Of a stretch of 64,000 nt of DNA, positions 1 to 64,000 are shown in pieces. The translations under genes were made by a program, and so were the position numbers. The notes under the pieces are model-generated. The model did no database searches. It was given only the letters and a program-made list of their open reading frames with translations, and was not told where the DNA came from. Positions within the stretch are counted from its first letter, which is position 1. Each line of letters begins with the position of its first letter. Location: positions 471,345-535,344 of the forward strand of contig NZ_MU078696.1 in assembly GCF_014078525.1 (NCBI RefSeq), read 5' to 3'. Source of the stretch: Nitrosopumilus sp. b3 (lineage in GTDB: Archaea; Thermoproteota; Nitrososphaeria; Nitrososphaerales; Nitrosopumilaceae).

Positions 1-125
1 ATTATGTTACTGATTATCTTCAGTTAACTCCTATATTGTTTATTATTCTCTCCATCCCTGCAATTGTTGTTGGTGCTTATTTGATGAAAGAAAAAAAGAA
101 ACGTCCAAAGAAAGAATTCTTCTAA
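1..125 (+). CDS. C-terminus of a membrane protein (cut by window start)
   Basis: An open frame enters the window and stops with TAA at 123-125. The 40 visible residues are a hydrophobic helix followed by a very basic tail (KEKKKRPKKEFF), as in the last transmembrane segment and cytoplasmic tail of a membrane protein. The frame overlaps the convergent acetyltransferase gene by 4 nt. Nothing more specific can be said because the body of the protein lies outside the window. Confidence 0.6.
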   Translation, partial: YVTDYLQLTPILFIILSIPAIVVGAYLMKEKKKRPKKEFF

Positions 126-559
126 ATATTATCTAGTCTTAATTCATTTGCAACTTTCTTGAAACCAAGTTTTTCATAAAATGGTTTTACATCATCATTA
201 CAGTCTAGGATTGTCTTGTAACAGCCTCGTTTTTTCGAAATTTCAATAAGATATTTCATTATCTTCTCTCCTATTTTTTGACCCTGATGTTCTTTGCTAA
301 CTACTACATCTTCAATATGCCCAACCAAACCTCCATCATGAATGAATTTTTGCTCTATTAGCAGAGTTATTGAACCTACAATCTTTCCATCTATTTCTGC
401 AACTGCTATGATGTGATCAGGATTGGAATTTATTTTTTCAAAAATACCATCAGCTTTTGATTTTTCAATATTACTTGCAAGTTTTAATGAATCCAATGAA
501 TTTAAAAATCCATTCCAGAGGTCTTCTTTTCTTAATTCTCTGATGATTGGTTCACTCAT
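122..559 (-). CDS. GNAT N-acetyltransferase resembling glucosamine-6-phosphate acetyltransferase (Gna1)
   Basis: This is a 145-residue single-domain GNAT protein. The acetyl-CoA-binding region is clear (VVVSKEHQGQKIGEKIM). The stretch from residue ~80 (GHIEDVVV, then RGCYKTILDCNDD and PFYEKLGFKK) closely follows the pattern of eukaryotic Gna1, which acetylates glucosamine-6-phosphate on the way to UDP-GlcNAc. It lies 8 nt downstream of a sugar-1-phosphate nucleotidyltransferase gene on the same strand, so the two probably form an operon for an activated N-acetyl amino sugar. The fold is certain, but the substrate is inferred from motif resemblance and context. Its stop overlaps the convergent upstream gene. 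Confidence 0.85.
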   Translation of the reverse strand: MSEPIIRELRKEDLWNGFLNSLDSLKLASNIEKSKADGIFEKINSNPDHIIAVAEIDGKIVGSITLLIEQKFIHDGGLVGHIEDVVVSKEHQGQKIGEKIMKYLIEISKKRGCYKTILDCNDDVKPFYEKLGFKKVANELRLDNI

Positions 560-567
560 TTTTAATT

Positions 568-1278
568 TCAGATCTTACCTAATTTTTGGATGTATTCTTG
601 ATATGCTTTTTTGTAGGATGCCTTATTCCCAATATCTGTAAATCCATTCTTTGTAAGAAAACTACTGACTAGTTTTTTCCTACTCATGGCTTTTTTAATA
701 ACATCGTCCATTCCGAAAGGTTTGTTTTTTGGAATGTATTTTAAAATTTCAGGTTCCATAACATAGCATCCCATGTTTACATTTGCTTTTATCTCTGGTT
801 TTTCATTCCAACTTGATACCCTTCCATTCTTTAATGTCTCGATTACCCCATATGGCAAATTAGTTTTGTACTCATTTAGACTCATGGTAACAAATGCCTT
901 CTTTTGATTGTGCTGTTTTATCATATTTCTCAGACTAAAATTAAAAATTGAATCTCCGTATATGCAAACAAAAGTATCATCGATGAATTCCTCAGCAGTT
1001 TTTAGCTGTCCTGCAGTTGCAAGCGGTTTATCTGAAACTGCATACTCTATATTCACTCCCAATCTTTTTCCATCTTCAAAATAATCTTCAATTGTTTTTC
1101 TTAGATAACTAACACACAGTACAATTGATTTCACTCCGTTTTTTCTTGTCCATTCAATTAGATGCTCTAAAATTGGTTTCTCCCCCAGTGGCAACATAGG
1201 TTTTGGAAGAAATGTGGTGTATGGCTGTAGCCTTGTGCCTAAACCTCCGGCAAGAATTACTGCTTTCACAAACTCCAT
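568..1278 (-). CDS. Sugar-phosphate nucleotidyltransferase
   Basis: A 236-residue NTP_transferase-family enzyme. The N-terminus carries the nucleotide-binding signature AVILAGGLGTRLQPYTTFLP with the conserved lysine just after it (KPMLPLGEKP), and a metal-binding Asp lies in CIYGDSIF near residue 110. The protein has only the catalytic Rossmann-like domain and lacks a left-handed beta-helix, so it is shorter than GlmU-type enzymes. It should join a sugar-1-phosphate to an NTP; the sugar could be glucose, mannose or an amino sugar. The Gna1-like gene 8 nt downstream points to an amino sugar, but that is inference. The gene is probably the first of a two-gene operon. Confidence 0.88.
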   Translation of the reverse strand: MEFVKAVILAGGLGTRLQPYTTFLPKPMLPLGEKPILEHLIEWTRKNGVKSIVLCVSYLRKTIEDYFEDGKRLGVNIEYAVSDKPLATAGQLKTAEEFIDDTFVCIYGDSIFNFSLRNMIKQHNQKKAFVTMSLNEYKTNLPYGVIETLKNGRVSSWNEKPEIKANVNMGCYVMEPEILKYIPKNKPFGMDDVIKKAMSRKKLVSSFLTKNGFTDIGNKASYKKAYQEYIQKLGKI

Positions 1279-1322
1279 TTGAGAATTGAGTATTTATGTT
1301 CAAGGATGAGTTTTAACCAGAC

Positions 1323-2615
1323 TCAAATAATCTTTGTAATTTTTTTTAAAATCATATCTGGTGTTTCACCAAATACTATGATCATTGGCTCTTTCCCGAA
1401 ATCTCCTTTGTGATAAATTACATCTGGTACTCTTGTTGTATTTTTGACAGCTTGTTTAATTCCCCACTCAATTGTAGACCCTTTAATCTTCACATTTTTT
1501 GGCTCTTCTCTTCTATCATAACTTGAAACTATTAGTTCTGATTTTTTAATTTTTGAAATTGTACTATCTTGATATTTTATGTTTATTGCAGAACAGATCT
1601 TTGGATATTTTTTATTCATTATTAGTAATGCAGTTGCAACATGCTTTGATCCTCCATAGGATAACTCCCCTGCCACTGTAGCTGAATTTCCTGATTTTAC
1701 TATTCTTCCAGAAATTCCTAGGATATCTTTTATTGATTTTGGTTTTTGCTTGGAGTATACATAATTTATTTGACATTCAGGAATACTTTTGTAAATATTT
1801 TTGATTTGAATAAATTTCTCTATGGCTTTTGATAAATCCCTATGAATGGGATCTTGAATTTCAGTGATTGCTATGCCTCCACCTACTTTTCTTGCATTTT
1901 TAATTGAGTTCTGAGTAAATTGTTGGGCAAATCTTAATGATTCTTCTATTTTTTTATTTTTTGCTAGAGCAAAAATTATGGCCGCTGAATAATTACAACC
2001 ACTACCATGATTAATTTTATTAATTTTCTCCCCTGAAATGTAATATTCTTTATTTTTTTCCAAAACAAAATCTAATATTTTTTTATCACTTGTATGTACT
2101 CCAGTAATGACAACATTTTTGGCTCCCATTTTTTGAATTTTTTTTGCAACCTTTGGAATTAATTTTTTTGAAGTTATTTTGATCTTTGATAATATTTCTG
2201 CCTCATACTTGTTTGGAGTGATTACTGTAGCAAGGGGAATGATGTATTTTTGAAAATCTGAAATTGCTGATTTCTCTATTAGCATTCCACCCGTAGTTGA
2301 TTTAATTACTGGATCAACAACAATTGGAATTTTCAATTTTCTTAATTTGTTATGTAGACTTTTAATAATCTGGGAACTATACACCATCCCAATTTTTATC
2401 CCATCAATTTTAAAATCTGCTATTATAGATTCAATTTGATCCTTTAGAATTTTTTGTGATACTGGTTCTGTAGTGCCAAAATTTGATGTATTTTGACTTG
2501 TGATGGCAGTAATCACTGTAAGCCCATGAACATTAAATGCTGAAAAAGTTTTGACATCACTTTGAATTCCTGCACCTGATGAGGGGTCAGAACCGCCAAT
2601 TGAAAGTAAATTCAT
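1323..2615 (-). CDS. thiDN: Bifunctional HMP(-P) kinase / thiamine-phosphate synthase (ThiD-ThiN)
   Basis: The 430-residue protein has two domains. Residues 1-~250 form a ribokinase-fold ThiD: the N-terminal IGGSDPSSGAGIQSD binds hydroxymethylpyrimidine, and the anion-hole motif NHGSGCNYSAA contains the usual GxGC segment. Residues ~260-430 match archaeal ThiN, the thiamine-phosphate synthase that replaces ThiE in many archaea (SGNSATVAGELSYGGSKHVA, YDRREEPKN). Together they phosphorylate HMP twice and couple it to the thiazole phosphate. thiC, which makes HMP-P, lies 0.75 kb away on the other strand. ATG start; the divergent spacer to the zinc-ribbon gene is about 100 nt. Confidence 0.95.
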   Translation of the reverse strand: MNLLSIGGSDPSSGAGIQSDVKTFSAFNVHGLTVITAITSQNTSNFGTTEPVSQKILKDQIESIIADFKIDGIKIGMVYSSQIIKSLHNKLRKLKIPIVVDPVIKSTTGGMLIEKSAISDFQKYIIPLATVITPNKYEAEILSKIKITSKKLIPKVAKKIQKMGAKNVVITGVHTSDKKILDFVLEKNKEYYISGEKINKINHGSGCNYSAAIIFALAKNKKIEESLRFAQQFTQNSIKNARKVGGGIAITEIQDPIHRDLSKAIEKFIQIKNIYKSIPECQINYVYSKQKPKSIKDILGISGRIVKSGNSATVAGELSYGGSKHVATALLIMNKKYPKICSAINIKYQDSTISKIKKSELIVSSYDRREEPKNVKIKGSTIEWGIKQAVKNTTRVPDVIYHKGDFGKEPMIIVFGETPDMILKKITKII

Positions 2616-2718
2616 GCTTTTCTATTTTTTTTAGCACTAATTTGCTTTTACTTTGCATTTTTGAAAATTCTTCTCTTTTTGATATTGATTTTATACTTGA
2701 ATAACTTTCTACACACTA

Positions 2719-2904
2719 ATGACTAAAATTCCAATTGTCGATGACACACCAAAAGAGTTACGATGTACAACGTGTTTACTTCCAATGCAATACCAAACAA
2801 AAAAAGATAGAAAATTCCTTTGGCAGTGTTTTAAATGTGGTAAGCAGTTACTTGTGTCTACAAATAATGAAGACGTTGAAGAAAGTTGGAGTCCTCCACG
2901 ATGA
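2719..2904 (+). CDS. Small zinc-ribbon protein
   Basis: A 61-residue protein with two CxxC pairs (CTTC near residue 17 and CFKC near residue 38) separated by about 20 residues, the layout of a zinc ribbon. The rest is polar with an acidic C-terminus. The ATG follows an AT-rich spacer shared with thiDN. Its TGA overlaps the ATG of the next gene (ATGA), so the two are almost certainly co-transcribed and translationally coupled. The function is unknown; a nucleic-acid or protein-binding adaptor role is possible but not shown by the sequence. Confidence 0.75.
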   Translation: MTKIPIVDDTPKELRCTTCLLPMQYQTKKDRKFLWQCFKCGKQLLVSTNNEDVEESWSPPR

Positions 2905-3128
2905 CAGGTGTCTCTGAGATTGAATCCATAAAATCTGAAAATCAAAAACTAAGAAAATATATCTCTCTGATATCTGCTGAAATTGAATTATCTCAAAGGA
3001 TAAAAGAGATAAAAGAAAATTTTACAAACTCTGATGATTCTGAACACATTATCACACCTATAATGGATAGAATTTTTAGAATAAAATCTGAAAAACTTAC
3101 ACTACAAAAAGAATTGAATATAGACTAA
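2901..3128 (+). CDS. Small coiled-coil protein
   Basis: This 75-residue charged, heptad-rich protein is predicted to be mostly helical (residues ~8-40 and ~50-75). I chose the ATG at 2901, which overlaps the stop of the zinc-ribbon gene, over an upstream in-frame TTG at 2886, because ATGA overlap is the commonest coupling in this window. No enzymatic motif is visible. Translational coupling to the zinc ribbon suggests the two act together. Confidence 0.65.
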   Translation: MTGVSEIESIKSENQKLRKYISLISAEIELSQRIKEIKENFTNSDDSEHIITPIMDRIFRIKSEKLTLQKELNID

Positions 3129-3136
3129 TTTGAAAA

Positions 3137-3235
3137 TTATGATGAAGATTGGGTTACACAATCAAAAGAACAAAAATCATCTTTTAAACTATAAAATTCC
3201 CTTCCACAATGCCTGCATTCTTTGATTGCTCTCAT
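3137..3235 (-). CDS. Cys-rich microprotein (32 aa)
   Basis: A short minus-strand frame reads MRAIKECRHCGREFYSLKDD and continues to a second cysteine pair. The arrangement CxxC-x11-CxxxC (residues 7, 10, 22, 26) is that of a single small zinc finger, which is unlikely to arise by chance in so short an AT-rich frame. The ATG is the only possible start because a stop codon lies two codons upstream of it. It sits convergent to the coiled-coil gene and divergent from thiC. Confidence 0.5.
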   Translation of the reverse strand: MRAIKECRHCGREFYSLKDDFCSFDCVTQSSS

Positions 3236-3300
3236 ACCAATCTAATACGACATAATTGCATTTAAGATCGATCTATTTTCTTAATATAGTGTCAAACAAT

Positions 3301-3315
3301 TCTGATGCGATCAGA
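3301..3315. promoter_or_regulatory. Inverted repeat upstream of the thiC promoter
   Basis: TCTGATGCGATCAGA is a perfect 6-bp inverted repeat with a 3-nt spacer. It ends about 24 nt upstream of the thiC TATA box, where an archaeal regulator could act. No second copy was seen in the thiDN upstream region. The assignment as an operator is inference. Confidence 0.3.
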
Positions 3316-3338
3316 TTTTTTTTAATTTTTCAATACTG

Positions 3339-3345
3339 TTTAAAT
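3339..3345 (+). promoter_or_regulatory. thiC TATA box
   Basis: TTTAAAT is centred 27 nt upstream of the thiC ATG, the usual archaeal TATA-to-start-site distance. The transcript would then be leaderless, which leaves no room for a TPP riboswitch between promoter and start codon. Confidence 0.5.
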
Positions 3346-3368
3346 CAGGCAACAACATAGATTGTGTT

Positions 3369-4697
3369 ATGGCAACACAGATGACTTCTGCTAGACGGGG
3401 TGTCGCAACCGATGAAATGAAACAAGTTGCAAAAGATGAAGATGTATCATTAGAATGGCTTATCCCAAAAATTGCTCGTGGCTCGATAATAATACCAAGT
3501 AACAATGTACGACCACAAAAAATTCACAATGTGGGAATAGGCAAGGGTCTTAAAACTAAAGTAAATGTAAACATTGGAACCTCCACTCTAAATGTCAACC
3601 TAGATGAAGAAATTGAAAAAGCAAAAGTTGCAGTAAAATATCATGCTGACACCATGATGGATCTTAGTGATGGTGGTGATGTTAAAATGATACGACAAAC
3701 ACTAATGGATTCTGCACCCATTACTTTTGGAACAGTTCCAATTTATGAGGCTTATAATTATGGTGTCGAAGTTCACAAAAACCCTTTGAATTTAACAGAA
3801 GACGATTACCTAAATGCATTTGAGAATAATGCAAAAGATGGAGTTGATTACACTACAATTCATTGTGGAATTACAAAAGATATTGCAAAAAGAATTCTCA
3901 AGGTTCAGAGATATGGTGGTGTTGTAAGTAAGGGTGGCACAATTACCGCTGCATGGATGTTAAAACATGATAAAGAAAATCCCTATTTGACTCACTATGA
4001 TTATTTGATTGAGATTGCAAAAAAATATGATGTAACATTTAGCCTCGGTGATGCCCTTAGGCCAGGCTCAATCTTGGATTCTCATGATGAATTACAAGTT
4101 CAAGAGATGATCAATATCTCTCAATTAACTAAACGTGCCCATGAACAAGACATACAAGTTATGGTGGAAGGCCCTGGTCACGTTCCATTAAATGAGGTTG
4201 CAGCTAATGTACGATTGGCAAAATCCCTAATCGGTGATGTGCCATATTATGTTCTTGGTCCCTTAGTAACTGATATTGCATCTGGTCATGATCATATTGC
4301 AAGTGCTATAGGAGCTGCAGTTTCAGCAAGCGAAGGAGTGGATCTTTTATGTTATCTTACTCCTTCTGAACATTTGGCATTACCAAATGCTGATGAGGTA
4401 AAAGCAGGATTGATTGCATACAGAATTGCAGCTCATGCAGGTGATCTTGTGAAAATTCGTGACAAAGTTATCAAATGGGATATGGAAATGACTGAAGCAA
4501 GACGTACTTTGGACTGGGAAAAACAACTTGCGTTATCAATAGATCCAGAGGAAGCAGCTAAAATTCACAGTAGAACAGGACAACATCCTGGAAATAATGT
4601 TCCTTGTACTATGTGTGGTGGTGCTTGTGTTTACATGATGTTGCCACAACAAAAAAAATACGAAAAAGAAAACGATAACTTACAACAAATTGAATAA
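3369..4697 (+). CDS. thiC: Phosphomethylpyrimidine synthase ThiC
   Basis: The 442-residue radical SAM enzyme converts aminoimidazole ribonucleotide to HMP-phosphate. Typical blocks are present: NIGTS, DLSDGGDVKMIRQTLM, HCGI, LGDALRPGSILDSHDELQVQE, EGPGHVPLNEV and the C-terminal cluster motif CTMCGGAC. The last has CxxCxxxC spacing rather than the CxxCxxxxC of bacterial ThiC, and the protein lacks the long bacterial N-terminal domain, as expected for the shorter archaeal form. The ATG is supported by a TATA box 27 nt upstream. The 3' end overlaps the convergent NUDIX gene by 18 nt. It supplies the substrate for the ThiD domain of the nearby ThiDN. Confidence 0.96.
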   Translation: MATQMTSARRGVATDEMKQVAKDEDVSLEWLIPKIARGSIIIPSNNVRPQKIHNVGIGKGLKTKVNVNIGTSTLNVNLDEEIEKAKVAVKYHADTMMDLSDGGDVKMIRQTLMDSAPITFGTVPIYEAYNYGVEVHKNPLNLTEDDYLNAFENNAKDGVDYTTIHCGITKDIAKRILKVQRYGGVVSKGGTITAAWMLKHDKENPYLTHYDYLIEIAKKYDVTFSLGDALRPGSILDSHDELQVQEMINISQLTKRAHEQDIQVMVEGPGHVPLNEVAANVRLAKSLIGDVPYYVLGPLVTDIASGHDHIASAIGAAVSASEGVDLLCYLTPSEHLALPNADEVKAGLIAYRIAAHAGDLVKIRDKVIKWDMEMTEARRTLDWEKQLALSIDPEEAAKIHSRTGQHPGNNVPCTMCGGACVYMMLPQQKKYEKENDNLQQIE

Positions 4698-5084
4698 TAC
4701 TTTTTGAAGACTAGGGACTGTTTCATACTTTTCTAATTCTTCTATGTTTATCCATTCATACTGAGAATTTTCCCAGTTTAGTTTGACTGTTGGATTTTCT
4801 GCCTCAAACAAAAATGGGTATATCTCCCATTCATGATTTTCATATTGCGGGGAATGAACTTTCATTCCCTCTGCTGATTTTACAAGTTTTATTTTATCTT
4901 CTGCAATTCCAACTTCTTCAAAAATTTCTATCTTTGCTCTTTTTAATGGCTCTTCATTATTTTCTATGATTCCACTAACTCCTGCCCAGAGCCCTTTCAT
5001 TGATTTTACTTTATCACTTCTTTTTAAAAGCAATAATTTGTCATTATTTCTAATAAACGACGTGACAATTTTTGTTGAACGCAT
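4680..5084 (-). CDS. NUDIX hydrolase
   Basis: A 134-residue NUDIX protein. The box runs from G40 in GIIENNEEPLKRAKIEIFEEVGI. Compared with the consensus GX5EX7REUXEEXGU, the arginine of the RE pair is replaced by isoleucine while the metal-binding EE pair is intact. It should cleave a nucleoside diphosphate linked to another group; the substrate cannot be read from sequence, although the N-terminus (VTSFIRNNDKLLLLKRS) resembles MutT-like housecleaning enzymes. It follows tyrA by 5 nt on the same strand and is probably the last gene of that operon. Confidence 0.88.
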   Translation of the reverse strand: MRSTKIVTSFIRNNDKLLLLKRSDKVKSMKGLWAGVSGIIENNEEPLKRAKIEIFEEVGIAEDKIKLVKSAEGMKVHSPQYENHEWEIYPFLFEAENPTVKLNWENSQYEWINIEELEKYETVPSLQKVLFNLL

Positions 5085-5089
5085 GCCTG

Positions 5090-5941
5090 CTATTTTTCAA
5101 CTGCTTTTACCATTTTTGTCATTCTTTTGTATGATTCAGCAACATCAGTGTGCTTGGCTAGTCTCTCTTGACATTCTTTGATGTATGTGATTACCTCTTC
5201 AGTCTTTGACTCTTGTACTGCAGTAAGTAACCTGCCAATGTCCTTCCAAAGCTCTTCTGCAACTCTTCTGATTTCTGGATTAGCAATAATTGTTTCAATC
5301 AATTCTGGGGATTCTGTCATGATACTTTCTGCTAGTGTTTTTTGAACTCTAAATGTGGTGCCAGACATTTTTTCTGTGAGATTCATTTTTTCATCTTTTG
5401 AAATAATGTTTGCAAAAACTAAGTTCATCAAATGGGTTAGTCCTAAAATAACTGCAATTTTTTTATCATGTTCTGCAGCATCAATTGTTACAAAGTTTGC
5501 ACCTTCAAATAGTGTTTTTGTAACTGTAAGTTCTTTTTTAGCATCTTTAATTGGGACTGAAATTATGTTTTGACCTTTGATAGTTTTTGTTCCAGGACCA
5601 AACATTGGATGAATGCATATTGGATTAATTTTATCTGGCATTTTTGATAATGATGAAACTACTTTGGATTTTTCAGATGATATTTCTATGAGATAGGTTC
5701 CCCTCTTCATCTCTTTTGCTATTAGTCTAATAATTTCTGGTGTTCTTCTTGTTGGTGTGCATAATACTACATAATCTGCCTTTAGAATTGAACCTACTAG
5801 AGAATCTGATGAAATAATATTTTTCCCTGCAATTTTATTTTCTGAATCATATCCTGTTACTTCAAAACCTCTCTCTGCAAAATATTTGGCAAACCATTGC
5901 CCCATTTGACCTCCAGCACCGACTACTGTAATCTTCTTCAT
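5090..5941 (-). CDS. tyrA: Prephenate/arogenate dehydrogenase
   Basis: The 283-residue protein opens with a Rossmann motif (VVGAGGQMGQWFAKYFAERG) followed by an acidic residue at the end of strand two (GYDSE), which indicates NAD preference. The motif HPMFGPGTKTIKGQNII matches the TyrA active-site histidine region. A helical dimerisation domain fills residues ~165-283. The gene overlaps the upstream chorismate mutase-aminotransferase by 4 nt (ATGA). Because that enzyme carries an aminotransferase domain, the substrate could be arogenate rather than prephenate; the sequence alone does not decide. Confidence 0.92.
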   Translation of the reverse strand: MKKITVVGAGGQMGQWFAKYFAERGFEVTGYDSENKIAGKNIISSDSLVGSILKADYVVLCTPTRRTPEIIRLIAKEMKRGTYLIEISSEKSKVVSSLSKMPDKINPICIHPMFGPGTKTIKGQNIISVPIKDAKKELTVTKTLFEGANFVTIDAAEHDKKIAVILGLTHLMNLVFANIISKDEKMNLTEKMSGTTFRVQKTLAESIMTESPELIETIIANPEIRRVAEELWKDIGRLLTAVQESKTEEVITYIKECQERLAKHTDVAESYKRMTKMVKAVEK

Positions 5942-7308
5942 TTCTCTTCACTCATGATGTTACTCAGTATATTCATTCCCTCAATTAGTGTTTTCTCGTC
6001 TTGACATGCAGAAATTCTGATGAAATTCTTGTAATTACCAAATCCTTCACCTGGTGCTATGGCAAGTCCTTTGTCAAGACTAGAATTGGCAAATTGAATA
6101 CCATCAAATCCGTTCTGATTAATTCTGGCAAAAATGTACATTGCACCATCTGGAACTACAAAATCTAGTCCCATCTTAGATGCTTTTTCAGTCAACATAT
6201 CTAGTCTATTTTGAACCGTATTAGTATTGTTGGATGTGTCTGCTTCTAGGGCTTTCATGGCAATGTATTGGATGGGTTCAGAGACATTTGTCAGGCATAA
6301 TGCCTCTAATTTTGCCATTTTTTCAATAATTTCAGTATCTGCGATGGCATACCCAATTCTAAATCCTGTCATGGCATGAGATTTTGAAAATGACTGAGTA
6401 ACAATGCTTTTCTTATAATTATATGATAGAATGCTTTTCCAGCTAGATTTTGCATATTGGGAATAGATTTCATCACTAAGTACATACAAATCATTTTGTT
6501 TGGCCACTTCTACAATCGCATCTTGAAGTTTTTCAGAAAGTATTTTGCCTGTTGGATTATTTGGATAATTTAACACGATCATCTTTGTGTTTGAATTTAT
6601 TGTATCTTTGATCTGCTCTAATGATGGCTCCCATTTTTGCTCTAGAGTAGTACTGATGGTTCTTACTTTTATTCCCGCATTAAGTGCACAATCTTTGTAA
6701 GCTGGCCATGCAGGTTCTATTACTATCATTTCATCACCAGGATTAAGAAGTGTAGAAATTGCAGCAAATATTGAAAATCTGGCACCTGGACTAACTATGA
6801 TGTTGTCCTCAGTTACATCTGCACTGAATTTATTAGAAGCATATTTTGCAAGTGCTTCTCTGAAAACTGGCATTCCTCTTGCTTGACCATATTTTAAAAA
6901 TCCTTTGTCAAAAACATCTTCTAATGCTTTTTTAACAATTGATGGTGGCAAAAAATCTGGCTCTCCTACTTCCATGTGGATAATTTTTTTACCTTGTTGC
7001 TCCATTGACTTTGCTTTTAAAAATATTGAAAGATGTGTTTGTTTATTGATTGATTGCACCTTTATTGATTCATTTAACAGGAAATTGAAAAATTTTGTTG
7101 CAATTGATTCGTCTAGTCCAATTTCATCACATAATGAAATTACTTTTCTGCGTAAATTATCTTCTCTGACTTCATCTGTAACACCTTTTCCAATATTTTT
7201 TTTCACTTCGCCGATTTCTTTTGCAATATCTGTTCTGGTTTTCAATAACCTAATCATTTCAAGTGTAACTTCATCCATCCTATTTCGAAGATCATTGATA
7301 TCTGACAT
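5938..7308 (-). CDS. Chorismate mutase fused to a class I aminotransferase
   Basis: Residues 1-~85 (MSDINDLRNRMDEVTLEMIR onward) form an AroQ-type helical chorismate mutase with the conserved R, R and K residues of that fold. Residues ~95-456 form a fold-type I aminotransferase with YPNNPTGK, SDEIY and the PLP lysine in SFSKSHAMTGFRIGYA. The fusion would turn chorismate into prephenate and then transaminate prephenate to arogenate or the keto acid to tyrosine/phenylalanine. I placed the start at the ATG at 7308, 4 nt after the aroC stop; a frame open to 7350 would run into aroC and add no conserved sequence. Confidence 0.92.
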   Translation of the reverse strand: MSDINDLRNRMDEVTLEMIRLLKTRTDIAKEIGEVKKNIGKGVTDEVREDNLRRKVISLCDEIGLDESIATKFFNFLLNESIKVQSINKQTHLSIFLKAKSMEQQGKKIIHMEVGEPDFLPPSIVKKALEDVFDKGFLKYGQARGMPVFREALAKYASNKFSADVTEDNIIVSPGARFSIFAAISTLLNPGDEMIVIEPAWPAYKDCALNAGIKVRTISTTLEQKWEPSLEQIKDTINSNTKMIVLNYPNNPTGKILSEKLQDAIVEVAKQNDLYVLSDEIYSQYAKSSWKSILSYNYKKSIVTQSFSKSHAMTGFRIGYAIADTEIIEKMAKLEALCLTNVSEPIQYIAMKALEADTSNNTNTVQNRLDMLTEKASKMGLDFVVPDGAMYIFARINQNGFDGIQFANSSLDKGLAIAPGEGFGNYKNFIRISACQDEKTLIEGMNILSNIMSEEK

Positions 7309-7312
7309 TTTC

Positions 7313-8407
7313 TTACAAAACAGGCTTGATTTCCCCTGCAAGAAGTGCATGATCTGCTATGGTCAATGCAACTAGTGAATCCACTACTGGTGGGGCTCGT
7401 GGAACTACGCATGGATCGTGTCTTCCTTTTACTTGCAGAATGCCTTCTTTTTTCGTCTTGATATCAACAGTACTTTGTTTTTGTGCAATTGATGAAGCTG
7501 GCTTGAATGCTATTCTCATAGTTATTGGCATCCCATTTGAGATTCCGCCAAGAATTCCTCCAGAGTTGTTTGTCTTTGTAACTATCTTTCCTCTCTTCAT
7601 TGTATACAAGTCATTATTTTCAGAGCCGTGCATCTCTGAACCTCTAAACCCTGAACCAAATTCAATTCCTTTTACTGATGGGATTGAAAAAATCGCTTTA
7701 CTCAAATCTGATTCTAATGAACTAAAGATTGGTTCGCCCAATCCTACTGGAACATTTGTGGTAACTGATTCAATAATCCCACCAAGAGAATCTCCTTTTT
7801 TACGTGCATTTAGGATACTTTCTCTCATAATTTTTGCAGTTTTATTTTCTGGACATCTTACTTCATTTTTATAAATTGACGATATCATTTTTTCATTGAA
7901 ATCTTTATCCATCTTAATTTTTCCAATTTGTGATGTAAATGAATTAGTTTCAATTCCTAGTGTAACTTTAAGTAATTTTCTTGCAATTGCTCCGCCCATA
8001 ACATGTGTAGCAGTAAGTCTTCCAGAGAATCTGCCTCCTCCTCTATGATCATTAAAATGATTATATTTTACCATGGCAGGATAATCTGAATGTCCAGGTC
8101 TTAGTTTTGTCTTTAAATTTTCATAATCTTTTGATTTTTGATCACTATTCCAAATTAACATGGTAATTGGAGCTCCAGTTGTAAATCCTCTAAAAACCCC
8201 TGAAACAATTTCTACAACATCCCCTTCCTTTCTTTGTGTTGATATGATGTTTTGACCGGGCTTTCTCAGGTCTAACATCTTCTGAATCTCTTTTTTATCT
8301 ATTTCTAGACCTGCAGGGCAACCATCTAACACTGCACCTATAGCTTTTCCATGGCTTTCACCAAAACTTGTTAAAATTAGACGCTGACCGATTGAACTTC
8401 CCGACAA
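7313..8407 (-). CDS. aroC: Chorismate synthase
   Basis: At 364 residues this is the normal length for AroC, the FMN-dependent enzyme that makes chorismate from EPSP. Family signatures are intact: LILTSFGESHGKAIGAVLDGCP at the N-terminus, RPGHSDYPAMVKYNHFNDHRGGGRFSGRLTA in three separate blocks, and MRIAFKPASSIAQKQ followed by RHDPCVVPRAPPVVDS at the C-terminus. It appears to head a four-gene run aroC, CM-aminotransferase, tyrA, NUDIX with gaps of 5 nt or less. Upstream lies a 261-nt AT-rich spacer shared with the divergent sensor kinase. Confidence 0.97.
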   Translation of the reverse strand: MSGSSIGQRLILTSFGESHGKAIGAVLDGCPAGLEIDKKEIQKMLDLRKPGQNIISTQRKEGDVVEIVSGVFRGFTTGAPITMLIWNSDQKSKDYENLKTKLRPGHSDYPAMVKYNHFNDHRGGGRFSGRLTATHVMGGAIARKLLKVTLGIETNSFTSQIGKIKMDKDFNEKMISSIYKNEVRCPENKTAKIMRESILNARKKGDSLGGIIESVTTNVPVGLGEPIFSSLESDLSKAIFSIPSVKGIEFGSGFRGSEMHGSENNDLYTMKRGKIVTKTNNSGGILGGISNGMPITMRIAFKPASSIAQKQSTVDIKTKKEGILQVKGRHDPCVVPRAPPVVDSLVALTIADHALLAGEIKPVL

Positions 8408-8668
8408 TAATCTACTAAAGTTAAATGATGCTTATAACGGTAATCCAAAACAAATTACTGATTTTAGGTAGGAAGTCAGGCATGAAAAATCATATTTTTA
8501 AGATGTCCTCTCATTTGTCTTTGTTAAAATTATGCTTGAAAGTATGTGATTGAATTTTACATTTTAAAAAATAGAGTCATTATGTTCATGAATTGATGCA
8601 ATTTGATTTTTTTAATTTATTGAAAAATGTTTAACAATGACAGTTAATCCATTCCAAATAACTGTAAA

Positions 8669-10483
8669 TTGAAGATTCGTACAAAATTAGCTCTTGGACT
8701 AGTAATAATAATTGGAATTTTTGTTACAGGTGAGTCATACAGTTCTTACTTGTCTTTTGAGATCAATTCTGTTGCTGAATATCACAATTCCATGAGCATT
8801 CCTGCATTAACAATGCTGGGAGACATTGAAACTTCATTTAACAACATGAATAATTATTTGCTTTATTACACTATTTTTCCAAACGATGCCACAAAGGATG
8901 CTTATTTTGAAGAACAAACTATCTTTCTGAATCACGTTAGTGATTATGAGACTTTAGCAAATGCAAAAAATTCGTTGGGTAATGATTTAGCTGATGATAA
9001 CATGAAAAACATGATGAATAATTATGTCGACCACTATGAAAAAATCTTTGATGATTTTATCTTAACGTCAAATGCAATAATTGGTGTTGTTGACTCTGAA
9101 AACAAAGAAGAATCTGTAACGTTAATTCAAGATTTAAGATTGATAAATGAAGATTTTCAAAATATATTGGATAAAAATTATGCCGTGGAAAATACTGGAA
9201 AAGAACTGGAACAAAATTCTATCCGTGATATCTCTGGCAAAATAACAACTTCAACTTTAATCATCAATATCCTTTTAGGATTAGCATCTATCTCTATTGT
9301 CATAATTGTTTCATATGATATATCAAAACAAGTAGGATCATTGAAACAATTAACTACACAAATTTCTAAAAGACAATACGATATTATCTCTACTCATTCA
9401 AAAAATGAGTTTGACAGCCTTAGAAATGACATTATCGAAATGGGCAATACCGTTAAATCATCTGTACAAGAACTTGAAAATTTTAGAAGGGCATTGGATA
9501 ATTCTGCAAGTGTCACCATTACTAATCCTGACGGTGTAATTACTTTTGTCAATGAACAATATTGTAAAATCTCAAAATTCTCTAGAGATGAATTGATTGG
9601 TAAAACTCACAAAATTGTGAACTCTGGATACCATCCTCCTTCATTTTTTAAAAGTATGTGGAACACTCTCAAATCTGGTGATACCTGGAGCGGTGAAATC
9701 AAAAACAGATCAAAAGATGGCTCTTTTCATTGGGGTAAAACCGTGATTACTCCTGTCATTTATGATGGAAATACCATTCATCATTTTATTGAAATTCGAA
9801 CAGACATCACACCACGAATTAAACTCCAACAGAAATTGTTAAAACAAGAAAAACTTGTCACTATTGGTGAGCTATCTGCAAGATTGGCCCATGATATTCG
9901 AAACCCTCTTTCCATTATTCAAGTATCTCTTGAAAATCTAAAATTAATGTCCAAAGATACAAAGATTGATCAAAAACATTTTGATAGAGTTGAACGTGCA
10001 ATAAATAGAATATCTCATCAAATTGAAGATGTTTTAGGATACATAAGAAACGAACCTATGCAAATTGAAAAAACAAACATGTCTGAAATAATTGCTGATG
10101 CATTAGATTCAATTAATCTTCCAAATTCAATTTATTTTGATATTTCAAAAAATGATTTTGAATTTTATTGTGATAAAAAACGACTAGCAGTAGCTCTTAC
10201 GAATCTAATTATTAATGGAATTCAGGCCATTGATGGAAAAGGTGAAATAAAAATAAACTGTGAAGACACTGTAAATGAGGTTGTAATTTCAGTTCAAGAT
10301 TCGGGAAAAGGAATTCCTACTGATCTAAAAGAAAATATTTTTGAACCTCTTTTTACTACAAAACAACAAGGAACTGGACTTGGCTTGGCAAGTGTAGCTT
10401 CTATTGTCCAAGGTCATCATGGCACTATTTCTGTAACTTCTCCGCCAACAACATTTACCATAATTCTTCCTAAAAATCCCTGA
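8669..10483 (+). CDS. Membrane sensor histidine kinase with PAS domain
   Basis: A 604-residue kinase starting with TTG. Transmembrane segment 1 is at ~7-25, an extracytoplasmic helical sensor domain at 26-~190, and TM2 at ~193-216. These are followed by a HAMP-like linker, a PAS domain (~273-380, with the YCKISKFSRDELIGKTHKIV block), a HisKA domain with the phospho-acceptor His408 in ARLAHDIRNPLSII, and a HATPase domain with DSGKGIP and GTGLGLAS. The kinase core is closely related to those of the genes at 24287 and 62733. No response regulator is adjacent. The gene lies between the aroA and aroC blocks on the opposite strand and has no obvious link to aromatic synthesis. The external signal is unknown. 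Confidence 0.93.
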   Translation: MKIRTKLALGLVIIIGIFVTGESYSSYLSFEINSVAEYHNSMSIPALTMLGDIETSFNNMNNYLLYYTIFPNDATKDAYFEEQTIFLNHVSDYETLANAKNSLGNDLADDNMKNMMNNYVDHYEKIFDDFILTSNAIIGVVDSENKEESVTLIQDLRLINEDFQNILDKNYAVENTGKELEQNSIRDISGKITTSTLIINILLGLASISIVIIVSYDISKQVGSLKQLTTQISKRQYDIISTHSKNEFDSLRNDIIEMGNTVKSSVQELENFRRALDNSASVTITNPDGVITFVNEQYCKISKFSRDELIGKTHKIVNSGYHPPSFFKSMWNTLKSGDTWSGEIKNRSKDGSFHWGKTVITPVIYDGNTIHHFIEIRTDITPRIKLQQKLLKQEKLVTIGELSARLAHDIRNPLSIIQVSLENLKLMSKDTKIDQKHFDRVERAINRISHQIEDVLGYIRNEPMQIEKTNMSEIIADALDSINLPNSIYFDISKNDFEFYCDKKRLAVALTNLIINGIQAIDGKGEIKINCEDTVNEVVISVQDSGKGIPTDLKENIFEPLFTTKQQGTGLGLASVASIVQGHHGTISVTSPPTTFTIILPKNP

Positions 10484-10685
10484 TCAAAAGATTCACTCTA
10501 ATTTTGCAAAATTGATTTTCCTTACTGGGGTTTCTTCATAATTTTCTATGTTTTTTGCTCAAAGTGAGTGTGAATAAAAATTACATAATTATCATATATT
10601 TATTGAAATAATTATAATATATTCTTAAATATAATAATTACATACACATAATATGGAAAAACGTGTAAATTATAAACCATAATTT
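10484..10685. promoter_or_regulatory. AT-rich spacer with probable promoter of the RNA at 10686
   Basis: This stretch has no plausible coding frame. Its second half (~10585-10660) is almost pure A/T and contains several ATAATTA/TAATTAT elements and TTAAATATAA at 10625-10634. A TATA box there would place a plus-strand start near 10656, about 30 nt before the RNA stem. A second TATA-like element (TTATAAAC at 10670-10677) lies too close to the stem to drive the full RNA. Confidence 0.4.
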
Positions 10686-10770
10686 GCGCGGCCCTGCGAA
10701 AAAGACATGTTATCTTCGCAAAAGCGTTGCGGGTGAGGAGAATGCTTTTCACCCTATACAGGGTCGCGCC
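10686..10770 (+). ncRNA. Candidate structured non-coding RNA
   Basis: An 85-nt GC-rich island stands out from the AT-rich surroundings. Its ends pair perfectly over 11 bp with one G-U: GCGCGGCCCTG at 10686-10696 with CAGGGTCGCGC at 10759-10769. Inside are two hairpins: TGCGAA/TTCGCA (10695-10700 with 10715-10720) and GGGTGA/TCACCC (10731-10736 with 10749-10754). AAAAGC (10720-10725) could also pair with GCTTT in the second hairpin loop (10744-10748), forming a pseudoknot. The plus strand is favoured because a T-rich run (TTTTATTCATTTTA) follows directly, as at archaeal transcript ends. It is not a tRNA and is too short for RNase P or SRP RNA. Alternatively it could be a 3' element of aroA on the minus strand, whose stop is 35 nt away. 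Confidence 0.65.
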
Positions 10771-10805
10771 TTTTATTCATTTTACTTGATTTTTTGAAAT
10801 TACTT

Positions 10806-12074
10806 TTAATTTACTTGAATTTTTCCACCAAGGCGATTCATTTCTTCTATGAAATTTGGAAATGATACATCTACTGACTCTGGATCTGATATTGTGCAAT
10901 TACCTATATACATTCCAGCAATACAAAAAGACATGAATAATCTATGATCATTTTCGGAATTTAGTACTGCTCCTTTCAAATTTTCTGACGACTCTAAGAT
11001 CAATCCATCGTCTTTTTCTTGAATTTTAATTCCTAGTTTGACAAGTTCTCTTGCTATTATTGCAATCCTATCTGTCTCTTTTAGTCTTGCATGCTTTACA
11101 TTAACTATTTCAATTGGTGCTGATGATTTTAGTGCTAAGATTGCAAGTGGTGGTAGAAGATCTGGAGAATTACTCAAATCAAATTTTCCTCCAGTTAATT
11201 TTTCAGGTGATTTGATTTTGATTTCTTCTTCATTAATCATAACAGAAACTCCCAATTGTTCTAGAATGTCTATGAACACCTCGTCACCCTGTGGCAAATT
11301 TCCTATATTTCCTTTAATTGTTATCTCATCTCCATTTAGAACAGTTGATGAAAGAAGTAGTGCAAGACTTGAAAAATCAATTGGGACAGTAAATGTTGTC
11401 TCTTTGTATTTTTGTGGTGTAATGTTATATCTTTTGTATGGAATTAATGTTTGAACAACTACCCCAAACTTTCTCATTGTAGCTATTGTTGCATCAAGAT
11501 ATGGTTTTGATACTAGATTCCCTTCAATTGTAAGATTAATCCCTTTTTCTGTTAGTGGTGCACTGATTAATAATGCTGAAATAAATTGACTAGAAAAATT
11601 CCCTGGAATCTTTACATCTCCTCCCGAAATCTTTCCTTTGATTTTGATTGGTGGTTTTCCATCAGTTGAACTACATTGTGCACCAATACTTGATAATGCA
11701 TCAAGTAATGGCTGCATCGGTCTTTTTTGCAAACTAGAATCTCCTGTTAATGTTATCTCTTCTGTAAATAGACTGGCAATCCCCGATGCAATTCGAATAG
11801 TTGTTCCTGAATTTTCGGTATTGATTTCAGGCACAATTTTATCAAATTTTATGGGATTTTTTACCATTATTGATGAATTCCCAATTTCCATTTCTGCCCC
11901 AAATTTCTTACATGCTTCTATGGTTGCAGCAGTATCTGCTGAACGTAAAATATTCTCCACTTTACTATTATTTCCAGCAAGTGATGCAAGAAAGATAGCT
12001 CTATGGGTATAACTCTTGTTTGCAGGACAAATTATTTGCCCCGAAATTTTTGACTTTTCAACCTTACACTTCAT
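10806..12074 (-). CDS. aroA: 3-phosphoshikimate 1-carboxyvinyltransferase (EPSP synthase)
   Basis: The 422-residue protein has the two-domain inside-out barrel fold of EPSP synthase. Diagnostic segments are PANKSYTHRAIFLASLA with the catalytic Lys, GNSGT-like NSGTTIRIASGIAS, LQKRPMQPLLDAL, the serine pair in GNFSSQFISALL, and the C-terminal DHRLFMSFCIAG with the catalytic Asp region PDLLPPLAILAL upstream. It condenses shikimate-3-phosphate with PEP. Its start overlaps the shikimate kinase gene by 11 nt. It is the last gene of the first shikimate block; downstream lies the candidate structured RNA. Confidence 0.96.
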   Translation of the reverse strand: MKCKVEKSKISGQIICPANKSYTHRAIFLASLAGNNSKVENILRSADTAATIEACKKFGAEMEIGNSSIMVKNPIKFDKIVPEINTENSGTTIRIASGIASLFTEEITLTGDSSLQKRPMQPLLDALSSIGAQCSSTDGKPPIKIKGKISGGDVKIPGNFSSQFISALLISAPLTEKGINLTIEGNLVSKPYLDATIATMRKFGVVVQTLIPYKRYNITPQKYKETTFTVPIDFSSLALLLSSTVLNGDEITIKGNIGNLPQGDEVFIDILEQLGVSVMINEEEIKIKSPEKLTGGKFDLSNSPDLLPPLAILALKSSAPIEIVNVKHARLKETDRIAIIARELVKLGIKIQEKDDGLILESSENLKGAVLNSENDHRLFMSFCIAGMYIGNCTISDPESVDVSFPNFIEEMNRLGGKIQVN

Positions 12075-12918
12075 GAACTTCAGCCTTTTTGTTATTCACT
12101 TTAGAAACAATCACTCTTCCTTCCAGAGCAGAGAATATTTTTTTAATATTTGATTCATTTTCCTTTTTTACAACAGCTGCAATTGCAGGACCATTTCCTG
12201 AAACTGAAGCTGCAATTGCCCCTTTTTCAATCAAACTTGTAATGATTTTAGGATCAGAATTAAGAATTGAAGCTGTTGCTAAACCGTTGATTATCATTGC
12301 TTCCCAATAATTTGATTTTCTTGCCAATTCCCAAGCATTTTCAAAAACTGTTGATAGCACTTTGAGATTTTTCAAATTACCTCGTTTTCTATTTTTTGGA
12401 ATAAATATCACTGCAATCAAATTTGTAGGCCCTTTTTCAAAATGTATTCTTTTTTTCTTTGCATTATCCGTGACATTAAATCCTCCATAGTAGCATGAGC
12501 AAGCATCATCATATGCTCCAGTAATGCTGACTTTGGATTCAATTGATGCATCAACTCCTGCAAGCAAAATCTGTTGATCCGTAAATTTACGTTTGAATAA
12601 CTTTGCACATGCAAGTGCAACTGCAGATGAAATTGCACTTGAACTCTTTAGTCCATATCCTGTTGGGATTTCTGAATCTAGTCTAACTGAAATTTTATTT
12701 TGCTCTAAATCCTTCTTTGAGACTATCTTCTCAATTGTTTTGTTGATTAATCTGGAACTGAGAGTTTTATTATCTGATTCTATGATAATTCCTTTACCTG
12801 GACTTGTCTCAATTGTTGCCTCTACTGTTAACTCTATTCCTAAAGTTGCACCTTTTTGATTTGCAATCGCGTTGACTAGTGATATTGCTCCATGGACTGT
12901 AGCCTTTGCTTTTGCCAT
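12064..12918 (-). CDS. aroK: Archaeal shikimate kinase (GHMP family)
   Basis: This 284-residue kinase belongs to the GHMP superfamily, the archaeal replacement for bacterial P-loop AroK. The ATP-binding motif is IPTGYGLKSSSAISSAVALA, and a C-terminal glycine-rich motif (VSGNGPAIAAV) is also present. I placed the start at ATG 12918, overlapping the aroE stop by one base and preceded by a clear GGAGG; an extra in-frame TTG lies one codon upstream. Its position between aroE and aroA matches the step it catalyses, shikimate to shikimate-3-phosphate. Confidence 0.94.
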   Translation of the reverse strand: MAKAKATVHGAISLVNAIANQKGATLGIELTVEATIETSPGKGIIIESDNKTLSSRLINKTIEKIVSKKDLEQNKISVRLDSEIPTGYGLKSSSAISSAVALACAKLFKRKFTDQQILLAGVDASIESKVSITGAYDDACSCYYGGFNVTDNAKKKRIHFEKGPTNLIAVIFIPKNRKRGNLKNLKVLSTVFENAWELARKSNYWEAMIINGLATASILNSDPKIITSLIEKGAIAASVSGNGPAIAAVVKKENESNIKKIFSALEGRVIVSKVNNKKAEVHEV

Positions 12919-13739
12919 CAAAATCCTCCTAACAATGCTTTTTTCATGGCATTATAAGGTGCTTCCATCTCATTCCATATCTCAAAGGCTCTAACGGCTT
13001 GACCTAGTAACATTTCATAACCAAAAATTATTACTGCATTTTTTGCCTTTGCTTTTTTTATAAAATCTGTATTCATTGGCATGTATACGATATCATAAAC
13101 TATTGTTTTATCGCTGATGCCCTCTAGAGAAATTGGACTCTGCTCATTTTTTAGTCCCACTGAAGTTGCATTTACTATGATGTCGTAATCTTTTGCGGAT
13201 TCCTTGACATCTTGAATCTTTATTGCATTTGCATCAAGCCCTATCTTCTTTGCAAATTCTGATAGATTGATTGCGTTTTGTAAAGTTCTGTTTGCAATTG
13301 TAATGGATTTGGCTTTTTCTTTTGCAAATCCTGCAACTATTGCTCTTGCTGCACCTCCTGCACCCAGAAGAAGAACTTTTTTGTTTTCTATGATTAACTT
13401 TTTTTTCTTAAATGGCTCTAGAAAACCATCCATGTCTGTATTGTAACCTTTTAGAACTCCGTCTTTGTTTGTAACAGTATTTACTGCTCCAATCAAACTA
13501 CAAGATTCATCCATTTTATCGAGATACTTCATCATCTCTACTTTGTGGGGAATGGTGACATTGAATCCATCAATCTTTATTTTTTTGAGCCCCTCAATGC
13601 CTACTTCTAATTCATCAGTTGGAATTCTATATGCAATGTATGATGAATCTAAATTTAATTCTCTAAATGCGGCGCTATGGATATTTGGAGATAATGAATG
13701 ATCAATTGGATCTCCTATTACTGCAAATGATTTTCCCAT
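12918..13739 (-). CDS. aroE: Shikimate dehydrogenase
   Basis: 273 residues, the normal AroE length. The N-terminal substrate domain carries GDPIDHSLSPNIHSAAF and FNVTIPHKVEMMKYLD with the catalytic Lys. The NADPH-binding motif is VLLLGAGGAARAIVAGF, followed by NRT, where the Arg marks NADP specificity. The C-terminus has the GYEMLLGQAVRAFEIW block. It reduces 3-dehydroshikimate to shikimate. A 46-nt gap separates it from aroD, the largest gap in this run, so an internal promoter is possible. Confidence 0.96.
   Translation of the reverse strand: MGKSFAVIGDPIDHSLSPNIHSAAFRELNLDSSYIAYRIPTDELEVGIEGLKKIKIDGFNVTIPHKVEMMKYLDKMDESCSLIGAVNTVTNKDGVLKGYNTDMDGFLEPFKKKKLIIENKKVLLLGAGGAARAIVAGFAKEKAKSITIANRTLQNAINLSEFAKKIGLDANAIKIQDVKESAKDYDIIVNATSVGLKNEQSPISLEGISDKTIVYDIVYMPMNTDFIKKAKAKNAVIIFGYEMLLGQAVRAFEIWNEMEAPYNAMKKALLGGF
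12925..12929 (-). promoter_or_regulatory. Shine-Dalgarno sequence of shikimate kinase
   Basis: GGAGG on the minus strand ends 6 nt before the ATG at 12918 and lies inside the last codons of aroE (LLGGF). It fixes the start codon and shows that internal operon genes here use SD-dependent initiation, unlike the leaderless first genes. Confidence 0.6.
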
Positions 13740-13785
13740 CTTATTTTTCTCACTTGTATGATTGATTTAAACTCTCAATTGATAA

Positions 13786-14454
13786 TTATTTTAGATTCGT
13801 AATTTTTTTTACCTCATCTACACTAAATTGACCTGGTGCTACTGCTTTTCCTAAAGAGACGTACGTGTATGGGCTGCCCAAATATAGGCACAAAATCCTT
13901 GAAATTCTTCCCATGTCTCCCATTGCAAATGATATCAAATTATTTTTCCCTTTTTTACTATACAACTCTAGCATTCTAGTTGCATCATCTGTTGAATTTG
14001 CTGTACTTACAATTTTGACATGCTTTGAAAACTTGTACATTTGATCAATTCTCTTTTTTAACTCTGAAGATTTTGGAGTTTTTTTAAAGTCATGCCATGA
14101 AACAAGTAGTTTTGTTTTTGTTGATTTGAGATATTTTGCCAACCCTGAATTTTTTCTTAATGTATTATACTCCACATCTAACAAAAATGGATTATATTCT
14201 GCAATAAGTTTGAGAATTGCAATTCTTTCTTTTTCATTTCCAGAAAATTTTCCTCCTTCTGTTTTTGGTCTAAGTGTACATACAATTCTACTCAAGTCTT
14301 TTTTGATTAATTCTAATGATTCTGGTATTTGCTCAATTTTTAAAAAATCTAATCTCACTTCAACAAAATCTGACTTTTTTAGTGCAATTTTTAATGTCTG
14401 TTTAATTTTATTTGGTGTTTTTTCTGCAATTGACACACAAGTTTTGTATTTCAT
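13786..14454 (-). CDS. aroD: 3-dehydroquinate dehydratase, type I
   Basis: A 222-residue TIM-barrel AroD. The family residues are visible: EVRLDFL near residue 32, the catalytic His in SWHDF, the Schiff-base Lys in VKIVSTAN near residue 145, and the C-terminal lid motif AVAPGQFSVDEV. It removes water from 3-dehydroquinate to give 3-dehydroshikimate. The start overlaps the DHQ synthase gene by 4 nt. Confidence 0.95.
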   Translation of the reverse strand: MKYKTCVSIAEKTPNKIKQTLKIALKKSDFVEVRLDFLKIEQIPESLELIKKDLSRIVCTLRPKTEGGKFSGNEKERIAILKLIAEYNPFLLDVEYNTLRKNSGLAKYLKSTKTKLLVSWHDFKKTPKSSELKKRIDQMYKFSKHVKIVSTANSTDDATRMLELYSKKGKNNLISFAMGDMGRISRILCLYLGSPYTYVSLGKAVAPGQFSVDEVKKITNLK

Positions 14455-15512
14455 TTTTCTAGAATATATTCATCGGATACTTCCATTCCAAAGTGTCTGC
14501 CAGTTGCAGGCTTTGAATGCACCATAACGGTATCTCCTTTTTTAAGATGTGTTACTGAGACTAGTTGCCCGTTTGGTTTTACAAATCTAATTGTTTCAGC
14601 ATCTTGAGCTATTATTCCTCCTATTTCTCCCCCTGCAGAAGCTTTGATCATCAACATTGGTCTTCTTTCTATTTTGGATCTTCCTACAGTTGCTCTTCTT
14701 GCTTTTCCTTTTGAATTTAGAATTAAAACTTCAGAACCTGTCTCGACTTCTGAAAGATAGTTTGTTGTTCCATCAGGTGATAATGTGTAACAGTGAACTG
14801 CACCTGCGTTTACTCTAAATGGTCTGGGGGATGTAAATGATGATCCTACTGATTCATTATGGACAAGAAACAAAAAGTTTGATCTGCTTCCGATTAACAT
14901 GCCTTCCCCTTTGTGAAGCATTGATGCAGTATCTACACAAACTCGTTCACCATCTCCTACCTCTTTGATCTCAATAATTTTTGCAGGCTCCATATCAAAA
15001 CTTCTTGTTCCTAGGTATAGCATTGCTTCTCTTACTTCATTAATTGAATCTGTATTGAAAATTACTCCGTCTACACCAACTTCTAAAATTGAGAACATTT
15101 TTCTTACTTCCTCAGGAGTTTTTGCAATTGCAAAAATTTGTGTGTGAATTTTGTGGAGTTTTGCTATGATGTTTTCTAAAGGAATTATTTTCCAATCTTT
15201 TACCTCTACAATGACAAAGTCCAACCCCTTCTTTGCAACAGTTAGAATATGTTCAATGTCTGAATTTGATAATACTTGAAACTTCATTCCCACTTTCTTG
15301 CCTTTTGGTTTTACTGCCCCTTCTTTTTCAAGAACTACAAAGTTTGATGAGCTAGATGGATAAACTGTTTTAATTTTTGTTTTTTTCTTTCCTAATTTCT
15401 TTGGGTCAATATACAACATTTTGATTCCTTCAGATTCTAACTGTGGGAGGAACTTAGCTAACTGTGTTTGTGAGACTTTGGGTGAAATAATTAATTCTCT
15501 ATTTTTACTCAA
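14451..15512 (-). CDS. aroB': 3-dehydroquinate synthase II (archaeal type)
   Basis: The 353-residue enzyme belongs to the archaeal DHQ synthase II family, which makes 3-dehydroquinate from the amino-dideoxy-heptulosonate of the alternative pathway and is unrelated to bacterial AroB. Recognisable blocks are DGVIFNTDS, GDGERVCVDTASMLHKGEGM, VGSSFTSPRPFRVNAGAVHCY in two parts, SEVETGSEVL and GKARRATVGRSKIERRPM. The start is the TTG at 15512, which overlaps the upstream stop by 8 nt; no better ATG is available. It sits directly after its substrate-providing enzyme. Confidence 0.95.
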   Translation of the reverse strand: MSKNRELIISPKVSQTQLAKFLPQLESEGIKMLYIDPKKLGKKKTKIKTVYPSSSSNFVVLEKEGAVKPKGKKVGMKFQVLSNSDIEHILTVAKKGLDFVIVEVKDWKIIPLENIIAKLHKIHTQIFAIAKTPEEVRKMFSILEVGVDGVIFNTDSINEVREAMLYLGTRSFDMEPAKIIEIKEVGDGERVCVDTASMLHKGEGMLIGSRSNFLFLVHNESVGSSFTSPRPFRVNAGAVHCYTLSPDGTTNYLSEVETGSEVLILNSKGKARRATVGRSKIERRPMLMIKASAGGEIGGIIAQDAETIRFVKPNGQLVSVTHLKKGDTVMVHSKPATGRHFGMEVSDEYILEK

Positions 15513-16287
15513 TTTTCTTCATTGCTTCCTTTGCAGTTACTTTTCTAAAAATTATGTCAGCTAATGCTTCTACTATTTTTTCAGGTGCTTTATGTGCAAA
15601 GATGTTTCTGCCATATGTGACTCCTTTAGCTCCTGCAGTCATGGCATCTTCAGTCATTTGAAGAATATCTAAATCTGTTTTTGCTTTTGGCCCACCTGCA
15701 ATTACAATTGGTACTGGAGTACTTTTTACAATTTTTGCAAATGAGTCAATATCGCCAGTGTATAGTGTCTTTACGATGTCTGCACCACATTCTGCTCCAA
15801 TTCTTGCAACATGTCCTACAATTTCAGGATCATGTGGGTCTTTGATATTTTCTCCTCTTGGATACATCATTGCTAAAAGTGGCATTCCCCATTTATGACA
15901 TTGATCTGCAGTCATTCCTAACTGTTCTAACATCTCTGGCTCTTCTTTACCTCCAATGTTGATATGTAGTGAAACTCCATCAGCCCCCATTGCAACTGCC
16001 TCCTTTACAGTTCCAGTAAGCATTTTTCGGTTTGGTGATAATGACAATGATGTGCTGCTAGAAAAATGAACTAAAACTCCAACTTTGGTTGGTTTTGGTA
16101 ATGCTTTGAGAATTCCTTTGTTAATAATTACACTAGTAAGTCCATGCCCCTCACATTTGTAAATTGTAGATACTGGATCTTCAAGACCCTCAATTGGTCC
16201 ATTTGAAATTCCATGATCCATTGGAATACATAACATTCTTCCTTTTCGAAGAATTCTGTTTAATCTGATTTGATTGCCTGATACCAT
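15505..16287 (-). CDS. aroA': 2-amino-3,7-dideoxy-D-threo-hept-6-ulosonate synthase
   Basis: This 260-residue class I aldolase-fold enzyme performs the first step of the archaeal aromatic pathway, condensing an L-aspartate semialdehyde-derived unit with a C6 sugar-phosphate product. Motifs: [12 protein letters not shown] near the N-terminus, [35 protein letters not shown] with the Schiff-base Lys, and [11 protein letters not shown]. It is the first gene of the minus-strand shikimate block and shares a 145-nt divergent promoter region with mqnC. FBP aldolase of the same fold is the alternative, but the neighbouring DHQS II supports this assignment. Confidence 0.93.
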
Positions 16288-16401
16288 GCGTTGATCTGCT
16301 TTTTGTGCCCTACTTAAAAATAACGTGACTCATAAATCTGGTATTTTTTTTGAATTGAGCACAAATCCCTCATTAGGTGTATTCATTATTTCTATCAAGG
16401 A

Positions 16402-16408
16402 TTAAATA
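16402..16408 (+). promoter_or_regulatory. mqnC TATA box
   Basis: TTAAATA is centred about 28 nt upstream of the TTG at 16433. This spacing supports the TTG as a leaderless start for the radical SAM gene. Confidence 0.45.
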
Positions 16409-16432
16409 GAAAATGGAAAGGATACACAACAA

Positions 16433-17548
16433 TTGAGTCAGACTACTGAACAAATTCAAAAAAGTGATATTAAAGATATTTTAGAAAATTCTCTAAACGG
16501 TCAACGCCCTGGACCTGAGGACTGTTTGAGACTCTTAGAGTCTGATGATGTTCATTTGATGGGTCTTACTGCTGGCCACCTCACAAGAAAACAATTTGGC
16601 AAAAAGGCCTCTTTTGTAAATAATATAATTTTGAATTACACTAATGTCTGTATTACTGATTGTAAATTTTGTGCATTTTATAGATCACCGGGGGCTGAAG
16701 ATTCGTACACTCTAACACTTGACGAAATTGAAACCAGAGTCAAAACTTCTTTTGATATGTTTAAGATCCGCCAAGTTTTGATTCAGGGTGGCCATAATCC
16801 GAATTTGAAGATTGAATATTATGAAGATGCATTTCGAATGATTAGAGAGAAATTCCCAACAGTTGGCGTTCATGGATTATCTACATCTGAAATTGACATG
16901 ATTGCAAGAGTTGAAAAATCCTCTACTAAAGAAATCTTGTCTAGACTAAAAGATGCGGGATTACAATCAATCCCAGGAGCTGGTGCTGAAATCTTAACTG
17001 ATTCAGTTAAAGAAATCATCAGTCCAAAGAAAATTTCCAGTGATGATTGGATTAGAATCATGGATGAGGCACACTCACTTGGAATTCCAGCTTCAGCTAC
17101 AATGATGTATGGACATGTAGAAAACAAAAGCGACATTGTTGAGCACTTTTACAAAATTGTAAAACTACAAGAAAAAACTAATGGCTTTATGGCATTTATT
17201 CCATGGAATTTTGAGCCAAATAATACTTTGATGCACGAAGAAGGTCTTGTAGAATATGGTACTGGTGGAATTCAACTCTTGAAAATGATTGCAATCTCAA
17301 GACTCGTGCTTGATGGATTAATTCCCCACATTCAATCTTCATGGCTAACAAATGGAGTTGGTATGGCACAACTTGCATTGCAATATGGTGCTGATGACTT
17401 TGGTGGTACACTAATTGGAGAAGAAGTAGTTTCATGCACTGGTGCACGCTCAACTGAGCTTACTGATAAAATAATCATGGATGCAATACATCAAATTGGT
17501 TACGAAGTTGAAGAGCGAGATAATTTCTACAATCCTGTGACACTATAG
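16433..17548 (+). CDS. mqnC: Cyclic dehypoxanthinyl futalosine synthase-type radical SAM enzyme
   Basis: The 371-residue protein has the radical SAM cluster motif CITDCKFC near residue 76 in the MqnC/CofH context (ILNYTNVC). The pattern GGHNPNLKIEYYEDAFRMI, IPGAGAEIL, ISPKKIS, TMMYGHVE and AFIPWNFEPNNT fits MqnC better than CofH, which this genome encodes separately at 50.9 kb. MqnC closes the ring of dehypoxanthine futalosine in the futalosine menaquinone pathway. The start is TTG, supported by a TATA box 28 nt upstream. The 3' end overlaps the convergent UbiD-family gene by 6 nt. Confidence 0.88.
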   Translation: MSQTTEQIQKSDIKDILENSLNGQRPGPEDCLRLLESDDVHLMGLTAGHLTRKQFGKKASFVNNIILNYTNVCITDCKFCAFYRSPGAEDSYTLTLDEIETRVKTSFDMFKIRQVLIQGGHNPNLKIEYYEDAFRMIREKFPTVGVHGLSTSEIDMIARVEKSSTKEILSRLKDAGLQSIPGAGAEILTDSVKEIISPKKISSDDWIRIMDEAHSLGIPASATMMYGHVENKSDIVEHFYKIVKLQEKTNGFMAFIPWNFEPNNTLMHEEGLVEYGTGGIQLLKMIAISRLVLDGLIPHIQSSWLTNGVGMAQLALQYGADDFGGTLIGEEVVSCTGARSTELTDKIIMDAIHQIGYEVEERDNFYNPVTL

Positions 17549-18985
17549 CCCGTAATCAGACCATTTGGAATCTACTAGATCTTTTGTCTTTTCATCAACT
17601 TTAACTGGTTGTTGAATCTCTCTTTCATACCCTTCTTCTTTGGTTTTCTGTGTTGCATCAATCCCCATCTTTGATCCTAGATTGACAAGAGGTGATGCTG
17701 GATCTAGAGTATCAGTTGGTGTGTTGTTGATAATTGTTGTATCTCTTGCAGCATCTGCTCTTGTAGTAATTGCCCAAATCACATCATTGATATCATGAAC
17801 GTTAATGTCCTCATCTACTACAACGAACATCTTTGTTAGTGACAACTGCCCCATTCCCCATAATCCCATCATCACTTTCTTTGCTTGGCCTGGGTATCTC
17901 TTTTTGATTGAAATAATTGCAAATCCTTGGAACCAGCCAGCTGCAGGCATGCTAAAGTCTACAACTTCTGGATGGAACATTTGTATCAAAGGTAAAAATG
18001 ATCTTTCGATTACTTTGCCAATATATGCATCCTCTAGAATTGGTTTGCCCACCACTGTTGTAACATAAATTGGATTTTTTCTTCTCATAATTCCAGTTAG
18101 TGTAAATGTTGGATATGGTTCAACTGGTGTGTAGTATCCTGTATGATCACCAAATGGTCCTTCATCTCTAATGTCTGCAGGATCAACGTATCCTTCTAAA
18201 ACAATCTCTGCATTTGCTGGAACATCTAGATCAATTGTTTTACATTTTACAGTTTTGATACCTTCCTTTCTTGTAATTCCTGCAAACAGATACTTGTCAA
18301 GTCCTTCTGGAACTGGTGCAATGGATGAAAATATTGTTGCAGGATCTCCTCCAAAAATAATTGCCACTGGAATTTTTTCTCCTTTTTCTTTTGAAATTTC
18401 TCCGTGATTAGCTCCTCGTTTATGTTTCTGCCAGTGCATTGATGCATGAGTTTTATCAATAACTTGCATTCTGTAAACACCCAAATTTCTTACACCTGTT
18501 TCTGGATGCTTTGTTGCAACTAATCCCAAAGTGATGAATCTTCCTGCATCATTTGGCCATGATTTTAAAATTGGTAAATCATCAAAAGATGCATCACTTG
18601 ATGTTATCTCTGTTACTGGACCGCTAGATTCTGTTTTGGGAAATGATGATGTCATCTTTGATAGTTCTGGAAGTTTTTTTATTTTGTTTAGTAATCCTGA
18701 TGGAATATCCATCTTTGTCATGTCTGCAATTCTTTTACCAATTTCAGTAAAGTCTGTCATCTCTAGTCCAATCTCCAATCTTTTCATTGAACCAAACGCA
18801 TTACCCAATACTGGCATCTCAAAACCCTTTACATTTTCAAAAAGAACTGCAGGACCATTGGCATACATTTCCCTTCTTAGAATTTCTGCAATCTCTAAAT
18901 CTGCATCAACTTGAGTTTTTATTCTCTTTAATTCTCCATTCTTTTCTAGTTCTGATATGAACTCATGAATGTCCTCTATTGCCAC
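17543..18985 (-). CDS. UbiD-family decarboxylase
   Basis: A 480-residue UbiD-type decarboxylase, an enzyme class that uses prenylated FMN. The N-terminus has FENVKGFEMPVLGNAFGS. The central region has RFITLGLVATKHPETGVRNLGVYRMQ, MHWQKHKRGA, and the ExxxR...E region EGPFGDHTGYY. Next to mqnC the likely substrate is a naphthoate intermediate of menaquinone synthesis (the MqnL role), but UbiD proteins act on many aromatic acids, so the substrate is inferred from context. No UbiX-like flavin prenyltransferase was seen in the window. Confidence 0.88.
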   Translation of the reverse strand: MAIEDIHEFISELEKNGELKRIKTQVDADLEIAEILRREMYANGPAVLFENVKGFEMPVLGNAFGSMKRLEIGLEMTDFTEIGKRIADMTKMDIPSGLLNKIKKLPELSKMTSSFPKTESSGPVTEITSSDASFDDLPILKSWPNDAGRFITLGLVATKHPETGVRNLGVYRMQVIDKTHASMHWQKHKRGANHGEISKEKGEKIPVAIIFGGDPATIFSSIAPVPEGLDKYLFAGITRKEGIKTVKCKTIDLDVPANAEIVLEGYVDPADIRDEGPFGDHTGYYTPVEPYPTFTLTGIMRRKNPIYVTTVVGKPILEDAYIGKVIERSFLPLIQMFHPEVVDFSMPAAGWFQGFAIISIKKRYPGQAKKVMMGLWGMGQLSLTKMFVVVDEDINVHDINDVIWAITTRADAARDTTIINNTPTDTLDPASPLVNLGSKMGIDATQKTKEEGYEREIQQPVKVDEKTKDLVDSKWSDYGL

Positions 18986-19157
18986 AATTACTTTGATCCT
19001 AGTTCAAGTATAAGCTTAACTGGATTCATCTTATTTTTCTTAAAGTCATCATGCGAATTCTAATTCATTCTGCAAATCTTCATAATGGTTTTTGAGAAAA
19101 ACACTATGGTGCGTTTTGATAATTTCAAGTTCAAAAATTCTATGTAATTTTTAATGA

Positions 19158-19532
19158 TTACATTGGTGGAAGTTCATTCTTTTTGTCATGACCGCCAGAA
19201 CCGAATTTACAGTAAAAGCATAATTCTGATTCCATGTACTTTAGTTGCTCAACTTGAATTGCTCCAAGTTTTAGAGCAATCTTTGTTAGAATTTTGTACT
19301 TTAGTGGCATTGCAGGAATTACCTCTTCCATGTAGACTTTGTAATGATCGGGGCAAAACTTGAGTGTGACTTTTGATGGCTCTTTACCTTTCTCGTTTAC
19401 TTGTTTTGTAAAGTTAATCTGCTCTCGAATGTATTCGTGCTTTGGGCATGGACAATCTTTGCCTCCAGGATGTTTGTATGCTGGAATATTCTTCCAATCA
19501 AACTCAGGAAATTCTTTCTCAAAATCGTCCAT
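19158..19532 (-). CDS. Conserved-looking Cys/His-rich hypothetical protein
   Basis: The 124-residue protein contains three clustered metal-ligand patterns: CPCPKHEY near residue 27, FCPDHYK near residue 60, and CFYCKFGSGGHDKK near residue 105. It has no transmembrane segment or signal peptide. The regular spacing of Cys and His suggests a bound metal, zinc or Fe-S, but I do not recognise the family. The gene stands alone and divergent from the repeat-protein gene at 19630. Confidence 0.75.
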   Translation of the reverse strand: MDDFEKEFPEFDWKNIPAYKHPGGKDCPCPKHEYIREQINFTKQVNEKGKEPSKVTLKFCPDHYKVYMEEVIPAMPLKYKILTKIALKLGAIQVEQLKYMESELCFYCKFGSGGHDKKNELPPM

Positions 19533-19629
19533 TAGATCAACTATGCTTTCAGTGCATATAAAACTTGATCAAAATTGGTTGAGGTAATCAACCCAAATGT
19601 ACATAAACCCCAGTTAGTTCATCAAAATT

Positions 19630-19884
19630 ATGGCAGCTGCTAAAAAGCAAACAAAGCAAGATCTTGAAAAAAAGATTGCCGAATTAGAAGCAAAACTAAC
19701 TAAATTATCGACGCAACTTGAAGCAAAACCTGCTCCAAAACCAGCTGAGACAAAGCCAGCAGAAGTAAAACCTGCTGAAGTTAAGCCAGCTGAGACAAAA
19801 CCAGCTCCAGCAAAACCAGCTGAAAGACCTGCTGCAACAAGCACAAACACAAGCACCTCCACCAGAAGCACCAAAACCAGCTAA
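19630..19884 (+). CDS. Short Pro/Ala/Lys repeat protein, frameshifted derivative of the gene at 20311
   Basis: The 84-residue product has a short N-terminal coiled coil (KQDLEKKIAELEAKLTKL) and then KPAETKPAEVKPA-type repeats. DNA 19687-19839 is nearly identical to 20371-20523, and 19839-19902 is identical to 20930-20993. Relative to the longer gene, 407 nt are missing between these blocks. Since 407 is not a multiple of three, the last 15 residues (TSTNTSTSTRSTKTS) are read out of frame. In the +1 frame the DNA still encodes AQTQAPPPEAPKPAKGTLPKGF and a stop at 19907. It may be a decaying copy, a tolerated short protein, or a frameshifted gene. Confidence 0.65.
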   Translation: MAAAKKQTKQDLEKKIAELEAKLTKLSTQLEAKPAPKPAETKPAEVKPAEVKPAETKPAPAKPAERPAATSTNTSTSTRSTKTS

Positions 19885-20993
19885 AGGAACACTTCCAAAA
19901 GGTTTCTAATTCAATTACATCCTTTATTTTCTATTTTTAATAGTAATATTCTTCTTTGATCATTTTCTATATTGTACATGCCTCCAAAAATTGTCTGTCC
20001 TAACTGCCAACAAAATGAATGGCTTGAAAATGAAGAATTGAATTATTTGCCAAGAGTTACCAAGATGGAAGATGGAAAATATGTCGCCGATACCGAAAAT
20101 GGGATTCATGTTAAACTATGGAGATGCAATAACTGCATGTATGTCATGCATTTTTGGGAGCCTGATTGATACTCGTAACGATCTTCAGAACTTTCTACCT
20201 CAAAACCATTGAAATTTTTACAAATTATTCTATGTTTTTCCTAATTTCTTTTATGAAAAATAAGTCCGTGATCAAAATGTAAATAAACAATGCACTATTT
20301 ACTGAAAGGAATGGCAGCGAAACGTAAGGCAAATACAAAAAAAGATCTAGAAGAGAAAATCGCAGAACTTGAAGCAAAACTAACTAAATTATCGACGCAA
20401 CTTGAAGCAAAACCTGCTCCAAAACCAGCTGAGACAAAGCCAGCTCCAGCAAAACCTGCTGAAGTTAAGCCAGCTGAGACAAAACCATCTCCAGCAAAAC
20501 CAGCTGAAAGACCTGCTGCAACAACCAAACCTAAAGGTGTTCTACCAAAGGGCATGGAAGCAAAACCAGCAGAATCTCCTAAACCACAGGATGCACCAAA
20601 ACCAGCTGAAACAACATCACAACCTCCAGCAACAGTACAAGAGGCTTTAGAGAATGCATACTATACTGCTCCAATGACATCATTTCATGATTACAGAGCA
20701 AAAGTAACAGGCTATTCTCCAGCACCTAACAGATACTTTGTTAGACTACATGCTCCTGTTGGAACAGTTCCGACAAGAAACTGGAATGATCAAAAAGCAA
20801 CAGTTACTGGTTATACAGCACCATCAAACCAATACTTTGCAACAAGACAAAGAATGGCATTCCATCCAGCTGACAAAAGATTTGGATCATTTAGTGGCGT
20901 TAATTTGAGTGTTGAAGGCGTTGAGGCAAAAGCACAAACACAAGCACCTCCACCAGAAGCACCAAAACCAGCTAAAGGAACACTTCCAAAAGG
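19687..20993 (+). repeat. Direct duplication shared by the two repeat-protein genes
   Basis: Two blocks are repeated in the same orientation: 19687-19839 with 20371-20523 (offset 684) and 19839-19902 with 20930-20993 (offset 1091). The change in offset reveals a 407-nt net deletion in the upstream copy. Near identity at DNA level in low-complexity codons indicates recent duplication or gene conversion. Confidence 0.8.
19978..20169 (+). CDS. Small zinc-ribbon protein
   Basis: A 63-residue protein with CPNC at residues ~7-10 and CNNC at ~50-53, separated by about 40 residues including an ELNYLPRV segment. This is a zinc-ribbon layout. The ATG at 19978 was chosen over a TTG two codons upstream. 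It lies between the two repeat-protein genes, so the duplication of those genes must have spanned or flanked it. No function is known to me. Confidence 0.7.
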   Translation: MPPKIVCPNCQQNEWLENEELNYLPRVTKMEDGKYVADTENGIHVKLWRCNNCMYVMHFWEPD

Positions 20994-21291
20994 AATGGGG
21001 CAAACACAACAAACACCTCCACCACAACAAACCAGCTCTGGTGGAAATGACAGCAAATCACGACAAGAACAACTCGAAGAATATGAACAAGATTACTTGA
21101 AAAGAATGGAACAAGAAAGAATTGATCAAGAGAAAGCTTATCAAGAATCACTTGCAGCTGAAGCAAGAGCCGCAGCTGAGGCAAGATCTGCATCTAGTAA
21201 AAAAGGAGGTGCATTACCAAAAGGGTTTGAAGCAAAACCAGAACCTGAAGCACCAAAATCATCTAGAGGCACACTTCCAAAAGGTTTCTGA
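20311..21291 (+). CDS. Pro/Ala/Lys-rich protein with repeated LPKG motifs and VTGY repeats
   Basis: The 326-residue protein has a modular layout. Residues ~5-35 form a coiled coil, followed by KPAETKPAPAKPAEVKPA-type repeats. Next come two copies of a VTGY unit (AKVTGYSPAPNRYF and ATVTGYTAPSNQYF, ~45 residues apart), a second Pro/Gln-rich linker, and a charged coiled coil (~255-300). Four LPKG[M/F] motifs punctuate it, the last being the C-terminus. There is no signal peptide or membrane span. The ATG at 20311 was preferred to one at 20290. An AAATGTAAATAAAC element ending at about 20289 matches one at the same distance before the paralogue, and the N-termini (MAAKRK, MAAAKK) then align. I do not recognise the family; a scaffold role is speculation. 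Confidence 0.8.
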   Translation: MAAKRKANTKKDLEEKIAELEAKLTKLSTQLEAKPAPKPAETKPAPAKPAEVKPAETKPSPAKPAERPAATTKPKGVLPKGMEAKPAESPKPQDAPKPAETTSQPPATVQEALENAYYTAPMTSFHDYRAKVTGYSPAPNRYFVRLHAPVGTVPTRNWNDQKATVTGYTAPSNQYFATRQRMAFHPADKRFGSFSGVNLSVEGVEAKAQTQAPPPEAPKPAKGTLPKGMGQTQQTPPPQQTSSGGNDSKSRQEQLEEYEQDYLKRMEQERIDQEKAYQESLAAEARAAAEARSASSKKGGALPKGFEAKPEPEAPKSSRGTLPKGF

Positions 21292-21322
21292 TCTTTCTAC
21301 AACTTTTTCTTTTACTTTATTT

Positions 21323-21781
21323 TTAATTTAGAAAATCGTCTAAAACTTGTTTTGAATGCCCATCTGGTTTTACTTTGGGATAAATTTTGAAAATCTTTCC
21401 TTTTTCATCTACAAGAAAAGTGCTTCTTGCAACGCCCATGTACTCTCTTCCCATGAATTTCTTTTTGCCCCAAACTCCAAACATCTTTGAGACTTTTTTA
21501 TCCACATCAGCTAATAGTGGGTATTTTATCCCCATTTTATCACAGAATTTTTTATGCGAGTCTACGTCATCTGGACTAATTCCAATAATTTCAATTCCTG
21601 CCTTTTGGAATTTTTTATAATCTTTTGAAAATTCATCGGCTTCAGTAGTGCATCCTGGAGTGAAATCTTTTGGGTAAAAGTAAATGGCGTGTTTTTTCCC
21701 TTTGAAATCTGAAGATTTTACTTTGTTCCCATTTGCATCATTAACCTCAAATTTTGGTACAGGGTCTCCTTCAGAAATCAT
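21323..21781 (-). CDS. bcp: Peroxiredoxin (BCP/PrxQ type)
   Basis: A 152-residue thioredoxin-fold peroxidase. The peroxidatic cysteine lies in FYPKDFTPGCTTEADEF near residue 45. The resolving cysteine that PrxQ proteins often have five residues later is absent (Asp there), so resolution may use Cys84 in KKFCDKMG or an external thiol. It reduces hydroperoxides in the cytoplasm. It is a single gene convergent with the repeat-protein gene and divergent from aquaporin. Confidence 0.93.
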   Translation of the reverse strand: MISEGDPVPKFEVNDANGNKVKSSDFKGKKHAIYFYPKDFTPGCTTEADEFSKDYKKFQKAGIEIIGISPDDVDSHKKFCDKMGIKYPLLADVDKKVSKMFGVWGKKKFMGREYMGVARSTFLVDEKGKIFKIYPKVKPDGHSKQVLDDFLN

Positions 21782-21884
21782 ACATTCTCAAATGAATTTA
21801 CCCATAATTAATTACTTTTTGAGGAGATGAGATCAAGGATCATCTCCGAATGTTTTATATGGTAACTCAAATGGCTTTTGCTTG

Positions 21885-22598
21885 ATGGTTAGTCCCAGAA
21901 GTTGGCTTGCAGAAGCAATTGCTACATTTGCCTTAGTGTTCTTTGGACCTTTGTCTGTAATTTTAGCTGCAGCAGTTTTTGGAGAAGGATTGACCATAGA
22001 AGGTATTATTATGATATCCTTAGGCCACGGAGCTGCTATTGCATTTATGGTCTATGCATTTGGACATATTTCTGGTGCTCACATTAATCCTGCAGTAACT
22101 ATTCCAATGATGATTACAAAGAAAATTGGAATTGCAGATGGAATTGGATATATTGTATTTCAAATAATTGGTGCAATTGTTGCAACTGGTACACTTGTTA
22201 CACTATTTCCTGAAATCGGAAAACCTGTTTTCTGGGGTGCACATGGCGGTCCAAGTGAGATACTTGGAGGTAGCATGATGTCTGGATTGATAGTTGAGAT
22301 AATTTTGACTTTCTTCTTGGTTACTGTAATCTTTATGACTGCAGTTCACAAGAAAGCACCAAAGAGTGTTTATGGTGCAGTTATTGGTGGGATGATTTTC
22401 TTACTTCATTTGGTAGGTGTTCCTTTAACTGGAGCATCAATGAATCCTGCAAGATCCTTGTCCCCAACATTGTTTTCAGGTGATGCTGGACTATGGGAAG
22501 TTCAATGGTTATACTGGGTAGGTCCAATTATCGGTGGAATCATTGCTGGCCTGATTATGAATTACATCTATGTCAACAAGGCAGAGAAAGAAGCATAA
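21885..22598 (+). CDS. Aquaporin / MIP-family channel
   Basis: The 237-residue membrane protein has six predicted spans and both half-helix NPA boxes: SGAHINPAVTIP near residue 67 and GASMNPARSLSP near residue 188. The Arg after the second NPA is the selectivity-filter residue. The ATG at 21885 is preferred over a TTG one codon upstream because a TTTATAT box is centred about 28 nt before it. The sequence does not settle whether it carries water, glycerol or small gases such as ammonia. Confidence 0.93.
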   Translation: MVSPRSWLAEAIATFALVFFGPLSVILAAAVFGEGLTIEGIIMISLGHGAAIAFMVYAFGHISGAHINPAVTIPMMITKKIGIADGIGYIVFQIIGAIVATGTLVTLFPEIGKPVFWGAHGGPSEILGGSMMSGLIVEIILTFFLVTVIFMTAVHKKAPKSVYGAVIGGMIFLLHLVGVPLTGASMNPARSLSPTLFSGDAGLWEVQWLYWVGPIIGGIIAGLIMNYIYVNKAEKEA

Positions 22599-22636
22599 TA
22601 CCAACATTTTTAAAAATTTGAAATTATTTTTCTTAC

Positions 22637-23071
22637 ATGTCATCATCTGACGATATTTCTAAAATGTTTGAGACTGAATCAAAAAAACTTCAAAATTTGA
22701 TAGACACTGCTGAAACAAAACCTGACTTGACTCTGCATGAAATTGTTGAGACCTATTACCAAGTCATGAATGTCTCCTCTATGATTTCCATGCTAAAAAC
22801 ACAGGCTATGGAGAACAATTCCTTTTTGGAGCAAATTACAAATATTGAAAAATACATTTCTGAGAAATTCAATTCTGAGGTTCACCCAAAGATCTCTAGG
22901 CATCTTAATTCTTCCATCCAGGAAACAACAAAAATTTTACAGTCAGAAAATCCTGGAGAAAAATCAAAAGAGCAAATCGAGTCTGACGCTAAATTATTTG
23001 AAGAACTACGCCAAAAAATGAGCACTAAAGAATTTGTTGAACAATATGACAAAGGACTCTCAAATGATTAA
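22637..23071 (+). CDS. Helical hypothetical protein
   Basis: A 144-residue soluble protein, mostly alpha-helical by composition, with acidic and amphipathic stretches and no cysteines or membrane span. Its stop region overlaps the start of the methyltransferase gene by 8 nt, so the two are translationally coupled. I recognise no domain. Partnership with the downstream methyltransferase is suggested only by the overlap. Confidence 0.75.
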   Translation: MSSSDDISKMFETESKKLQNLIDTAETKPDLTLHEIVETYYQVMNVSSMISMLKTQAMENNSFLEQITNIEKYISEKFNSEVHPKISRHLNSSIQETTKILQSENPGEKSKEQIESDAKLFEELRQKMSTKEFVEQYDKGLSND

Positions 23072-23885
23072 AGAGATTGCCGAGAATTTAATTGAATTAA
23101 AAAAAGAATTTGTAAAAACCTATGACGGCAATAGTCAGATTCAAGAAGTAATTCCAAAATCAAAATCAGATCTTTTCCCAATAAAAGAAAATGATTTAGA
23201 ACTATTGCATGAGTTTGCAACAAGGAATCCAATCTATTATGATTTCTTTGAGAAAAAAATCGGTAAAACAAATTGCATTGTTTATGAAGGCGACATTAAC
23301 AAATATTGGTTAAACAGCATTCAGTATTCTTCAAGTAGAGCTCCATTTTCTCCTACATGGATTATGTCAGGTTATGTTGGTGCTTTACTTGCAAAAGATC
23401 TTGGGCACTCTGAAATAATTGATATTGGATCAGGCGATGGGAGAATTGCATTTTGCGCCAAAGTTTTGAATTTAGAATCCTACAGTATTGAAATTGATGA
23501 AATGCTAGTTGAATTACAAAAACCTCTCTCTGCAATTCTTGATTTTCATCCTTTTTGTGATGATGCTATATCGTTTGATTATGCTTCACTTGATCTTAAA
23601 AAACCAATATTCTTCATTGGCGGTCTGGCACAGATGGGTGGTACTGCTTTGTCATCAGGAGTATTAGAAAAAATCAATTCAATTTCTAATTTGAAGAATA
23701 ATGCAGGATGGGTTTTTGCTGGAACATATTCTAAAAAATACGCCCCAGATCCAAAAAATGAAGCTGGATGGGGTACATTAATTGAAAACAATAATCTAAA
23801 CACAATTCAAACAATTTCTTTGCCGACTGCTTGGACTTTTCATGAAACAGATGAAACTCCATACATTTTTGCAGAATCTCAATAA
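23064..23885 (+). CDS. Class I SAM-dependent methyltransferase-like protein
   Basis: The 273-residue protein has a SAM-binding motif I (IIDIGSGDGRIAFCAKVL near residue 120), followed by an acidic residue at the end of strand 2 (SIEID), as in Rossmann-fold methyltransferases. The N-terminal ~100 residues are family-specific. The start was placed at ATG 23064, overlapping the previous stop; frames open further upstream would overlap more of the preceding gene. The substrate is unknown. The segment FIGGLAQMGGTAL sits where motif IV would be and lacks the usual N/DPPY signature, which argues against an ordinary DNA or RNA N-methyltransferase. Confidence 0.75.
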   Translation: MIKEIAENLIELKKEFVKTYDGNSQIQEVIPKSKSDLFPIKENDLELLHEFATRNPIYYDFFEKKIGKTNCIVYEGDINKYWLNSIQYSSSRAPFSPTWIMSGYVGALLAKDLGHSEIIDIGSGDGRIAFCAKVLNLESYSIEIDEMLVELQKPLSAILDFHPFCDDAISFDYASLDLKKPIFFIGGLAQMGGTALSSGVLEKINSISNLKNNAGWVFAGTYSKKYAPDPKNEAGWGTLIENNNLNTIQTISLPTAWTFHETDETPYIFAESQ

Positions 23886-23923
23886 TCGCAATCCACATTA
23901 AGCGTAAATCTCCAAAAATTTTT

Positions 23924-23998
23924 GGACTCGTTGCATAGCTTGGATAGTGCGATTGCTTGCGGAGCAATAGGTCGCCGGTTCGAATCCGGTCGGGTCCG
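23924..23998 (+). tRNA. tRNA-Arg (anticodon GCG)
   Basis: A complete 75-nt cloverleaf. The acceptor stem is GGACTCG with CGGGTCC, the D-arm GCAT/GTGC, and the anticodon stem ATTGC/GCAAT enclosing TTGCGGA, giving anticodon GCG (codons CGC/CGU). The T-arm is GCCGG-TTCGAAT-CCGGT and the discriminator is G. No intron is present and CCA is not encoded. Confidence 0.95.
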
Positions 23999-24081
23999 TT
24001 AACATTGTAATTGATTTGATTTTTTTTGAAAGTGAATCTTAAGAGAAAACCTTAATGCATATTCTGACAAGTTAGAACAGA

Positions 24082-24222
24082 TTGGTTTGTTTCCGATGTG
24101 ATGGAAAAGGTCAGTACAGGAATGAATTTGGACTGATGGAAAAATGTGAATCCTGTCAAAGAAGGGATATGACTTTTGAGAAAGTAGATTCTGATCCTGA
24201 TCTAGATGAAGAAGGGTACTGA
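24082..24222 (+). CDS. Small zinc-finger protein (46 aa)
   Basis: The frame opens after a stop at 24073 with TTG and reads a CFRC-DGKGQY segment, then CESC near residue 22, then an acidic tail. CxxCxGxG followed by CxxC resembles half of a DnaJ-type zinc finger. The TTG is the only start available. It lies 83 nt after tRNA-Arg. The cysteine pattern makes coding likely although the gene is short. Confidence 0.55.
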   Translation: MVCFRCDGKGQYRNEFGLMEKCESCQRRDMTFEKVDSDPDLDEEGY

Positions 24223-24286
24223 GAAAATAATGTACCAATAATAGATATAACAAAAAGTCAAATGTGGTATAAATGAAAATTTTTTT

Positions 24287-25528
24287 GTGAAATCACAACA
24301 CATTATCATTTTACTAATATCTACTCAAATACTCCTCATTTCTGCTAGTTTTGGAGCATTATACATCGTTGAAGTTCAAGAAGCAAATTCTGTAAATCAT
24401 GTAAACCTTGCAGGAAAAAATAGAATGTATGCAGCTTTGGTTCTCCATGAAATTGATAAATTTGATGATGGCATTTCATCCAAAGCAAAACTTTATCAAG
24501 TTTTTGATGACTATTCTCAGAATACATTTCTTTTAAAAAATGGTGGTGTTTTTTTGGGTCATTCAATTAAACCACTTTCAGAAAAATACCTTTCTGATTT
24601 ACAAATAATAGAAGAGAGATTTTTTGAATTACAGTTAATCATACACAATCTTCAAGGATTAAGCGGATCACTATCCAGTGAAGATTTACTTAAAATTGAA
24701 AAAATAGAATTTGAGTTATTTGATGTGACTGATACCCTAACAGAAAAACTCACAATTGATGCAAATAAAGCAATTAAACAAAAAGAGACTTTGGGAATAG
24801 TTTTACCAATAATTAATGCAATAGTGTATGTTGTAACAATTTATGTTATATTTCAGACATTGAAAAAAGAAAATAAAAAAATCCAAAAATTAGAAAAACT
24901 CTATACCATTGGACAAATGGCTTCAAGACTAGCTCATGACTTGAAAAATCCTCTCAGTGTAATCCAATCTAGTATTGATATGCTAGAACTAAAATCAACT
25001 GAAAAAACTGAATTTACACAAACAATGTATAAAAGAATGAAAGGTTCTATTAAAGAAGTATTCCACATCATAGATGACGTATTAGAATTTACAAGAACAA
25101 AGGAGTTGAAAATCTCTGAAACGTCATTGTTGAATATTCTTGAACAATCCATTTCTAGTTTCAATTTCCCAAATGCTGTAACTATTGAACTGCCAAAAAA
25201 TGATGTCAAGATAAAATGTGATGCCCTCAAATTGCAATCTGTTTTTGTGAATTTACTAGTTAATGCAATGTATGCAATGAGCAATAATGGAAAAATTACT
25301 GTTAAAATTGATGATACAAGTACATGGACCAAGATTTCAGTTATTGATTCTGGTCCTGGAATTCCTAAAGATGTTTTGCCCCACATTTTTGAGCCTTTAT
25401 TCACATCAAAACCAACCGGAACTGGTTTGGGATTAGGAATATGCAAAAATATTGTTGAGCAACATAATGGAAAAATTTCAGTTAAGAATAATCCTACTAC
25501 ATTTACAGTTGAACTCCCAAAAGTATGA
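24287..25528 (+). CDS. Membrane sensor histidine kinase with PilJ/NIT-like input
   Basis: The 413-residue kinase starts with GTG. TM1 is at ~5-27; the extracellular part holds NLAGKNRMYAALVL (~43-56), which resembles the AGRQRM motif of the PilJ/NarX-type N-terminal sensor. TM2 is at ~168-190. The HisKA domain has His217 in SRLAHDLKNPLSVIQ, and the HATPase domain ends with DSGPGIP and GTGLGLG. There is no PAS domain. The kinase core is paralogous to those at 8669 and 62733. No partner regulator is adjacent. Confidence 0.92.
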   Translation: MKSQHIIILLISTQILLISASFGALYIVEVQEANSVNHVNLAGKNRMYAALVLHEIDKFDDGISSKAKLYQVFDDYSQNTFLLKNGGVFLGHSIKPLSEKYLSDLQIIEERFFELQLIIHNLQGLSGSLSSEDLLKIEKIEFELFDVTDTLTEKLTIDANKAIKQKETLGIVLPIINAIVYVVTIYVIFQTLKKENKKIQKLEKLYTIGQMASRLAHDLKNPLSVIQSSIDMLELKSTEKTEFTQTMYKRMKGSIKEVFHIIDDVLEFTRTKELKISETSLLNILEQSISSFNFPNAVTIELPKNDVKIKCDALKLQSVFVNLLVNAMYAMSNNGKITVKIDDTSTWTKISVIDSGPGIPKDVLPHIFEPLFTSKPTGTGLGLGICKNIVEQHNGKISVKNNPTTFTVELPKV

Positions 25529-25616
25529 GTTTTCATACTTTTTTGTAATTTAACATTCTGTCAAGAGTCAGCTTATTTCAGACACACATCATGCTTTAGC
25601 ACAATTTGTTCTCTCA

Positions 25617-25736
25617 ATGAACATGAAAAAAGTATATTTTATTGAATCAAGTCCTGAGCATAAAGTATGGGAAAAGCAAGTAGATAGTAAAGATGGTAAA
25701 ATTACACCTGAAAATTCTTGGAAATTATGTTCTTAA
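25617..25736 (+). CDS. Possible microprotein (39 aa)
   Basis: In the 279-nt spacer between the sensor kinase and the aminotransferase, one frame reads MNMKKVYFIESSPEHKVWEK and runs to TAA at 25734. The composition is charged and balanced, with Trp twice, unlike random AT-rich frames. There is no clear ribosome site or promoter, so coding status is uncertain. Confidence 0.3.
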   Translation: MNMKKVYFIESSPEHKVWEKQVDSKDGKITPENSWKLCS

Positions 25737-25807
25737 TTGAATGTGGTAAATACCTTTCTCAGAAAAGTCGATTTTCTAAATTTTAATTAAAATTTTTTTA
25801 TAAAATA

Positions 25808-27166
25808 CTAGTTTGGAACACTAAATTCTTCATACTTGCATTCGATTCTGGACTTTGCATTCCTTGTTAGATGCTCACAGTACAATTCTATCATGTCTAA
25901 TCCAGAGACTATTCTTGGTGCATTATCACGTACAAACTCTATCCTATCTGACTTTGTTTTTGGAGGATCACCTAAATAATTTTCAAATGCCTGCTTACCG
26001 TTATAATCTATAAACGCCATTCGTGCACTAAAGTCTGTTCTCTCTAAAACAAGTGTGTCGCCACCAACAATTGCTGTGTGGTATGGATGCTGAATTAATG
26101 ATTCAGAGAATTTCTGTGAAGTTTGAATGTTTGATCTTTCAAACTCCTCTTTTAAGTGATTAAAATCTGCAAGAAGATAAAATGTAGCTTGTGGTTTTGT
26201 AGATTTTATTCCTGGGATGCTCTTTAAACCGTGATATGTGTATTCCCCCATTATTTCATGAATCTTTCTTGTAATGTTGAGATACTCGTCCATCTCTTTA
26301 CTGAATTGAAATCCTTCTACTGCAGCATGCTGAATTGGTGTGGATACTGAAGTATATTCTGTAGCTTGAATTTTTTTGAATTGATTTCTTACGTCTTTTG
26401 CATTTTCTGGGAAAATTACATATCCTATTCTATATCCTCCTGCCGAATGGGATTTTGATAAACCGTTTGTCACAAATGTCCCTTCTGGGTAAATTTTTCC
26501 CATCGTGACAAATTTTGAAAAATCATATGTAGTTTGAGCATAAATTTCATCAGAAATTACTATGATGTTCTGCTCTCTGCATACTTCGGCAATTTCTTCT
26601 AATTCTAATTTATCATACAAAAGACCTGTTGGGTTATTTGGATTATTCAGTATGAGAATTTTTTGCCTGTCTTGAAGTCTTAATGATAACTTCTTTAAGT
26701 CATGAGGTTTGATCTTTTTATTTGCACCTGTTGGCAACATGTGATAATTTTTTTTCAGGAATCTGATTTGTGGAAGATACCCTAACCATGCTGGTGTTGG
26801 CAAAATTACTGTACCGTGTAATATCTCTAAAAGATTGAATAGTATTTCTTTTGTTCCGGGACCAACATAGATTCGTTTAGGATCTACATCTACATGAAAA
26901 TAATATTTACTGTATTCTGAAATGGCATTGCATAGCTCATTAATTCCTTGAATCGGTGCATATGCCCCCCTGCCTACGTTTTTGATTAATGCTTTTTGAA
27001 TTGGATTGGGTACATGAAATGGTGATTGCCCAAATGCAAAACCATAGAATCCAAAACTACATTGGGGACTGGGGCAATCAGAATGAAATTCCTGCAAAAA
27101 TGTATTTAATTTGAGATTCTCAGGCATCTCTATGTCTTGTACTTGCTGGTCAATTACAAATTTCAA
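25808..27166 (-). CDS. PLP-dependent class I aminotransferase
   Basis: A 452-residue fold-type I enzyme. The signatures are NNPNNPTGL, SDEIYAQTTY and the PLP lysine in TNGLSKSHSAGGYRIGYV, with an Arg in the C-terminal substrate-carboxylate region (SARMAFIDY). The N-terminal ~30 residues carry two cysteines in CPSPQC. Length and motifs fit aspartate or aromatic aminotransferases; the substrate cannot be fixed. It is a single gene divergent from the CBS-domain gene at 27349 across a 182-nt AT-rich spacer containing an 8-bp palindrome (CACATGTG near 27201). Confidence 0.88.
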   Translation of the reverse strand: MKFVIDQQVQDIEMPENLKLNTFLQEFHSDCPSPQCSFGFYGFAFGQSPFHVPNPIQKALIKNVGRGAYAPIQGINELCNAISEYSKYYFHVDVDPKRIYVGPGTKEILFNLLEILHGTVILPTPAWLGYLPQIRFLKKNYHMLPTGANKKIKPHDLKKLSLRLQDRQKILILNNPNNPTGLLYDKLELEEIAEVCREQNIIVISDEIYAQTTYDFSKFVTMGKIYPEGTFVTNGLSKSHSAGGYRIGYVIFPENAKDVRNQFKKIQATEYTSVSTPIQHAAVEGFQFSKEMDEYLNITRKIHEIMGEYTYHGLKSIPGIKSTKPQATFYLLADFNHLKEEFERSNIQTSQKFSESLIQHPYHTAIVGGDTLVLERTDFSARMAFIDYNGKQAFENYLGDPPKTKSDRIEFVRDNAPRIVSGLDMIELYCEHLTRNAKSRIECKYEEFSVPN

Positions 27167-27348
27167 CTACTTGAAATATTCTATATTTTAACAAAAGCAC
27201 ATGTGTGATTGAAATGAACACTAGTCTTGAATTTACACCTAATCATGCATTTGCATTCAGATAATCAATTCATAATTAAATAGAATAGATATTCTCATTC
27301 TTGATATTTTATTGCTACTTGATATAAGAAAATGAATCTCAATATTTT

Positions 27349-28239
27349 ATGGCAAAGAGACAACCCAAAGTCTTTGTAAATATCCCTGTACCGCTAACAT
27401 CCATCATTAAACAACCTATATCGATCCCTCCAAATACCAGCATTCTTGACGCACGAGATATTTTGATTCGCCATCGAATTGGAAGATTGGTTGTTGAATT
27501 TAATAAAAAACCAGTTGGAATTGTAACTGAGAAAGATATTGCAAAAAGCATTTCTATTTTCAGTGGTAAACCTATTGCAAAAATCCTCATTCGTGACATA
27601 ATGTCAAAAAATTTAGTTACATTGCAACCTGAAGCATCAATTTATGATTGTGCTAAATTAATGCAAAAGAACGGAATTAGTTCTATTGTAATTAAAAATT
27701 CTAAAGGGAAATTGGTGGGTGTGGTAACAAAAACAGATCTTGTATCGACATTCCTCATTCAAAGCACTGCAACATTACCGATTTCAAAAATTATGACAAA
27801 AAAAGTAATCACAGTGTCACCTAATGATTCTATTTTTGAAGTTGAAAGTGTTCTGCTAAACAATCAAATCCGCAGAGTAGTTGTTGCCAAAAATAAAATT
27901 CCTCTCGGGATGATCACTTTTCGAGATTTTGTTCCTGCAAAGACATTTGATTTGCATAAAGAGTTTACAGTTCCGCAAGAAAGATCTGAGATCTTTTGGA
28001 ATCCTCAACTCAATGAATTTAATGCAAATAAGCTAAGTTACTTACTTACATTTTCTGCAAAAGACATTATGACTCCAAATCCTTTTTTTGTATCTCCCAA
28101 TGATGTGGTGTATACAGCTGCAATCATAATGATCCGGCATGAAATTAGTGGATTACCTGTGGTTCGTGGTAAAAAAATAGTTGGCATAGTTACAAAGTCT
28201 GATATTGTAAATGTAATTGCGTCAAAAGGAAAACTCTAA
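27349..28239 (+). CDS. Protein of four CBS domains
   Basis: The 296-residue protein consists of four CBS motifs, i.e. two Bateman modules. The starts are visible as IKQPISIPPNTSILDARDIL, RDIMSKNLVTLQPEASIYDC, SKIMTKKVITVSPNDSIFEV and AKDIMTPNPFFVSPNDVVYT. CBS pairs bind adenosine nucleotides or SAM and act as energy or metabolite sensors; no effector domain is attached. It is followed 71 nt later by a second four-CBS protein on the same strand, probably the product of an old duplication. Confidence 0.9.
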   Translation: MAKRQPKVFVNIPVPLTSIIKQPISIPPNTSILDARDILIRHRIGRLVVEFNKKPVGIVTEKDIAKSISIFSGKPIAKILIRDIMSKNLVTLQPEASIYDCAKLMQKNGISSIVIKNSKGKLVGVVTKTDLVSTFLIQSTATLPISKIMTKKVITVSPNDSIFEVESVLLNNQIRRVVVAKNKIPLGMITFRDFVPAKTFDLHKEFTVPQERSEIFWNPQLNEFNANKLSYLLTFSAKDIMTPNPFFVSPNDVVYTAAIIMIRHEISGLPVVRGKKIVGIVTKSDIVNVIASKGKL

Positions 28240-28310
28240 TATTTTGGTTTGATTTTCATGGGTGGGAATTTGGCTTGAGCTATTAATAACTCTGATATTT
28301 TTTCTAATTA

Positions 28311-29156
28311 TTGAAGCACGCAAAAGATTTCATGAATACTCCTAGAACTATAAAATATGAATCTAGCTTGGCAGATGTTTTAAAAAAAATAATTGACGAA
28401 AAGAAAAGTAGATTATTAGTTACAGAGAATGGAAAAATTACTGGAATTGTATCTGAAAAAGACTTGGGAATTTTCCTCTTAACTGACGAAACTGAAAGAA
28501 CACTTGAAGATATTCCGTTATCCGAGATCATTAAAAAAATAATCAGTGTCGACGAAAATACTGGCATTGACAAATGTGCTCAATTAATGATGACAAATGA
28601 AATTGGCTCTTTGGTTGTTACTCGAAGTAATGACGTTGTTGGAATTATTACAAAAACAGATCTAGTTCGATATTTCACTAAAATAGATTCACAAAAAATT
28701 GTTGGTGAGTACATGTCTCCGTATTATGCGTGGCAATACTCTGATACCCCTCTATACAAAGTAGTTCTAAAAATGATTGATGAAAAAATTTCCAGAATAA
28801 TTCTACGTGATCATGAAGAGTCTCCTGTTGGAATTGTAACGTTCAGGGATTTGTTTAATTTGGCATTGTCTTTAGGAGACAAAGAAGATGTATTAGACAA
28901 TACTGATCTTCTGATTTCTGTAATTTTTCCAAGAAAAGGATTCATATCAGAATCCGGGTTTGGTGGCAGCACAAAAATTAATGAAATAATGAGCAAAAAT
29001 ATTGTTTCTGTAAACTATGATGATGATTTGATAAAGACTGCAAAATTTCTTTTGGAGAAAAATATCAATGGTGCAGCAGTTCTATCGGGACATGGAAATA
29101 TCATAGGGATTATAAGTAAAACAGACATTGTCAAGGCTTTGGCATTTTTGTTATGA
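28311..29156 (+). CDS. Protein of four CBS domains (second copy)
   Basis: 281 residues made only of CBS motifs: AKDFMNTPRTIKYESSLADV, IKKIISVDENTGIDKCAQLM, VGEYMSPYYAWQYSDTPLYK and NEIMSKNIVSVNYDDDLIKT. The TTG at 28311 is used because it precedes the first CBS strand; an ATG at 28332 would cut into it. It has the same layout as its neighbour at 27349. The partner protein that is regulated is not apparent. Confidence 0.88.
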   Translation: MKHAKDFMNTPRTIKYESSLADVLKKIIDEKKSRLLVTENGKITGIVSEKDLGIFLLTDETERTLEDIPLSEIIKKIISVDENTGIDKCAQLMMTNEIGSLVVTRSNDVVGIITKTDLVRYFTKIDSQKIVGEYMSPYYAWQYSDTPLYKVVLKMIDEKISRIILRDHEESPVGIVTFRDLFNLALSLGDKEDVLDNTDLLISVIFPRKGFISESGFGGSTKINEIMSKNIVSVNYDDDLIKTAKFLLEKNINGAAVLSGHGNIIGIISKTDIVKALAFLL

Positions 29157-29223
29157 TGAAATTCATTTCAAAAACAAAACCTGTTTTCCAAACGCTTAAT
29201 TTTGTATGTGATGAGGATAACTT

Positions 29224-29643
29224 ATGATAAATCCAGAACTGATGAGACTACTTGAAACAAGTGATGTTTTAGATGTGTTGGGGGACTCTGTATCATACCA
29301 GCTACAAAAAATTCACAATGTTCAGAGGACTAACGAAGGAAGAGATTGGTATGATGAATTACCCCAAATTGTAAAGGGTAAATTTGATAGCTATCGTGAA
29401 GATTATGGGCATCTTTCTAGAATACTAAAACTGGAACAAGAGCAAATAAAGACTGAAATGAACAAGGGGTATTATTATTGGAGATTATTACGCTCTGCAT
29501 GCCATACATATCGAAATGATCTAATAGAATATGATCAGCAACTGAGTCAGGAATTCAATTTACAGGTGACTGAAGCTATTTCAGACAATGTGGTTCTAAA
29601 TGACTGCATTGAGATTTTAGACCAGCATGCAATTGAAAAATAG
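29224..29643 (+). CDS. Hypothetical helical protein
   Basis: The 139-residue soluble protein is rich in aromatic and charged residues (WYDELPQIV, YYYWRLLRSACHTYR) and predicted to be helical. There is no recognisable motif or membrane span. It starts with ATG 67 nt after the second CBS gene and is followed 39 nt later by the SHOCT-domain protein on the same strand, so it may belong to a loose transcription unit. Confidence 0.7.
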   Translation: MINPELMRLLETSDVLDVLGDSVSYQLQKIHNVQRTNEGRDWYDELPQIVKGKFDSYREDYGHLSRILKLEQEQIKTEMNKGYYYWRLLRSACHTYRNDLIEYDQQLSQEFNLQVTEAISDNVVLNDCIEILDQHAIEK

Positions 29644-29682
29644 GTCTTGAATCTTTTTATGAGAATACTTTGAGTAATTAAC

Positions 29683-30210
29683 ATGGAAATAAAATCTGAA
29701 AAATCCATTAAAGAATATCTAAAGACGTTGTCTGATGATGTGATTATCAAATATTATCTTGATGTAGAGTACAGTCCATTTCCTGTTTTGATTATTGAAG
29801 AATATACTAGAAGATTCAAACGTAAGACTAAAGATGAGATAATAAAAGATCTAAAAACACAAGCCCACCATGCAAAGAAAAAAACCCAAAAATTTGGCAA
29901 GATGGCAAAAAAACACCAGTTTGTCAATGATGCAACTATAGAAAAATCTGAAGAAATCCTTAATCAGGCAAAGAAAAAGGGATATGAGATTAGCGAAAAG
30001 ATTGCCTTCAAGGGAAGCATCTTGGGTTCAAAGCTAAAAAAAGGCACAAAGTCAGGAATTAAAACTGGAATTAATGCCGGAAAGAACCTAAAATCATCTC
30101 CTAATGATGGGTTGGAACTATTATCAAAATTAGGTGATTTACAAAAGGCAGGAATTATCACAAAGAAAGAATTTCAAGAAAAAAAGAAAAAAATACTTTC
30201 TAAAATTTAG
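29683..30210 (+). CDS. Lys-rich protein with C-terminal SHOCT-like domain
   Basis: 175 residues. Residues ~45-130 are strongly basic with many lysines and glycines (KKGTKSGIKTGINAGKN), and the last 30 residues (LLSKLGDLQKAGIITKKEFQ onward) match the SHOCT helix pair, which usually sits at protein ends and mediates oligomerisation. The basic middle section could bind nucleic acid or membranes. The function is unknown. Confidence 0.75.
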   Translation: MEIKSEKSIKEYLKTLSDDVIIKYYLDVEYSPFPVLIIEEYTRRFKRKTKDEIIKDLKTQAHHAKKKTQKFGKMAKKHQFVNDATIEKSEEILNQAKKKGYEISEKIAFKGSILGSKLKKGTKSGIKTGINAGKNLKSSPNDGLELLSKLGDLQKAGIITKKEFQEKKKKILSKI

Positions 30211-30269
30211 TCTTGATTTATTTCAAAATACAAAAATCCTTTAAATTCAGTTTTATTATTTAGAAAATA

Positions 30270-31349
30270 ATGCAAAAATTATTTTTATTCTCTTTCGTGT
30301 TTCTTCTTTTTGCAATTGGATTTTATTCCTCAGTTGTATTTGCAGAGAAAGCAGCTGGAAAACCTGCATGGCAAGTAATGTCCGATAAGGTCTGTGGGGA
30401 TAAACTGTGCTCTGAAGTTGAAAATCCTAATGAAACATTTACTTCACCATCAATTGCTTATTTTCCACCACCACTAAAACAAATATCTCAAGGAACTGAT
30501 CCATCTTATGTTACGTGCACTGAAGGAAAAGAGCTTGTCCTAAAACAATCAAGTGGATTGCCTGCATGTGTAAATTTTTCAAGCGTTGAAAAATTAATTG
30601 TGCGTGGTTGGGCTATCCATGTCTTGCCTGATTACACCAATGGGAATAATAATTCTGAAATTTTTACCATTGGAGAATTCATCACGGAGTCTGAAAATGT
30701 TTCATATTTTGATGATGTTGTGGGTTATCTGGCAAAGCCTGTAGCTGATGGACATTATCCTGGTGTAATTATGATTCATGAATGGTGGGGATTAAATGAT
30801 AACATCAAAGAGATGGCAGACAAACTTGCATCTCATGGTTATGTTGTTTTGGCAGTAGATCTCTATGAAGGTAATGCTGCAACAACTTCTGAGCAAGCAA
30901 GAGAGTTAGTAACTTCCTTTGATTCAGAGAGAGGAGTTCAAAATATGAATTCTGCAACTGACTTCATCACCACAAATTATTCCTCTGAAAAAATTGGTTC
31001 AATTGGTTGGTGCTTTGGAGGTGGACAGTCACTTAATCTGGCACTAAACAACAATGACATGGATGCCACAGTAATTTACTATGGTAGTCTTGTAACTGAT
31101 CCTGAAAAACTGTCCTCCATTAAATGGCCTGTACTTGGAATATTTGCAGAATTGGATAAAGGAATAACTGTTGATTCAGTAAATTCGTTTGAATCCTCGC
31201 TAAATGAATTGGAAATTCAAAACGAGATAAACATCTATTCTGGAGTTGACCACGCCTTTGCAAATCCCTCTGGTGAAAGATTTGCCCCAGATGAATCACA
31301 GGATGCATGGGAAAAAACTATTGCCTTTTTAGGAACAAATCTAAAATAA
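30270..31349 (+). CDS. Secreted dienelactone hydrolase-family protein
   Basis: The 359-residue protein begins with a signal peptide (hydrophobic residues 4-24, then VFAEKAAGK). A ~130-residue N-terminal region of unknown type with a few cysteines (CGDKLCSEVENP) precedes an alpha/beta-hydrolase domain. This has DLH features: VIMIHEWWGL near residue 170, nucleophile Cys in GWCFGGGQSL near 250, an Asp region in GIFAELDKGI and the catalytic His in VDHAFANPSG. Cys as nucleophile is typical of dienelactone hydrolase. It acts outside the cytoplasmic membrane on an unknown ester or lactone. Confidence 0.87.
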   Translation: MQKLFLFSFVFLLFAIGFYSSVVFAEKAAGKPAWQVMSDKVCGDKLCSEVENPNETFTSPSIAYFPPPLKQISQGTDPSYVTCTEGKELVLKQSSGLPACVNFSSVEKLIVRGWAIHVLPDYTNGNNNSEIFTIGEFITESENVSYFDDVVGYLAKPVADGHYPGVIMIHEWWGLNDNIKEMADKLASHGYVVLAVDLYEGNAATTSEQARELVTSFDSERGVQNMNSATDFITTNYSSEKIGSIGWCFGGGQSLNLALNNNDMDATVIYYGSLVTDPEKLSSIKWPVLGIFAELDKGITVDSVNSFESSLNELEIQNEINIYSGVDHAFANPSGERFAPDESQDAWEKTIAFLGTNLK

Positions 31350-31413
31350 ATCTGGCATAGACAGGCTCATGATTTTATGAATTTCTTAAATATTATAATT
31401 TATGACTCTATTC

Positions 31414-31806
31414 ATGAGTCAACAAGATTTCAATTCTATCCAAATTCAGAATATAATGACTAGAGCAATGATTACGGTAAATCCTACAACTACTGCAAAA
31501 CAAATTGCAAAAATGATGCAGCAAGGTGGGATAGGTGCAATTTTTGTAAAAGAAAATGATAATCCTGTAGGCATTGTAACTGATAGAGACTTTGCAACAA
31601 AAATTGCAGCAAACAGCCTCTCACTAGATACTCCAGCTGAAAAAATAATGTCCTCTCCATTGATTACAATAAATCACAATGAACCAATCTCAGCAGCTGC
31701 AGAAAGAATGACTGACAAAAAAATTCGAAAACTTGCAGTTACTGAAAATGGCAAGATTGTTGGCATTATCACATCAACAGACTTGGTAACTCAGCTAGCA
31801 AAATAA
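31414..31806 (+). CDS. CBS-pair protein
   Basis: A 130-residue protein with a single Bateman module: IQNIMTRAMITVNPTTTAKQ and AEKIMSSPLITINHNEPISA, each followed by a VGIVTDRDF or VGIITSTDL end motif. An ATG at 31402 is possible, but the TATA-like CTTAAATA at 31384-31391 is centred 26 nt before the ATG at 31414, which favours the shorter form. It likely senses adenosine nucleotides; no effector domain is present. Confidence 0.88.
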   Translation: MSQQDFNSIQIQNIMTRAMITVNPTTTAKQIAKMMQQGGIGAIFVKENDNPVGIVTDRDFATKIAANSLSLDTPAEKIMSSPLITINHNEPISAAAERMTDKKIRKLAVTENGKIVGIITSTDLVTQLAK

Positions 31807-32232
31807 CTAAAACGTTCTAGTCTTTCTAAGAAAAACTGTCACTGATGCCATGTAGCATGCTGTTGCTATAATTTCTGAAACAAGTGATGCAAGATATGGC
31901 TCTATTCCAATTTCAAGAAAATAAAATAATGTGGGCCATCTGATTCCTAAATATACAACCTCTCCTAATCCAAATGATGAGATTAATGCAAATAGTTCTT
32001 TTTTAATTAAGTTTGATTTCATTCCTCTGTATCGTTCAATGTTATCCCAATAAAACAGACCAGAAAAAATTCCAAAGTACACAACATATCCGATGATTAT
32101 TGTGATTGTTGTGTTTAGATAATTATCATAATCTGATAATAGCTGAGCAACAACTGCTGATAGAGAGGCTGATGTAATAAAGCAAATCAAAAAACTTCTA
32201 TTAATTTGAAGTAATTGCTGGTTTAGTTTCAT
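31807..32232 (-). CDS. Four-helix integral membrane protein
   Basis: 141 residues with four predicted transmembrane helices (around 12-32, 40-60, 82-102 and 112-132) and short basic loops. The segment YWDNIERYRGMKSN lies between helices 2 and 3. I do not recognise the family; the size resembles GtrA-like or DUF2061-like proteins, without convincing motifs. Its stop abuts the stop of the CBS gene. Confidence 0.75.
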   Translation of the reverse strand: MKLNQQLLQINRSFLICFITSASLSAVVAQLLSDYDNYLNTTITIIIGYVVYFGIFSGLFYWDNIERYRGMKSNLIKKELFALISSFGLGEVVYLGIRWPTLFYFLEIGIEPYLASLVSEIIATACYMASVTVFLRKTRTF

Positions 32233-32282
32233 GAAAATTTTATGTGATAACTAATATTTTGTGTTAACTCTTGGCTTGAATA

Positions 32283-32837
32283 TTGAAAAAAAGATGCCAA
32301 TGGGCAAAAGACGAGCCTAATACTACTTACCATGATCTTGAATGGGGAAAACCCCAACATGATGATCGTAAATTATTTGAGTTTCTAATATTGGAAGGTG
32401 CCCAAGCTGGGCTATCTTGGACTACTATTCTCAAGAGAAGAGATGGTTACAGAAAGGCATTTTCAGATTTTGATCCACTAAAAGTTTCAAAATACAATCA
32501 AAAACAGATAGCAAAACTACTCAAAGATGAATCCATTATACGAAATAAACTCAAGATTAATTCTGCCATTAATAATGCAAAGCAGTTTCTGAGGATTCAG
32601 GAAGAATATGGCTCATTTGATAAATATCTCTGGGGTTATGTAAATGGCAAACCGATCAAAAATAAATTCAAAAAACATTCTGATATTCCTGCATCCACTG
32701 AAATTTCAGAAAAACTAAGCAAAGATCTTAAAAAACATGGATTTAATTTTGTGGGGCCAACAATATGCTATGCACTGATGCAGGCAGTTGGGATGGTAAA
32801 TGATCATACTTCTACTTGTTACTTGTACAAAAAGTGA
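32283..32837 (+). CDS. tag: DNA-3-methyladenine glycosylase I
   Basis: The 184-residue protein matches Tag: RCQWAKDEP...YHDLEWGKPQHDDRKLFEFLILEGAQAGLSW (in blocks) at the N-terminus and FVGPTICYALMQAVGMVNDH near the end. The zinc-binding residues are present as Cys5, a His near residue 17 and the C-terminal NDHTSTC. It removes 3-methyladenine from alkylated DNA. The start is TTG at 32283. The stop abuts the convergent gene at 32838. Confidence 0.93.
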   Translation: MKKRCQWAKDEPNTTYHDLEWGKPQHDDRKLFEFLILEGAQAGLSWTTILKRRDGYRKAFSDFDPLKVSKYNQKQIAKLLKDESIIRNKLKINSAINNAKQFLRIQEEYGSFDKYLWGYVNGKPIKNKFKKHSDIPASTEISEKLSKDLKKHGFNFVGPTICYALMQAVGMVNDHTSTCYLYKK

Positions 32838-33146
32838 TTAACTATTTTCTTGGAATTTTTTCAGAGTGTCACTATACAAGTTCATAGGTACTATTTTGAC
32901 TGTACTTAATGACGAAATTCCAACATCTATGCAAAGTTTCTCAATATCATGTGCATTTACAGCATCTATGATGATTGTCCATTCATGTTCTAAAACAGAC
33001 ATGTAGAATTCAACGACTTTGACATTGTCATATTTTTTGCTCTCTGTTTCTAATTTTTCTCCTAATTTTATGAATATTTTTTTACTATCTTCATTGTTTA
33101 TCGGACATGATTCAGGACTGTGTATTGCAAATACTCCAAATAACAT
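32838..33146 (-). CDS. Small ferredoxin-fold-like protein (DUF3303-like)
   Basis: A 102-residue protein beginning LFGVFAIHSPESCPINNEDS, a pattern seen in small DUF3303-type alpha/beta proteins (short strand, H-x2-E-x-CP). The remaining sequence alternates strands and helices, as in a dimeric alpha-beta barrel. No active site is assigned. Assignment to DUF3303 is from memory of the motif and is tentative. Confidence 0.7.
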   Translation of the reverse strand: MLFGVFAIHSPESCPINNEDSKKIFIKLGEKLETESKKYDNVKVVEFYMSVLEHEWTIIIDAVNAHDIEKLCIDVGISSLSTVKIVPMNLYSDTLKKFQENS

Positions 33147-33250
33147 GAAAAAAATTGTTTTTTACTTCTATTTAAATTTGAATTTTATTTTTGATCCATT
33201 TTATTTACAAATCTAAATTATAAGCATGATTTTTGAACTTCATAATTGTA

Positions 33251-34516
33251 ATGAATGAAAAATTTTCAAAATTCTCTAAAACTGCAGGTCCTGGAATTTT
33301 ATTTGCATGCACTGCGATAGGTGTATCCCATCTAGTTCAATCCACTAGGGCCGGCGCTGATTTTGGATTGATGATTTTGGGATTTGTAATTTTAGTAAGT
33401 GTGATGAAATACCCCTTCTTTGAGTATGGCTCTCGTTACGCAAATTCTACACAAACAAGCATCATTGACGGTTACAAACAACTTGGCAAGCCTGCTCTAT
33501 GGTTGTACTTTCTACTAACAATTTCCTCAATGTTTTTTGTGACAGGTGCAGTGGGGTTTGTAACTGCTGGATTCCTTGAGAACCTTTTCGGGGTTGATTT
33601 TTTAGGCGAATGGACTGTCGTAATTTTATTTGCAGTATGTGTTGGAATATTGGCAGTTGGAAAATATAATGCACTTGATAGCTTGATTAAGATAATTGCA
33701 ATTGTCTTGCTAGTTTCTACAGTATCTGCATTTATGTTCGCGTTGTATAATGGCCCTATAGAACCAACTTTTGGATTTGAACCAAATGAACTTTGGACTA
33801 TTTCTGGAATCTTTTTCTTGCTTGCCCTGATGGGTTGGATGCCAACTGCTCTTGATCTTTCAAGCTGGAATAGTTTATGGACATTGGAGAGAATGAAACA
33901 AACAGATTACAAGCCAAAATTAAAAGAAACTTTACTTGAATTTCGATTAGCATATTTGATTACTGGCATTCTTGCAGTGATGTTTGTTGTACTTGGTACT
34001 TTTATTTTCTATGGATCTGGTCAGGAGTTACCGAATAATAATTCTGATTTTGCACATAATGTTGTAACCCTTTACACTAAAACAATTGGTGATTGGAGTT
34101 ACATCATAATTGCATCTTCGGCATTTACTGTGATGTTTGGAACGATAATTACAGTATTTGATGGGTATTCTCGTTCATTGCAGAGAACAATTGAGTTGAT
34201 TTTTACAAAAAAAGAAGATAAAATACACACAAAATTTCGCACCTTTTACGTTATTTTCTTAATTTTGATTTCTGCCGGCTCACTAGTGGTCATCTTTCAA
34301 TTTGGAAGTAACCTTAAGGAATTAGTTGACTTTGCAACTGTTTTGTCTTTTGTGATAGCCCCAATAATTGCAATTTTTAACTTTAGATTAGTTACTGGCA
34401 AATATTTAGCAAAAGAGCATCATCCGTCTATCTCCTTAAAAATTTTGAGTTTTACAGGAATAATTTTTCTTTCAGGATTTGCACTCTTCTTTTTATTTAT
34501 AAAATTTTTACAATGA
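33251..34516 (+). CDS. Divergent Nramp-family metal transporter
   Basis: The 421-residue membrane protein has about eleven hydrophobic spans. The first span (GPGILFACTAIGVSHLVQST) and the sixth (FFLLALMGWMPTALDLSSW) align in position with Nramp helices 1 and 6, but the canonical DPGN and MPH metal-binding motifs are not conserved. It therefore belongs to a divergent Nramp-related branch and its substrate is uncertain (Mn, Fe, Mg or another). The ATG at 33251 was chosen over a TTG at 33233 because of a TATA-like AATTATAAG about 30 nt upstream. Ferritin follows 82 nt later, which hints at iron. Confidence 0.82.
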   Translation: MNEKFSKFSKTAGPGILFACTAIGVSHLVQSTRAGADFGLMILGFVILVSVMKYPFFEYGSRYANSTQTSIIDGYKQLGKPALWLYFLLTISSMFFVTGAVGFVTAGFLENLFGVDFLGEWTVVILFAVCVGILAVGKYNALDSLIKIIAIVLLVSTVSAFMFALYNGPIEPTFGFEPNELWTISGIFFLLALMGWMPTALDLSSWNSLWTLERMKQTDYKPKLKETLLEFRLAYLITGILAVMFVVLGTFIFYGSGQELPNNNSDFAHNVVTLYTKTIGDWSYIIIASSAFTVMFGTIITVFDGYSRSLQRTIELIFTKKEDKIHTKFRTFYVIFLILISAGSLVVIFQFGSNLKELVDFATVLSFVIAPIIAIFNFRLVTGKYLAKEHHPSISLKILSFTGIIFLSGFALFFLFIKFLQ

Positions 34517-34598
34517 GTAGTTTTTCTACAGGTTCTAACCATTTGTTCTTCTTTAGCAAGTTTTTTTAATACAATCAATATACCTAAAATTGAAAATA

Positions 34599-35114
34599 AT
34601 GAAACTTTCACCTAAAATGAAAAAAGCACTAAATGATCAGATAACCCTTGAGGCTTCAGCATCAAATAACTATCTTGCTATGGCATCATGGTGTGAAGTA
34701 ACTGGTTATCAAGGAGCTGCAAATTACTTTTATGCACAATCAGACGAGGAGCGAACACACATGCTCAAATTTGTTCATTTTCTTAATGAACTTGGGGCAA
34801 CTGCAACAATTCCTGCAATCAAAGCACCTGTTTGTTCATACAAATCACTAGAAGGACTAATCAAAACTGCACTGAAAAGCGAGCAAACAGTAACTGTAGC
34901 AATTCACAAAATGGTGGAGATTGCACAAAAAGAAAAAGATCATTCTACATATGCATTTCTAGAATGGTTTGTAAATGAACAAGTTCAGGAAGAAACAAAA
35001 TTTGAAACAATTCTACAAAAGTTTGATCTTCTTGGAAGAGACAAATTAGGAATTAATGAAATTGACAAATATCTTGCATCAGAAGCAACAGTAGAATCTG
35101 ATCCTGCAGCATAA
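34599..35114 (+). CDS. ftn: Non-haem ferritin
   Basis: 171 residues in the FtnA class. Ferroxidase ligands are visible: Glu in QITLEASASNNY, the EERTHM block in SDEERTHMLKF, and Glu in NEQVQEETKF. An acidic, flexible C-terminus follows. It oxidises and stores iron in a 24-subunit shell. The ATG at 34599 is preferred to a TTG three codons upstream; a TTTAATACA box sits about 28 nt before it. It follows a possible metal transporter. Confidence 0.94.
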   Translation: MKLSPKMKKALNDQITLEASASNNYLAMASWCEVTGYQGAANYFYAQSDEERTHMLKFVHFLNELGATATIPAIKAPVCSYKSLEGLIKTALKSEQTVTVAIHKMVEIAQKEKDHSTYAFLEWFVNEQVQEETKFETILQKFDLLGRDKLGINEIDKYLASEATVESDPAA

Positions 35115-35156
35115 CGTTTCTAAAATAATTAATATCTCGTCATTTCAAATTATTTT

Positions 35157-35489
35157 ATGACAGTTACTGTGACTAGAAAACCTGGTGGAATAACACAACT
35201 ATTCAACACTGAAACTGGAAGAGTCACATACAAGTGCAAAGCAGATTCAGCCTATATGCTAATTGAGGCATTTGGCGGTATTGTACAATTTAACCAAAAA
35301 GATGCTATTGCAACAGTCACAGGTCATATCACATCTCTGGAATCCTGTGATGTGCTCAAAAAAGGGCATCCAAATTATCAATCTGCCCTGAATGCAATAA
35401 TATCTGCACACAAAGAGTTTGCTCAAAAAGTTTCTGAGCATTATCAAAATGAGATTAAAGAACTTGAAAACAAGTTGGCAGATATTTAG
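35157..35489 (+). CDS. Hypothetical protein downstream of ferritin
   Basis: The 110-residue soluble protein has a beta-rich N-terminal half (TVTRKPGGITQLFNTETGRV, then FGGIVQFNQKDAIATVTG) and a C-terminal coiled coil (~80-110). There are two cysteines but no motif I recognise. It starts with ATG 42 nt after ferritin and may be co-transcribed. The stop overlaps the Cys-rich microprotein gene on the other strand by 4 nt. Confidence 0.72.
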   Translation: MTVTVTRKPGGITQLFNTETGRVTYKCKADSAYMLIEAFGGIVQFNQKDAIATVTGHITSLESCDVLKKGHPNYQSALNAIISAHKEFAQKVSEHYQNEIKELENKLADI

Positions 35490-35596
35490 GATTCAAATTT
35501 CTCACACTTGCACCCTCTTACTAGACACTTTCCATTTCCATCTGCATGTATAGAATTGTCATGGTAGCATCCAATTTTTTTATTATTGCAATTCAT
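35486..35596 (-). CDS. Cys-rich microprotein (36 aa)
   Basis: The frame begins MNCNNKKIGCYHDNSIHADG and continues to GKCLVRGCKCEKFES. It has five cysteines and two histidines in 36 residues, more than expected by chance and typical of a small metal-binding or disulfide-bonded protein. ATG start. It lies 34 nt downstream of another Cys-rich frame on the same strand, so they are probably co-expressed. Confidence 0.5.
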   Translation of the reverse strand: MNCNNKKIGCYHDNSIHADGNGKCLVRGCKCEKFES

Positions 35597-35630
35597 GTTT
35601 GAGTTATTTCTTAATAGATTACTTGTTTTT

Positions 35631-35804
35631 CTATCCGTATATCATACAATGCTCACATTCACAAACGTCTTGCTCTTTTGATTTTTTGAGACATTTTTTA
35701 TGCTGTCCTGCTTGGCATTGCACACATACCTCGTCAATATTGTCCACTTTGGTGTATTTTTTTGATTGGTCAAATCCAAATCCTCCATCTTGCGGTCCTA
35801 CCAT
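35631..35804 (-). CDS. Cys-rich microprotein (57 aa)
   Basis: The frame reads MVGPQDGGFGFDQSKKYTKV, then CVQCQAGQHKKC, then CECEHC near the C-terminus. Six cysteines and two histidines form a compact metal-binding pattern after a glycine-rich N-terminus. A plus-strand frame at 35599-35820 covers the same DNA but encodes a Phe/Cys/Ser-rich string and is an antisense shadow. The role is unknown; the genes nearby include ferritin. Confidence 0.6.
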   Translation of the reverse strand: MVGPQDGGFGFDQSKKYTKVDNIDEVCVQCQAGQHKKCLKKSKEQDVCECEHCMIYG

Positions 35805-35838
35805 ACTCTTTGATGATTAAAGTCCTATTTCTACTTCA

Positions 35839-36138
35839 CTAATTGGTTGCTGCCTTTATTGCGTCATGCAATTCCATTTTGCGTGTTTCAATAATCCCTC
35901 TAATTTCAAATGTATCTACAAACCCTCCAGCTGATGCACGTGTAGCTTTGAGCAAATAATGCAATGCCCCTTCTTCAATTTTTCCTACATAATACCCATA
36001 AAGAAAATCTAATTCATCATTGCATTTCCAAATCTGTTTAATGTTTGGAAATGTTTGATTTATTTCAGTTGGGATTTCTAAAATCCTTCTTTTGATGTAT
36101 TCGTCAAGTGATTTTCTAATTGATGAATCTTGAAACAA
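35839..36138 (-). CDS. Hypothetical protein
   Basis: A 99-residue soluble protein with a mixed alpha/beta pattern (KQIWKCNDELDFLYGYYVGK, then ALHYLLKATRASAGGFVDTF). No cofactor motif or membrane span is visible. It is upstream of the two Cys-rich microprotein genes on the same strand with a 34-nt gap and probably shares their transcript. I do not recognise the family. Confidence 0.7.
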   Translation of the reverse strand: MFQDSSIRKSLDEYIKRRILEIPTEINQTFPNIKQIWKCNDELDFLYGYYVGKIEEGALHYLLKATRASAGGFVDTFEIRGIIETRKMELHDAIKAATN

Positions 36139-36167
36139 TTCTAAATTTGATTGGCATTACTTGCTTT

Positions 36168-36317
36168 TTAGTCCTTTTTCTCATCTTTTGTTTTTTCATT
36201 ATCTGGGTTATCCCACATATGCATGGTGCCTCTAATCATAAAGGATCCAACAATTATCGCTACTAGTCCTCCAACTATAAACACAAAAAACTTTCCAATA
36301 TCTTTGATGCTTGCCAA
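36168..36317 (-). CDS. Single-span membrane microprotein (49 aa)
   Basis: The TTG-initiated frame encodes MASIKDIGKF followed by a hydrophobic helix (FVFIVGGLVAIIVGSFMI) and a polar, highly charged tail ending KTKDEKKD. A stop lies eight codons upstream of the TTG, so this start is fixed. One membrane span with a charged cytoplasmic tail is a common microprotein design; the partner is unknown. Confidence 0.55.
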   Translation of the reverse strand: MASIKDIGKFFVFIVGGLVAIIVGSFMIRGTMHMWDNPDNEKTKDEKKD

Positions 36318-36400
36318 TATTGGTATTTTGTAATCAGTCTAATTAAATTGTCTAAAACAATTCAATTAGATTCAATAATGAGTTTAGACATAACTAAGAT

Positions 36401-36499
36401 ATGTCCAAAATTAAACAAATTGCAGCTTGGATTGGAATTATTGGAGGAGGTATCGCGTTTTTCTTCTTTTCAATAGAGATGGCTGAATTTATGCGATAA
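36401..36499 (+). CDS. Single-span membrane microprotein (32 aa)
   Basis: An ATG-initiated frame of 32 codons encodes a basic N-terminus (MSKIKQ), a glycine-rich hydrophobic helix (WIGIIGGGIAFFFF) and a short tail. It could be a subunit-like peptide of a membrane complex. Its neighbour on the other strand (36168-36317) has the same single-span design. Confidence 0.45.
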   Translation: MSKIKQIAAWIGIIGGGIAFFFFSIEMAEFMR

Positions 36500-36544
36500 T
36501 ATTCAAAACTAAAAACATTATAGATATCCAGAGTAACGGTCTTT

Positions 36545-36985
36545 GTGATTACCCACGAAATTAAGGATTTTTTAGATCTTCAAAAGCTTGGTTATGTTGC
36601 AACTGTAAACTCTGATGGTGCTCCTAATCTTTCACCAAAGGGAACTATTGTTGGATGGACTGACAAAACATTGGCTTTTGCTGACATTCGCTCCCCTGAC
36701 ACAATGAATAATTTACAAACAAACCCTCATGTGGAGATTAATGTGATTGATCCACTAGTACGAAAAGGTTATTTGTTTAAGGGTGAGGCTCAAATAATTC
36801 GCGATAAGATACTGTTTGAGAAAATCCTCAATCATTATAGGGATAAGGGTGTCAAGAGCCCAATTAATTCGATTGTTCTCGTGACTGTCTCAGATGTTTC
36901 TAAAGTTACGTCCCCCTTGTACGATTTGGGAATCTCTGAGGGAGAAATAAAATCAAAATGGAAAAAACATTTTGCGAATCTATGA
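36545..36985 (+). CDS. Pyridoxamine 5'-phosphate oxidase-family flavoprotein
   Basis: The 146-residue protein has the split-barrel flavin-binding fold: LGYVATVNSDGAPNLSPKGT at the N-terminus, then LAFADIRSPDTMNNLQTNPHVEI in two blocks. The N-terminal pattern (ATVNxDGxPNLSPKG) is that of PPOX-class putative oxidoreductases that use FMN or F420. F420 synthesis genes elsewhere in the window make F420 possible. It starts with GTG at 36545. The 3' end overlaps the convergent coiled-coil gene by 6 nt. Confidence 0.88.
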   Translation: MITHEIKDFLDLQKLGYVATVNSDGAPNLSPKGTIVGWTDKTLAFADIRSPDTMNNLQTNPHVEINVIDPLVRKGYLFKGEAQIIRDKILFEKILNHYRDKGVKSPINSIVLVTVSDVSKVTSPLYDLGISEGEIKSKWKKHFANL

Positions 36986-37768
36986 TTCTTCTAGTTTTTT
37001 AGACAATGCTTTGATTTCATCTAATTCTTTTTTTGTTTCTTGATGGTCTTCTCTTTCTTTTTCTAAGAGTAGTTGAACTGTTTCTAATTCTTTTTCTGTC
37101 ATGCTAAGTTTTGATTTTAATGAACCCACTACCGCACTTGCAGCTTCAATTATTCCTGCAGAGCTTTTATCACTTGATTTTTCTCCTGCGATAAACTCTT
37201 TTTCTTTAGGGGTTAAAACATCGGTGTCTTGGAATTGCTCTTTTTTATTTAGTTCTTCTTTTGCGTTATACAGTCTTGAATTTGCCTCATCTAATTCCTT
37301 TTGAGCGTCGATTTGTTGCTTTCTTATGTTGTGTAATTCTATTTTTCCTTGCTCGACTTCTTCTTTTATCTCGTCTTGTTTTTTTGTAAATTCAGATAGT
37401 TCTTGCTTTAGTTTTTCCAAGTTCTCTTCTGTTTGCTTGAATTCTTCAATTGATTTTGAATCTTTAATCTTCTCTGCATTTTTTACCCTCTCTGCCATCT
37501 CCTTGCATTCTCTCTGAATAATGTCATGCTCCATCTTTTTTTGATTGAGTTCTTTTTTGACTAGCATTAAATTTCCAACTGTAGAATCATACTCTTTTTT
37601 TACTGATTGAATTTTTTCTGTAATGGTATCTAATTCTGTCTGTTTTGACCTGTACTCTTGCTGTAATTTTTCTACTTCTGATTCTAATTCTTCTTTTAGG
37701 ACATACTCTTCACTGCTTTGAGATATTGTCTCTGCTTCCTCGTCTTTCTTCTTACCAAAAAGTCCCAT
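36980..37768 (-). CDS. Long coiled-coil protein
   Basis: 262 residues, almost entirely charged heptad repeats from ~20 to ~175 and again from ~215 to the end, separated by a short Gly/Ser/Ala-rich segment (AGEKSSDKSSAGIIEAASA). The N-terminus MGLFGKKKDEEAE is basic, as in proteins docked to membranes or partners. I chose the ATG at 37768 over a TTG three codons upstream. A structural or scaffolding role is likely; the specific function is unknown. Confidence 0.78.
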   Translation of the reverse strand: MGLFGKKKDEEAETISQSSEEYVLKEELESEVEKLQQEYRSKQTELDTITEKIQSVKKEYDSTVGNLMLVKKELNQKKMEHDIIQRECKEMAERVKNAEKIKDSKSIEEFKQTEENLEKLKQELSEFTKKQDEIKEEVEQGKIELHNIRKQQIDAQKELDEANSRLYNAKEELNKKEQFQDTDVLTPKEKEFIAGEKSSDKSSAGIIEAASAVVGSLKSKLSMTEKELETVQLLLEKEREDHQETKKELDEIKALSKKLEES

Positions 37769-37805
37769 GATACTCAACTATTATTTCCAAGAGATGAACG
37801 TTTCT

Positions 37806-38006
37806 TTACTCCTTCTTTACTCGAGTCCTGATAAACTTTAGATAAAATCCAATTCCTCCAATAATCAAGCCTCCAAAAAGGGACATTATGCCTAATTCTG
37901 GCATATCTGGGTAGATATTTGGTGCTAGAAATAGCATCAGTGCCCCTAAAATTATCAAGGCAAATCCTCCACTGTTTTTTGATTTATTATGATCAGCATG
38001 AACCAT
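37806..38006 (-). CDS. Small two-span membrane protein
   Basis: The 66-residue protein has a polar N-terminus (MVHADHNKSKNSG), two hydrophobic helices (~14-29 and ~41-57) and a basic C-terminus (IRTRVKKE). The ATG lies 2 nt after the LysRS stop, so it is the distal gene of the elp3-lysS unit. The function is unknown. Confidence 0.7.
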   Translation of the reverse strand: MVHADHNKSKNSGGFALIILGALMLFLAPNIYPDMPELGIMSLFGGLIIGGIGFYLKFIRTRVKKE

Positions 38007-38008
38007 GA

Positions 38009-39595
38009 CTAAACATACTCTGAAAGTGTTTTTGCTACTTGCTTTCTTCCGATGTCTGAAATGAATGGTCCTATCTTTGGTCCTCTTGATGTCCCGAGAA
38101 TTATTTGGTAGAGTATTTTGAAGAAATCCTTTGGTTGGATATCATTTGATTTTGCAATTTGGTATATTGTATTTTGAATATCCTCAGGTTCTGCTTCTCC
38201 TCCAAGTTCATCTACTAAAATTTTTAGTGCTTTTCTTGTCGTATCGTCTAAATCAACTTGAATTTTTTCTTGCTCATCAAATTCATTTGAATAATTCCCT
38301 GCAAGTTCTATGAGTTTCTCTATTTCAGGTTCTGGGTTTTTTATAACTCCATAATCAAGTAATTTCTTCATTACTCTTTCAGCTCTGTTTTCTTTGAATA
38401 TTTTTGCAAGTTCAATTAATAGTCTATAGTTTACATGTGTCGCAGATTGTTTTGGGGGATCTAGGAGATTTACATACTCATAGAGCCCTTTTGATTTTGT
38501 AAGTTTTGCCTGGTTGTCTACCTTGATTCGTCCAAAGTAAATGTCTTCTAATTCATTGTATTCAGTCATTAATGATGGAATATCTTCAAATCCCAATTCT
38601 CTAGCACCTGTGATTCTTTTGTATAATAATAATAGAATTGACTTGGGACTGCCAAACTCTAACCATTTTTGTGCTGTAATTACATTTCCAAGTGATTTTG
38701 AAATTTTCTTTCCTCCTTTGTCTAAGAACATTTCATATTTTACATGATGTGGATGTGGGAATCCTAAAATTTCATCTGCAACCCAGTCATTTACTTTTAC
38801 TGAATCCATGATGTCTTTTCCATATGCTTCAAATCTAATGTCAAATGCTGCCCATCTTGCAGCAAATTCTACCTTCCATGCTAGTTTTCCCAAGTCCTTT
38901 GTAATGTCTGCCTCCCCTTGGTGACCGCACCCTTTGATCATTTTTGAGCCGATTTCTGCATCATGGCAATGATATTTGACTTTCTTCTCGTCTGCAATGT
39001 ATTCTGTAGCTTCTGCTGTGTATAGGCGACTACAATTTGCACAAACTGGAAAATATGGTAAATATTTTTGATATTTCTCTTGTCCTACAAGATCTGAAAT
39101 CTTATCTCCAATCTTTGTACTGTTTTGTAATATTGTGTGGATTTGTTCTTGAAGTAATCCCTTCTTGTAAGTATCCACTGCTCTTCTAAATTCATATTTT
39201 ATTCCAACTTTGTCTAGTCCATCTAAAAGAATACTGCTCATATGCATTCCATACGAATCGTGACATCCATAAGGATCAGGAATCAATGAAACTGGCTTTG
39301 CTAAGTGCTCTTCAAGAGAATCAGGGAATCCCTCGGGAATTTTTCGTAATCCGTCAAGGTCATCTGAATATGCAATTAAATCTGATTTGTAACCAAAATT
39401 CTCCAGTGCAAGTTTGACGCCGTAAGCTCTTACTGCATCACCTAAACTTCCAATATGTGGAACACCTGATGCTCCAAGACCACTTTCTACTCTTATAATG
39501 TCTAAGTTCCTTCCAAGTGATTTTTCACGTTCAATTAATTCTGAAGCTAGTTTATCTATCCAAGTTCCTTTTCCAATAATTTTCTGTTCAGACAT
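38009..39595 (-). CDS. lysS: Lysyl-tRNA synthetase, class I
   Basis: A 528-residue archaeal class I LysRS. The HIGH-equivalent is HIGSLGDAVRAYG near residue 43, and the KMSKS-equivalent is KISKSLGNVI. A zinc-binding insert with CANC and CHDAEIGS...CGHQG is present. The C-terminal helical anticodon-binding domain ends GPFISDIGRKQVAKTL. It charges tRNA-Lys. The ATG at 39595 is 5 nt after the elp3 stop; an in-frame GTG lies two codons upstream. Confidence 0.96.
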   Translation of the reverse strand: MSEQKIIGKGTWIDKLASELIEREKSLGRNLDIIRVESGLGASGVPHIGSLGDAVRAYGVKLALENFGYKSDLIAYSDDLDGLRKIPEGFPDSLEEHLAKPVSLIPDPYGCHDSYGMHMSSILLDGLDKVGIKYEFRRAVDTYKKGLLQEQIHTILQNSTKIGDKISDLVGQEKYQKYLPYFPVCANCSRLYTAEATEYIADEKKVKYHCHDAEIGSKMIKGCGHQGEADITKDLGKLAWKVEFAARWAAFDIRFEAYGKDIMDSVKVNDWVADEILGFPHPHHVKYEMFLDKGGKKISKSLGNVITAQKWLEFGSPKSILLLLYKRITGARELGFEDIPSLMTEYNELEDIYFGRIKVDNQAKLTKSKGLYEYVNLLDPPKQSATHVNYRLLIELAKIFKENRAERVMKKLLDYGVIKNPEPEIEKLIELAGNYSNEFDEQEKIQVDLDDTTRKALKILVDELGGEAEPEDIQNTIYQIAKSNDIQPKDFFKILYQIILGTSRGPKIGPFISDIGRKQVAKTLSEYV

Positions 39596-39600
39596 TTCCA

Positions 39601-41187
39601 CTAATTCAATGTCTTGGACATGTATGGCCCATATAACGAATACCCTAATTTTTGATAATATTCTCTTGTACCAACGGCACTAATCACTAGAATCTTCTTT
39701 GCATCGAACTCTTCTTTGGATATCTTTTCAGCTTCTTGCATTAGATTTTTTCCAAGACCTGTATGCTGTATTTCGTTTTCTTCTTTTTCTCCAAGCTTTA
39801 AGGATTTTCCATACACGTGGATTTCTCTTACAATGCAACTATCTTTACCCACTTCGTCTCTGTGAGCTTCACTGCTTGGTTTTCTTAGTCTCAAAAATCC
39901 GTAAATTGACTCATTTTTGTCCTCATAAGATAGGAATATTTCTTTTCCTCCGGATGAATCATAATCAATCCTCTTTAGTTTCACATCTTTTGGATCTGAT
40001 TTTTTGTTTGATAGTCCTGCTTCTCTGCATCTAATACATTTGCATACTAGACCCTGCTTGGCTAAATTCTGATGAACAATCTGTCTTAGGTTACCTGATT
40101 TTGGACCTGCAATAATTTCTTTGGGTGATATCTCTCTTTGTATTCTCATAATTCTGACCCATTTTGGAATGTCCTTTTTTACTTCTGTTAAAACTTTGAT
40201 CATGTCTTCATCTGAATATGGAATGTATTTTCCTTGTTTGTATTCTTCATAGAGTGGGGTGTTTTCAATAACTAATGATGGATAAATTTTCAGCATATCT
40301 GGACGTAGTTGTGAATCTGAAAATAGTTTTTTAAAATCTACAATGTCTCCTTCTGGAGTCATTGTTGGTAATCCTGGCATCATGTGTGCCACAATTTTGT
40401 ATCCTGCATCTTTAGAAATTTGAAATGATTCTACAACATCTTTGTAATTATGCCCTCTGTTCACTATTTGATAAACTCGTTCTTGTAGTGATTGCACGCC
40501 AATCTCTATTCTTGTAATTCCGTAGTTTAGCATTAAATCTACGTGTTCTTTTTTACAATAATCTGGTTTTGTTTCAATTGTAAATCCTACGTTTCTGATT
40601 GCAGCATGCTCATTATTTGATTTGGCCTCTTCCAAAGTTTTTGAATCTGTTCCATTTAGTGCATCATAGCATGACTTGATGAAATTTTCTTGATAGTCTT
40701 TTGGCATGAAAAGAAAAGTTCCACCTACAATCACAACTTCCATTTTGGATGGATCATGTCCAAACGAAATTAGTTTTTTAATTTTTGAAGTGATTTGTAA
40801 TTTAGGATCAAACTCGTTTTCAATTGCATTAAGTGATGATGGCTCTTTTCCAGTATAGCTATTTGGAGAATTGTATTCTATTCCGCCTGGACAATATGTA
40901 CATCTTCCATGTGGACATGCGTATGGTTTAGGCATCAATGCAACAACTGATACCCCTGATGCAGTCTTTGCTGGTTTTCTTAGCAGTACTTTTCTTAATT
41001 TGTTAAAATCTGATTCTTTTGCCATTGATAGAATTTCATAATTTCTCGGAATTCTTTCTAGAGCATATTTGGTGCAAATTTTTATGATTTCTTCTTTCAC
41101 CTGTTTTTTACTTGGTTCATTAATTGTTAGAAGATTCTGAGTAATTTCACTACATGCCTTTGATAATACGGGGTCTAGATTACTCAT
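39601..41187 (-). CDS. elp3: Elp3-family tRNA uridine-34 carboxymethyl synthase
   Basis: The 528-residue enzyme combines a radical SAM domain (cluster motif CPHGRCTYC near residue 104, then VGGTFLFMP and PGLPTMTPEGD) with a C-terminal GNAT domain (GLGKNLMQEAEKI, YYQKLGYSLYGPYM). A zinc-binding CKCIRCREAG segment lies between them. Archaeal Elp3 alone makes the cm5 side chain at wobble uridine. It sits upstream of lysS, in keeping with the importance of this modification for tRNA-Lys; the functional link is inferred from adjacency. Confidence 0.95.
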   Translation of the reverse strand: MSNLDPVLSKACSEITQNLLTINEPSKKQVKEEIIKICTKYALERIPRNYEILSMAKESDFNKLRKVLLRKPAKTASGVSVVALMPKPYACPHGRCTYCPGGIEYNSPNSYTGKEPSSLNAIENEFDPKLQITSKIKKLISFGHDPSKMEVVIVGGTFLFMPKDYQENFIKSCYDALNGTDSKTLEEAKSNNEHAAIRNVGFTIETKPDYCKKEHVDLMLNYGITRIEIGVQSLQERVYQIVNRGHNYKDVVESFQISKDAGYKIVAHMMPGLPTMTPEGDIVDFKKLFSDSQLRPDMLKIYPSLVIENTPLYEEYKQGKYIPYSDEDMIKVLTEVKKDIPKWVRIMRIQREISPKEIIAGPKSGNLRQIVHQNLAKQGLVCKCIRCREAGLSNKKSDPKDVKLKRIDYDSSGGKEIFLSYEDKNESIYGFLRLRKPSSEAHRDEVGKDSCIVREIHVYGKSLKLGEKEENEIQHTGLGKNLMQEAEKISKEEFDAKKILVISAVGTREYYQKLGYSLYGPYMSKTLN

Positions 41188-41243
41188 GTTTCTTCATCTT
41201 AATTTGGACATAAATTCGTTAAATAACTTGGCCTATACGCTGA

Positions 41244-41816
41244 CTATTTTTGTCTATTTGTTTTTCTTTTTGGTTTGACATTCTTTCTAGCTGGCTTTCT
41301 CTTTACCGCCTTTTTCTTTGCTGCAGTCTTTCTAGCTGGCTTTCTCTTTACCGCCTTTTTCTTTGCTGCAGTCTTGATCTCTTTGAGATTTTTTAATTTC
41401 TCTATCTCATTTTTTATCATGCTCATCTCTTCATGAATATATTTTTGAGGATCTAGTTTTGAATAAACAAAGTCTATAATTTTCCTATAATCTGCTCCTT
41501 TATCTGTACGAACCAAAAACAATTCATTGGAATTTATTGGAATGCTAATGATTGCAGCTTTTTCAAATTCTGTAATTGCTGATCTTTCTTTGCCAATTTT
41601 GTATGCCAAATTAGTATAGATGTCTCTTTTTTGTAATGAATAATGAATTGACATCTTACTGTCATCCCCAACTAGTAGTTGCTCGACATTTTCTTTATGC
41701 CCTCCAGCAACAATTTCACCTTTGACATTAGCAACTGCTGCAAACTTTACTTGTGGTTGCAGATTTAGAACTTGTTTTGTTAAATCTTTGTAATTAACCG
41801 CCAACTCTTCCACCAA
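41244..41816 (-). CDS. Roadblock-like protein with histone-H1-like lysine-rich tail
   Basis: 190 residues. Residues ~8-120 are closely similar to the 123-residue protein at 48116 (shared blocks SIHYSLQKRDIYTNLAYKIG, ISIPINSNELFLV and GGHKENVE). The alpha/beta pattern (KFAAVANVKGEIVAGG) is like a roadblock/LC7 or profilin-type small domain. After a short coiled coil, the C-terminus has two exact copies of KTAAKKKAVKRKPAR and a further basic tail, resembling histone H1 or bacterial Lys/Ala/Pro-rich tails. The tail likely binds nucleic acid; the domain's role is unknown. The start is TTG with a GTG one codon later. Confidence 0.8.
   Translation of the reverse strand: MVEELAVNYKDLTKQVLNLQPQVKFAAVANVKGEIVAGGHKENVEQLLVGDDSKMSIHYSLQKRDIYTNLAYKIGKERSAITEFEKAAIISIPINSNELFLVRTDKGADYRKIIDFVYSKLDPQKYIHEEMSMIKNEIEKLKNLKEIKTAAKKKAVKRKPARKTAAKKKAVKRKPARKNVKPKRKTNRQK
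41284..41373 (-). repeat. Two perfect 45-bp tandem repeats
   Basis: Units 41284-41328 and 41329-41373 are identical in DNA and encode the duplicated 15-residue basic block of the roadblock-like protein. Perfect DNA identity points to a recent duplication and possible copy-number variation between strains. Confidence 0.9.
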
Positions 41817-41880
41817 AATTTCTCTTTGAATACATACTTTATCAAAAGGAATTTTCTATATAATCTAAGGTACTGTTTGT

Positions 41881-43128
41881 TTATTCTGGTTTATGCTCAA
41901 TACTTTGCTCGGCTGCACCAGAATTACTTTTTTGCTCTTTTCTGTATTCCATCTTTAACCATAACGGTGTGATGATAGTTGTTACTGCTACCATGATGAT
42001 AATTGTAGAGTATACCTCTGATGTGAGAATTCCTGCTGTTACTCCTACACCTGCAACAATTAGTCCGACTTCTCCTCTAGAAATCATCCCAATTCCAACT
42101 CGCATTCCTTGCTGTTTATTTTTCAAAAATAGTATTGCTGGTAGACCGCAACCAAACAATTTTGTCACAACTGCAACTACGATAACTATTCCACTCAACA
42201 TTAACACATTCAAATCTACTGCCCTTAGGTCCACCTGTGCACCAATGATGGCAAAGAATAGCGGTGCAAAAATTAATCCAACCTTTCCAATATAATTTTC
42301 TACTTTTTCAAATACTTTGGTAGTTGATAATGCCATTCCTACTGCAAATGCCCCGACAATCGGTGATAGTCCTATGGATCCTGCAAGCGCTGCTGCTCCA
42401 AAGAACGATGCAGTTGCAATTCCTTCTACACTCCCTTTTGCTTTCCATAATCTTGGTGTGATAATTTTTGGAATTACAACTACTGCAACAACTAGCATTA
42501 TTGCAAAGAATCCTAGTACTTGTAATATTGTAATTACTACCTGACTAATCTCTATGTCTTCAACGCCTCCACCTGATCCTGCAATGGATGATACTACTGA
42601 TAATACTGCAATTGCTAGAATGTCGTCTACTACTGCTGCACCTATGATGAGTCTTGCTTCTGGTGTTTTTATTTTACCAAATTCACTTAGAACTTGAATT
42701 GATATTGCAATGCTAGTAGCAGTTAGTGCTGTTGCGATAAGCATTGATTGCAATGCGTCAAATCCAAACATTTGAAAAACTACAAGACCTGCAAAAAATG
42801 GAACTATTACTCCAAGTGACCCAACCGTGAAAGATGCTTTCCCTCCTTTGAGGAATTCTTTTGGAGTCATTTCTAATCCTGCCATGAACAAAATTACAAT
42901 TGCACCCATCTCTCCTAGAATTCTTATCTCATCGTTGATCTGAAGTAATTGTCTGCCGTCAACAACAAAAAATGCTCCAAGCGCAAACGGTCCTACTATC
43001 ATTCCTGCCAAAAGTTCTCCTAAAACAATTGGAAGTTTTAATCTAAGGAAAAGTTCTGCCATTAGTTTAGCTGCAAAAAGAAGAATGCCTATACCGATAA
43101 TTGTCTCAATTAGATGTGCTTCTGCCAT
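41881..43128 (-). CDS. CPA2-type cation/proton antiporter
   Basis: The 415-residue protein has 12-13 predicted spans. Family features are LPIVLGELLAGMIVGP in span 2, MAGLEM, and the buried acidic pair region AAVVDDILAIAVLSVV (span 5-6), which carries the DD motif. It lacks a cytoplasmic RCK/TrkA domain; the C-terminus is a short polar tail. It should exchange Na+ or K+ for H+ across the cytoplasmic membrane. A monocistronic gene with 64-70-nt spacers on both sides. Confidence 0.92.
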   Translation of the reverse strand: MAEAHLIETIIGIGILLFAAKLMAELFLRLKLPIVLGELLAGMIVGPFALGAFFVVDGRQLLQINDEIRILGEMGAIVILFMAGLEMTPKEFLKGGKASFTVGSLGVIVPFFAGLVVFQMFGFDALQSMLIATALTATSIAISIQVLSEFGKIKTPEARLIIGAAVVDDILAIAVLSVVSSIAGSGGGVEDIEISQVVITILQVLGFFAIMLVVAVVVIPKIITPRLWKAKGSVEGIATASFFGAAALAGSIGLSPIVGAFAVGMALSTTKVFEKVENYIGKVGLIFAPLFFAIIGAQVDLRAVDLNVLMLSGIVIVVAVVTKLFGCGLPAILFLKNKQQGMRVGIGMISRGEVGLIVAGVGVTAGILTSEVYSTIIIMVAVTTIITPLWLKMEYRKEQKSNSGAAEQSIEHKPE

Positions 43129-43198
43129 TGCCTTACACCCTTCTAGGAATCTACCATATAAGCTAAATTAGGTTGAAAATAATTTTGTTGTTTGTAAA

Positions 43199-44221
43199 TT
43201 AAGCAATTTTTATCGAGTTTACAAAAACTCCTTTCTTGGAAACTATTTGTCCTATCTCTTGACTTGATATTTTGTGTTTTTTGAAGATTGATTTGATTCT
43301 TGTTTCCTGGTTTTTTGGTGCTATTACGCAGAACCCTACCCCCATGTTGAAAGTCTTGTACATTTCATCAGGCTTTACTCCCTGCTCTTCCACCAATCCC
43401 ATTATTGGTGGAATTTTTGGTAGCGAATCAATCTCATATCCTATGTTTTTGAGGCGTAATAGTTTGGTAAATGCACCCCCAGTAATATGTGCCAGACCAT
43501 TTACTTTGCATTTTTGAATTATTTCAAGAACCGGATTTGTGTATATCTCAGTAGGCTTTAGTAATGCGTCTCCTATTTTTCCAACTCCTTTAACTTTGTC
43601 TTTGACAGAATATTTTCCTAAGATCGCTTTTCTTGCAAGTGAGTATCCGTTTGAATGAATTCCTGTGCTGTTTGCACCAATAATTACATCTCCTGATTTT
43701 ATTTTATTTCCTAACACCAAATTTTTTCTCTCAACCAGTCCTACAACCATTCCTGCCAAATCAAATGCAAATCCTTTTCCTTCAATTACATCAGGCATTA
43801 TTGCAGTCTCTCCTCCAACTATTGGCATTGAAGATTTCTTTGCACCTTTTACCAATCCTTCTACAATTTTTTTGAATATTGTTACATCATTTTTGTTTGC
43901 AGCAATATAATCTACAAATGAAATTGGTGTTGCACCAATACAGATTATGTCATTAACATTCATTGCAACACAATCAATTCCTATGGTGTTGTATTTTTTC
44001 ATCATGTTTGCAATTACTACTTTGGTTCCAACACCGTCTGTATGAGTTGCCAATAGTTTTCCTCCTGGAATCTCTACAATTCCTGCATAATGTCCAAACC
44101 CATGAGCTATCTTTGCTTTTTTCTGAAGCTTGTGAGTTGATGCAATTAGTTTCCCTATTGCTTGTTGACTCTGTTTAATTTTAGAAATGTCCACTCCTGC
44201 TTTTTTGTAGGTTAGGGCCAT
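43199..44221 (-). CDS. purM: Phosphoribosylformylglycinamidine cyclo-ligase (AIR synthase)
   Basis: 340 residues, the usual PurM length. Motifs: YKKAGVDISKIKQSQQAIG at the N-terminus, LLATHTDGVGTKV, IGIDCVAMNVNDIICIGA, VGGETAIMPDVI, GANSTGIHSNGYSLARK and HITGGAFTKLLRL. It makes aminoimidazole ribonucleotide, which feeds purines and also ThiC. It lies downstream of the PAC2 gene on the same strand with a 49-nt gap. Confidence 0.96.
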   Translation of the reverse strand: MALTYKKAGVDISKIKQSQQAIGKLIASTHKLQKKAKIAHGFGHYAGIVEIPGGKLLATHTDGVGTKVVIANMMKKYNTIGIDCVAMNVNDIICIGATPISFVDYIAANKNDVTIFKKIVEGLVKGAKKSSMPIVGGETAIMPDVIEGKGFAFDLAGMVVGLVERKNLVLGNKIKSGDVIIGANSTGIHSNGYSLARKAILGKYSVKDKVKGVGKIGDALLKPTEIYTNPVLEIIQKCKVNGLAHITGGAFTKLLRLKNIGYEIDSLPKIPPIMGLVEEQGVKPDEMYKTFNMGVGFCVIAPKNQETRIKSIFKKHKISSQEIGQIVSKKGVFVNSIKIA

Positions 44222-44270
44222 AGTTTGATGCGTATTTGCTGTGAATAAAAGAATTTGCCTATTGTTTCGA

Positions 44271-44996
44271 TCACATATACATTCCAGCTATCTCTTCTCT
44301 GTGCTCCACATATTTCTGAGATAACTCACTAAACTCTGTGTGAATTCTATCTTTTTCATCTTGGAGTTGTTTTGTATCGATATCCATGTCATAGAATCGA
44401 TTTATGGCCTCAATTAGTGTGGCTGCAGCACCTGAATCAGGTGCCACTTTGTTTGCTTTTGCTAGTAGTGTCACTCCTTTGATTTCTCTTACTAGGCATT
44501 CATTTAGTATTCCTCCTGGAATTCCTGTGATGAATCCTTGGGGAATCATACTGATATCTTTCTCTGCCATAGTTCTAACCAAATCTTCTTCAGCTGCACA
44601 ATATGCTTTCTCATCATGCTCTGTACTTGCAACCCCGTCTAGAATTACAATTTCTTTTGATCCTTTTTGTGCTGCCCAGTCTAAAATTGATTCCACTAAA
44701 TAATACAATCCTTCCATTCTCAAAGTTATCTCACAAATTATTGCACAAATCGTTCCATCTTGATTTGCATAAAATCGGAATGGGTGACGTAATCTTCCTC
44801 TCATGAATACTGTTGATGGTGGTAAATATTTTGATCTCATCACCCCTATTTGTTGCATCTCTAGTTTTTCAATAATATGGTTTATTGCAAGAGGGCCTAC
44901 TAGGCCTGCTCCTACAAACCCTGCAAAAATTATTGGGCTATTTAATTCTGCTTTCTTTATCTCAAAGACTTCGGCTTCTGGAAATTCTTTCTGCAC
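44271..44996 (-). CDS. PAC2-family protein
   Basis: A 241-residue protein of the PAC2 family (archaeal relatives of proteasome assembly chaperone 2). Typical blocks are IIFAGFVGAGLVGPLAINHIIE near residue 25, RHPFRFYANQDGT, the conserved GIxGGILNE region (ITGIPGGILNECL) and LLAKANKVAPDSGAAATLIEAIN, followed by a C-terminal coiled coil. The start is GTG at 44996. It follows the winged-helix regulator by 22 nt and is likely in its operon. Its role in proteasome assembly is possible but unproven. Confidence 0.88.
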   Translation of the reverse strand: MQKEFPEAEVFEIKKAELNSPIIFAGFVGAGLVGPLAINHIIEKLEMQQIGVMRSKYLPPSTVFMRGRLRHPFRFYANQDGTICAIICEITLRMEGLYYLVESILDWAAQKGSKEIVILDGVASTEHDEKAYCAAEEDLVRTMAEKDISMIPQGFITGIPGGILNECLVREIKGVTLLAKANKVAPDSGAAATLIEAINRFYDMDIDTKQLQDEKDRIHTEFSELSQKYVEHREEIAGMYM

Positions 44997-45018
44997 TGCT
45001 TACGTCGATTTGTTCTAT

Positions 45019-45366
45019 CTAATTACTTTTCTGCATAAACAGATTCAACATAGTTCGTCCTTTGTCTGTGATTGTGTAGATCATGTTTGGACCAACTGCT
45101 TCTTTTTTGATAAAGTTGTAATCTACACATAGATGTAGATAATTTAGAAATGACTTTTTCATTCTGATTTTTGATTTTGAATACAAATCAGAAAATGTCA
45201 TAGGGTTTCCTCTTAGTTGGTATAGCAACTTTATCAAAGATAGTGTGCTAAAATCCCGTGTTCTTGCTTTTACTGCATCCAGAACTTGCTCGTCTCTTTG
45301 TATGATAAAATCTCCGAATTGATCTGCCACTTCTAGTGGCACATATGTTAGTCTTGCTCGCATCAT
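45019..45366 (-). CDS. Winged-helix DNA-binding protein
   Basis: 115 residues. Residues ~35-110 form a winged helix-turn-helix (FSTLSLIKLLYQLRGNPMTF, DLYSKSKIRMKKSFLNYLHL, then a wing ending IYTITDKGRTML), as in archaeal MarR/PadR-like or Sso10a-type regulators. The N-terminus, RARLTYVPLEVADQFGDFI, resembles a strand-helix extension. A perfect inverted repeat overlaps its start codon, suggesting autorepression. It heads a unit with the PAC2 gene and perhaps purM. Confidence 0.82.
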   Translation of the reverse strand: MMRARLTYVPLEVADQFGDFIIQRDEQVLDAVKARTRDFSTLSLIKLLYQLRGNPMTFSDLYSKSKIRMKKSFLNYLHLCVDYNFIKKEAVGPNMIYTITDKGRTMLNLFMQKSN

Positions 45367-45382
45367 ACCGTATTGTACGGTA
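45366..45382. promoter_or_regulatory. Palindromic operator candidate over the start of the winged-helix gene
   Basis: TACCGTATTGTACGGTA is a perfect 7-bp inverted repeat with a 3-nt spacer. Its first base is the A of the gene's ATG. In a leaderless gene this covers the transcription start and blocks RNA polymerase when occupied. Binding by the adjacent regulator is inference. Confidence 0.5.
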
Positions 45383-45392
45383 CATTACCTTA

Positions 45393-45508
45393 TTAGTCTT
45401 TGACTTGAGCTTTGCTTGTCTTTCTAGCTGGTTTTTTTACACCTTGATCGTGCCTGGCTTTATCTAAAACTCTATTGCGATCTGATTTTTAATTGTGGCA
45501 AAAAACAT
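45393..45508 (-). pseudogene. Possible frameshifted basic microprotein
   Basis: The minus-strand frame ending at 45393 encodes NRVLDKARHDQGVKKPARKT and then SKAQVKD but lacks a start codon. One nucleotide upstream in an A-run, another frame supplies MFFATIK from the ATG at 45508. A single extra A in the run near 45487 would join them into a 38-residue Lys/Arg-rich protein whose KKPARKT resembles the tail of the roadblock-like protein at 41244. Sequencing error, decay or coincidence are all possible. Confidence 0.3.
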
Positions 45509-45542
45509 TCCTCATAAATAGGACATTTTTTTGAAATTAATT

Positions 45543-46124
45543 GTGAAGAAAATAGAGGCAATAATCAAAAGAAAAACTTTCACTACAATTAAGACAAATC
45601 TGAATATTTTGGGGACATATGTAATTGACAAACGAAATTTAGATGATAGTGATATTTATGATGAGGCAAAAGGTTCTCGAATTGGTTCTACTGGATTAAA
45701 ATCAATACCTTTGGCAAAAATTGAGATTGTCGTATCTGACAAAGATGCAAGAAAAGTTGTAGAGATGATTTCCAAAAATTCTGGCCTTTCATCTGATCAT
45801 GGTGGAAAAATATTCGTTTCAGAAATGGAAGAGGTTGTGGATATGGAAACACTTGATGCAAAGCAAGACTTGGAAATGTTTTCAGAAGAAAAAATAGAAT
45901 CTAAACCCTTGCCTAAACGAAGTAGATTTGTTCCGTTACAGAAATTTACTTTACATAAACTACAAACCGTTTATGAAGAAAACAAAGAAAAACTGCGAGA
46001 TGATTATAGAATAAAATCTTTTAGTGATTTTGTAAATTATTGCATTGTAAAATCTCTACCAACTTTGGAAAAACAATTGAAAAACCCTACCATTGTTTAT
46101 GAAAATAATTTTGGCGACTTTTAG
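45543..46124 (+). CDS. Long PII-like protein with C-terminal extension
   Basis: 193 residues from the GTG at 45543, which gives the classical PII N-terminus MKKIEAIIKRKTF; a TTG at 45531 would add only MKLI. Residues 1-~95 follow the PII strand-helix order (AKIEIVVSDKDARKVVEMIS, then GKIFVSEMEEVVDMETLD), but the usual T-loop and ATP-binding residues (GxGG, RGxG) are replaced by LGTYVIDKRNLDDSDIYDEA. About 95 further residues form an acidic linker and a helical domain ending FSDFVNYCIVKSLPTLEKQL. It probably senses a signal other than, or in addition to, the standard PII effectors. It sits in the glnK-amt neighbourhood. Confidence 0.78.
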   Translation: MKKIEAIIKRKTFTTIKTNLNILGTYVIDKRNLDDSDIYDEAKGSRIGSTGLKSIPLAKIEIVVSDKDARKVVEMISKNSGLSSDHGGKIFVSEMEEVVDMETLDAKQDLEMFSEEKIESKPLPKRSRFVPLQKFTLHKLQTVYEENKEKLRDDYRIKSFSDFVNYCIVKSLPTLEKQLKNPTIVYENNFGDF

Positions 46125-46213
46125 AGATAGGGCCCAAACAAAGCTAATCCTACCAAAGTCATTCCGATTCCTGCAAGAACTAATTTTGCAATAGAAATTT
46201 TTGAGAGTTTCAT
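46121..46213 (-). CDS. Single-span membrane microprotein (30 aa)
   Basis: The frame starts with an ATG that overlaps the stop of the preceding microprotein (ATGA). It encodes MKLSKISIAK plus a hydrophobic glycine-rich helix ending LFGPYL. The coupling overlap strongly supports translation of both frames. It converges with the PII-like gene, overlapping its stop by 4 nt. Confidence 0.55.
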   Translation of the reverse strand: MKLSKISIAKLVLAGIGMTLVGLALFGPYL

Positions 46214-46338
46214 AAAAATAAACCAACAAGTAATGGTGCTATTATTACGCCGCACATTACTGCAACTTTGAGATAGTCTTTACGTTGAAGTGGCTGCATC
46301 TTTTCTCTGCGAAATAATTTGCTTTTGCGTAAATTCAT
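46210..46338 (-). CDS. Single-span membrane microprotein (42 aa)
   Basis: The frame encodes a strongly basic N-terminus (MNLRKSKLFRREKMQPLQRK) and then a hydrophobic helix ending APLLVGLFL. It starts 7 nt after the glnK stop on the same strand, and its own stop is coupled to the 30-residue frame. The two are therefore likely expressed from the glnK promoter. Basic-inside topology places the N-terminus in the cytoplasm. Confidence 0.55.
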   Translation of the reverse strand: MNLRKSKLFRREKMQPLQRKDYLKVAVMCGVIIAPLLVGLFL

Positions 46339-46345
46339 GGTGGTT

Positions 46346-46675
46346 CTAAATTGTGGTTTCTCCTTCGTCACCTGTTGCAATATCTACTGCACGTAAAATC
46401 TGGGAGACAAAAATTTTTCCAACCCTTCCATTATCTTTGATAATTCCTATAACTTCATCTTCTTTTGCATCTGCAATTATTGCATCAATTTTGTATTTGT
46501 CATTGAACTGTGGTGTAAAAATCTCACTTCCTTTTGATGCGTGAATTTCTGGACCTGGTCTCTTTCCCCTACCTCTGACTTTGGATACGGTGAGACCGCC
46601 TATGCCTATTTTTTTAAGTCCTTCACTGATCGCCATTACATCATTTTCGCCTAATATGACTTCAATTTTGAGCAT
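46346..46675 (-). CDS. glnK: PII nitrogen regulatory protein GlnK
   Basis: 109 residues with the complete PII layout: LKIEVILGENDVMAI at the N-terminus, GGLTVSKVRGRGKRPG (the ATP-binding and T-loop base region), KYKIDAIIADAKEDEVIGII and the C-terminal signature GRVGKIFVSQILRAVDIATG. The T-loop has no Tyr at the uridylylation position, as in other archaeal GlnK. It lies divergent from amt across a 117-nt spacer and should gate or report ammonium transport in response to ATP/ADP and 2-oxoglutarate. Confidence 0.95.
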   Translation of the reverse strand: MLKIEVILGENDVMAISEGLKKIGIGGLTVSKVRGRGKRPGPEIHASKGSEIFTPQFNDKYKIDAIIADAKEDEVIGIIKDNGRVGKIFVSQILRAVDIATGDEGETTI

Positions 46676-46730
46676 TTAGTTATGGTATTGTCGATTACAC
46701 AAATATAATTTCTGATTTTGATAACTAAAT

Positions 46731-46748
46731 GATTATCAATTGATAATC
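46731..46748. promoter_or_regulatory. 18-bp perfect palindrome between glnK and amt
   Basis: GATTATCAATTGATAATC reads identically on both strands. It lies between the divergent glnK and amt promoters, upstream of both TATA-like elements (minus-strand AATTATATTTG near 46705; plus-strand TTTTAAATTAAA near 46770). A dimeric regulator bound here could control both genes. The function is inferred from symmetry and position. Confidence 0.55.
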
Positions 46749-46792
46749 GATTTTCGACATTGTTATTAGTTTTAAATTAAATACTTTGGATA

Positions 46793-48109
46793 ATGGTACT
46801 TGATTCTGGGGATACAGCATGGATGCTCGTAGCTGGCAGTCTTGTACTTTTAATGATCCCTGCATTAGGTCTCTTTGAATCTGGATTATTAAGAAAAAAG
46901 AATGCAGCATCAATTTTCATGCAGATCTTCTTTGGCTTGGCATTACTTAGTGTAATGTGGTTCGTATTTGGATTTAGTTTATCATTTGGTGATTCTACTA
47001 TGGGTCTGGTTGGAAATATGGATTGGGTATTTCTCAAAGGTGTTCCTTCTGATGCCCCATTAGAACAATATGCACCAACAATTCCTGGTGTGTTATTTGT
47101 AAAATTCCAATTAATGTTTGCAGCAATTACTCCTTTGTTACTTACAGGAACCATTGCTGAAAGAATGAAGTTTAGCTCATTTATCATATTTATCGCTGCA
47201 TGGTCTATGCTGATTTACTATCCTCTTGTCCACTGGGTCTGGGGCGGTGGTTGGTTATCCCAACTTGGTGTTGTCGACTTTGCAGGAGGTATCGTAATTC
47301 ACACTAGTGTGGGAATGGCAGCTCTTGCTGCTGCACTTGTACTTGGAAGAAGAAGACATTATGGTCCAGCAATTATGATTCCTCATAGCATTCCGCTAGC
47401 AGTTCTTGGCTCTTCATTGTTGTGGCTTGGATGGTTTGGCTTTAACGCAGGAAGTGCACTCTCTGCATCAGGTGGTGTTGCAGGAAACACTGTGATTGTT
47501 ACTCACATGGCCTCTTCTGTTTCTGCTTTAATTTGGGCTGGTCTTTCTTGGATTAGAACAGGAAAACCATCTGTTGTTGCAACAATTAATGGTGCAATTG
47601 CAGGTCTTGCTGGAATTACCCCTGCATCTGGATTTGTAAGTGCAGAACATGCATTTGTAATTGGTATTGCAATTGGTGTGATATCTTATTCCGGAGTAGT
47701 ACTATTCAAAGAAAAATTAAAGATTGATGATGCACTTGATGTAAGCTCTGTTCACGGAGTTGCAGGAATTGTAGGTGCACTTGCAATCGGAATTTTTGCA
47801 AGCACTGCGATTAATCCCGGCGGTGTTGATGGATTGATATTTGGAAATCCTGATCAATTATGGATTCAAGCAGTAGGTGTTGGTGTTGCAGCCGCTATGG
47901 GCTTTGGTGGAACTTGGATAATTCTGCAAGTAATGAAGCATCTAATTGGTATTAGGGTATCTCCAGAAGTTGAAGATGTCGGCCTTGACATCAGTGAGCA
48001 TGCAGAATCTGCATATTCTGATGAAGAAGAATTCATGTTGGATATGGATGATTATACTGATGAGTTGCAAGAAAAAGATGAAATCCTATTTAAAAAGAAA
48101 AAGGATTGA
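46793..48109 (+). CDS. amt: Ammonium transporter Amt
   Basis: A 438-residue Amt/Mep/Rh channel with 11 predicted spans. Signatures: the N-terminal SGDTAWMLVAGSLVLLMIPA, the periplasmic Phe-gate region TGTIAERMKF, the pore histidine in VDFAGGIVIHTSVGMAALAA, GWFGFNAGSAL and the second pore His in VSSVHGVAGIVGA. The extracellular face has an insertion (DWVFLKGVPSDAPLEQ). The C-terminal ~45 residues are unusually acidic (YSDEEEFMLDMDDY) and could be the GlnK docking tail. It supplies ammonium for assimilation and, in this kind of organism, possibly for oxidation. Confidence 0.96.
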   Translation: MVLDSGDTAWMLVAGSLVLLMIPALGLFESGLLRKKNAASIFMQIFFGLALLSVMWFVFGFSLSFGDSTMGLVGNMDWVFLKGVPSDAPLEQYAPTIPGVLFVKFQLMFAAITPLLLTGTIAERMKFSSFIIFIAAWSMLIYYPLVHWVWGGGWLSQLGVVDFAGGIVIHTSVGMAALAAALVLGRRRHYGPAIMIPHSIPLAVLGSSLLWLGWFGFNAGSALSASGGVAGNTVIVTHMASSVSALIWAGLSWIRTGKPSVVATINGAIAGLAGITPASGFVSAEHAFVIGIAIGVISYSGVVLFKEKLKIDDALDVSSVHGVAGIVGALAIGIFASTAINPGGVDGLIFGNPDQLWIQAVGVGVAAAMGFGGTWIILQVMKHLIGIRVSPEVEDVGLDISEHAESAYSDEEEFMLDMDDYTDELQEKDEILFKKKKD

Positions 48110-48115
48110 TGAAAA

Positions 48116-48487
48116 ATGGCAACAAATTATGATGAACTATCAAAACAAGTCCTTGCTTTAGATTCACAAGTAAGATTTGCCGGTGTAGCAAATAACAAAG
48201 GTGAGCTAGTAACTGGAGGGCACAAAGAGAACGTAGAGGGGATATTGTCTGAAGATGAGGTAAAAATGTCAATTCACTATGCATTACAAAAAAGAGAACT
48301 CTACACTAATTTGGCTTACAAAATTGGTAAAGAGACATCTTCTATTACAGAATATGAAAAAGTCACACTGATTAGCATTCCAATAAATTCCAATGAATTG
48401 TTTATGGTTAGCACAGAGCCTAGGGCTGATTATTTGAAGATCATTGATCATGTGCACTCTGCACTGAAATCCCAAAAAGATACCTGA
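48116..48487 (+). CDS. Roadblock-like domain protein downstream of amt
   Basis: The 123-residue single-domain paralogue of the protein at 41244 shares GGHKENVE, KMSIHYALQKRELYTNLAYK and ISIPINSNELFMVS but has no lysine-rich tail. The alpha/beta pattern (RFAGVANNKGELVTGG at the N-terminus) fits a small roadblock/profilin-like sensor or scaffold fold. ATG start 6 nt after the amt stop, so it is co-transcribed with amt. A role tied to ammonium transport is suggested by that position only. Confidence 0.82.
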   Translation: MATNYDELSKQVLALDSQVRFAGVANNKGELVTGGHKENVEGILSEDEVKMSIHYALQKRELYTNLAYKIGKETSSITEYEKVTLISIPINSNELFMVSTEPRADYLKIIDHVHSALKSQKDT

Positions 48488-48607
48488 TTCTGAATAATTC
48501 CGTGTTTATTTTAAGCCTCAAAAATTTTCAAAATTAACTTGAATTGCTAGAATTGTGAAATTATAGTAAATCACTGAGTTTAAACCATCATACTTGGAAA
48601 CTCAATT

Positions 48608-49543
48608 GTGGATATAGTAATCAATGCCATATTGACCGTAGCTGGATTAGTTATGTTGTGTTTTGGAGGGAACTGGTTAGTTAGTGGTGGTGTTACAATT
48701 GCCAAAAAATTTAGAATTAGTAATCTTGTAATCGGCATGACCATTGTTGCATATGGTACTTCAACTCCTGAACTAGCAGCAAGTGTTGCAGCAGCTGGTG
48801 AACACAGTGCAATAATTTTGGGAAATATAGTTGGAAGTAACATTGCAAATGTTGGAATGGTTATTGGAATTGCCGCAATTCTCGTTCCAATTGCAGTAAG
48901 CAAGTCTGTTTTAAGAAAAGAAATTCCAATTATGCTTGGAGTTTCTATTTTGTTAATTTTAATTTCAATTGATGGCAAGATCTCTTCTTATGATGGAATT
49001 TTACTACTTGTTGGGTTGGGTGTTTTTGGATACTATACATTCAAAGATGCAATGAAACATAGAGAAGAAAATACAGAGACTACTGAACCAACCAAGAATA
49101 ATGTTTACCTGAAATCTTTTGGGTTAATTGGGATAGGGGTTGTTTTTTTGTATGTTGGTGCAATTCTAACTGTCGACAATGCAGTGATTTTAGCTCAAGA
49201 ATTTGGATTGTCTGAAAAAATTATTGGTTTGACTGTGATTGCCATTGGAACATCTCTGCCAGAATTGATCACTTCACTCATTGCCATAAAAAAAGGACAT
49301 GGAGATATTGGAATTGGCAATATCATTGGTAGTAATATCTACAATATTTTGATGATTATGGGTGTGGGTGCAACACTTGGAGGTGTAATGATTGCGCCTG
49401 ATGTTTTCATTGATTATGCAATTATGATCATATTCAGCCTTTCGTTGTTAATTGCACTGAAAACCCAAGTAATTAATCGTATCATGGGATGCTGTATTGC
49501 TGCAGGCTATATTTTATATCTAATATTTGCATTTTTTAATTAA
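48608..49543 (+). CDS. CaCA-family Na+/Ca2+ (cation) exchanger
   Basis: 311 residues, ten predicted spans, with two inverted alpha-repeats. Each has the exchanger motif: GTSTPELAASVAAA with GNIVGSNIANVG in the first half, and GTSLPELITSLIAI with GNIIGSNIYNIL in the second. It is related to YrbG and the archaeal NCX_Mj. It should extrude Ca2+ in exchange for Na+ or H+. The GTG start at 48608 is supported by a TTTAAAC box centred about 28 nt upstream. Confidence 0.94.
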   Translation: MDIVINAILTVAGLVMLCFGGNWLVSGGVTIAKKFRISNLVIGMTIVAYGTSTPELAASVAAAGEHSAIILGNIVGSNIANVGMVIGIAAILVPIAVSKSVLRKEIPIMLGVSILLILISIDGKISSYDGILLLVGLGVFGYYTFKDAMKHREENTETTEPTKNNVYLKSFGLIGIGVVFLYVGAILTVDNAVILAQEFGLSEKIIGLTVIAIGTSLPELITSLIAIKKGHGDIGIGNIIGSNIYNILMIMGVGATLGGVMIAPDVFIDYAIMIIFSLSLLIALKTQVINRIMGCCIAAGYILYLIFAFFN

Positions 49544-49563
49544 TTTATGCCTAGTTTTTATCC

Positions 49564-50922
49564 TTAGATTGTTTTTACTGAAATGTTTTCTGACTTTAAT
49601 GATGGTGTAATTGACGGTAGTGATGCCCATTGAATGACATTTCTTTGATTATTCCCAATCTCTGTGATGTTTTTTAGCATAGTACAAAGATTGTGAATTA
49701 TCCGAACTGATTTTCCAGGTCCTTTTATTTTGCCGTTCTCAATTATCTTGATACCACTCCTTGCAGTACATGAAAAGTCTCCTTTGATTGGATTTACTGC
49801 ATATGTATACCATAACCTGCCAACTAGTAATCCCCGCTTAGTGTCTTTGATCATGTCTTCTTGAGAACTTTTACCTGGATTAATTTTTAGATTATGCGGT
49901 GCTGCAATTGGGATTGGCTCTGAACTTTTTCCCAATGGTGAACCAAGACGTAATCCATTTCCAGAAGATTGCTCACTTTCTTTGTAGCTATCAAAAAGAT
50001 TTGAAAATGTACTCTTGAAAAATCCTTTATCTATCAAACTTTGCTTCTTTGTTTCAATTCCCTCATCATCAACAGATTTTGTCCCTATGCCTTCTAATAC
50101 ATGTGGATCATCTATGAGACTAATCTGCTCTACTGCAATCTGTTTATCAAAATTATTTGAAAAACAACTTTTCTTTTCTGTAAATGTTTTAAAATTAAAA
50201 TTTGCTGCTACAACAAATGCCAATAATTCCCCTACTGAATACGGTTCAAAAATTATTGAATAAACATCCGAATCAATTTTTTGTGGATTTATTGATCCTA
50301 AACACATTTTTTTTGCATCTGCCCCGATTCTTTCAGCTGAAAAATGTGATAGTGTCCTACAACTATCATGTCCTATTCCTGATACTGGGATTGTTCCAAA
50401 TTCTGATTCTGCGTTAATTATTCCCGAAATGTATGTGGCCTTTTCTTTGAGATTCAAGCCATTAGAGTTTTCAATCTCAAAGTTATCTGAAACTATATTT
50501 AGTGAACCTGTAATCGTATTAATTTTATCACTATCTGCTGAATTTATCATAGATTGAGCGATATCCATTGCATTTGATCCTGATATCTCTTCAAGTTTTT
50601 CGTCATAGGTTCCATCTATCTGTCTTCTTTGAACTTTCGATGGCAACCCTTCCCAAAATTCTCTTGGTCTAAGATTTGTCAGTGTTTTTAGTGATTCATC
50701 AATGATGTCTTTAATTTCATGTTGTTTAGTAGTCTGAATTGATGCTATTTTCTTTTTGTGAATTAATCTAATGCCGTAACTTTCATCAAAGTTTTGTTTT
50801 GTTTCGGAAATTTCTGAATCTGTAATGCGTACCGTTGTGATATTTTTTTTCAAAACAATTACTTCACATTCATCGATTCCAACATTCTTTGAATGATTTA
50901 ATGCCTCATCTAAGGCAGACAT
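49564..50922 (-). CDS. pmbA: TldE/PmbA-family protein
   Basis: The 452-residue protein belongs to the TldD/PmbA family: N-terminal ITTVRITDSEISETKQNFDE and C-terminal LLVGRLWYTYAVNPIKGDFS followed by CTARSGIKIIENG. It lacks the HExxxH zinc-protease motif of TldD, so it is the TldE-type partner, which is inactive alone in the known heterodimer. No tldD gene is in the window. Its ATG abuts the cofH stop, so it is co-transcribed with the F420 genes. Confidence 0.88.
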   Translation of the reverse strand: MSALDEALNHSKNVGIDECEVIVLKKNITTVRITDSEISETKQNFDESYGIRLIHKKKIASIQTTKQHEIKDIIDESLKTLTNLRPREFWEGLPSKVQRRQIDGTYDEKLEEISGSNAMDIAQSMINSADSDKINTITGSLNIVSDNFEIENSNGLNLKEKATYISGIINAESEFGTIPVSGIGHDSCRTLSHFSAERIGADAKKMCLGSINPQKIDSDVYSIIFEPYSVGELLAFVVAANFNFKTFTEKKSCFSNNFDKQIAVEQISLIDDPHVLEGIGTKSVDDEGIETKKQSLIDKGFFKSTFSNLFDSYKESEQSSGNGLRLGSPLGKSSEPIPIAAPHNLKINPGKSSQEDMIKDTKRGLLVGRLWYTYAVNPIKGDFSCTARSGIKIIENGKIKGPGKSVRIIHNLCTMLKNITEIGNNQRNVIQWASLPSITPSLKSENISVKTI

Positions 50923-52182
50923 TTACTTTTCTCTTGGATTTTTATATTTGAATTTATTAATTTTTATCAATTCTACATAAGATCCAAATTGTGATGCATC
51001 TGATACTCTGTCTAATTCCTCATCTACTTCTTTGTCTGAATCAAACTTTTTTAGAATTTTATAATTGGTGTTTCTTTCTGCTGGTATTCTTCCAATTTCT
51101 TTCACCATCCTTCTGATTTCTTTTGGTCTTAATAATTGCCCATGTTCTGATCCTGCAGATGTTGAAATACTTTCATTGATGAGTGTACCGCCAAAATCAT
51201 TTGCACCCCACATTAGTAATAACTGTGACATTTTTTGTCCTTCTTTGACCCATGACATTTGTATGTTATCTATTGAATTGTTTAACATTATTCTTGCAAC
51301 TGCATGTGTTAGCAATACGTCGTTTCCACTCCCACCTTGTCTTATCCCTTCATGTAGTTGGTGTTTGTACATTGGTGCCTCAGTATGGATAAAGTTTAGA
51401 GGGACAAATTCAGTAAATCCTCCTGTCTCTTTTTGAATTTCTCTTAATTTTACAATGTGGTTTACTCTTTGTTCAAGTGTCTCTAAATGCCCAAACATCA
51501 TAGTTGATGTGGTGTTAATCCCCATCCTGTGAGCACTTTTGATCACTTTTTCCCAATTCTCAACTGTTATTCTTCCTGGAGAAATCACATCCCTTAGTTT
51601 TTGATCAAGGATTTCAGCTGATGTTCCTGGAAGTGTGTCTACCCCTGCCTCTTTCATTCTTTTTAGAAATTCTTCAATTGATATTTCTGATCTTGATGCA
51701 CCATATAGAATCTCTTCAGGAGAAAATCCATGAATGTGAATATCTGGAATCTCTTTTTTGATTTCACTACAAATATTCTCATAAAGATTCCCTTTCATGT
51801 CTGGAGGCAATCCTGCCTGAATACAAACTTCGGTTGCTCCTAACTGGTGGGCTTCTTTTGCTCTTCGAACTATTTCTTCAGTAGGAAGAAAATACCCTTC
51901 TTCTTCTCGAAAATCTCTACTAAATGCACAAAATCCACACTGTTTAATGCAGACATTTGTGAAATTGATATTTCTATTGACCACGTATGATACGATATCT
52001 CCTACTCTTCTTCTTCTAATTTCATCTGCGACTAATCCTACTAGATGAAAATCAATTCCGTTAGTTTTGTATAATTCTAAACCTTCTTGAGCCGATATTT
52101 CCTTATCTGATAATGCATTGTTTAGAATTTCAGATATGACTGGATCTGCATTTTTCAAAAGTGGTTCTATGTTGGTTGTCAT
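50923..52182 (-). CDS. cofH: FO synthase subunit 2 (CofH)
   Basis: 419 residues. The radical SAM motif CIKQCGFC lies in FTNVCIKQCGFCAFSRDFRE near residue 78. The downstream blocks IHGFSPEEILYGA, LPGTSAEIL, ISPGRI, TMMFGHLE and FVPLNFIHTEAP distinguish CofH from MqnC. It joins the tyrosine-derived radical to the pyrimidine in synthesis of the F420 chromophore FO. The start was set at the ATG at 52182, overlapping the cofG stop (ATGA) and preceded by AGGAGG about 10 nt upstream. Confidence 0.94.
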   Translation of the reverse strand: MTTNIEPLLKNADPVISEILNNALSDKEISAQEGLELYKTNGIDFHLVGLVADEIRRRRVGDIVSYVVNRNINFTNVCIKQCGFCAFSRDFREEEGYFLPTEEIVRRAKEAHQLGATEVCIQAGLPPDMKGNLYENICSEIKKEIPDIHIHGFSPEEILYGASRSEISIEEFLKRMKEAGVDTLPGTSAEILDQKLRDVISPGRITVENWEKVIKSAHRMGINTTSTMMFGHLETLEQRVNHIVKLREIQKETGGFTEFVPLNFIHTEAPMYKHQLHEGIRQGGSGNDVLLTHAVARIMLNNSIDNIQMSWVKEGQKMSQLLLMWGANDFGGTLINESISTSAGSEHGQLLRPKEIRRMVKEIGRIPAERNTNYKILKKFDSDKEVDEELDRVSDASQFGSYVELIKINKFKYKNPREK

Positions 52183-53357
52183 CTCCAATATTCCTCCTTT
52201 ACCAATCCTTCCTCATTTTCAATCACTGCCATCTTATCTCTTAACTCTTTACTAATAAAAGACACAAATTCTGGGTATACTGGGAATCTGCACTTTAATT
52301 CAAATCCTGCATTTTTGGAATCACTATCAACTTTACTAATTTCCGGCCATGCAAATTCTGGATTGACAAAATCAGGAGTTAGCGGTGATATTCCTCCCCA
52401 ATCGTTTATTCCAACTGACAAGAAACTTTGATATGATTTTGGAGACAAGTTTGGAGGGATCTGTATGTTCATTTCAGGCATTATTATTCGTGATAGTGCA
52501 ACAATTGTTTTGAAATATTTTTCATCAGCTGATGGCTCATTTTTCATTTTGGTGTCTGACTTTGGCTGAAAGTTTTGTAAAATAATCTCTTGAATGTTTC
52601 CATATTTTCTATGCAGCTCTCTGATTGCTAAAATTGAATCAATCACTTCCTCTATGGTTTCACCTATTCCTACAAGAATCCCTGTAGTCATAGGAATGCC
52701 TAGTTTTCCAGAATTTTCTAACACCTGCATCCTTGCCTTTGGTCTTTTGCTTGCTGCAAGATGATGGGGCATCCCTCTTTCCGTTAGCCTTTCACTAATA
52801 TTTTCAAGCATGATCCCCATTGACACATTTGTTTTTTTCAATTCTTTCATTTCCTCAAAATTCAAATTCCCTGCATTGGTATGTGGGAATAGTCCTAACT
52901 CTAAAGCAATTTCTGATGAATGAATAAGATATTCTGCAGTTGTTTTAAATCCATTTTCTTTTAACCAGTCACGAGCTTCTTGATATTTTTGCTCTGGCTG
53001 CTCACCAGTAACAAAAAGTGTTTCAACACATCTGTATTTTTTTGCAAGTTGTAATAATTCTAAAATTTGCTGCTTTGACATTAAAGATAGTTTTTCTTCT
53101 TCTGGTTCTGATTTGTAAGTGCAATACGAACAAGTATCTTTGCATAGATTTACGATATTGAAAAATGCTTTTTTTGAAAATGTAACTGTGTTTTTTTTAA
53201 ATTTCTCTCTTAGATTCTGGGCTGCTGAAAAAAGCTCAGTCGGATCATTTACTGCATTTTGATAAATTTCAGAAATATTCTCACGAGATATAGTCTTATT
53301 CTCTAAAACTTTGTTTAAACTCTCAGAGTTTAAGACAAGCTCGTTCAACAGAATCAT
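52179..53357 (-). CDS. cofG: FO synthase subunit 1 (CofG)
   Basis: The 392-residue radical SAM enzyme has its cluster motif CKDTCSYC near residue 70 (FFNIVNLCKDTCSYCTYKSE). Later blocks are LFVTGEQPEQK, LGLFPHTNAGNLNFEEM, SMGIMLENISERL, TGILVGIGET and the C-terminal NDWGGISPLTPDFVNPE. It works with CofH to build FO. It lies 32 nt after htrA and is coupled to cofH by overlap. The N-terminal ~40 residues are a helical extension. Confidence 0.95.
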   Translation of the reverse strand: MILLNELVLNSESLNKVLENKTISRENISEIYQNAVNDPTELFSAAQNLREKFKKNTVTFSKKAFFNIVNLCKDTCSYCTYKSEPEEEKLSLMSKQQILELLQLAKKYRCVETLFVTGEQPEQKYQEARDWLKENGFKTTAEYLIHSSEIALELGLFPHTNAGNLNFEEMKELKKTNVSMGIMLENISERLTERGMPHHLAASKRPKARMQVLENSGKLGIPMTTGILVGIGETIEEVIDSILAIRELHRKYGNIQEIILQNFQPKSDTKMKNEPSADEKYFKTIVALSRIIMPEMNIQIPPNLSPKSYQSFLSVGINDWGGISPLTPDFVNPEFAWPEISKVDSDSKNAGFELKCRFPVYPEFVSFISKELRDKMAVIENEEGLVKEEYWR

Positions 53358-53389
53358 TCCTGACTAGAAGTATTTATTCTTGTGTTATG

Positions 53390-54532
53390 TTAATTGCCAT
53401 TTGGCCTTTCTTCAAGAACAATTGTTACATTTGTTGTTCTACCGTCTCTTAAAATCTCTAAAACCATTTCATCCCCAATGCTTTTAGCTCTCTGAAGGTG
53501 TATCAAAATATCATCAATTTTTCTAACTTCTGTTCCATCCACTGCAAGTATAATGTCTCCTCCAATTGCATAACTAATTCCGTCAACCTCGATTGTTTTA
53601 TCTGATCCAATCAAACCTGCTTTTGATGCGGGACTATCTTCGACAACTGTTACTACCATGAATCCTACTGCATCCTTTAACTCCAAAACTTTTGCCAAGT
53701 CTGGATCAATATCTCTACCTGAAATTCCAATCCATGGGTGCTTGTATTCGCCTTTATCAATAATTATTGGGACTATTTTTGCTACAGTTTGCGAAGGTAT
53801 TGCAAATCCAACCCCTGTAAATTCACCAGTGGCTGATTGAATTGCTGTATTTATTCCGACTATTCCTCCCCGCATATTTAGCAATGGCCCTCCAGAGTTT
53901 CCTGGATTAATTGCTGCATCTGTTTGAATTACATCTGGAATGGAGTACCCATTTCCTGATGGCAATAATCTACCTAATTGACTTACAATCCCTGCAGTCA
54001 TAGAACCTGAAAGTCCAAATGGATTTCCAATCGCCGCTATTTGCTCACCCACTTTGAGATTAGAAGAGTCCCCCAGTGATAATGGATGTAACAGTTCCAA
54101 ATCTGCATTGACTTTAACTACGGCAATATCTGTAAATTCATCTGACCCGATAATTTCTGCATTGTATGATCTTCCATCAAGAAATGTTATCACCACTTTA
54201 TTTGCACCACTTACAACATGTGCATTGGTAATGATGTGTCCCATTTTATCAAAAACAAATCCAGAGCCTACGCCATTTGCAATGTCTGCTGTTTCGCTTC
54301 TTTGTACGTTAACTCTTACTACTCCTGGTTCTGACTTTTCAAAAATTTCAATTAAGGATAATTTTTTTGCATAAATTGGTGTTGCTTCACCTACTATACT
54401 TGGTGAATGTCCATTACTAACTATAATTTCTGGTTTTACTGATTCTGGAGGTGAAATAAATAACACTGTGACTAGCACTAATACAATTGCAGCACCCATT
54501 GCACTGCCAACAAGAATTCCTGACTTGTCCAT
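53390..54532 (-). CDS. htrA: HtrA/DegP-type membrane-anchored serine protease
   Basis: 380 residues from ATG 54532. An N-terminal signal anchor (ILVGSAMGAAIVLVLVTVLF) is followed by a trypsin-like domain with the triad His in IITNAHVV, Asp in FTDIAVVKV and Ser in INPGNSGGPLL, then a single PDZ domain (residues ~275-375, with DSPASKAGLI and GDIILAVDG). It degrades or refolds proteins outside the membrane. A frame open to 54628 would overlap the glycosyltransferase gene and place 32 polar residues before the anchor, so the shorter start is preferred. Confidence 0.93.
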   Translation of the reverse strand: MDKSGILVGSAMGAAIVLVLVTVLFISPPESVKPEIIVSNGHSPSIVGEATPIYAKKLSLIEIFEKSEPGVVRVNVQRSETADIANGVGSGFVFDKMGHIITNAHVVSGANKVVITFLDGRSYNAEIIGSDEFTDIAVVKVNADLELLHPLSLGDSSNLKVGEQIAAIGNPFGLSGSMTAGIVSQLGRLLPSGNGYSIPDVIQTDAAINPGNSGGPLLNMRGGIVGINTAIQSATGEFTGVGFAIPSQTVAKIVPIIIDKGEYKHPWIGISGRDIDPDLAKVLELKDAVGFMVVTVVEDSPASKAGLIGSDKTIEVDGISYAIGGDIILAVDGTEVRKIDDILIHLQRAKSIGDEMVLEILRDGRTTNVTIVLEERPNGN

Positions 54533-54570
54533 GAGAATTTTATTTTTCCGTTTTGTATCTAAAAGGTTTA

Positions 54571-55779
54571 CTATATGCTGATGGAACTTTGAGTGTGATC
54601 TTTCATAGAATAACTTCTGCCTCTCCACATAACTGATTCACTTCTTTTTGCTTGCAATAATCCACTTAGAAATCCCAAAACTACAACCAAACTACCTAAT
54701 GGCGCAAACATTGCGTCAACTAATCTTAGATGTAGGCCCATCTTTGCCTCAATTACTGCTCCTATGTAGATTAACAGTGATGCTATTCCTGCAGAAATAC
54801 AAAGAATTCTTGAAGATATTTCTTCTGCTGGAATGAATGCTGATGCTGCAAAAATTGGGAATGGTACAAACAACAAAAATGCAACAGCAAAGAAGATCCC
54901 AATTGCAATCTTTGCACTTTGAAGATAAAGTGGGACCATTAGTCTTTTTAGAGCATTCCATAATGTGTTTTTGTCTCTTGCCCATACGGCTTCAATTAAA
55001 TGGTCTCCTCTTACCATCTTCATTTTATGTCCTGACTCCTTGACTTTTTTGCCAAGTGCACCATCTTCAATTATTTCGTGTTTGACTCCTTCATGCATAC
55101 CTACATTTTCATATGTATCTTTTTTCAAAATGAAAAAACTCCCAAAAAAATACCCTGTCTTTTTTTCTGGATTGTTTACATTCAATGCAGAAAACCTGCT
55201 GTGTAAAAATGTGGAAATCATTGGAAGTGTAACTTTAGTCCAAAAATCAAATGTTAGCATTTTAGGAATTGCAGATAACGCATCCAGATTAAATGAAATT
55301 AAATGTGCAACTGATAATGAGATTACATTTCTAGAATGCTTTGTATCTGCATCAGTAAATAACAATAGTTCTCCTGTTGCTTTTTTATATCCCTCCATGC
55401 ATGCCCAATTTTTTCCCATCCATCCTTCAGGTTTTGGTCTTGCAATAACTGGAATTACATTGGAATGGTTTTCTGCATATTGAAAAATAATTTTTTGTGT
55501 ATTGTCATCTGATGAATCATCAATTACTATGATTTCATAATTTTTGTAATCTTGATCAATTAACGAGTCAAGACATTTACCGATAAACTCCTCTTCATTC
55601 CTTGCTGGAAGAATTATTGATACTTTGGGGTAAGATTCTGATATATTTTCAAATTTATCTAGATATGGGGTCAATCTAAACGAGTCCACCATGGATTTTA
55701 TTAGAAAAACCCATGCACCGCAAATTCCAATTAAAATAACAATTAATGAATAATTAAAAATCTCAAAAATAAGTTCCAT
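54571..55779 (-). CDS. Membrane glycosyltransferase, family 2
   Basis: The 402-residue protein starts with one membrane span (~8-30). A GT-A domain follows, with SIILPARNEEEFIGKCLDSL, VIDDSSDDNT and the metal-binding FTDADTKHS, then an acidic GALGKKVKESGHKM region and three to four C-terminal spans (~295-390). This is the layout of archaeal/bacterial GT2 enzymes that act on lipid-linked sugars, such as those for glycolipids. It lies 4 nt after the SRPBCC gene on the same strand. Donor and acceptor are unknown. Confidence 0.92.
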   Translation of the reverse strand: MELIFEIFNYSLIVILIGICGAWVFLIKSMVDSFRLTPYLDKFENISESYPKVSIILPARNEEEFIGKCLDSLIDQDYKNYEIIVIDDSSDDNTQKIIFQYAENHSNVIPVIARPKPEGWMGKNWACMEGYKKATGELLLFTDADTKHSRNVISLSVAHLISFNLDALSAIPKMLTFDFWTKVTLPMISTFLHSRFSALNVNNPEKKTGYFFGSFFILKKDTYENVGMHEGVKHEIIEDGALGKKVKESGHKMKMVRGDHLIEAVWARDKNTLWNALKRLMVPLYLQSAKIAIGIFFAVAFLLFVPFPIFAASAFIPAEEISSRILCISAGIASLLIYIGAVIEAKMGLHLRLVDAMFAPLGSLVVVLGFLSGLLQAKRSESVMWRGRSYSMKDHTQSSISI

Positions 55780-55783
55780 CTAT

Positions 55784-56200
55784 TTACCGCTCAATCTCTT
55801 CTTTGATACTTTGCATTGCTTGCTCTGTTCCACTTTTGATGTGGTTTTTTATCATGCCTGTAAACACCCCCATCATTCCAGTTAGTTTAATATCCCATAC
55901 AGTTCGTAGGATTGTTTTGTCTTCATTTGGAATAATTGATACAATTTTTTCACCATTAATGATGCCTTTTGTGAACTTTGCCTCTATTCTCTTTTTAGGT
56001 TCTAGTTTAACATCTTGAAGGCATTTTTGATCCCTAAAGGCAATAGTTATTTCTCTCTTGATTGTGTCTCCCTCTTTTGATAAATTCTTGACTTCTTTAG
56101 TTCCCTTCCAAAATTTTGGCTCATTGTCAATATCTGAAACTATCTCCCAAACTTTCTCAGGTGTGGCATTAATCTCTACTTTTACATCAATTGTAGCCAT
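55784..56200 (-). CDS. SRPBCC (START-like) domain protein
   Basis: The 138-residue protein is a single Bet v1/polyketide cyclase-type domain: MATIDVKVEINATPEKVWEI at the start, DIDNEPKFWKGTKEV, then a long C-terminal helix (MIKNHIKSGTEQAMQSIKEE). Such domains form a cavity for a hydrophobic ligand. The ATG at 56200 gives the normal domain start; a frame extends to 56320 but would run through the structured RNA candidate and adds no conserved sequence. It heads the run GT2, htrA, cofG, cofH, pmbA, all on the minus strand with short gaps. Confidence 0.85.
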   Translation of the reverse strand: MATIDVKVEINATPEKVWEIVSDIDNEPKFWKGTKEVKNLSKEGDTIKREITIAFRDQKCLQDVKLEPKKRIEAKFTKGIINGEKIVSIIPNEDKTILRTVWDIKLTGMMGVFTGMIKNHIKSGTEQAMQSIKEEIER

Positions 56201-56223
56201 GTACAAAATCATTCCTGCCGCAT

Positions 56224-56231
56224 TAAATATA
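56224..56231 (+). promoter_or_regulatory. TATA box before the RNA at 56257
   Basis: TAAATATA is centred about 29 nt upstream of the first paired base of the structured element, as expected for a transcription start at or just before 56257. This spacing is the main evidence for the plus strand. Confidence 0.45.
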
Positions 56232-56256
56232 TTAGATTCCAACTGCATGGAATGTA

Positions 56257-56335
56257 GACTGTGATGGGCAACATGCCTAAAATCCGGAACAGTAACTCCA
56301 GTTCCAATGGCGTTTGCCATTCTTCCGTCACAGTC
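56257..56335 (+). ncRNA. Candidate structured non-coding RNA
   Basis: A 79-nt element closed by a perfect 8-bp stem, GACTGTGA (56257-56264) with TCACAGTC (56328-56335). It contains three further hairpins: GGCA/TGCC around 56267-56277, GGAAC/GTTCC around 56286-56305, and a perfect AATGGC-GTTT-GCCATT around 56306-56321. The result is a four-way cloverleaf-like fold that is not a tRNA, since there is no TTCRA loop and no anticodon arm of normal form. It is clearly richer in G/C than its flanks. A TATA box lies 29 nt upstream. Alternatively it could act as a leader of the gene at 56354 or as antisense to the 5' region of the SRPBCC gene. Confidence 0.6.
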
Positions 56336-56353
56336 ACTTAAAATTTGAAAAAA

Positions 56354-56569
56354 ATGAAACCCACAAAATACATGCCAAAAATTGGAACGCTAGACGGATC
56401 TGGCTTTTGGAAAAATGCGTATGCACATCAGCGTGGGAAACTGTTGAAAAAAGTTAATGTTCCAGAAGATCAGATTATTGCACTGGTTAACAAAAAGTAC
56501 ATGGAACTTCCTGCTGTATTAAGATATGAAATTGAAACTAGTGGAATAGACAAAAAGGAATTGCAGTAA
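56354..56569 (+). CDS. Small basic hypothetical protein
   Basis: A 71-residue protein (MKPTKYMPKIGTLDGSGFWK, then AYAHQRGKLLKKVNVPEDQI) with a helical, basic C-terminal half. No known motif. The start is ambiguous. An in-frame TTG at 56345, ATG 56354 and ATG 56372 are all possible; a TTAAAATTT box at 56338-56346 would favour 56372 for a leaderless message, whereas a transcript beginning with the RNA element would favour 56354. Confidence 0.65.
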   Translation: MKPTKYMPKIGTLDGSGFWKNAYAHQRGKLLKKVNVPEDQIIALVNKKYMELPAVLRYEIETSGIDKKELQ

Positions 56570-56607
56570 ATGCGAATTTATTTTAACAGGAATAATTAGT
56601 GTTTATC

Positions 56608-56934
56608 ATGTCTATAACATATGATGATTTTGCAAAACTAGACATTAGAGTTGCAAAAATTATTTCAACTGAGCCGATTGAGGGTAAATCAAAAATCATC
56701 AAAGGTCTAATTGATTTAGGAAATGATGATAAGAGAGATGTGATAATTGGCGGTGCTCAGTATTATCAACCTGAAGATATTGTGGGAAAGACCGTAATTG
56801 TAATTGCAAATCTGGAGCCAAAAAAAATGGCAGGTGTTGAATCAAATGCAATGCTATTGGCAGCTGATGTTGATGATAAGCCCTTTTGGTTGACAGTTAA
56901 TGAGGATGTTCCATTGGGAAGTCCAATTAAATAA
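56608..56934 (+). CDS. tRNA-binding domain protein (MetRS-beta / CsaA-like)
   Basis: 108 residues forming a single EMAP/Trbp111-type OB domain: FAKLDIRVAKIISTEPIEGK, then GKTVIVIANLEPKKMAGVES and NAMLLAAD. This stand-alone domain occurs as the C-terminal part of methionyl-tRNA synthetase, as archaeal MetRS beta subunit, and as CsaA. It probably docks on MetRS and improves tRNA binding. ATG 56608 was chosen over a GTG three codons upstream because it precedes the conserved domain start. Confidence 0.9.
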   Translation: MSITYDDFAKLDIRVAKIISTEPIEGKSKIIKGLIDLGNDDKRDVIIGGAQYYQPEDIVGKTVIVIANLEPKKMAGVESNAMLLAADVDDKPFWLTVNEDVPLGSPIK

Positions 56935-57106
56935 CTTAATTTTGAAGAGGAGTCCAAATTACCTCCTCTTTATCCATATTTTTAAAGTAGGTTCTTTGGG
57001 AACCATTTTGTTCCGAATTGGATGTTTCTTATTTCAAAATTTGTATAAAAGCAAATGTGTTTTTGACAAAATTAGAAAAATTAATGAAAATAGATTTGAT
57101 TTATGA

Positions 57107-57667
57107 TTAATCATAAATCATTAGGTTCTTTTCTTCTAGCAATGCATGCAAGTTATTGACAGATCTGTATACATCTGGCTCTTGCTTTGCTCCTGTGCAG
57201 ACAAGTTTTCCTGATGAGAATAACAGAATCACTGTCTTAGGATCAAGCATTCTGTGAATAAGACCTGGAAATTGTTCTGGTTCATACATGCTTCTAGGTA
57301 ATGTTCGTGCTGCTTGCTCTAAATGGATTTTTCCACCCAGATTAATTGATGCTACAATATTTTGAATTTGTACAGTCGCATCTTTTTTTACTTTAATTCC
57401 TCCTTTTCGAAGTTTTTGCACAACTGTCTTTACTGCCTTTCTTGCCATATCTTCAGATTTGGAACCAGTACATACCATTTTTCCTGAAGTGAAAATCAAT
57501 GTTGCCGTTTTTGGTGTCTTTAATCTAAAAACTAGACCTGGAAATTGATCCGGATGATATTCCACATCTGGAAATGTTTTTGTAATTTCATTCAAGTCCA
57601 TCTTCTGGTCCACAGAAGCTGAGGCTACAACGTTTTCCACGCTTACAATAGGTTTTGTTTGTGGCAT
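57107..57667 (-). CDS. tbp: TATA-box binding protein
   Basis: 186 residues composed of the two direct repeats of the TBP saddle. Each repeat has the sequence order P-x-QFPGL, KTATLIFTSGKMVCTG (first) and KTVILLFSSGKLVCTG (second). The DNA-contacting Phe pairs are in YHPDQFPGLVFRL and YEPEQFPGLIHRM. It nucleates all archaeal promoters together with TFB. It is a single gene with its own spacer. Confidence 0.97.
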   Translation of the reverse strand: MPQTKPIVSVENVVASASVDQKMDLNEITKTFPDVEYHPDQFPGLVFRLKTPKTATLIFTSGKMVCTGSKSEDMARKAVKTVVQKLRKGGIKVKKDATVQIQNIVASINLGGKIHLEQAARTLPRSMYEPEQFPGLIHRMLDPKTVILLFSSGKLVCTGAKQEPDVYRSVNNLHALLEEKNLMIYD

Positions 57668-57796
57668 ATTCAGGTTTTTTGTATTTGAACTATAATAAAA
57701 GCACTCGCCAATTTTTTAGTCTCCTGTACTATTTTTTCTAATTTTTTGATAGATTTTGACTATGAGACGAATCATTTAATTTAGATTTGACGATCG

Positions 57797-58924
57797 ATGA
57801 GTTTAGTGAATTTTACAAATTTTGATTTTGATCAACTTTTTGCAATGAGTGATGATACAAACCCCCTGATGATGCTGATTTGGATTCTTCCAATTTTCTT
57901 TTTTGTGTTTTATGGTCAGCGAATTCAACTCTATGTGACATCAGGTGAAATTAAAAAAGGAATTAAAAAACTTGATGGATTTCGAAGTGAATCCAGAGAT
58001 GAATTGATTAATTATGTTAACAAAAATTTGAAACCCGTTGATGATCCAACTGCAAAGATTAACCGGTTCATAGATTATTTTACAATAATGCCTGTTGAAA
58101 TGGATCCTAATGGAATTGTTGACAAAGTCCAACATATTGTCAGATCTAGAGAAGACTATACTAGAGAACATGTAAGATCTCTTTCTCCTCAAATGAGTGA
58201 TATTGAATTGAGTAAAGTTCAAACTTTACTTGAAATTGCTTCATCCTTGCAAATGATTTACAAAATAATTAATCACATGTATCTTACTGCAAAAAAACAA
58301 AACAATTATCCGTTAATTTTGCCGTTACAGATGATTCTCCCTTTTATTATGGAGCAATCTGAGGCAATGAAAGAAGCAATCCCTGTATTTAAAAAAGGTC
58401 AACCAGTGGGTGATGGAATTGGTCCAATGGTTGTTGGAAAAATGATGTTAGAAAACCAAAAAGAGACAATTGCATTTCAAACATCACTTGTAAAATCTGA
58501 ATTTGAAGGAAGAAAATTGTTTCTTGTCAAGGCTGATGGTCCTGGTTCTACTGTTGGGCGACCTGCAGATGGTTTGGAAAAAATTGTTTCTGAAAATAAA
58601 ATTGATGCAATAATTATGATTGATGCTGCATTAAAGATGGAAGGTGAGGATTCTGCAACTGTGGCAAGAGGATTTGGTGCTGCAATCGGTGGGATTGGAA
58701 CTGAAAAATTTCAAATTGAGGCAATTGCTACATCTAAAAATATTCCTGTATTTTCTATTGTCGTAAAACAATCAGTCAAAGAGGCAATAACATTGATGAC
58801 AAAAGAAATTGCAGATACTGCTGATGATGTACGTGGGCAAGTAAATGAAATGATTCGAGAGAACACCACTCAAGGTCAATCAATTGTGATAATAGGTGTG
58901 GGTAATACCGGTGGAGTGCCATAA
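57797..58924 (+). CDS. DUF1512-family membrane-anchored protein
   Basis: The 375-residue archaeal protein has one N-terminal membrane span (~25-42). The rest is a cytoplasmic domain with KADGPGSTVGRPADGLEKIV, IIMIDAALKMEGEDSATVAR, GFGAAIGGIGTEKFQIEAIA and a C-terminal VIIGVGNTGGVP. These blocks match DUF1512 as I recall it; the function of that family is not known. The glycine-rich segments could bind a nucleotide or phosphate. A small zinc ribbon gene follows by one nucleotide. Confidence 0.82.
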   Translation: MSLVNFTNFDFDQLFAMSDDTNPLMMLIWILPIFFFVFYGQRIQLYVTSGEIKKGIKKLDGFRSESRDELINYVNKNLKPVDDPTAKINRFIDYFTIMPVEMDPNGIVDKVQHIVRSREDYTREHVRSLSPQMSDIELSKVQTLLEIASSLQMIYKIINHMYLTAKKQNNYPLILPLQMILPFIMEQSEAMKEAIPVFKKGQPVGDGIGPMVVGKMMLENQKETIAFQTSLVKSEFEGRKLFLVKADGPGSTVGRPADGLEKIVSENKIDAIIMIDAALKMEGEDSATVARGFGAAIGGIGTEKFQIEAIATSKNIPVFSIVVKQSVKEAITLMTKEIADTADDVRGQVNEMIRENTTQGQSIVIIGVGNTGGVP

Positions 58925-58925
58925 G

Positions 58926-59105
58926 ATGTTCAAAAAGAAAAAAATTACTTTAGAATACACTATTGAAAAATGCTCTAAATGTGGAACGGAAGTAAAAAGA
59001 AAATATTCTGATGGTGATGTTTTATTTTCTCGTTGCTCAAAATGTACTTCATGTGACGGGATGATGATGATTGAGAAAATTTTTGGTGAAACCCTAGAGC
59101 AATAA
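58926..59105 (+). CDS. Small zinc-binding protein (59 aa)
   Basis: ATG at 58926, one base after the DUF1512 stop, so co-transcribed. The protein starts MFKKKKITLEYTIEKCSKCG and has CSKC (16-19), then CSKCTSC near residue 40, followed by a Met-rich stretch (GMMMIEKIFG). Five cysteines in this order form a zinc ribbon. A frame opening 30 nt earlier would overlap the DUF1512 gene and was not used. The link to DUF1512 is by context. Confidence 0.72.
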   Translation: MFKKKKITLEYTIEKCSKCGTEVKRKYSDGDVLFSRCSKCTSCDGMMMIEKIFGETLEQ

Positions 59106-59112
59106 ATCTGAA

Positions 59113-59226
59113 TTACTTTGTTCTAAATTTCAGGTTACATGATGGGCAAAACCATGAAACTGCCTCTCCTTGTTCTTTAAACATAAACCCGCCACATTTT
59201 GGACATGGTCTTACTTCTTCGCTCAA
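59113..59226 (-). CDS. Zinc-ribbon microprotein (37 aa)
   Basis: A TTG-initiated frame begins 6 nt after the map stop and reads MSEEVRPCPKCGGFMFKEQG, then VSWFCPSCNLKFRTK. CPKCG and CPSC 19 residues apart form a textbook zinc ribbon of minimal size. It is probably the second gene of the map transcript. The zinc-ribbon pattern makes coding likely despite the length. Confidence 0.65.
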   Translation of the reverse strand: MSEEVRPCPKCGGFMFKEQGEAVSWFCPSCNLKFRTK

Positions 59227-59232
59227 TTTACT

Positions 59233-60141
59233 CTATGGTGCCTTTGTAGTTACTGTCACTCCATCTTCCAATGGGATAAACGTATGTTCTGCCTGAGCTA
59301 CTCTCTGCTCATTAACCTCGATTAGAATAGGATATGCTTGAACTGCTTTCTTTTTTATCAAAATATTTAGTAATTCTCTTGCTTGTTTTTCTTCCCATTC
59401 CTTTGTAATCCATCTTAATGCAAATGGGAGCATGTTGAATTCTTGCCAGATAAAATCAAGTAGTCTGTCAGCTTCTGGATCTTTTATTTTCTTTCTTGAA
59501 TTTATTGCAAAAATATTTTTAATTTGTCCATTCCTGACAAATCCTCCACCTTGCTCCGTGGTGACAAATGGCTCACATGCATATGCTGAATTATCTGAAA
59601 GTGAAAATCCTCCAATTGACCAAATATTTGGAATTGATTTTCCAGCATGAATTGTATATTGTTCTAATGAATGTCCACTGAGATTTGCAATTGGTTTATA
59701 CCCTCTTTGTTTAATTGTGGTCTCAATTGTACGCCCAATATCGCTTGCCTTTACTCCTACTTTGATCATCGACATTGCATTACCTAGGGCTTCTTCTGCT
59801 GCCTGAACGAGTCCGTCAAATTGAGCATCATAGCAGACAGTAACTGCCGTATCTGCAATGTGCCCGTTAATTTGAGCACCAAGATCAATTTTTACCAAAT
59901 CTGTATCTTTGATTGTAATAGGATCATTTGGCTCAGCCGTGTAATGTGCAGCAATTTCATTAATACTTGCATTTACTGGAAACGCACATTTTGCCCCTCG
60001 TTTTTTGATCTCACTTTCTACTTCTTCACAAATATCATATACTGATTTCCCAATCCAGTCTTTTACTCTGACCATTTCTCTTACCTCTGCAGCAATTTTT
60101 CCTGCTTTGAGATAGTTTTCTAGTTGCACATTTTTGTTCAT
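59233..60141 (-). CDS. map: Methionine aminopeptidase, type II
   Basis: 302 residues, pita-bread fold, with all five metal ligands: Asp pair in KIDLGAQINGHIADTAV, His in NLSGHSLEQYTIHAG, Glu in ACEPFVTTEQGG and the final Glu in VAQAEHTFI. The insertion between residues ~190 and 260 marks type II (archaeal/eukaryotic). It removes initiator Met from nascent proteins. ATG start. Confidence 0.96.
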   Translation of the reverse strand: MNKNVQLENYLKAGKIAAEVREMVRVKDWIGKSVYDICEEVESEIKKRGAKCAFPVNASINEIAAHYTAEPNDPITIKDTDLVKIDLGAQINGHIADTAVTVCYDAQFDGLVQAAEEALGNAMSMIKVGVKASDIGRTIETTIKQRGYKPIANLSGHSLEQYTIHAGKSIPNIWSIGGFSLSDNSAYACEPFVTTEQGGGFVRNGQIKNIFAINSRKKIKDPEADRLLDFIWQEFNMLPFALRWITKEWEEKQARELLNILIKKKAVQAYPILIEVNEQRVAQAEHTFIPLEDGVTVTTKAP

Positions 60142-60213
60142 TTAGTTGCCTTTAAAATGATTATCTGAGTTGAATAGATCTTTACAAAATAATTGACTAA
60201 GATGATTCTGAAA

Positions 60214-61347
60214 TTATTTTTCTATTATTGCACCGTTTTGAATTAATGCTGTCATTCCATCAAAAAATATCCTATCGCCAATTTTTTCTTGCTCCCATAA
60301 CCCTGCCCTATTTTTGAACCAAATTGGAATTTCTGATGGTTCTGAATCTGTTGGTAGTGATTCTGTGTCAAATGGAACATACTCTAAGACACTATGAATT
60401 TTACTTTCTGAAGTAATTATTTCTGATTCATCGAAATTATTTTGTATCTTTTTATTTGAAAAACTTAGAATTGAAAATCCATTGGGAATTTCTAATTCTA
60501 CAGTATTGACTTCTTTATTATTTTTAATTCGAACATCTATGATCTCTTTAATTGAATCCAAATACATCTGATCATCAATTATTCCATTCACCCACCAATT
60601 TGTAATTTTACGTAAGACTTCTTTAACCACATGCGATGAGTATAGATCATCTGGTAGATATTTTATTGATTTTTGATTCGTTATTTCAGGAATTGGTGCA
60701 AGTACTGAAAAATCTTCTCCTGTTACATCTGAATGTATTTCTGCAATCATATTGTCACATTTTTCATCAGCTACAATTCTTTTAACACATTGTTCATAAT
60801 CTGATTTAAAATCAAGAATTCTTACTATTGAACCGGGATTATATCCATGGTAAGATAAAATGAATTGAGATAATTTTTCTGACAATGACCAAGGAAATTC
60901 AGTATGCTCATATGCTGAGCTAAATTGTGGAGGGGTTGTAGCCATAATTACATGATTATCTATTCGAAGTGAGCCAAAATGTGCATACAGACCATTGTAT
61001 CCATATTTTAGAAATAAATCCTGTCCAATTTTGTCATCAAAAACTAGAATGTTCAAATTAACTTCTGAAAATGTTTTATCAAAAAATTCTCCATGAAACA
61101 GACATTCTGAATCTATTTTTTGATTAGTTATTTTATACATTGCAAAATACTTTTCAACAATTCCTGTCATGTCTAGAACTTTACGATCTTCAGAAACATT
61201 ACATCCTTTATCTGATAGATAGATTATCTGCCATGTTATTCCATTTTCAGTTGATTGTGAATATCCTTGAGTGGTAGCTAATGTGACAAATAGTGTGATG
61301 GCCAACGGTAGGAGAAGAATTCTTTGATTGAATTTTATTTTAAACAC
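60214..61347 (-). CDS. Secreted hypothetical protein downstream of TrmB-receiver
   Basis: The 377-residue protein has a clear signal peptide (basic FKIKFNQR, hydrophobic ILLLPLAITLFVTLA, then TTQGYSQS). The mature part is a soluble alpha/beta protein with five or more cysteines (CNVSEDRK, CLFHGEFF, CVKRIVADEKCDNM), possibly forming disulfides outside the cell. I recognise no family. Its start overlaps the regulator gene by 13 nt, so it is translationally coupled to it and may be an extracytoplasmic partner or target. Confidence 0.8.
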   Translation of the reverse strand: MFKIKFNQRILLLPLAITLFVTLATTQGYSQSTENGITWQIIYLSDKGCNVSEDRKVLDMTGIVEKYFAMYKITNQKIDSECLFHGEFFDKTFSEVNLNILVFDDKIGQDLFLKYGYNGLYAHFGSLRIDNHVIMATTPPQFSSAYEHTEFPWSLSEKLSQFILSYHGYNPGSIVRILDFKSDYEQCVKRIVADEKCDNMIAEIHSDVTGEDFSVLAPIPEITNQKSIKYLPDDLYSSHVVKEVLRKITNWWVNGIIDDQMYLDSIKEIIDVRIKNNKEVNTVELEIPNGFSILSFSNKKIQNNFDESEIITSESKIHSVLEYVPFDTESLPTDSEPSEIPIWFKNRAGLWEQEKIGDRIFFDGMTALIQNGAIIEK

Positions 61348-62552
61348 CTTGTAATTTGTTCAATGTCATAAGGTTTGTAGATAATATCTGTGGGTTTTAC
61401 TTCTTTGAGTTTTTTTGTTGTTGCTGGAGATTTGTCTGCTGTAACCATGATGATTTTTGCTTTAGGCTCAATCTTGCGAATCTCTTCTAGAACATAAAAT
61501 CCATCAACATCAGGCATCATGATATCCAGAAATACTGCCTCTGGACGTAACTTCTTGAATCTCTCAATTGCCTTTTTCCCAGAAGTGCATCTTTCAACTG
61601 ATGAGACGCCCTTTATCTCCAAATAGTCTGCAAAAATATTTACTGCATCTGAATCATCATCTACTACTAGAATTGTTGATTGTTTTTGTGATTTCTTTTC
61701 TTTTTTATTATTTTTTTCTTCAATTACAATATCTTCCCCTGATTCCCAAAGAAATTCACACAAACTTTGCATGTTTTTAATTATATCATTAGAGTTTGTT
61801 ACCATAACTGATTCATCATTGATGTTTTTATTTTCTTGAGATGATGTGTTGCCTGACATTAATACTTGAGATTCACTGCATAGTAATCGCCCTGGTGATG
61901 GAAGAGTTACAATTTTGAATTTATTGATGCCTAATCTTTTAATGTATTCTAGTTTTGTTAATAGCTCAGGTCCTGTCATTAATTTGATATTTGTATTATT
62001 TTTTGTTGCTTTTTTGATAACTTCTGGAATTGAAGTATAATACATTCGAATAATATCTGAAAGTGTTACTACTACGAATAACCTGTCTGTTGTCTCTTCG
62101 ATAATTTTTGCCATTTGATCATAGATGTTATTTCTATTGGAAACTATAGTTAATTTTGGAAGCCCAACTTGAGGCTCATTTAATTTTAAACGTGATAAAA
62201 TTTTTAAAAACTGTGAACTATTTTTTTCTAAATGTTCAACTTTTTGTTTTTGTTTTAAAATTATATCCTTGAGAATACTTTCTGGTTCATTTGCAGAAAA
62301 TTTTATTGGTGATGAAAGGGTCGATGTGGCAAATCCTAAATTTTTTAAATTCTCTAATATTTTGTATGTTCTAACTCTGTCAATTTTTGTAAATGCGCTA
62401 ATCTCACTTGCTTTGACTGAGCCCAATTGTGCTAATCCCACATACGTTTGTGCCTCATCTTCCTCTAAACCAAAATCTCGAAGAATAGTAATTTCATCAT
62501 GCTCTTCACTTTGATTAACATCATCGTCTAGGGAGATATCTTGAACCTGCAT
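61335..62552 (-). CDS. TrmB-family regulator fused to a response-regulator receiver domain
   Basis: 405 residues. Residues ~20-95 form the TrmB winged helix (LGLEEDEAQTYVGL-like FGLEEDEAQTYVGLAQLG, then TKIDRVRTYKILENL). Residues ~105-125 are a coiled coil, ~130-265 the TrmB effector-binding region of the phospholipase-D-like type, and ~292-405 a complete receiver domain. The receiver has the acidic pocket DDD at 298-300, phospho-acceptor Asp343 in FLDIMMPDVDG, Thr371 and Lys393. Phosphorylation could therefore control a TrmB DNA-binding domain. A sensor kinase is divergently encoded next to it, its natural partner. A secreted protein is coupled downstream. Confidence 0.9.
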   Translation of the reverse strand: MQVQDISLDDDVNQSEEHDEITILRDFGLEEDEAQTYVGLAQLGSVKASEISAFTKIDRVRTYKILENLKNLGFATSTLSSPIKFSANEPESILKDIILKQKQKVEHLEKNSSQFLKILSRLKLNEPQVGLPKLTIVSNRNNIYDQMAKIIEETTDRLFVVVTLSDIIRMYYTSIPEVIKKATKNNTNIKLMTGPELLTKLEYIKRLGINKFKIVTLPSPGRLLCSESQVLMSGNTSSQENKNINDESVMVTNSNDIIKNMQSLCEFLWESGEDIVIEEKNNKKEKKSQKQSTILVVDDDSDAVNIFADYLEIKGVSSVERCTSGKKAIERFKKLRPEAVFLDIMMPDVDGFYVLEEIRKIEPKAKIIMVTADKSPATTKKLKEVKPTDIIYKPYDIEQITRCLK

Positions 62553-62596
62553 ATGGAACTTTTACGTCATTTTTGCTATATCATTAGATGTGTTTA

Positions 62597-62657
62597 CATT
62601 ATTCACAAACAATAATGGCTTTTCTTCAAATATTTGTGCCTATAATTCATTATTGTT
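62597..62657. promoter_or_regulatory. Repeated CATTATT / AATAATG inverted motifs in divergent promoter
   Basis: CATTATT (62597-62603) and AATAATG (62611-62617) form an inverted repeat with a 7-nt spacer. A third copy, CATTATTGTT (62648-62657), is a perfect 10-bp inverse of AACAATAATG (62608-62617). The array lies in the 180-nt spacer between the TrmB-receiver gene and the sensor kinase, where an autoregulatory operator would be placed. Confidence 0.4.
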
Positions 62658-62732
62658 TTATGAAATATGTTATTTATGCCAGCTTACTTTCGACAAGCTA
62701 CTCTTTAGTTTTTAAAATCAGGCATTAATTTC

Positions 62733-64000
62733 ATGAAGATTAGGACTAAATTGGTACTGGAAGTTATCGTTTTGTTTGCCCTAGTAGGTATGATTTCTTT
62801 TGTTTCTATAATGAATACAAAACAACTTCAAGATTCATTTTCTAGTATCAGTTCTGAGACCTTGCCTGTTTTAGATACCTTAAAGGATATGCGTTATGCA
62901 TCAACACAACTATCTGCAATAACAATGGAGATTGTGTTAATTGAAGATGAAACTCGTAATACTGGGGAAAATGAATATCGCGAATTAGAGGAAATCCTTG
63001 AGATTAATTTCTATAAAATAGAGCAAGCAAAATCTTTGTTCAATGATTCATTCTCGAAATATTCTAATCTTATGATTGAAAATTATGATGATGAAATCAA
63101 CACTACTGAGGAATTAGCTACAAAATGGAATGATCTTTTATTCATTTCAAATAAAATGATACAATTGAAAGCCTCTGGTGTATCTGGATTTCAAATCTTG
63201 CAACTAAATCAAGATTTTAATTCTTCTTTTGATAAAATGAATGCTGAAATTGATCATGCCATTGAATTGACATCAGGTAACATTGATCAAAGACAAGAAT
63301 ACATTGATTTGCTAGTCACTGAAGTCACTTGGAGTATTGTAATTGCATTAAATCTATTTGTATTAACTGCACTTGTAATCAGATTCTTAATTTTAAGATC
63401 CATCTCTAACCCTCTTAATAAAATCAGAAATGTAACTCACTCTATAGCAAAGGGTGATTTTGTACTGTATCCAGAAAAAGGAAATGATGAAATTTCTGAA
63501 TTAGGAAGAGACATCAATATTATGTCAAATGACCTTGCAGAATTGCATAAAAAAATTATTGAAAAAGAAAGATTGTCTTCAATTGGAAGTCTTGCTACCA
63601 GATTTGCTCATGATATTAGAAACCCTCTATCTGTCATAAAAAATAGTTTTGAAATTATTGAAATTAAAACTAAAAATACTCTTGATGATAGTTTACTGAA
63701 AAATTTTGAACGTATTGGGCGCGCAGTTGAGAGAATTACACACCAAACAGATGATGTTCTAGATTATGTTAGCGTAACAGAAGTAAAACGTGAAAAATGC
63801 TCTTTGTTGTCTATAATTAAATCCACAATAAAAAATAATAAAATTCCTTATGGCGTAAAAATTTCTATTCCTGACAATGACTGCATGATTTTATGTGATC
63901 CTTACAAGCTTGAGATTATTCTTACAAATTTGGTAAATAATGCATGCTATGCAATTAATGATGATGGAAAAATCACATTTAGAATTATTGAAACTGATGA
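62733..64000 (+). CDS. Membrane sensor histidine kinase (cut by window end)
   Basis: The open frame runs from ATG 62733 past the window end; 422 codons are visible. The start MKIRTKLVLEVIVLFALVGM is nearly the same as that of the kinase at 8669. TM1 is at ~7-27, an extracellular helical sensor at 28-~200, TM2 at ~205-228. A HAMP domain follows (ILRSISNPLNKIRNVTHSIA), then HisKA with His293 in TRFAHDIRNPLSVIK and the start of the HATPase domain (ILTNLVNNACYAI). There is no PAS domain. It is divergent from the TrmB-receiver gene and is its likely phospho-donor. Confidence 0.92.
   Translation, partial: MKIRTKLVLEVIVLFALVGMISFVSIMNTKQLQDSFSSISSETLPVLDTLKDMRYASTQLSAITMEIVLIEDETRNTGENEYRELEEILEINFYKIEQAKSLFNDSFSKYSNLMIENYDDEINTTEELATKWNDLLFISNKMIQLKASGVSGFQILQLNQDFNSSFDKMNAEIDHAIELTSGNIDQRQEYIDLLVTEVTWSIVIALNLFVLTALVIRFLILRSISNPLNKIRNVTHSIAKGDFVLYPEKGNDEISELGRDINIMSNDLAELHKKIIEKERLSSIGSLATRFAHDIRNPLSVIKNSFEIIEIKTKNTLDDSLLKNFERIGRAVERITHQTDDVLDYVSVTEVKREKCSLLSIIKSTIKNNKIPYGVKISIPDNDCMILCDPYKLEIILTNLVNNACYAINDDGKITFRIIETD

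Follow-up and report, generated by a model that had tools for sequence, protein, structure and literature searches.

Small RNAs that also bear an ORF are known from bacteria, the dual-function SgrS/SgrT being an example, and in leader-peptide attenuators of the trp, erm and tna type ribosome occupancy of a short 5' ORF decides between alternative helices. In archaea, small proteins encoded by sRNAs have been reported from H. volcanii and M. mazei (PMC12482152, PMC11456600), while most of the ribosome-associated sRNAs of Haloferax volcanii are without coding potential and no common fold or fixed ORF has been described for them (PMC12482152). Tan1, a 229-nt abundant structured ncRNA, is found in marine group II archaea (PMC5069720). 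The RNA considered here, encoded in a window of 64,000 nt (the whole stretch of Nitrosopumilus DNA that was analysed), has something in common with each of these. Like the dual-function sRNAs, it would be an independent small transcript joining a small ORF to a regulatory RNA domain, but its ORF is predicted to be leaderless, is fixed at nine codons and encodes a peptide that is not conserved. As in the attenuators, ribosome occupancy of a short 5' ORF would choose between helices, whereas this RNA is archaeal and predicted to be leaderless, and comes without a cis downstream gene, a regulatory codon or a stalling motif that is conserved. With the H. volcanii RNAs it shares an archaeal origin and possible ribosome occupancy, and with Tan1 the character of a marine archaeal structured ncRNA without assigned function; Tan1, by its published description, differs in its length and belongs to another phylum. 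We found no earlier description of this RNA in the open-access literature, and a leaderless nine-codon ORF placed directly before a tightly folded RNA domain is an arrangement described nowhere in the open-access literature searched.

A sequence-only reading had placed an 85-nt GC-rich structured island between aroA and a sensor kinase gene, and this placement is correct. The features of the locus are as follows.

8669-10483, forward strand, PAS/HisKA histidine kinase gene, upstream neighbour
10625-10634, forward strand, TATA-like promoter element TTAAATATAA, a box conserved in family members
10653-10682, forward strand, nine-codon mini-ORF, predicted to be leaderless, ATG GAA AAA CGT GTA AAT TAT AAA CCA TAA (MEKRVNYKP*)
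10663-10673 with 10679-10689, forward strand, 5' hairpin P0, formed by the ORF region
10686-10696 (GCGCGGCCCTG) with 10759-10769 (CAGGGTCGCGC), forward strand, closing stem P1 of 11 bp
10697-10716, forward strand, linker, including the single strand ACATGTTATC at 10706-10715
10717-10726, forward strand, hairpin P3, CGC-AAAA-GCG, 3 bp in the source genome
10731-10754, forward strand, strong hairpin P4, GGGTGAGGAG-AATG-CTTTTCACCC
10759-10796, forward strand, 3' end of the RNA with the P1 3' strand, TTTT at 10771-10774 and a longer T-run at 10791-10796
10806-12074, reverse strand, aroA, convergent neighbour

The island, with its 11-bp closing stem, is real: it stands in DNA of 11–30% GC and its forward strand (10686-10770) folds at a minimum free energy of -39.7 kcal/mol, with a z-score of -5.18, a stability that no sequence among 200 dinucleotide shuffles reached (the reverse strand scores -4.49 against dinucleotide shuffles). 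Of the two inner hairpins that had been proposed, P4 is strong, with its 10 predicted pairs retained in nearly all of 30 homologues, while P3 has just 3 bp here yet extends to 4–6 bp in relatives and covaries clearly there, with the forms ACGC/GCGT, TGCAC/GTGCA and the UUCG-capped GTACAA-TTCG-TTGTAC. Another inner hairpin, TGCGAA/TTCGCA (10695-10720), can form in the source genome and, unlike P3, is not conserved. The proposed loop-linker pseudoknot AAAAGC/GCTTTT finds no support and was rejected, as it shows no covariation: the GCTTTT strand is fixed and already paired in P4, and its supposed partner changes to GAAAGTG or AATTGCG. The linker strand ACATGTTATC is nearly invariant among Nitrosopumilus copies, in which it has no conserved pairing. 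A T-run does follow the stem, as had been noted, but immediately after it there is just TTTT, the longer run lying farther off; a T-rich tract 3' of the stem is kept in relatives, and this region is a probable termination zone. Two further coding candidates were rejected, namely a second ORF at ATGTTATC (10708), whose frame is broken in several relatives and whose ATG is missing in the divergent genus g34, and a possible Shine-Dalgarno sequence with AUG within P4 (GGTGAGGAGAATG), where several relatives have AAG instead of AUG and do not maintain the frame.

The island matches no known RNA class by Rfam and ARAGORN, in agreement with the sequence-only reading. Rfam 15 gave no match even at a permissive threshold (the best chance match reached 17.8 bits against a cut-off of 99), nor did it for the paralogues described below. 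No tRNA or tmRNA was found at the locus by ARAGORN or Rfam, the sole one being a tRNA-Arg at 23923-23999, and the RNase P and SRP RNA models (RF00373, RF01857) had no match at the locus, each matching elsewhere in the genome. No Rfam family of C/D or H/ACA guides matched, and inspection found no boxes conserved across the different types of copy.

By blastn the element is single-copy in the source genome and recurs at 81–95% identity in >30 of 59 genomes from the genus; the order's other families gave no comparable match. A covariance model built from 30 blastn homologues (R1) reached other genera of the Nitrosopumilaceae, including g34, where the genomic setting is different; named relatives with the element include Nitrosopumilus and Nitrosarchaeum. 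A second model (R2) detected further, weaker loci in most genomes, and the source genome holds three copies: the one in the window (type A) and two paralogues.

G000:C1:284018-284152, copy B, paralogue in the source genome
G000:C2:371312-371446, copy C, paralogue in the source genome

Copies B and C diverge strongly from A; their leaders barely align with it and their P0 is different. A third model (R3), built solely from B/C-type sequences without any window-type sequence, scores B/C-type copies as high as 140 bits and independently retrieves type A (E-values of 7.7e-6 and 2.6e-5). Found from both sides, with R2 leading to the paralogues and R3 to the window type, the A and B/C copies are homologous. 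Applied to 400 genomes of the class, R3 gave matches in 201, belonging to 18 of 82 genera; among the matches listed all lie within the Nitrosopumilaceae, and at useful scores no homologues were found in these genomes beyond the family, in most of which the element is present. Two copies, L093 (G131, type A) and L165 (G053, type B/C), are apparently decayed, with the P1 3' strand or the ORF lost. As far as sequence comparison goes, the family, its copies, the promoter box, the frame and length of the ORF and the helices can be regarded as established, and we are highly confident that these loci make up a family of stand-alone small RNAs in the Nitrosopumilaceae, about 120–135 nt long and not yet catalogued, with the anatomy given here. 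The earlier suggestion that a regulatory RNA outside the known classes stands alone here is supported, although neither the predicted leaderless ORF nor the 5' hairpin that competes with P1 nor the pair of paralogues had been recognised.

That reading had also made its case depend on compensatory base changes in relatives, and these are present. In an independent MAFFT alignment of 32 diverse copies, in the fitting of which structure was not used, 98.3% of P1 cells are paired and 6 of the 11 pairs are altered on both sides, amounting to 28 both-side-change cells against 9.1 expected from shuffles; sliding the partner strand by 1–3 columns reduces pairing to 20–53%. Compensatory changes support P1, P3 and P4. 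The B/C-type domain contains, besides P1 and P3, an additional helix P1b (GCAGAAC/GUUCUGC) and a P4 whose loop is of the GNAAU type, and has both-side changes in 11 of its 24 pairs (34 cells against 6.8 in shuffles). The P4 loop hairpin of the B/C copies, GAGAGGNAAUCUCUC, is nearly invariant (e.g. L118, 1589-1603) and is likely to be a docking site for a protein or RNA.

The promoter-like element noticed upstream corresponds to the TATA-like TTAAATATAA; among the members scored, TTAAATA was present in 129 and ATAAATA in 8. An archaeal TATA box is centred about 26 nt before the transcription start. The start codon of the 8–9-codon ORFs lies 26–31 nt after the box, nearly always 28–29, and in the source-genome copy 28 nt past it (10653); the mini-ORF is predicted to begin at the transcription start, and the RNA interval should be extended at its 5' end from 10686 to about 10653. 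In several archaea leaderless mRNAs are frequent (PMC4983044). At its other end the mini-ORF closes with a stop codon (10680-10682) that ends 3 nt before P1. When 141 members (homologues and paralogues) were scored automatically and the exceptions then read by eye, the automatic step returned exactly nine codons in 116 and eight in 4, with TAA, TGA and TAG as the stop in 68, 37 and 15 of the scored set, respectively. A further 8 members with ATGATG starts had been scored as ten codons, the second ATG giving nine; inspection by eye, which recovered starts at GTG or TTG and cases in which the script had taken an ATG 2–4 nt too early, raised the nine-codon total to about 132 of 141. Among the 84 window-type homologues, 83 have nine open codons (eight in two) before a TAA, TGA or TAG stop, the GTG starts passed over by the script, including that of L030, having been read by eye; L098 and L099 have lost the ATG, but their next codon is ATG. 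The one intact-looking window-type copy without a stop is L112 (G049), whose frame would run for 27 codons into the structured domain. Among B/C-type copies, a nine-codon ORF stands at the TATA-predicted start in 24 of the first 24 and in nearly all later ones. An extra subfamily in genus g31 (L187, L193, L194), with a leader that is shorter by the model, proves on reading by eye to have ATG at the TATA-predicted start and nine codons (MLVQCRMMD).

After clustering of the leaders at 80% identity, the first stop falls exactly at codon 10 in 31 of 36 clusters against 1.4 expected from dinucleotide shuffles, and 0 of 200,000 simulations exceeded 9 clusters. The models R1–R3 include the leader, so members retaining it are favoured in these counts. 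The initial 30 homologues had been retrieved by a query beginning downstream of the ATG, so that their start codons were not selected for, and ATG or GTG is nevertheless found at the start position in all 30. The gap between stop and GCG is mostly 3 or 4 nt, with a range of 2–5, and indels that are not multiples of three fall outside the ORF of 27 nt (24 in a few) and not inside it. As the stop-to-stem gap varies while ORF length is fixed, the frame is preserved solely inside the ORF.

On its own P0 folds at -12.2 kcal/mol. It shares the initial four bases of P1 (10686-10689), so in the window-type copy both helices are mutually exclusive there. In type A, 95.8% of P0 cells are paired and 4 pairs are changed on both sides. 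Column 41 of the corresponding alignment (A6) has one partner in the leader (for P0) and another in the 3' strand (for P1); where it changes from C to U in g34, both partners follow, as they do less markedly in three other lineages. In types B and C, P0 stops short of P1, has 70.8% of cells paired and covaries no better than after a one-column slide, and is weakly supported; strict exclusion between P0 and P1 is for these reasons not general. When nucleotides 1–42 were masked in the fold, P1 was abolished in all three source-genome copies.

From these features we infer transcription start, translation, gating and action in trans as parts of the following model. Each RNA would be driven by its own TATA promoter and start at or beside an AUG that opens the leaderless nine-codon ORF, with the stop 2–5 nt ahead of P1 of a compact multi-helix domain. 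The peptide would not be the product; translating itself would be the signal. Without translation the 5' end would fold as P0, which a ribosome starting on the 5' AUG would have to melt. A terminating ribosome covers about 12–15 nt beyond the stop. Given the fixed ORF length and the position of its end, it would necessarily occlude the 5' strand of P1, and the domain could close only once the ribosome has gone; in the window-type copy, closure would also need P0 to give way. Two states would result, an open one with the ribosome engaged and a folded one free of it, between which the RNA would switch; it is the folded domain that would act, in trans, via a protein or RNA partner. We tentatively favour this gating of the RNA fold by ribosome passage over a plain ncRNA and over a ribosome decoy, at a confidence that falls short of even. 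Counted against it are the weakly supported P0 of the paralogues, which does not reach P1, L112, which is without a stop, the two decayed copies and the favouring of leader-bearing members by the models. It is possible, and a little more doubtful than gating itself, that the family represents a new class of translation-gated RNA, in which a length-fixed, sequence-free leaderless mini-ORF positions the ribosome and controls folding of the 3' domain, and hence its trans activity; such a class would comprise a stand-alone archaeal small RNA kept as several divergent copies per genome.

A plain structured ncRNA with a protein or base-pairing partner, in which the AUG would be no more than the initiator, the stop no more than a piece of P0, and translation would not matter, is a serious though less probable account. 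The strong conservation of structure speaks for it, as does the fact that A-to-G stop changes in window-type copies also preserve U-G pairs in P0; yet the T of the stop is also retained in copies in which it has no P0 partner left or falls in the loop, all three stop codons are found, and nine codons recur in paralogues with barely alignable leaders and a different P0. An ORF of fixed length and free sequence would also suit a ribosome-engaging decoy, in which the RNA would be anchored through its domain and ribosomes would be loaded or parked at the leaderless AUG, tuning translation when leaderless initiation dominates. Ribosome-associated sRNAs are known in another archaeon (PMC12482152), but conserved complementarity to rRNA is not established, and we consider this reading unlikely. 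As in an ORF-bearing small RNA, a conserved ORF under its own promoter lies within a structured small-RNA gene, and one might see here a micropeptide gene with an incidentally structured 3' UTR. However, there are 95 distinct peptides of 8–9 residues and variation at the three codon positions (0.52/0.65/0.40 bits) is not concentrated at third positions, which argues that length and frame are conserved and the peptide sequence is not; the purifying selection on the peptide expected of a dual-function sRNA was not seen, and a micropeptide gene is improbable.

A cis-acting element, either a terminator or an antisense regulator of the convergent gene (aroA here), would account for the RNA 3' end adjoining a convergent gene at most loci (aroA, the gene for a secreted 143-aa protein, purP). 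Type A is flanked in most relatives by aroC and aroA, which are both encoded on the strand opposite to the RNA; aroC starts about 295 nt away, and the histidine-kinase gene of the source genome is an insertion between aroC and the RNA. Regulation of the aro genes in cis was rejected, as they are on the wrong strand and the g34 copy sits beside SIR2 and RNase Z genes instead, after a run of PRPP-synthetase-like, RlmKL/Trm-like methylase, RNase Z-like and SIR2 genes. In g34, two members are found about 8.5 kb apart on opposite strands of the same neighbourhood (L132 and L133; L089 and L085), one member of a pair adjoining a TFB gene. By our own reading of the neighbouring sequences, made without database search, type B adjoins the small secreted-protein gene and has an SDR gene in divergent orientation, purP converges on type C, and further copies lie beside TFB, CorA, wybutosine-synthesis or Fe-SOD genes. 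Neighbours thus vary by copy and genus and are mostly convergent, some copies have a same-strand gene downstream, and no downstream gene is shared among copies as it would be for a leader-peptide attenuator or riboswitch; a terminator, moreover, requires neither promoter nor ORF. The absence of a shared downstream gene makes cis regulation unlikely, more so than a decoy, and a trans-acting stand-alone RNA the better reading. A GC island within AT-rich DNA, present in several copies per genome, could finally be mobile or repeat-derived, but the copies are single at conserved sites and strongly divergent from one another, no target-site duplications or recent identical copies were seen among them, and two core patterns had no exact match in viral contigs, by which viral carriage was also rejected; a mobile origin is very hard to credit.

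Nitrosopumilaceae, marine ammonia-oxidising archaea, are among the ocean's most abundant microbes, and our searches brought up hardly any publications on their regulatory RNAs. If translation-gated folding is true, this family-restricted, multi-copy RNA would be a natural case of translation used as a physical signal and not for its product, in an RNA family open to direct testing, both with strains in culture and with marine metatranscriptomes that already exist.
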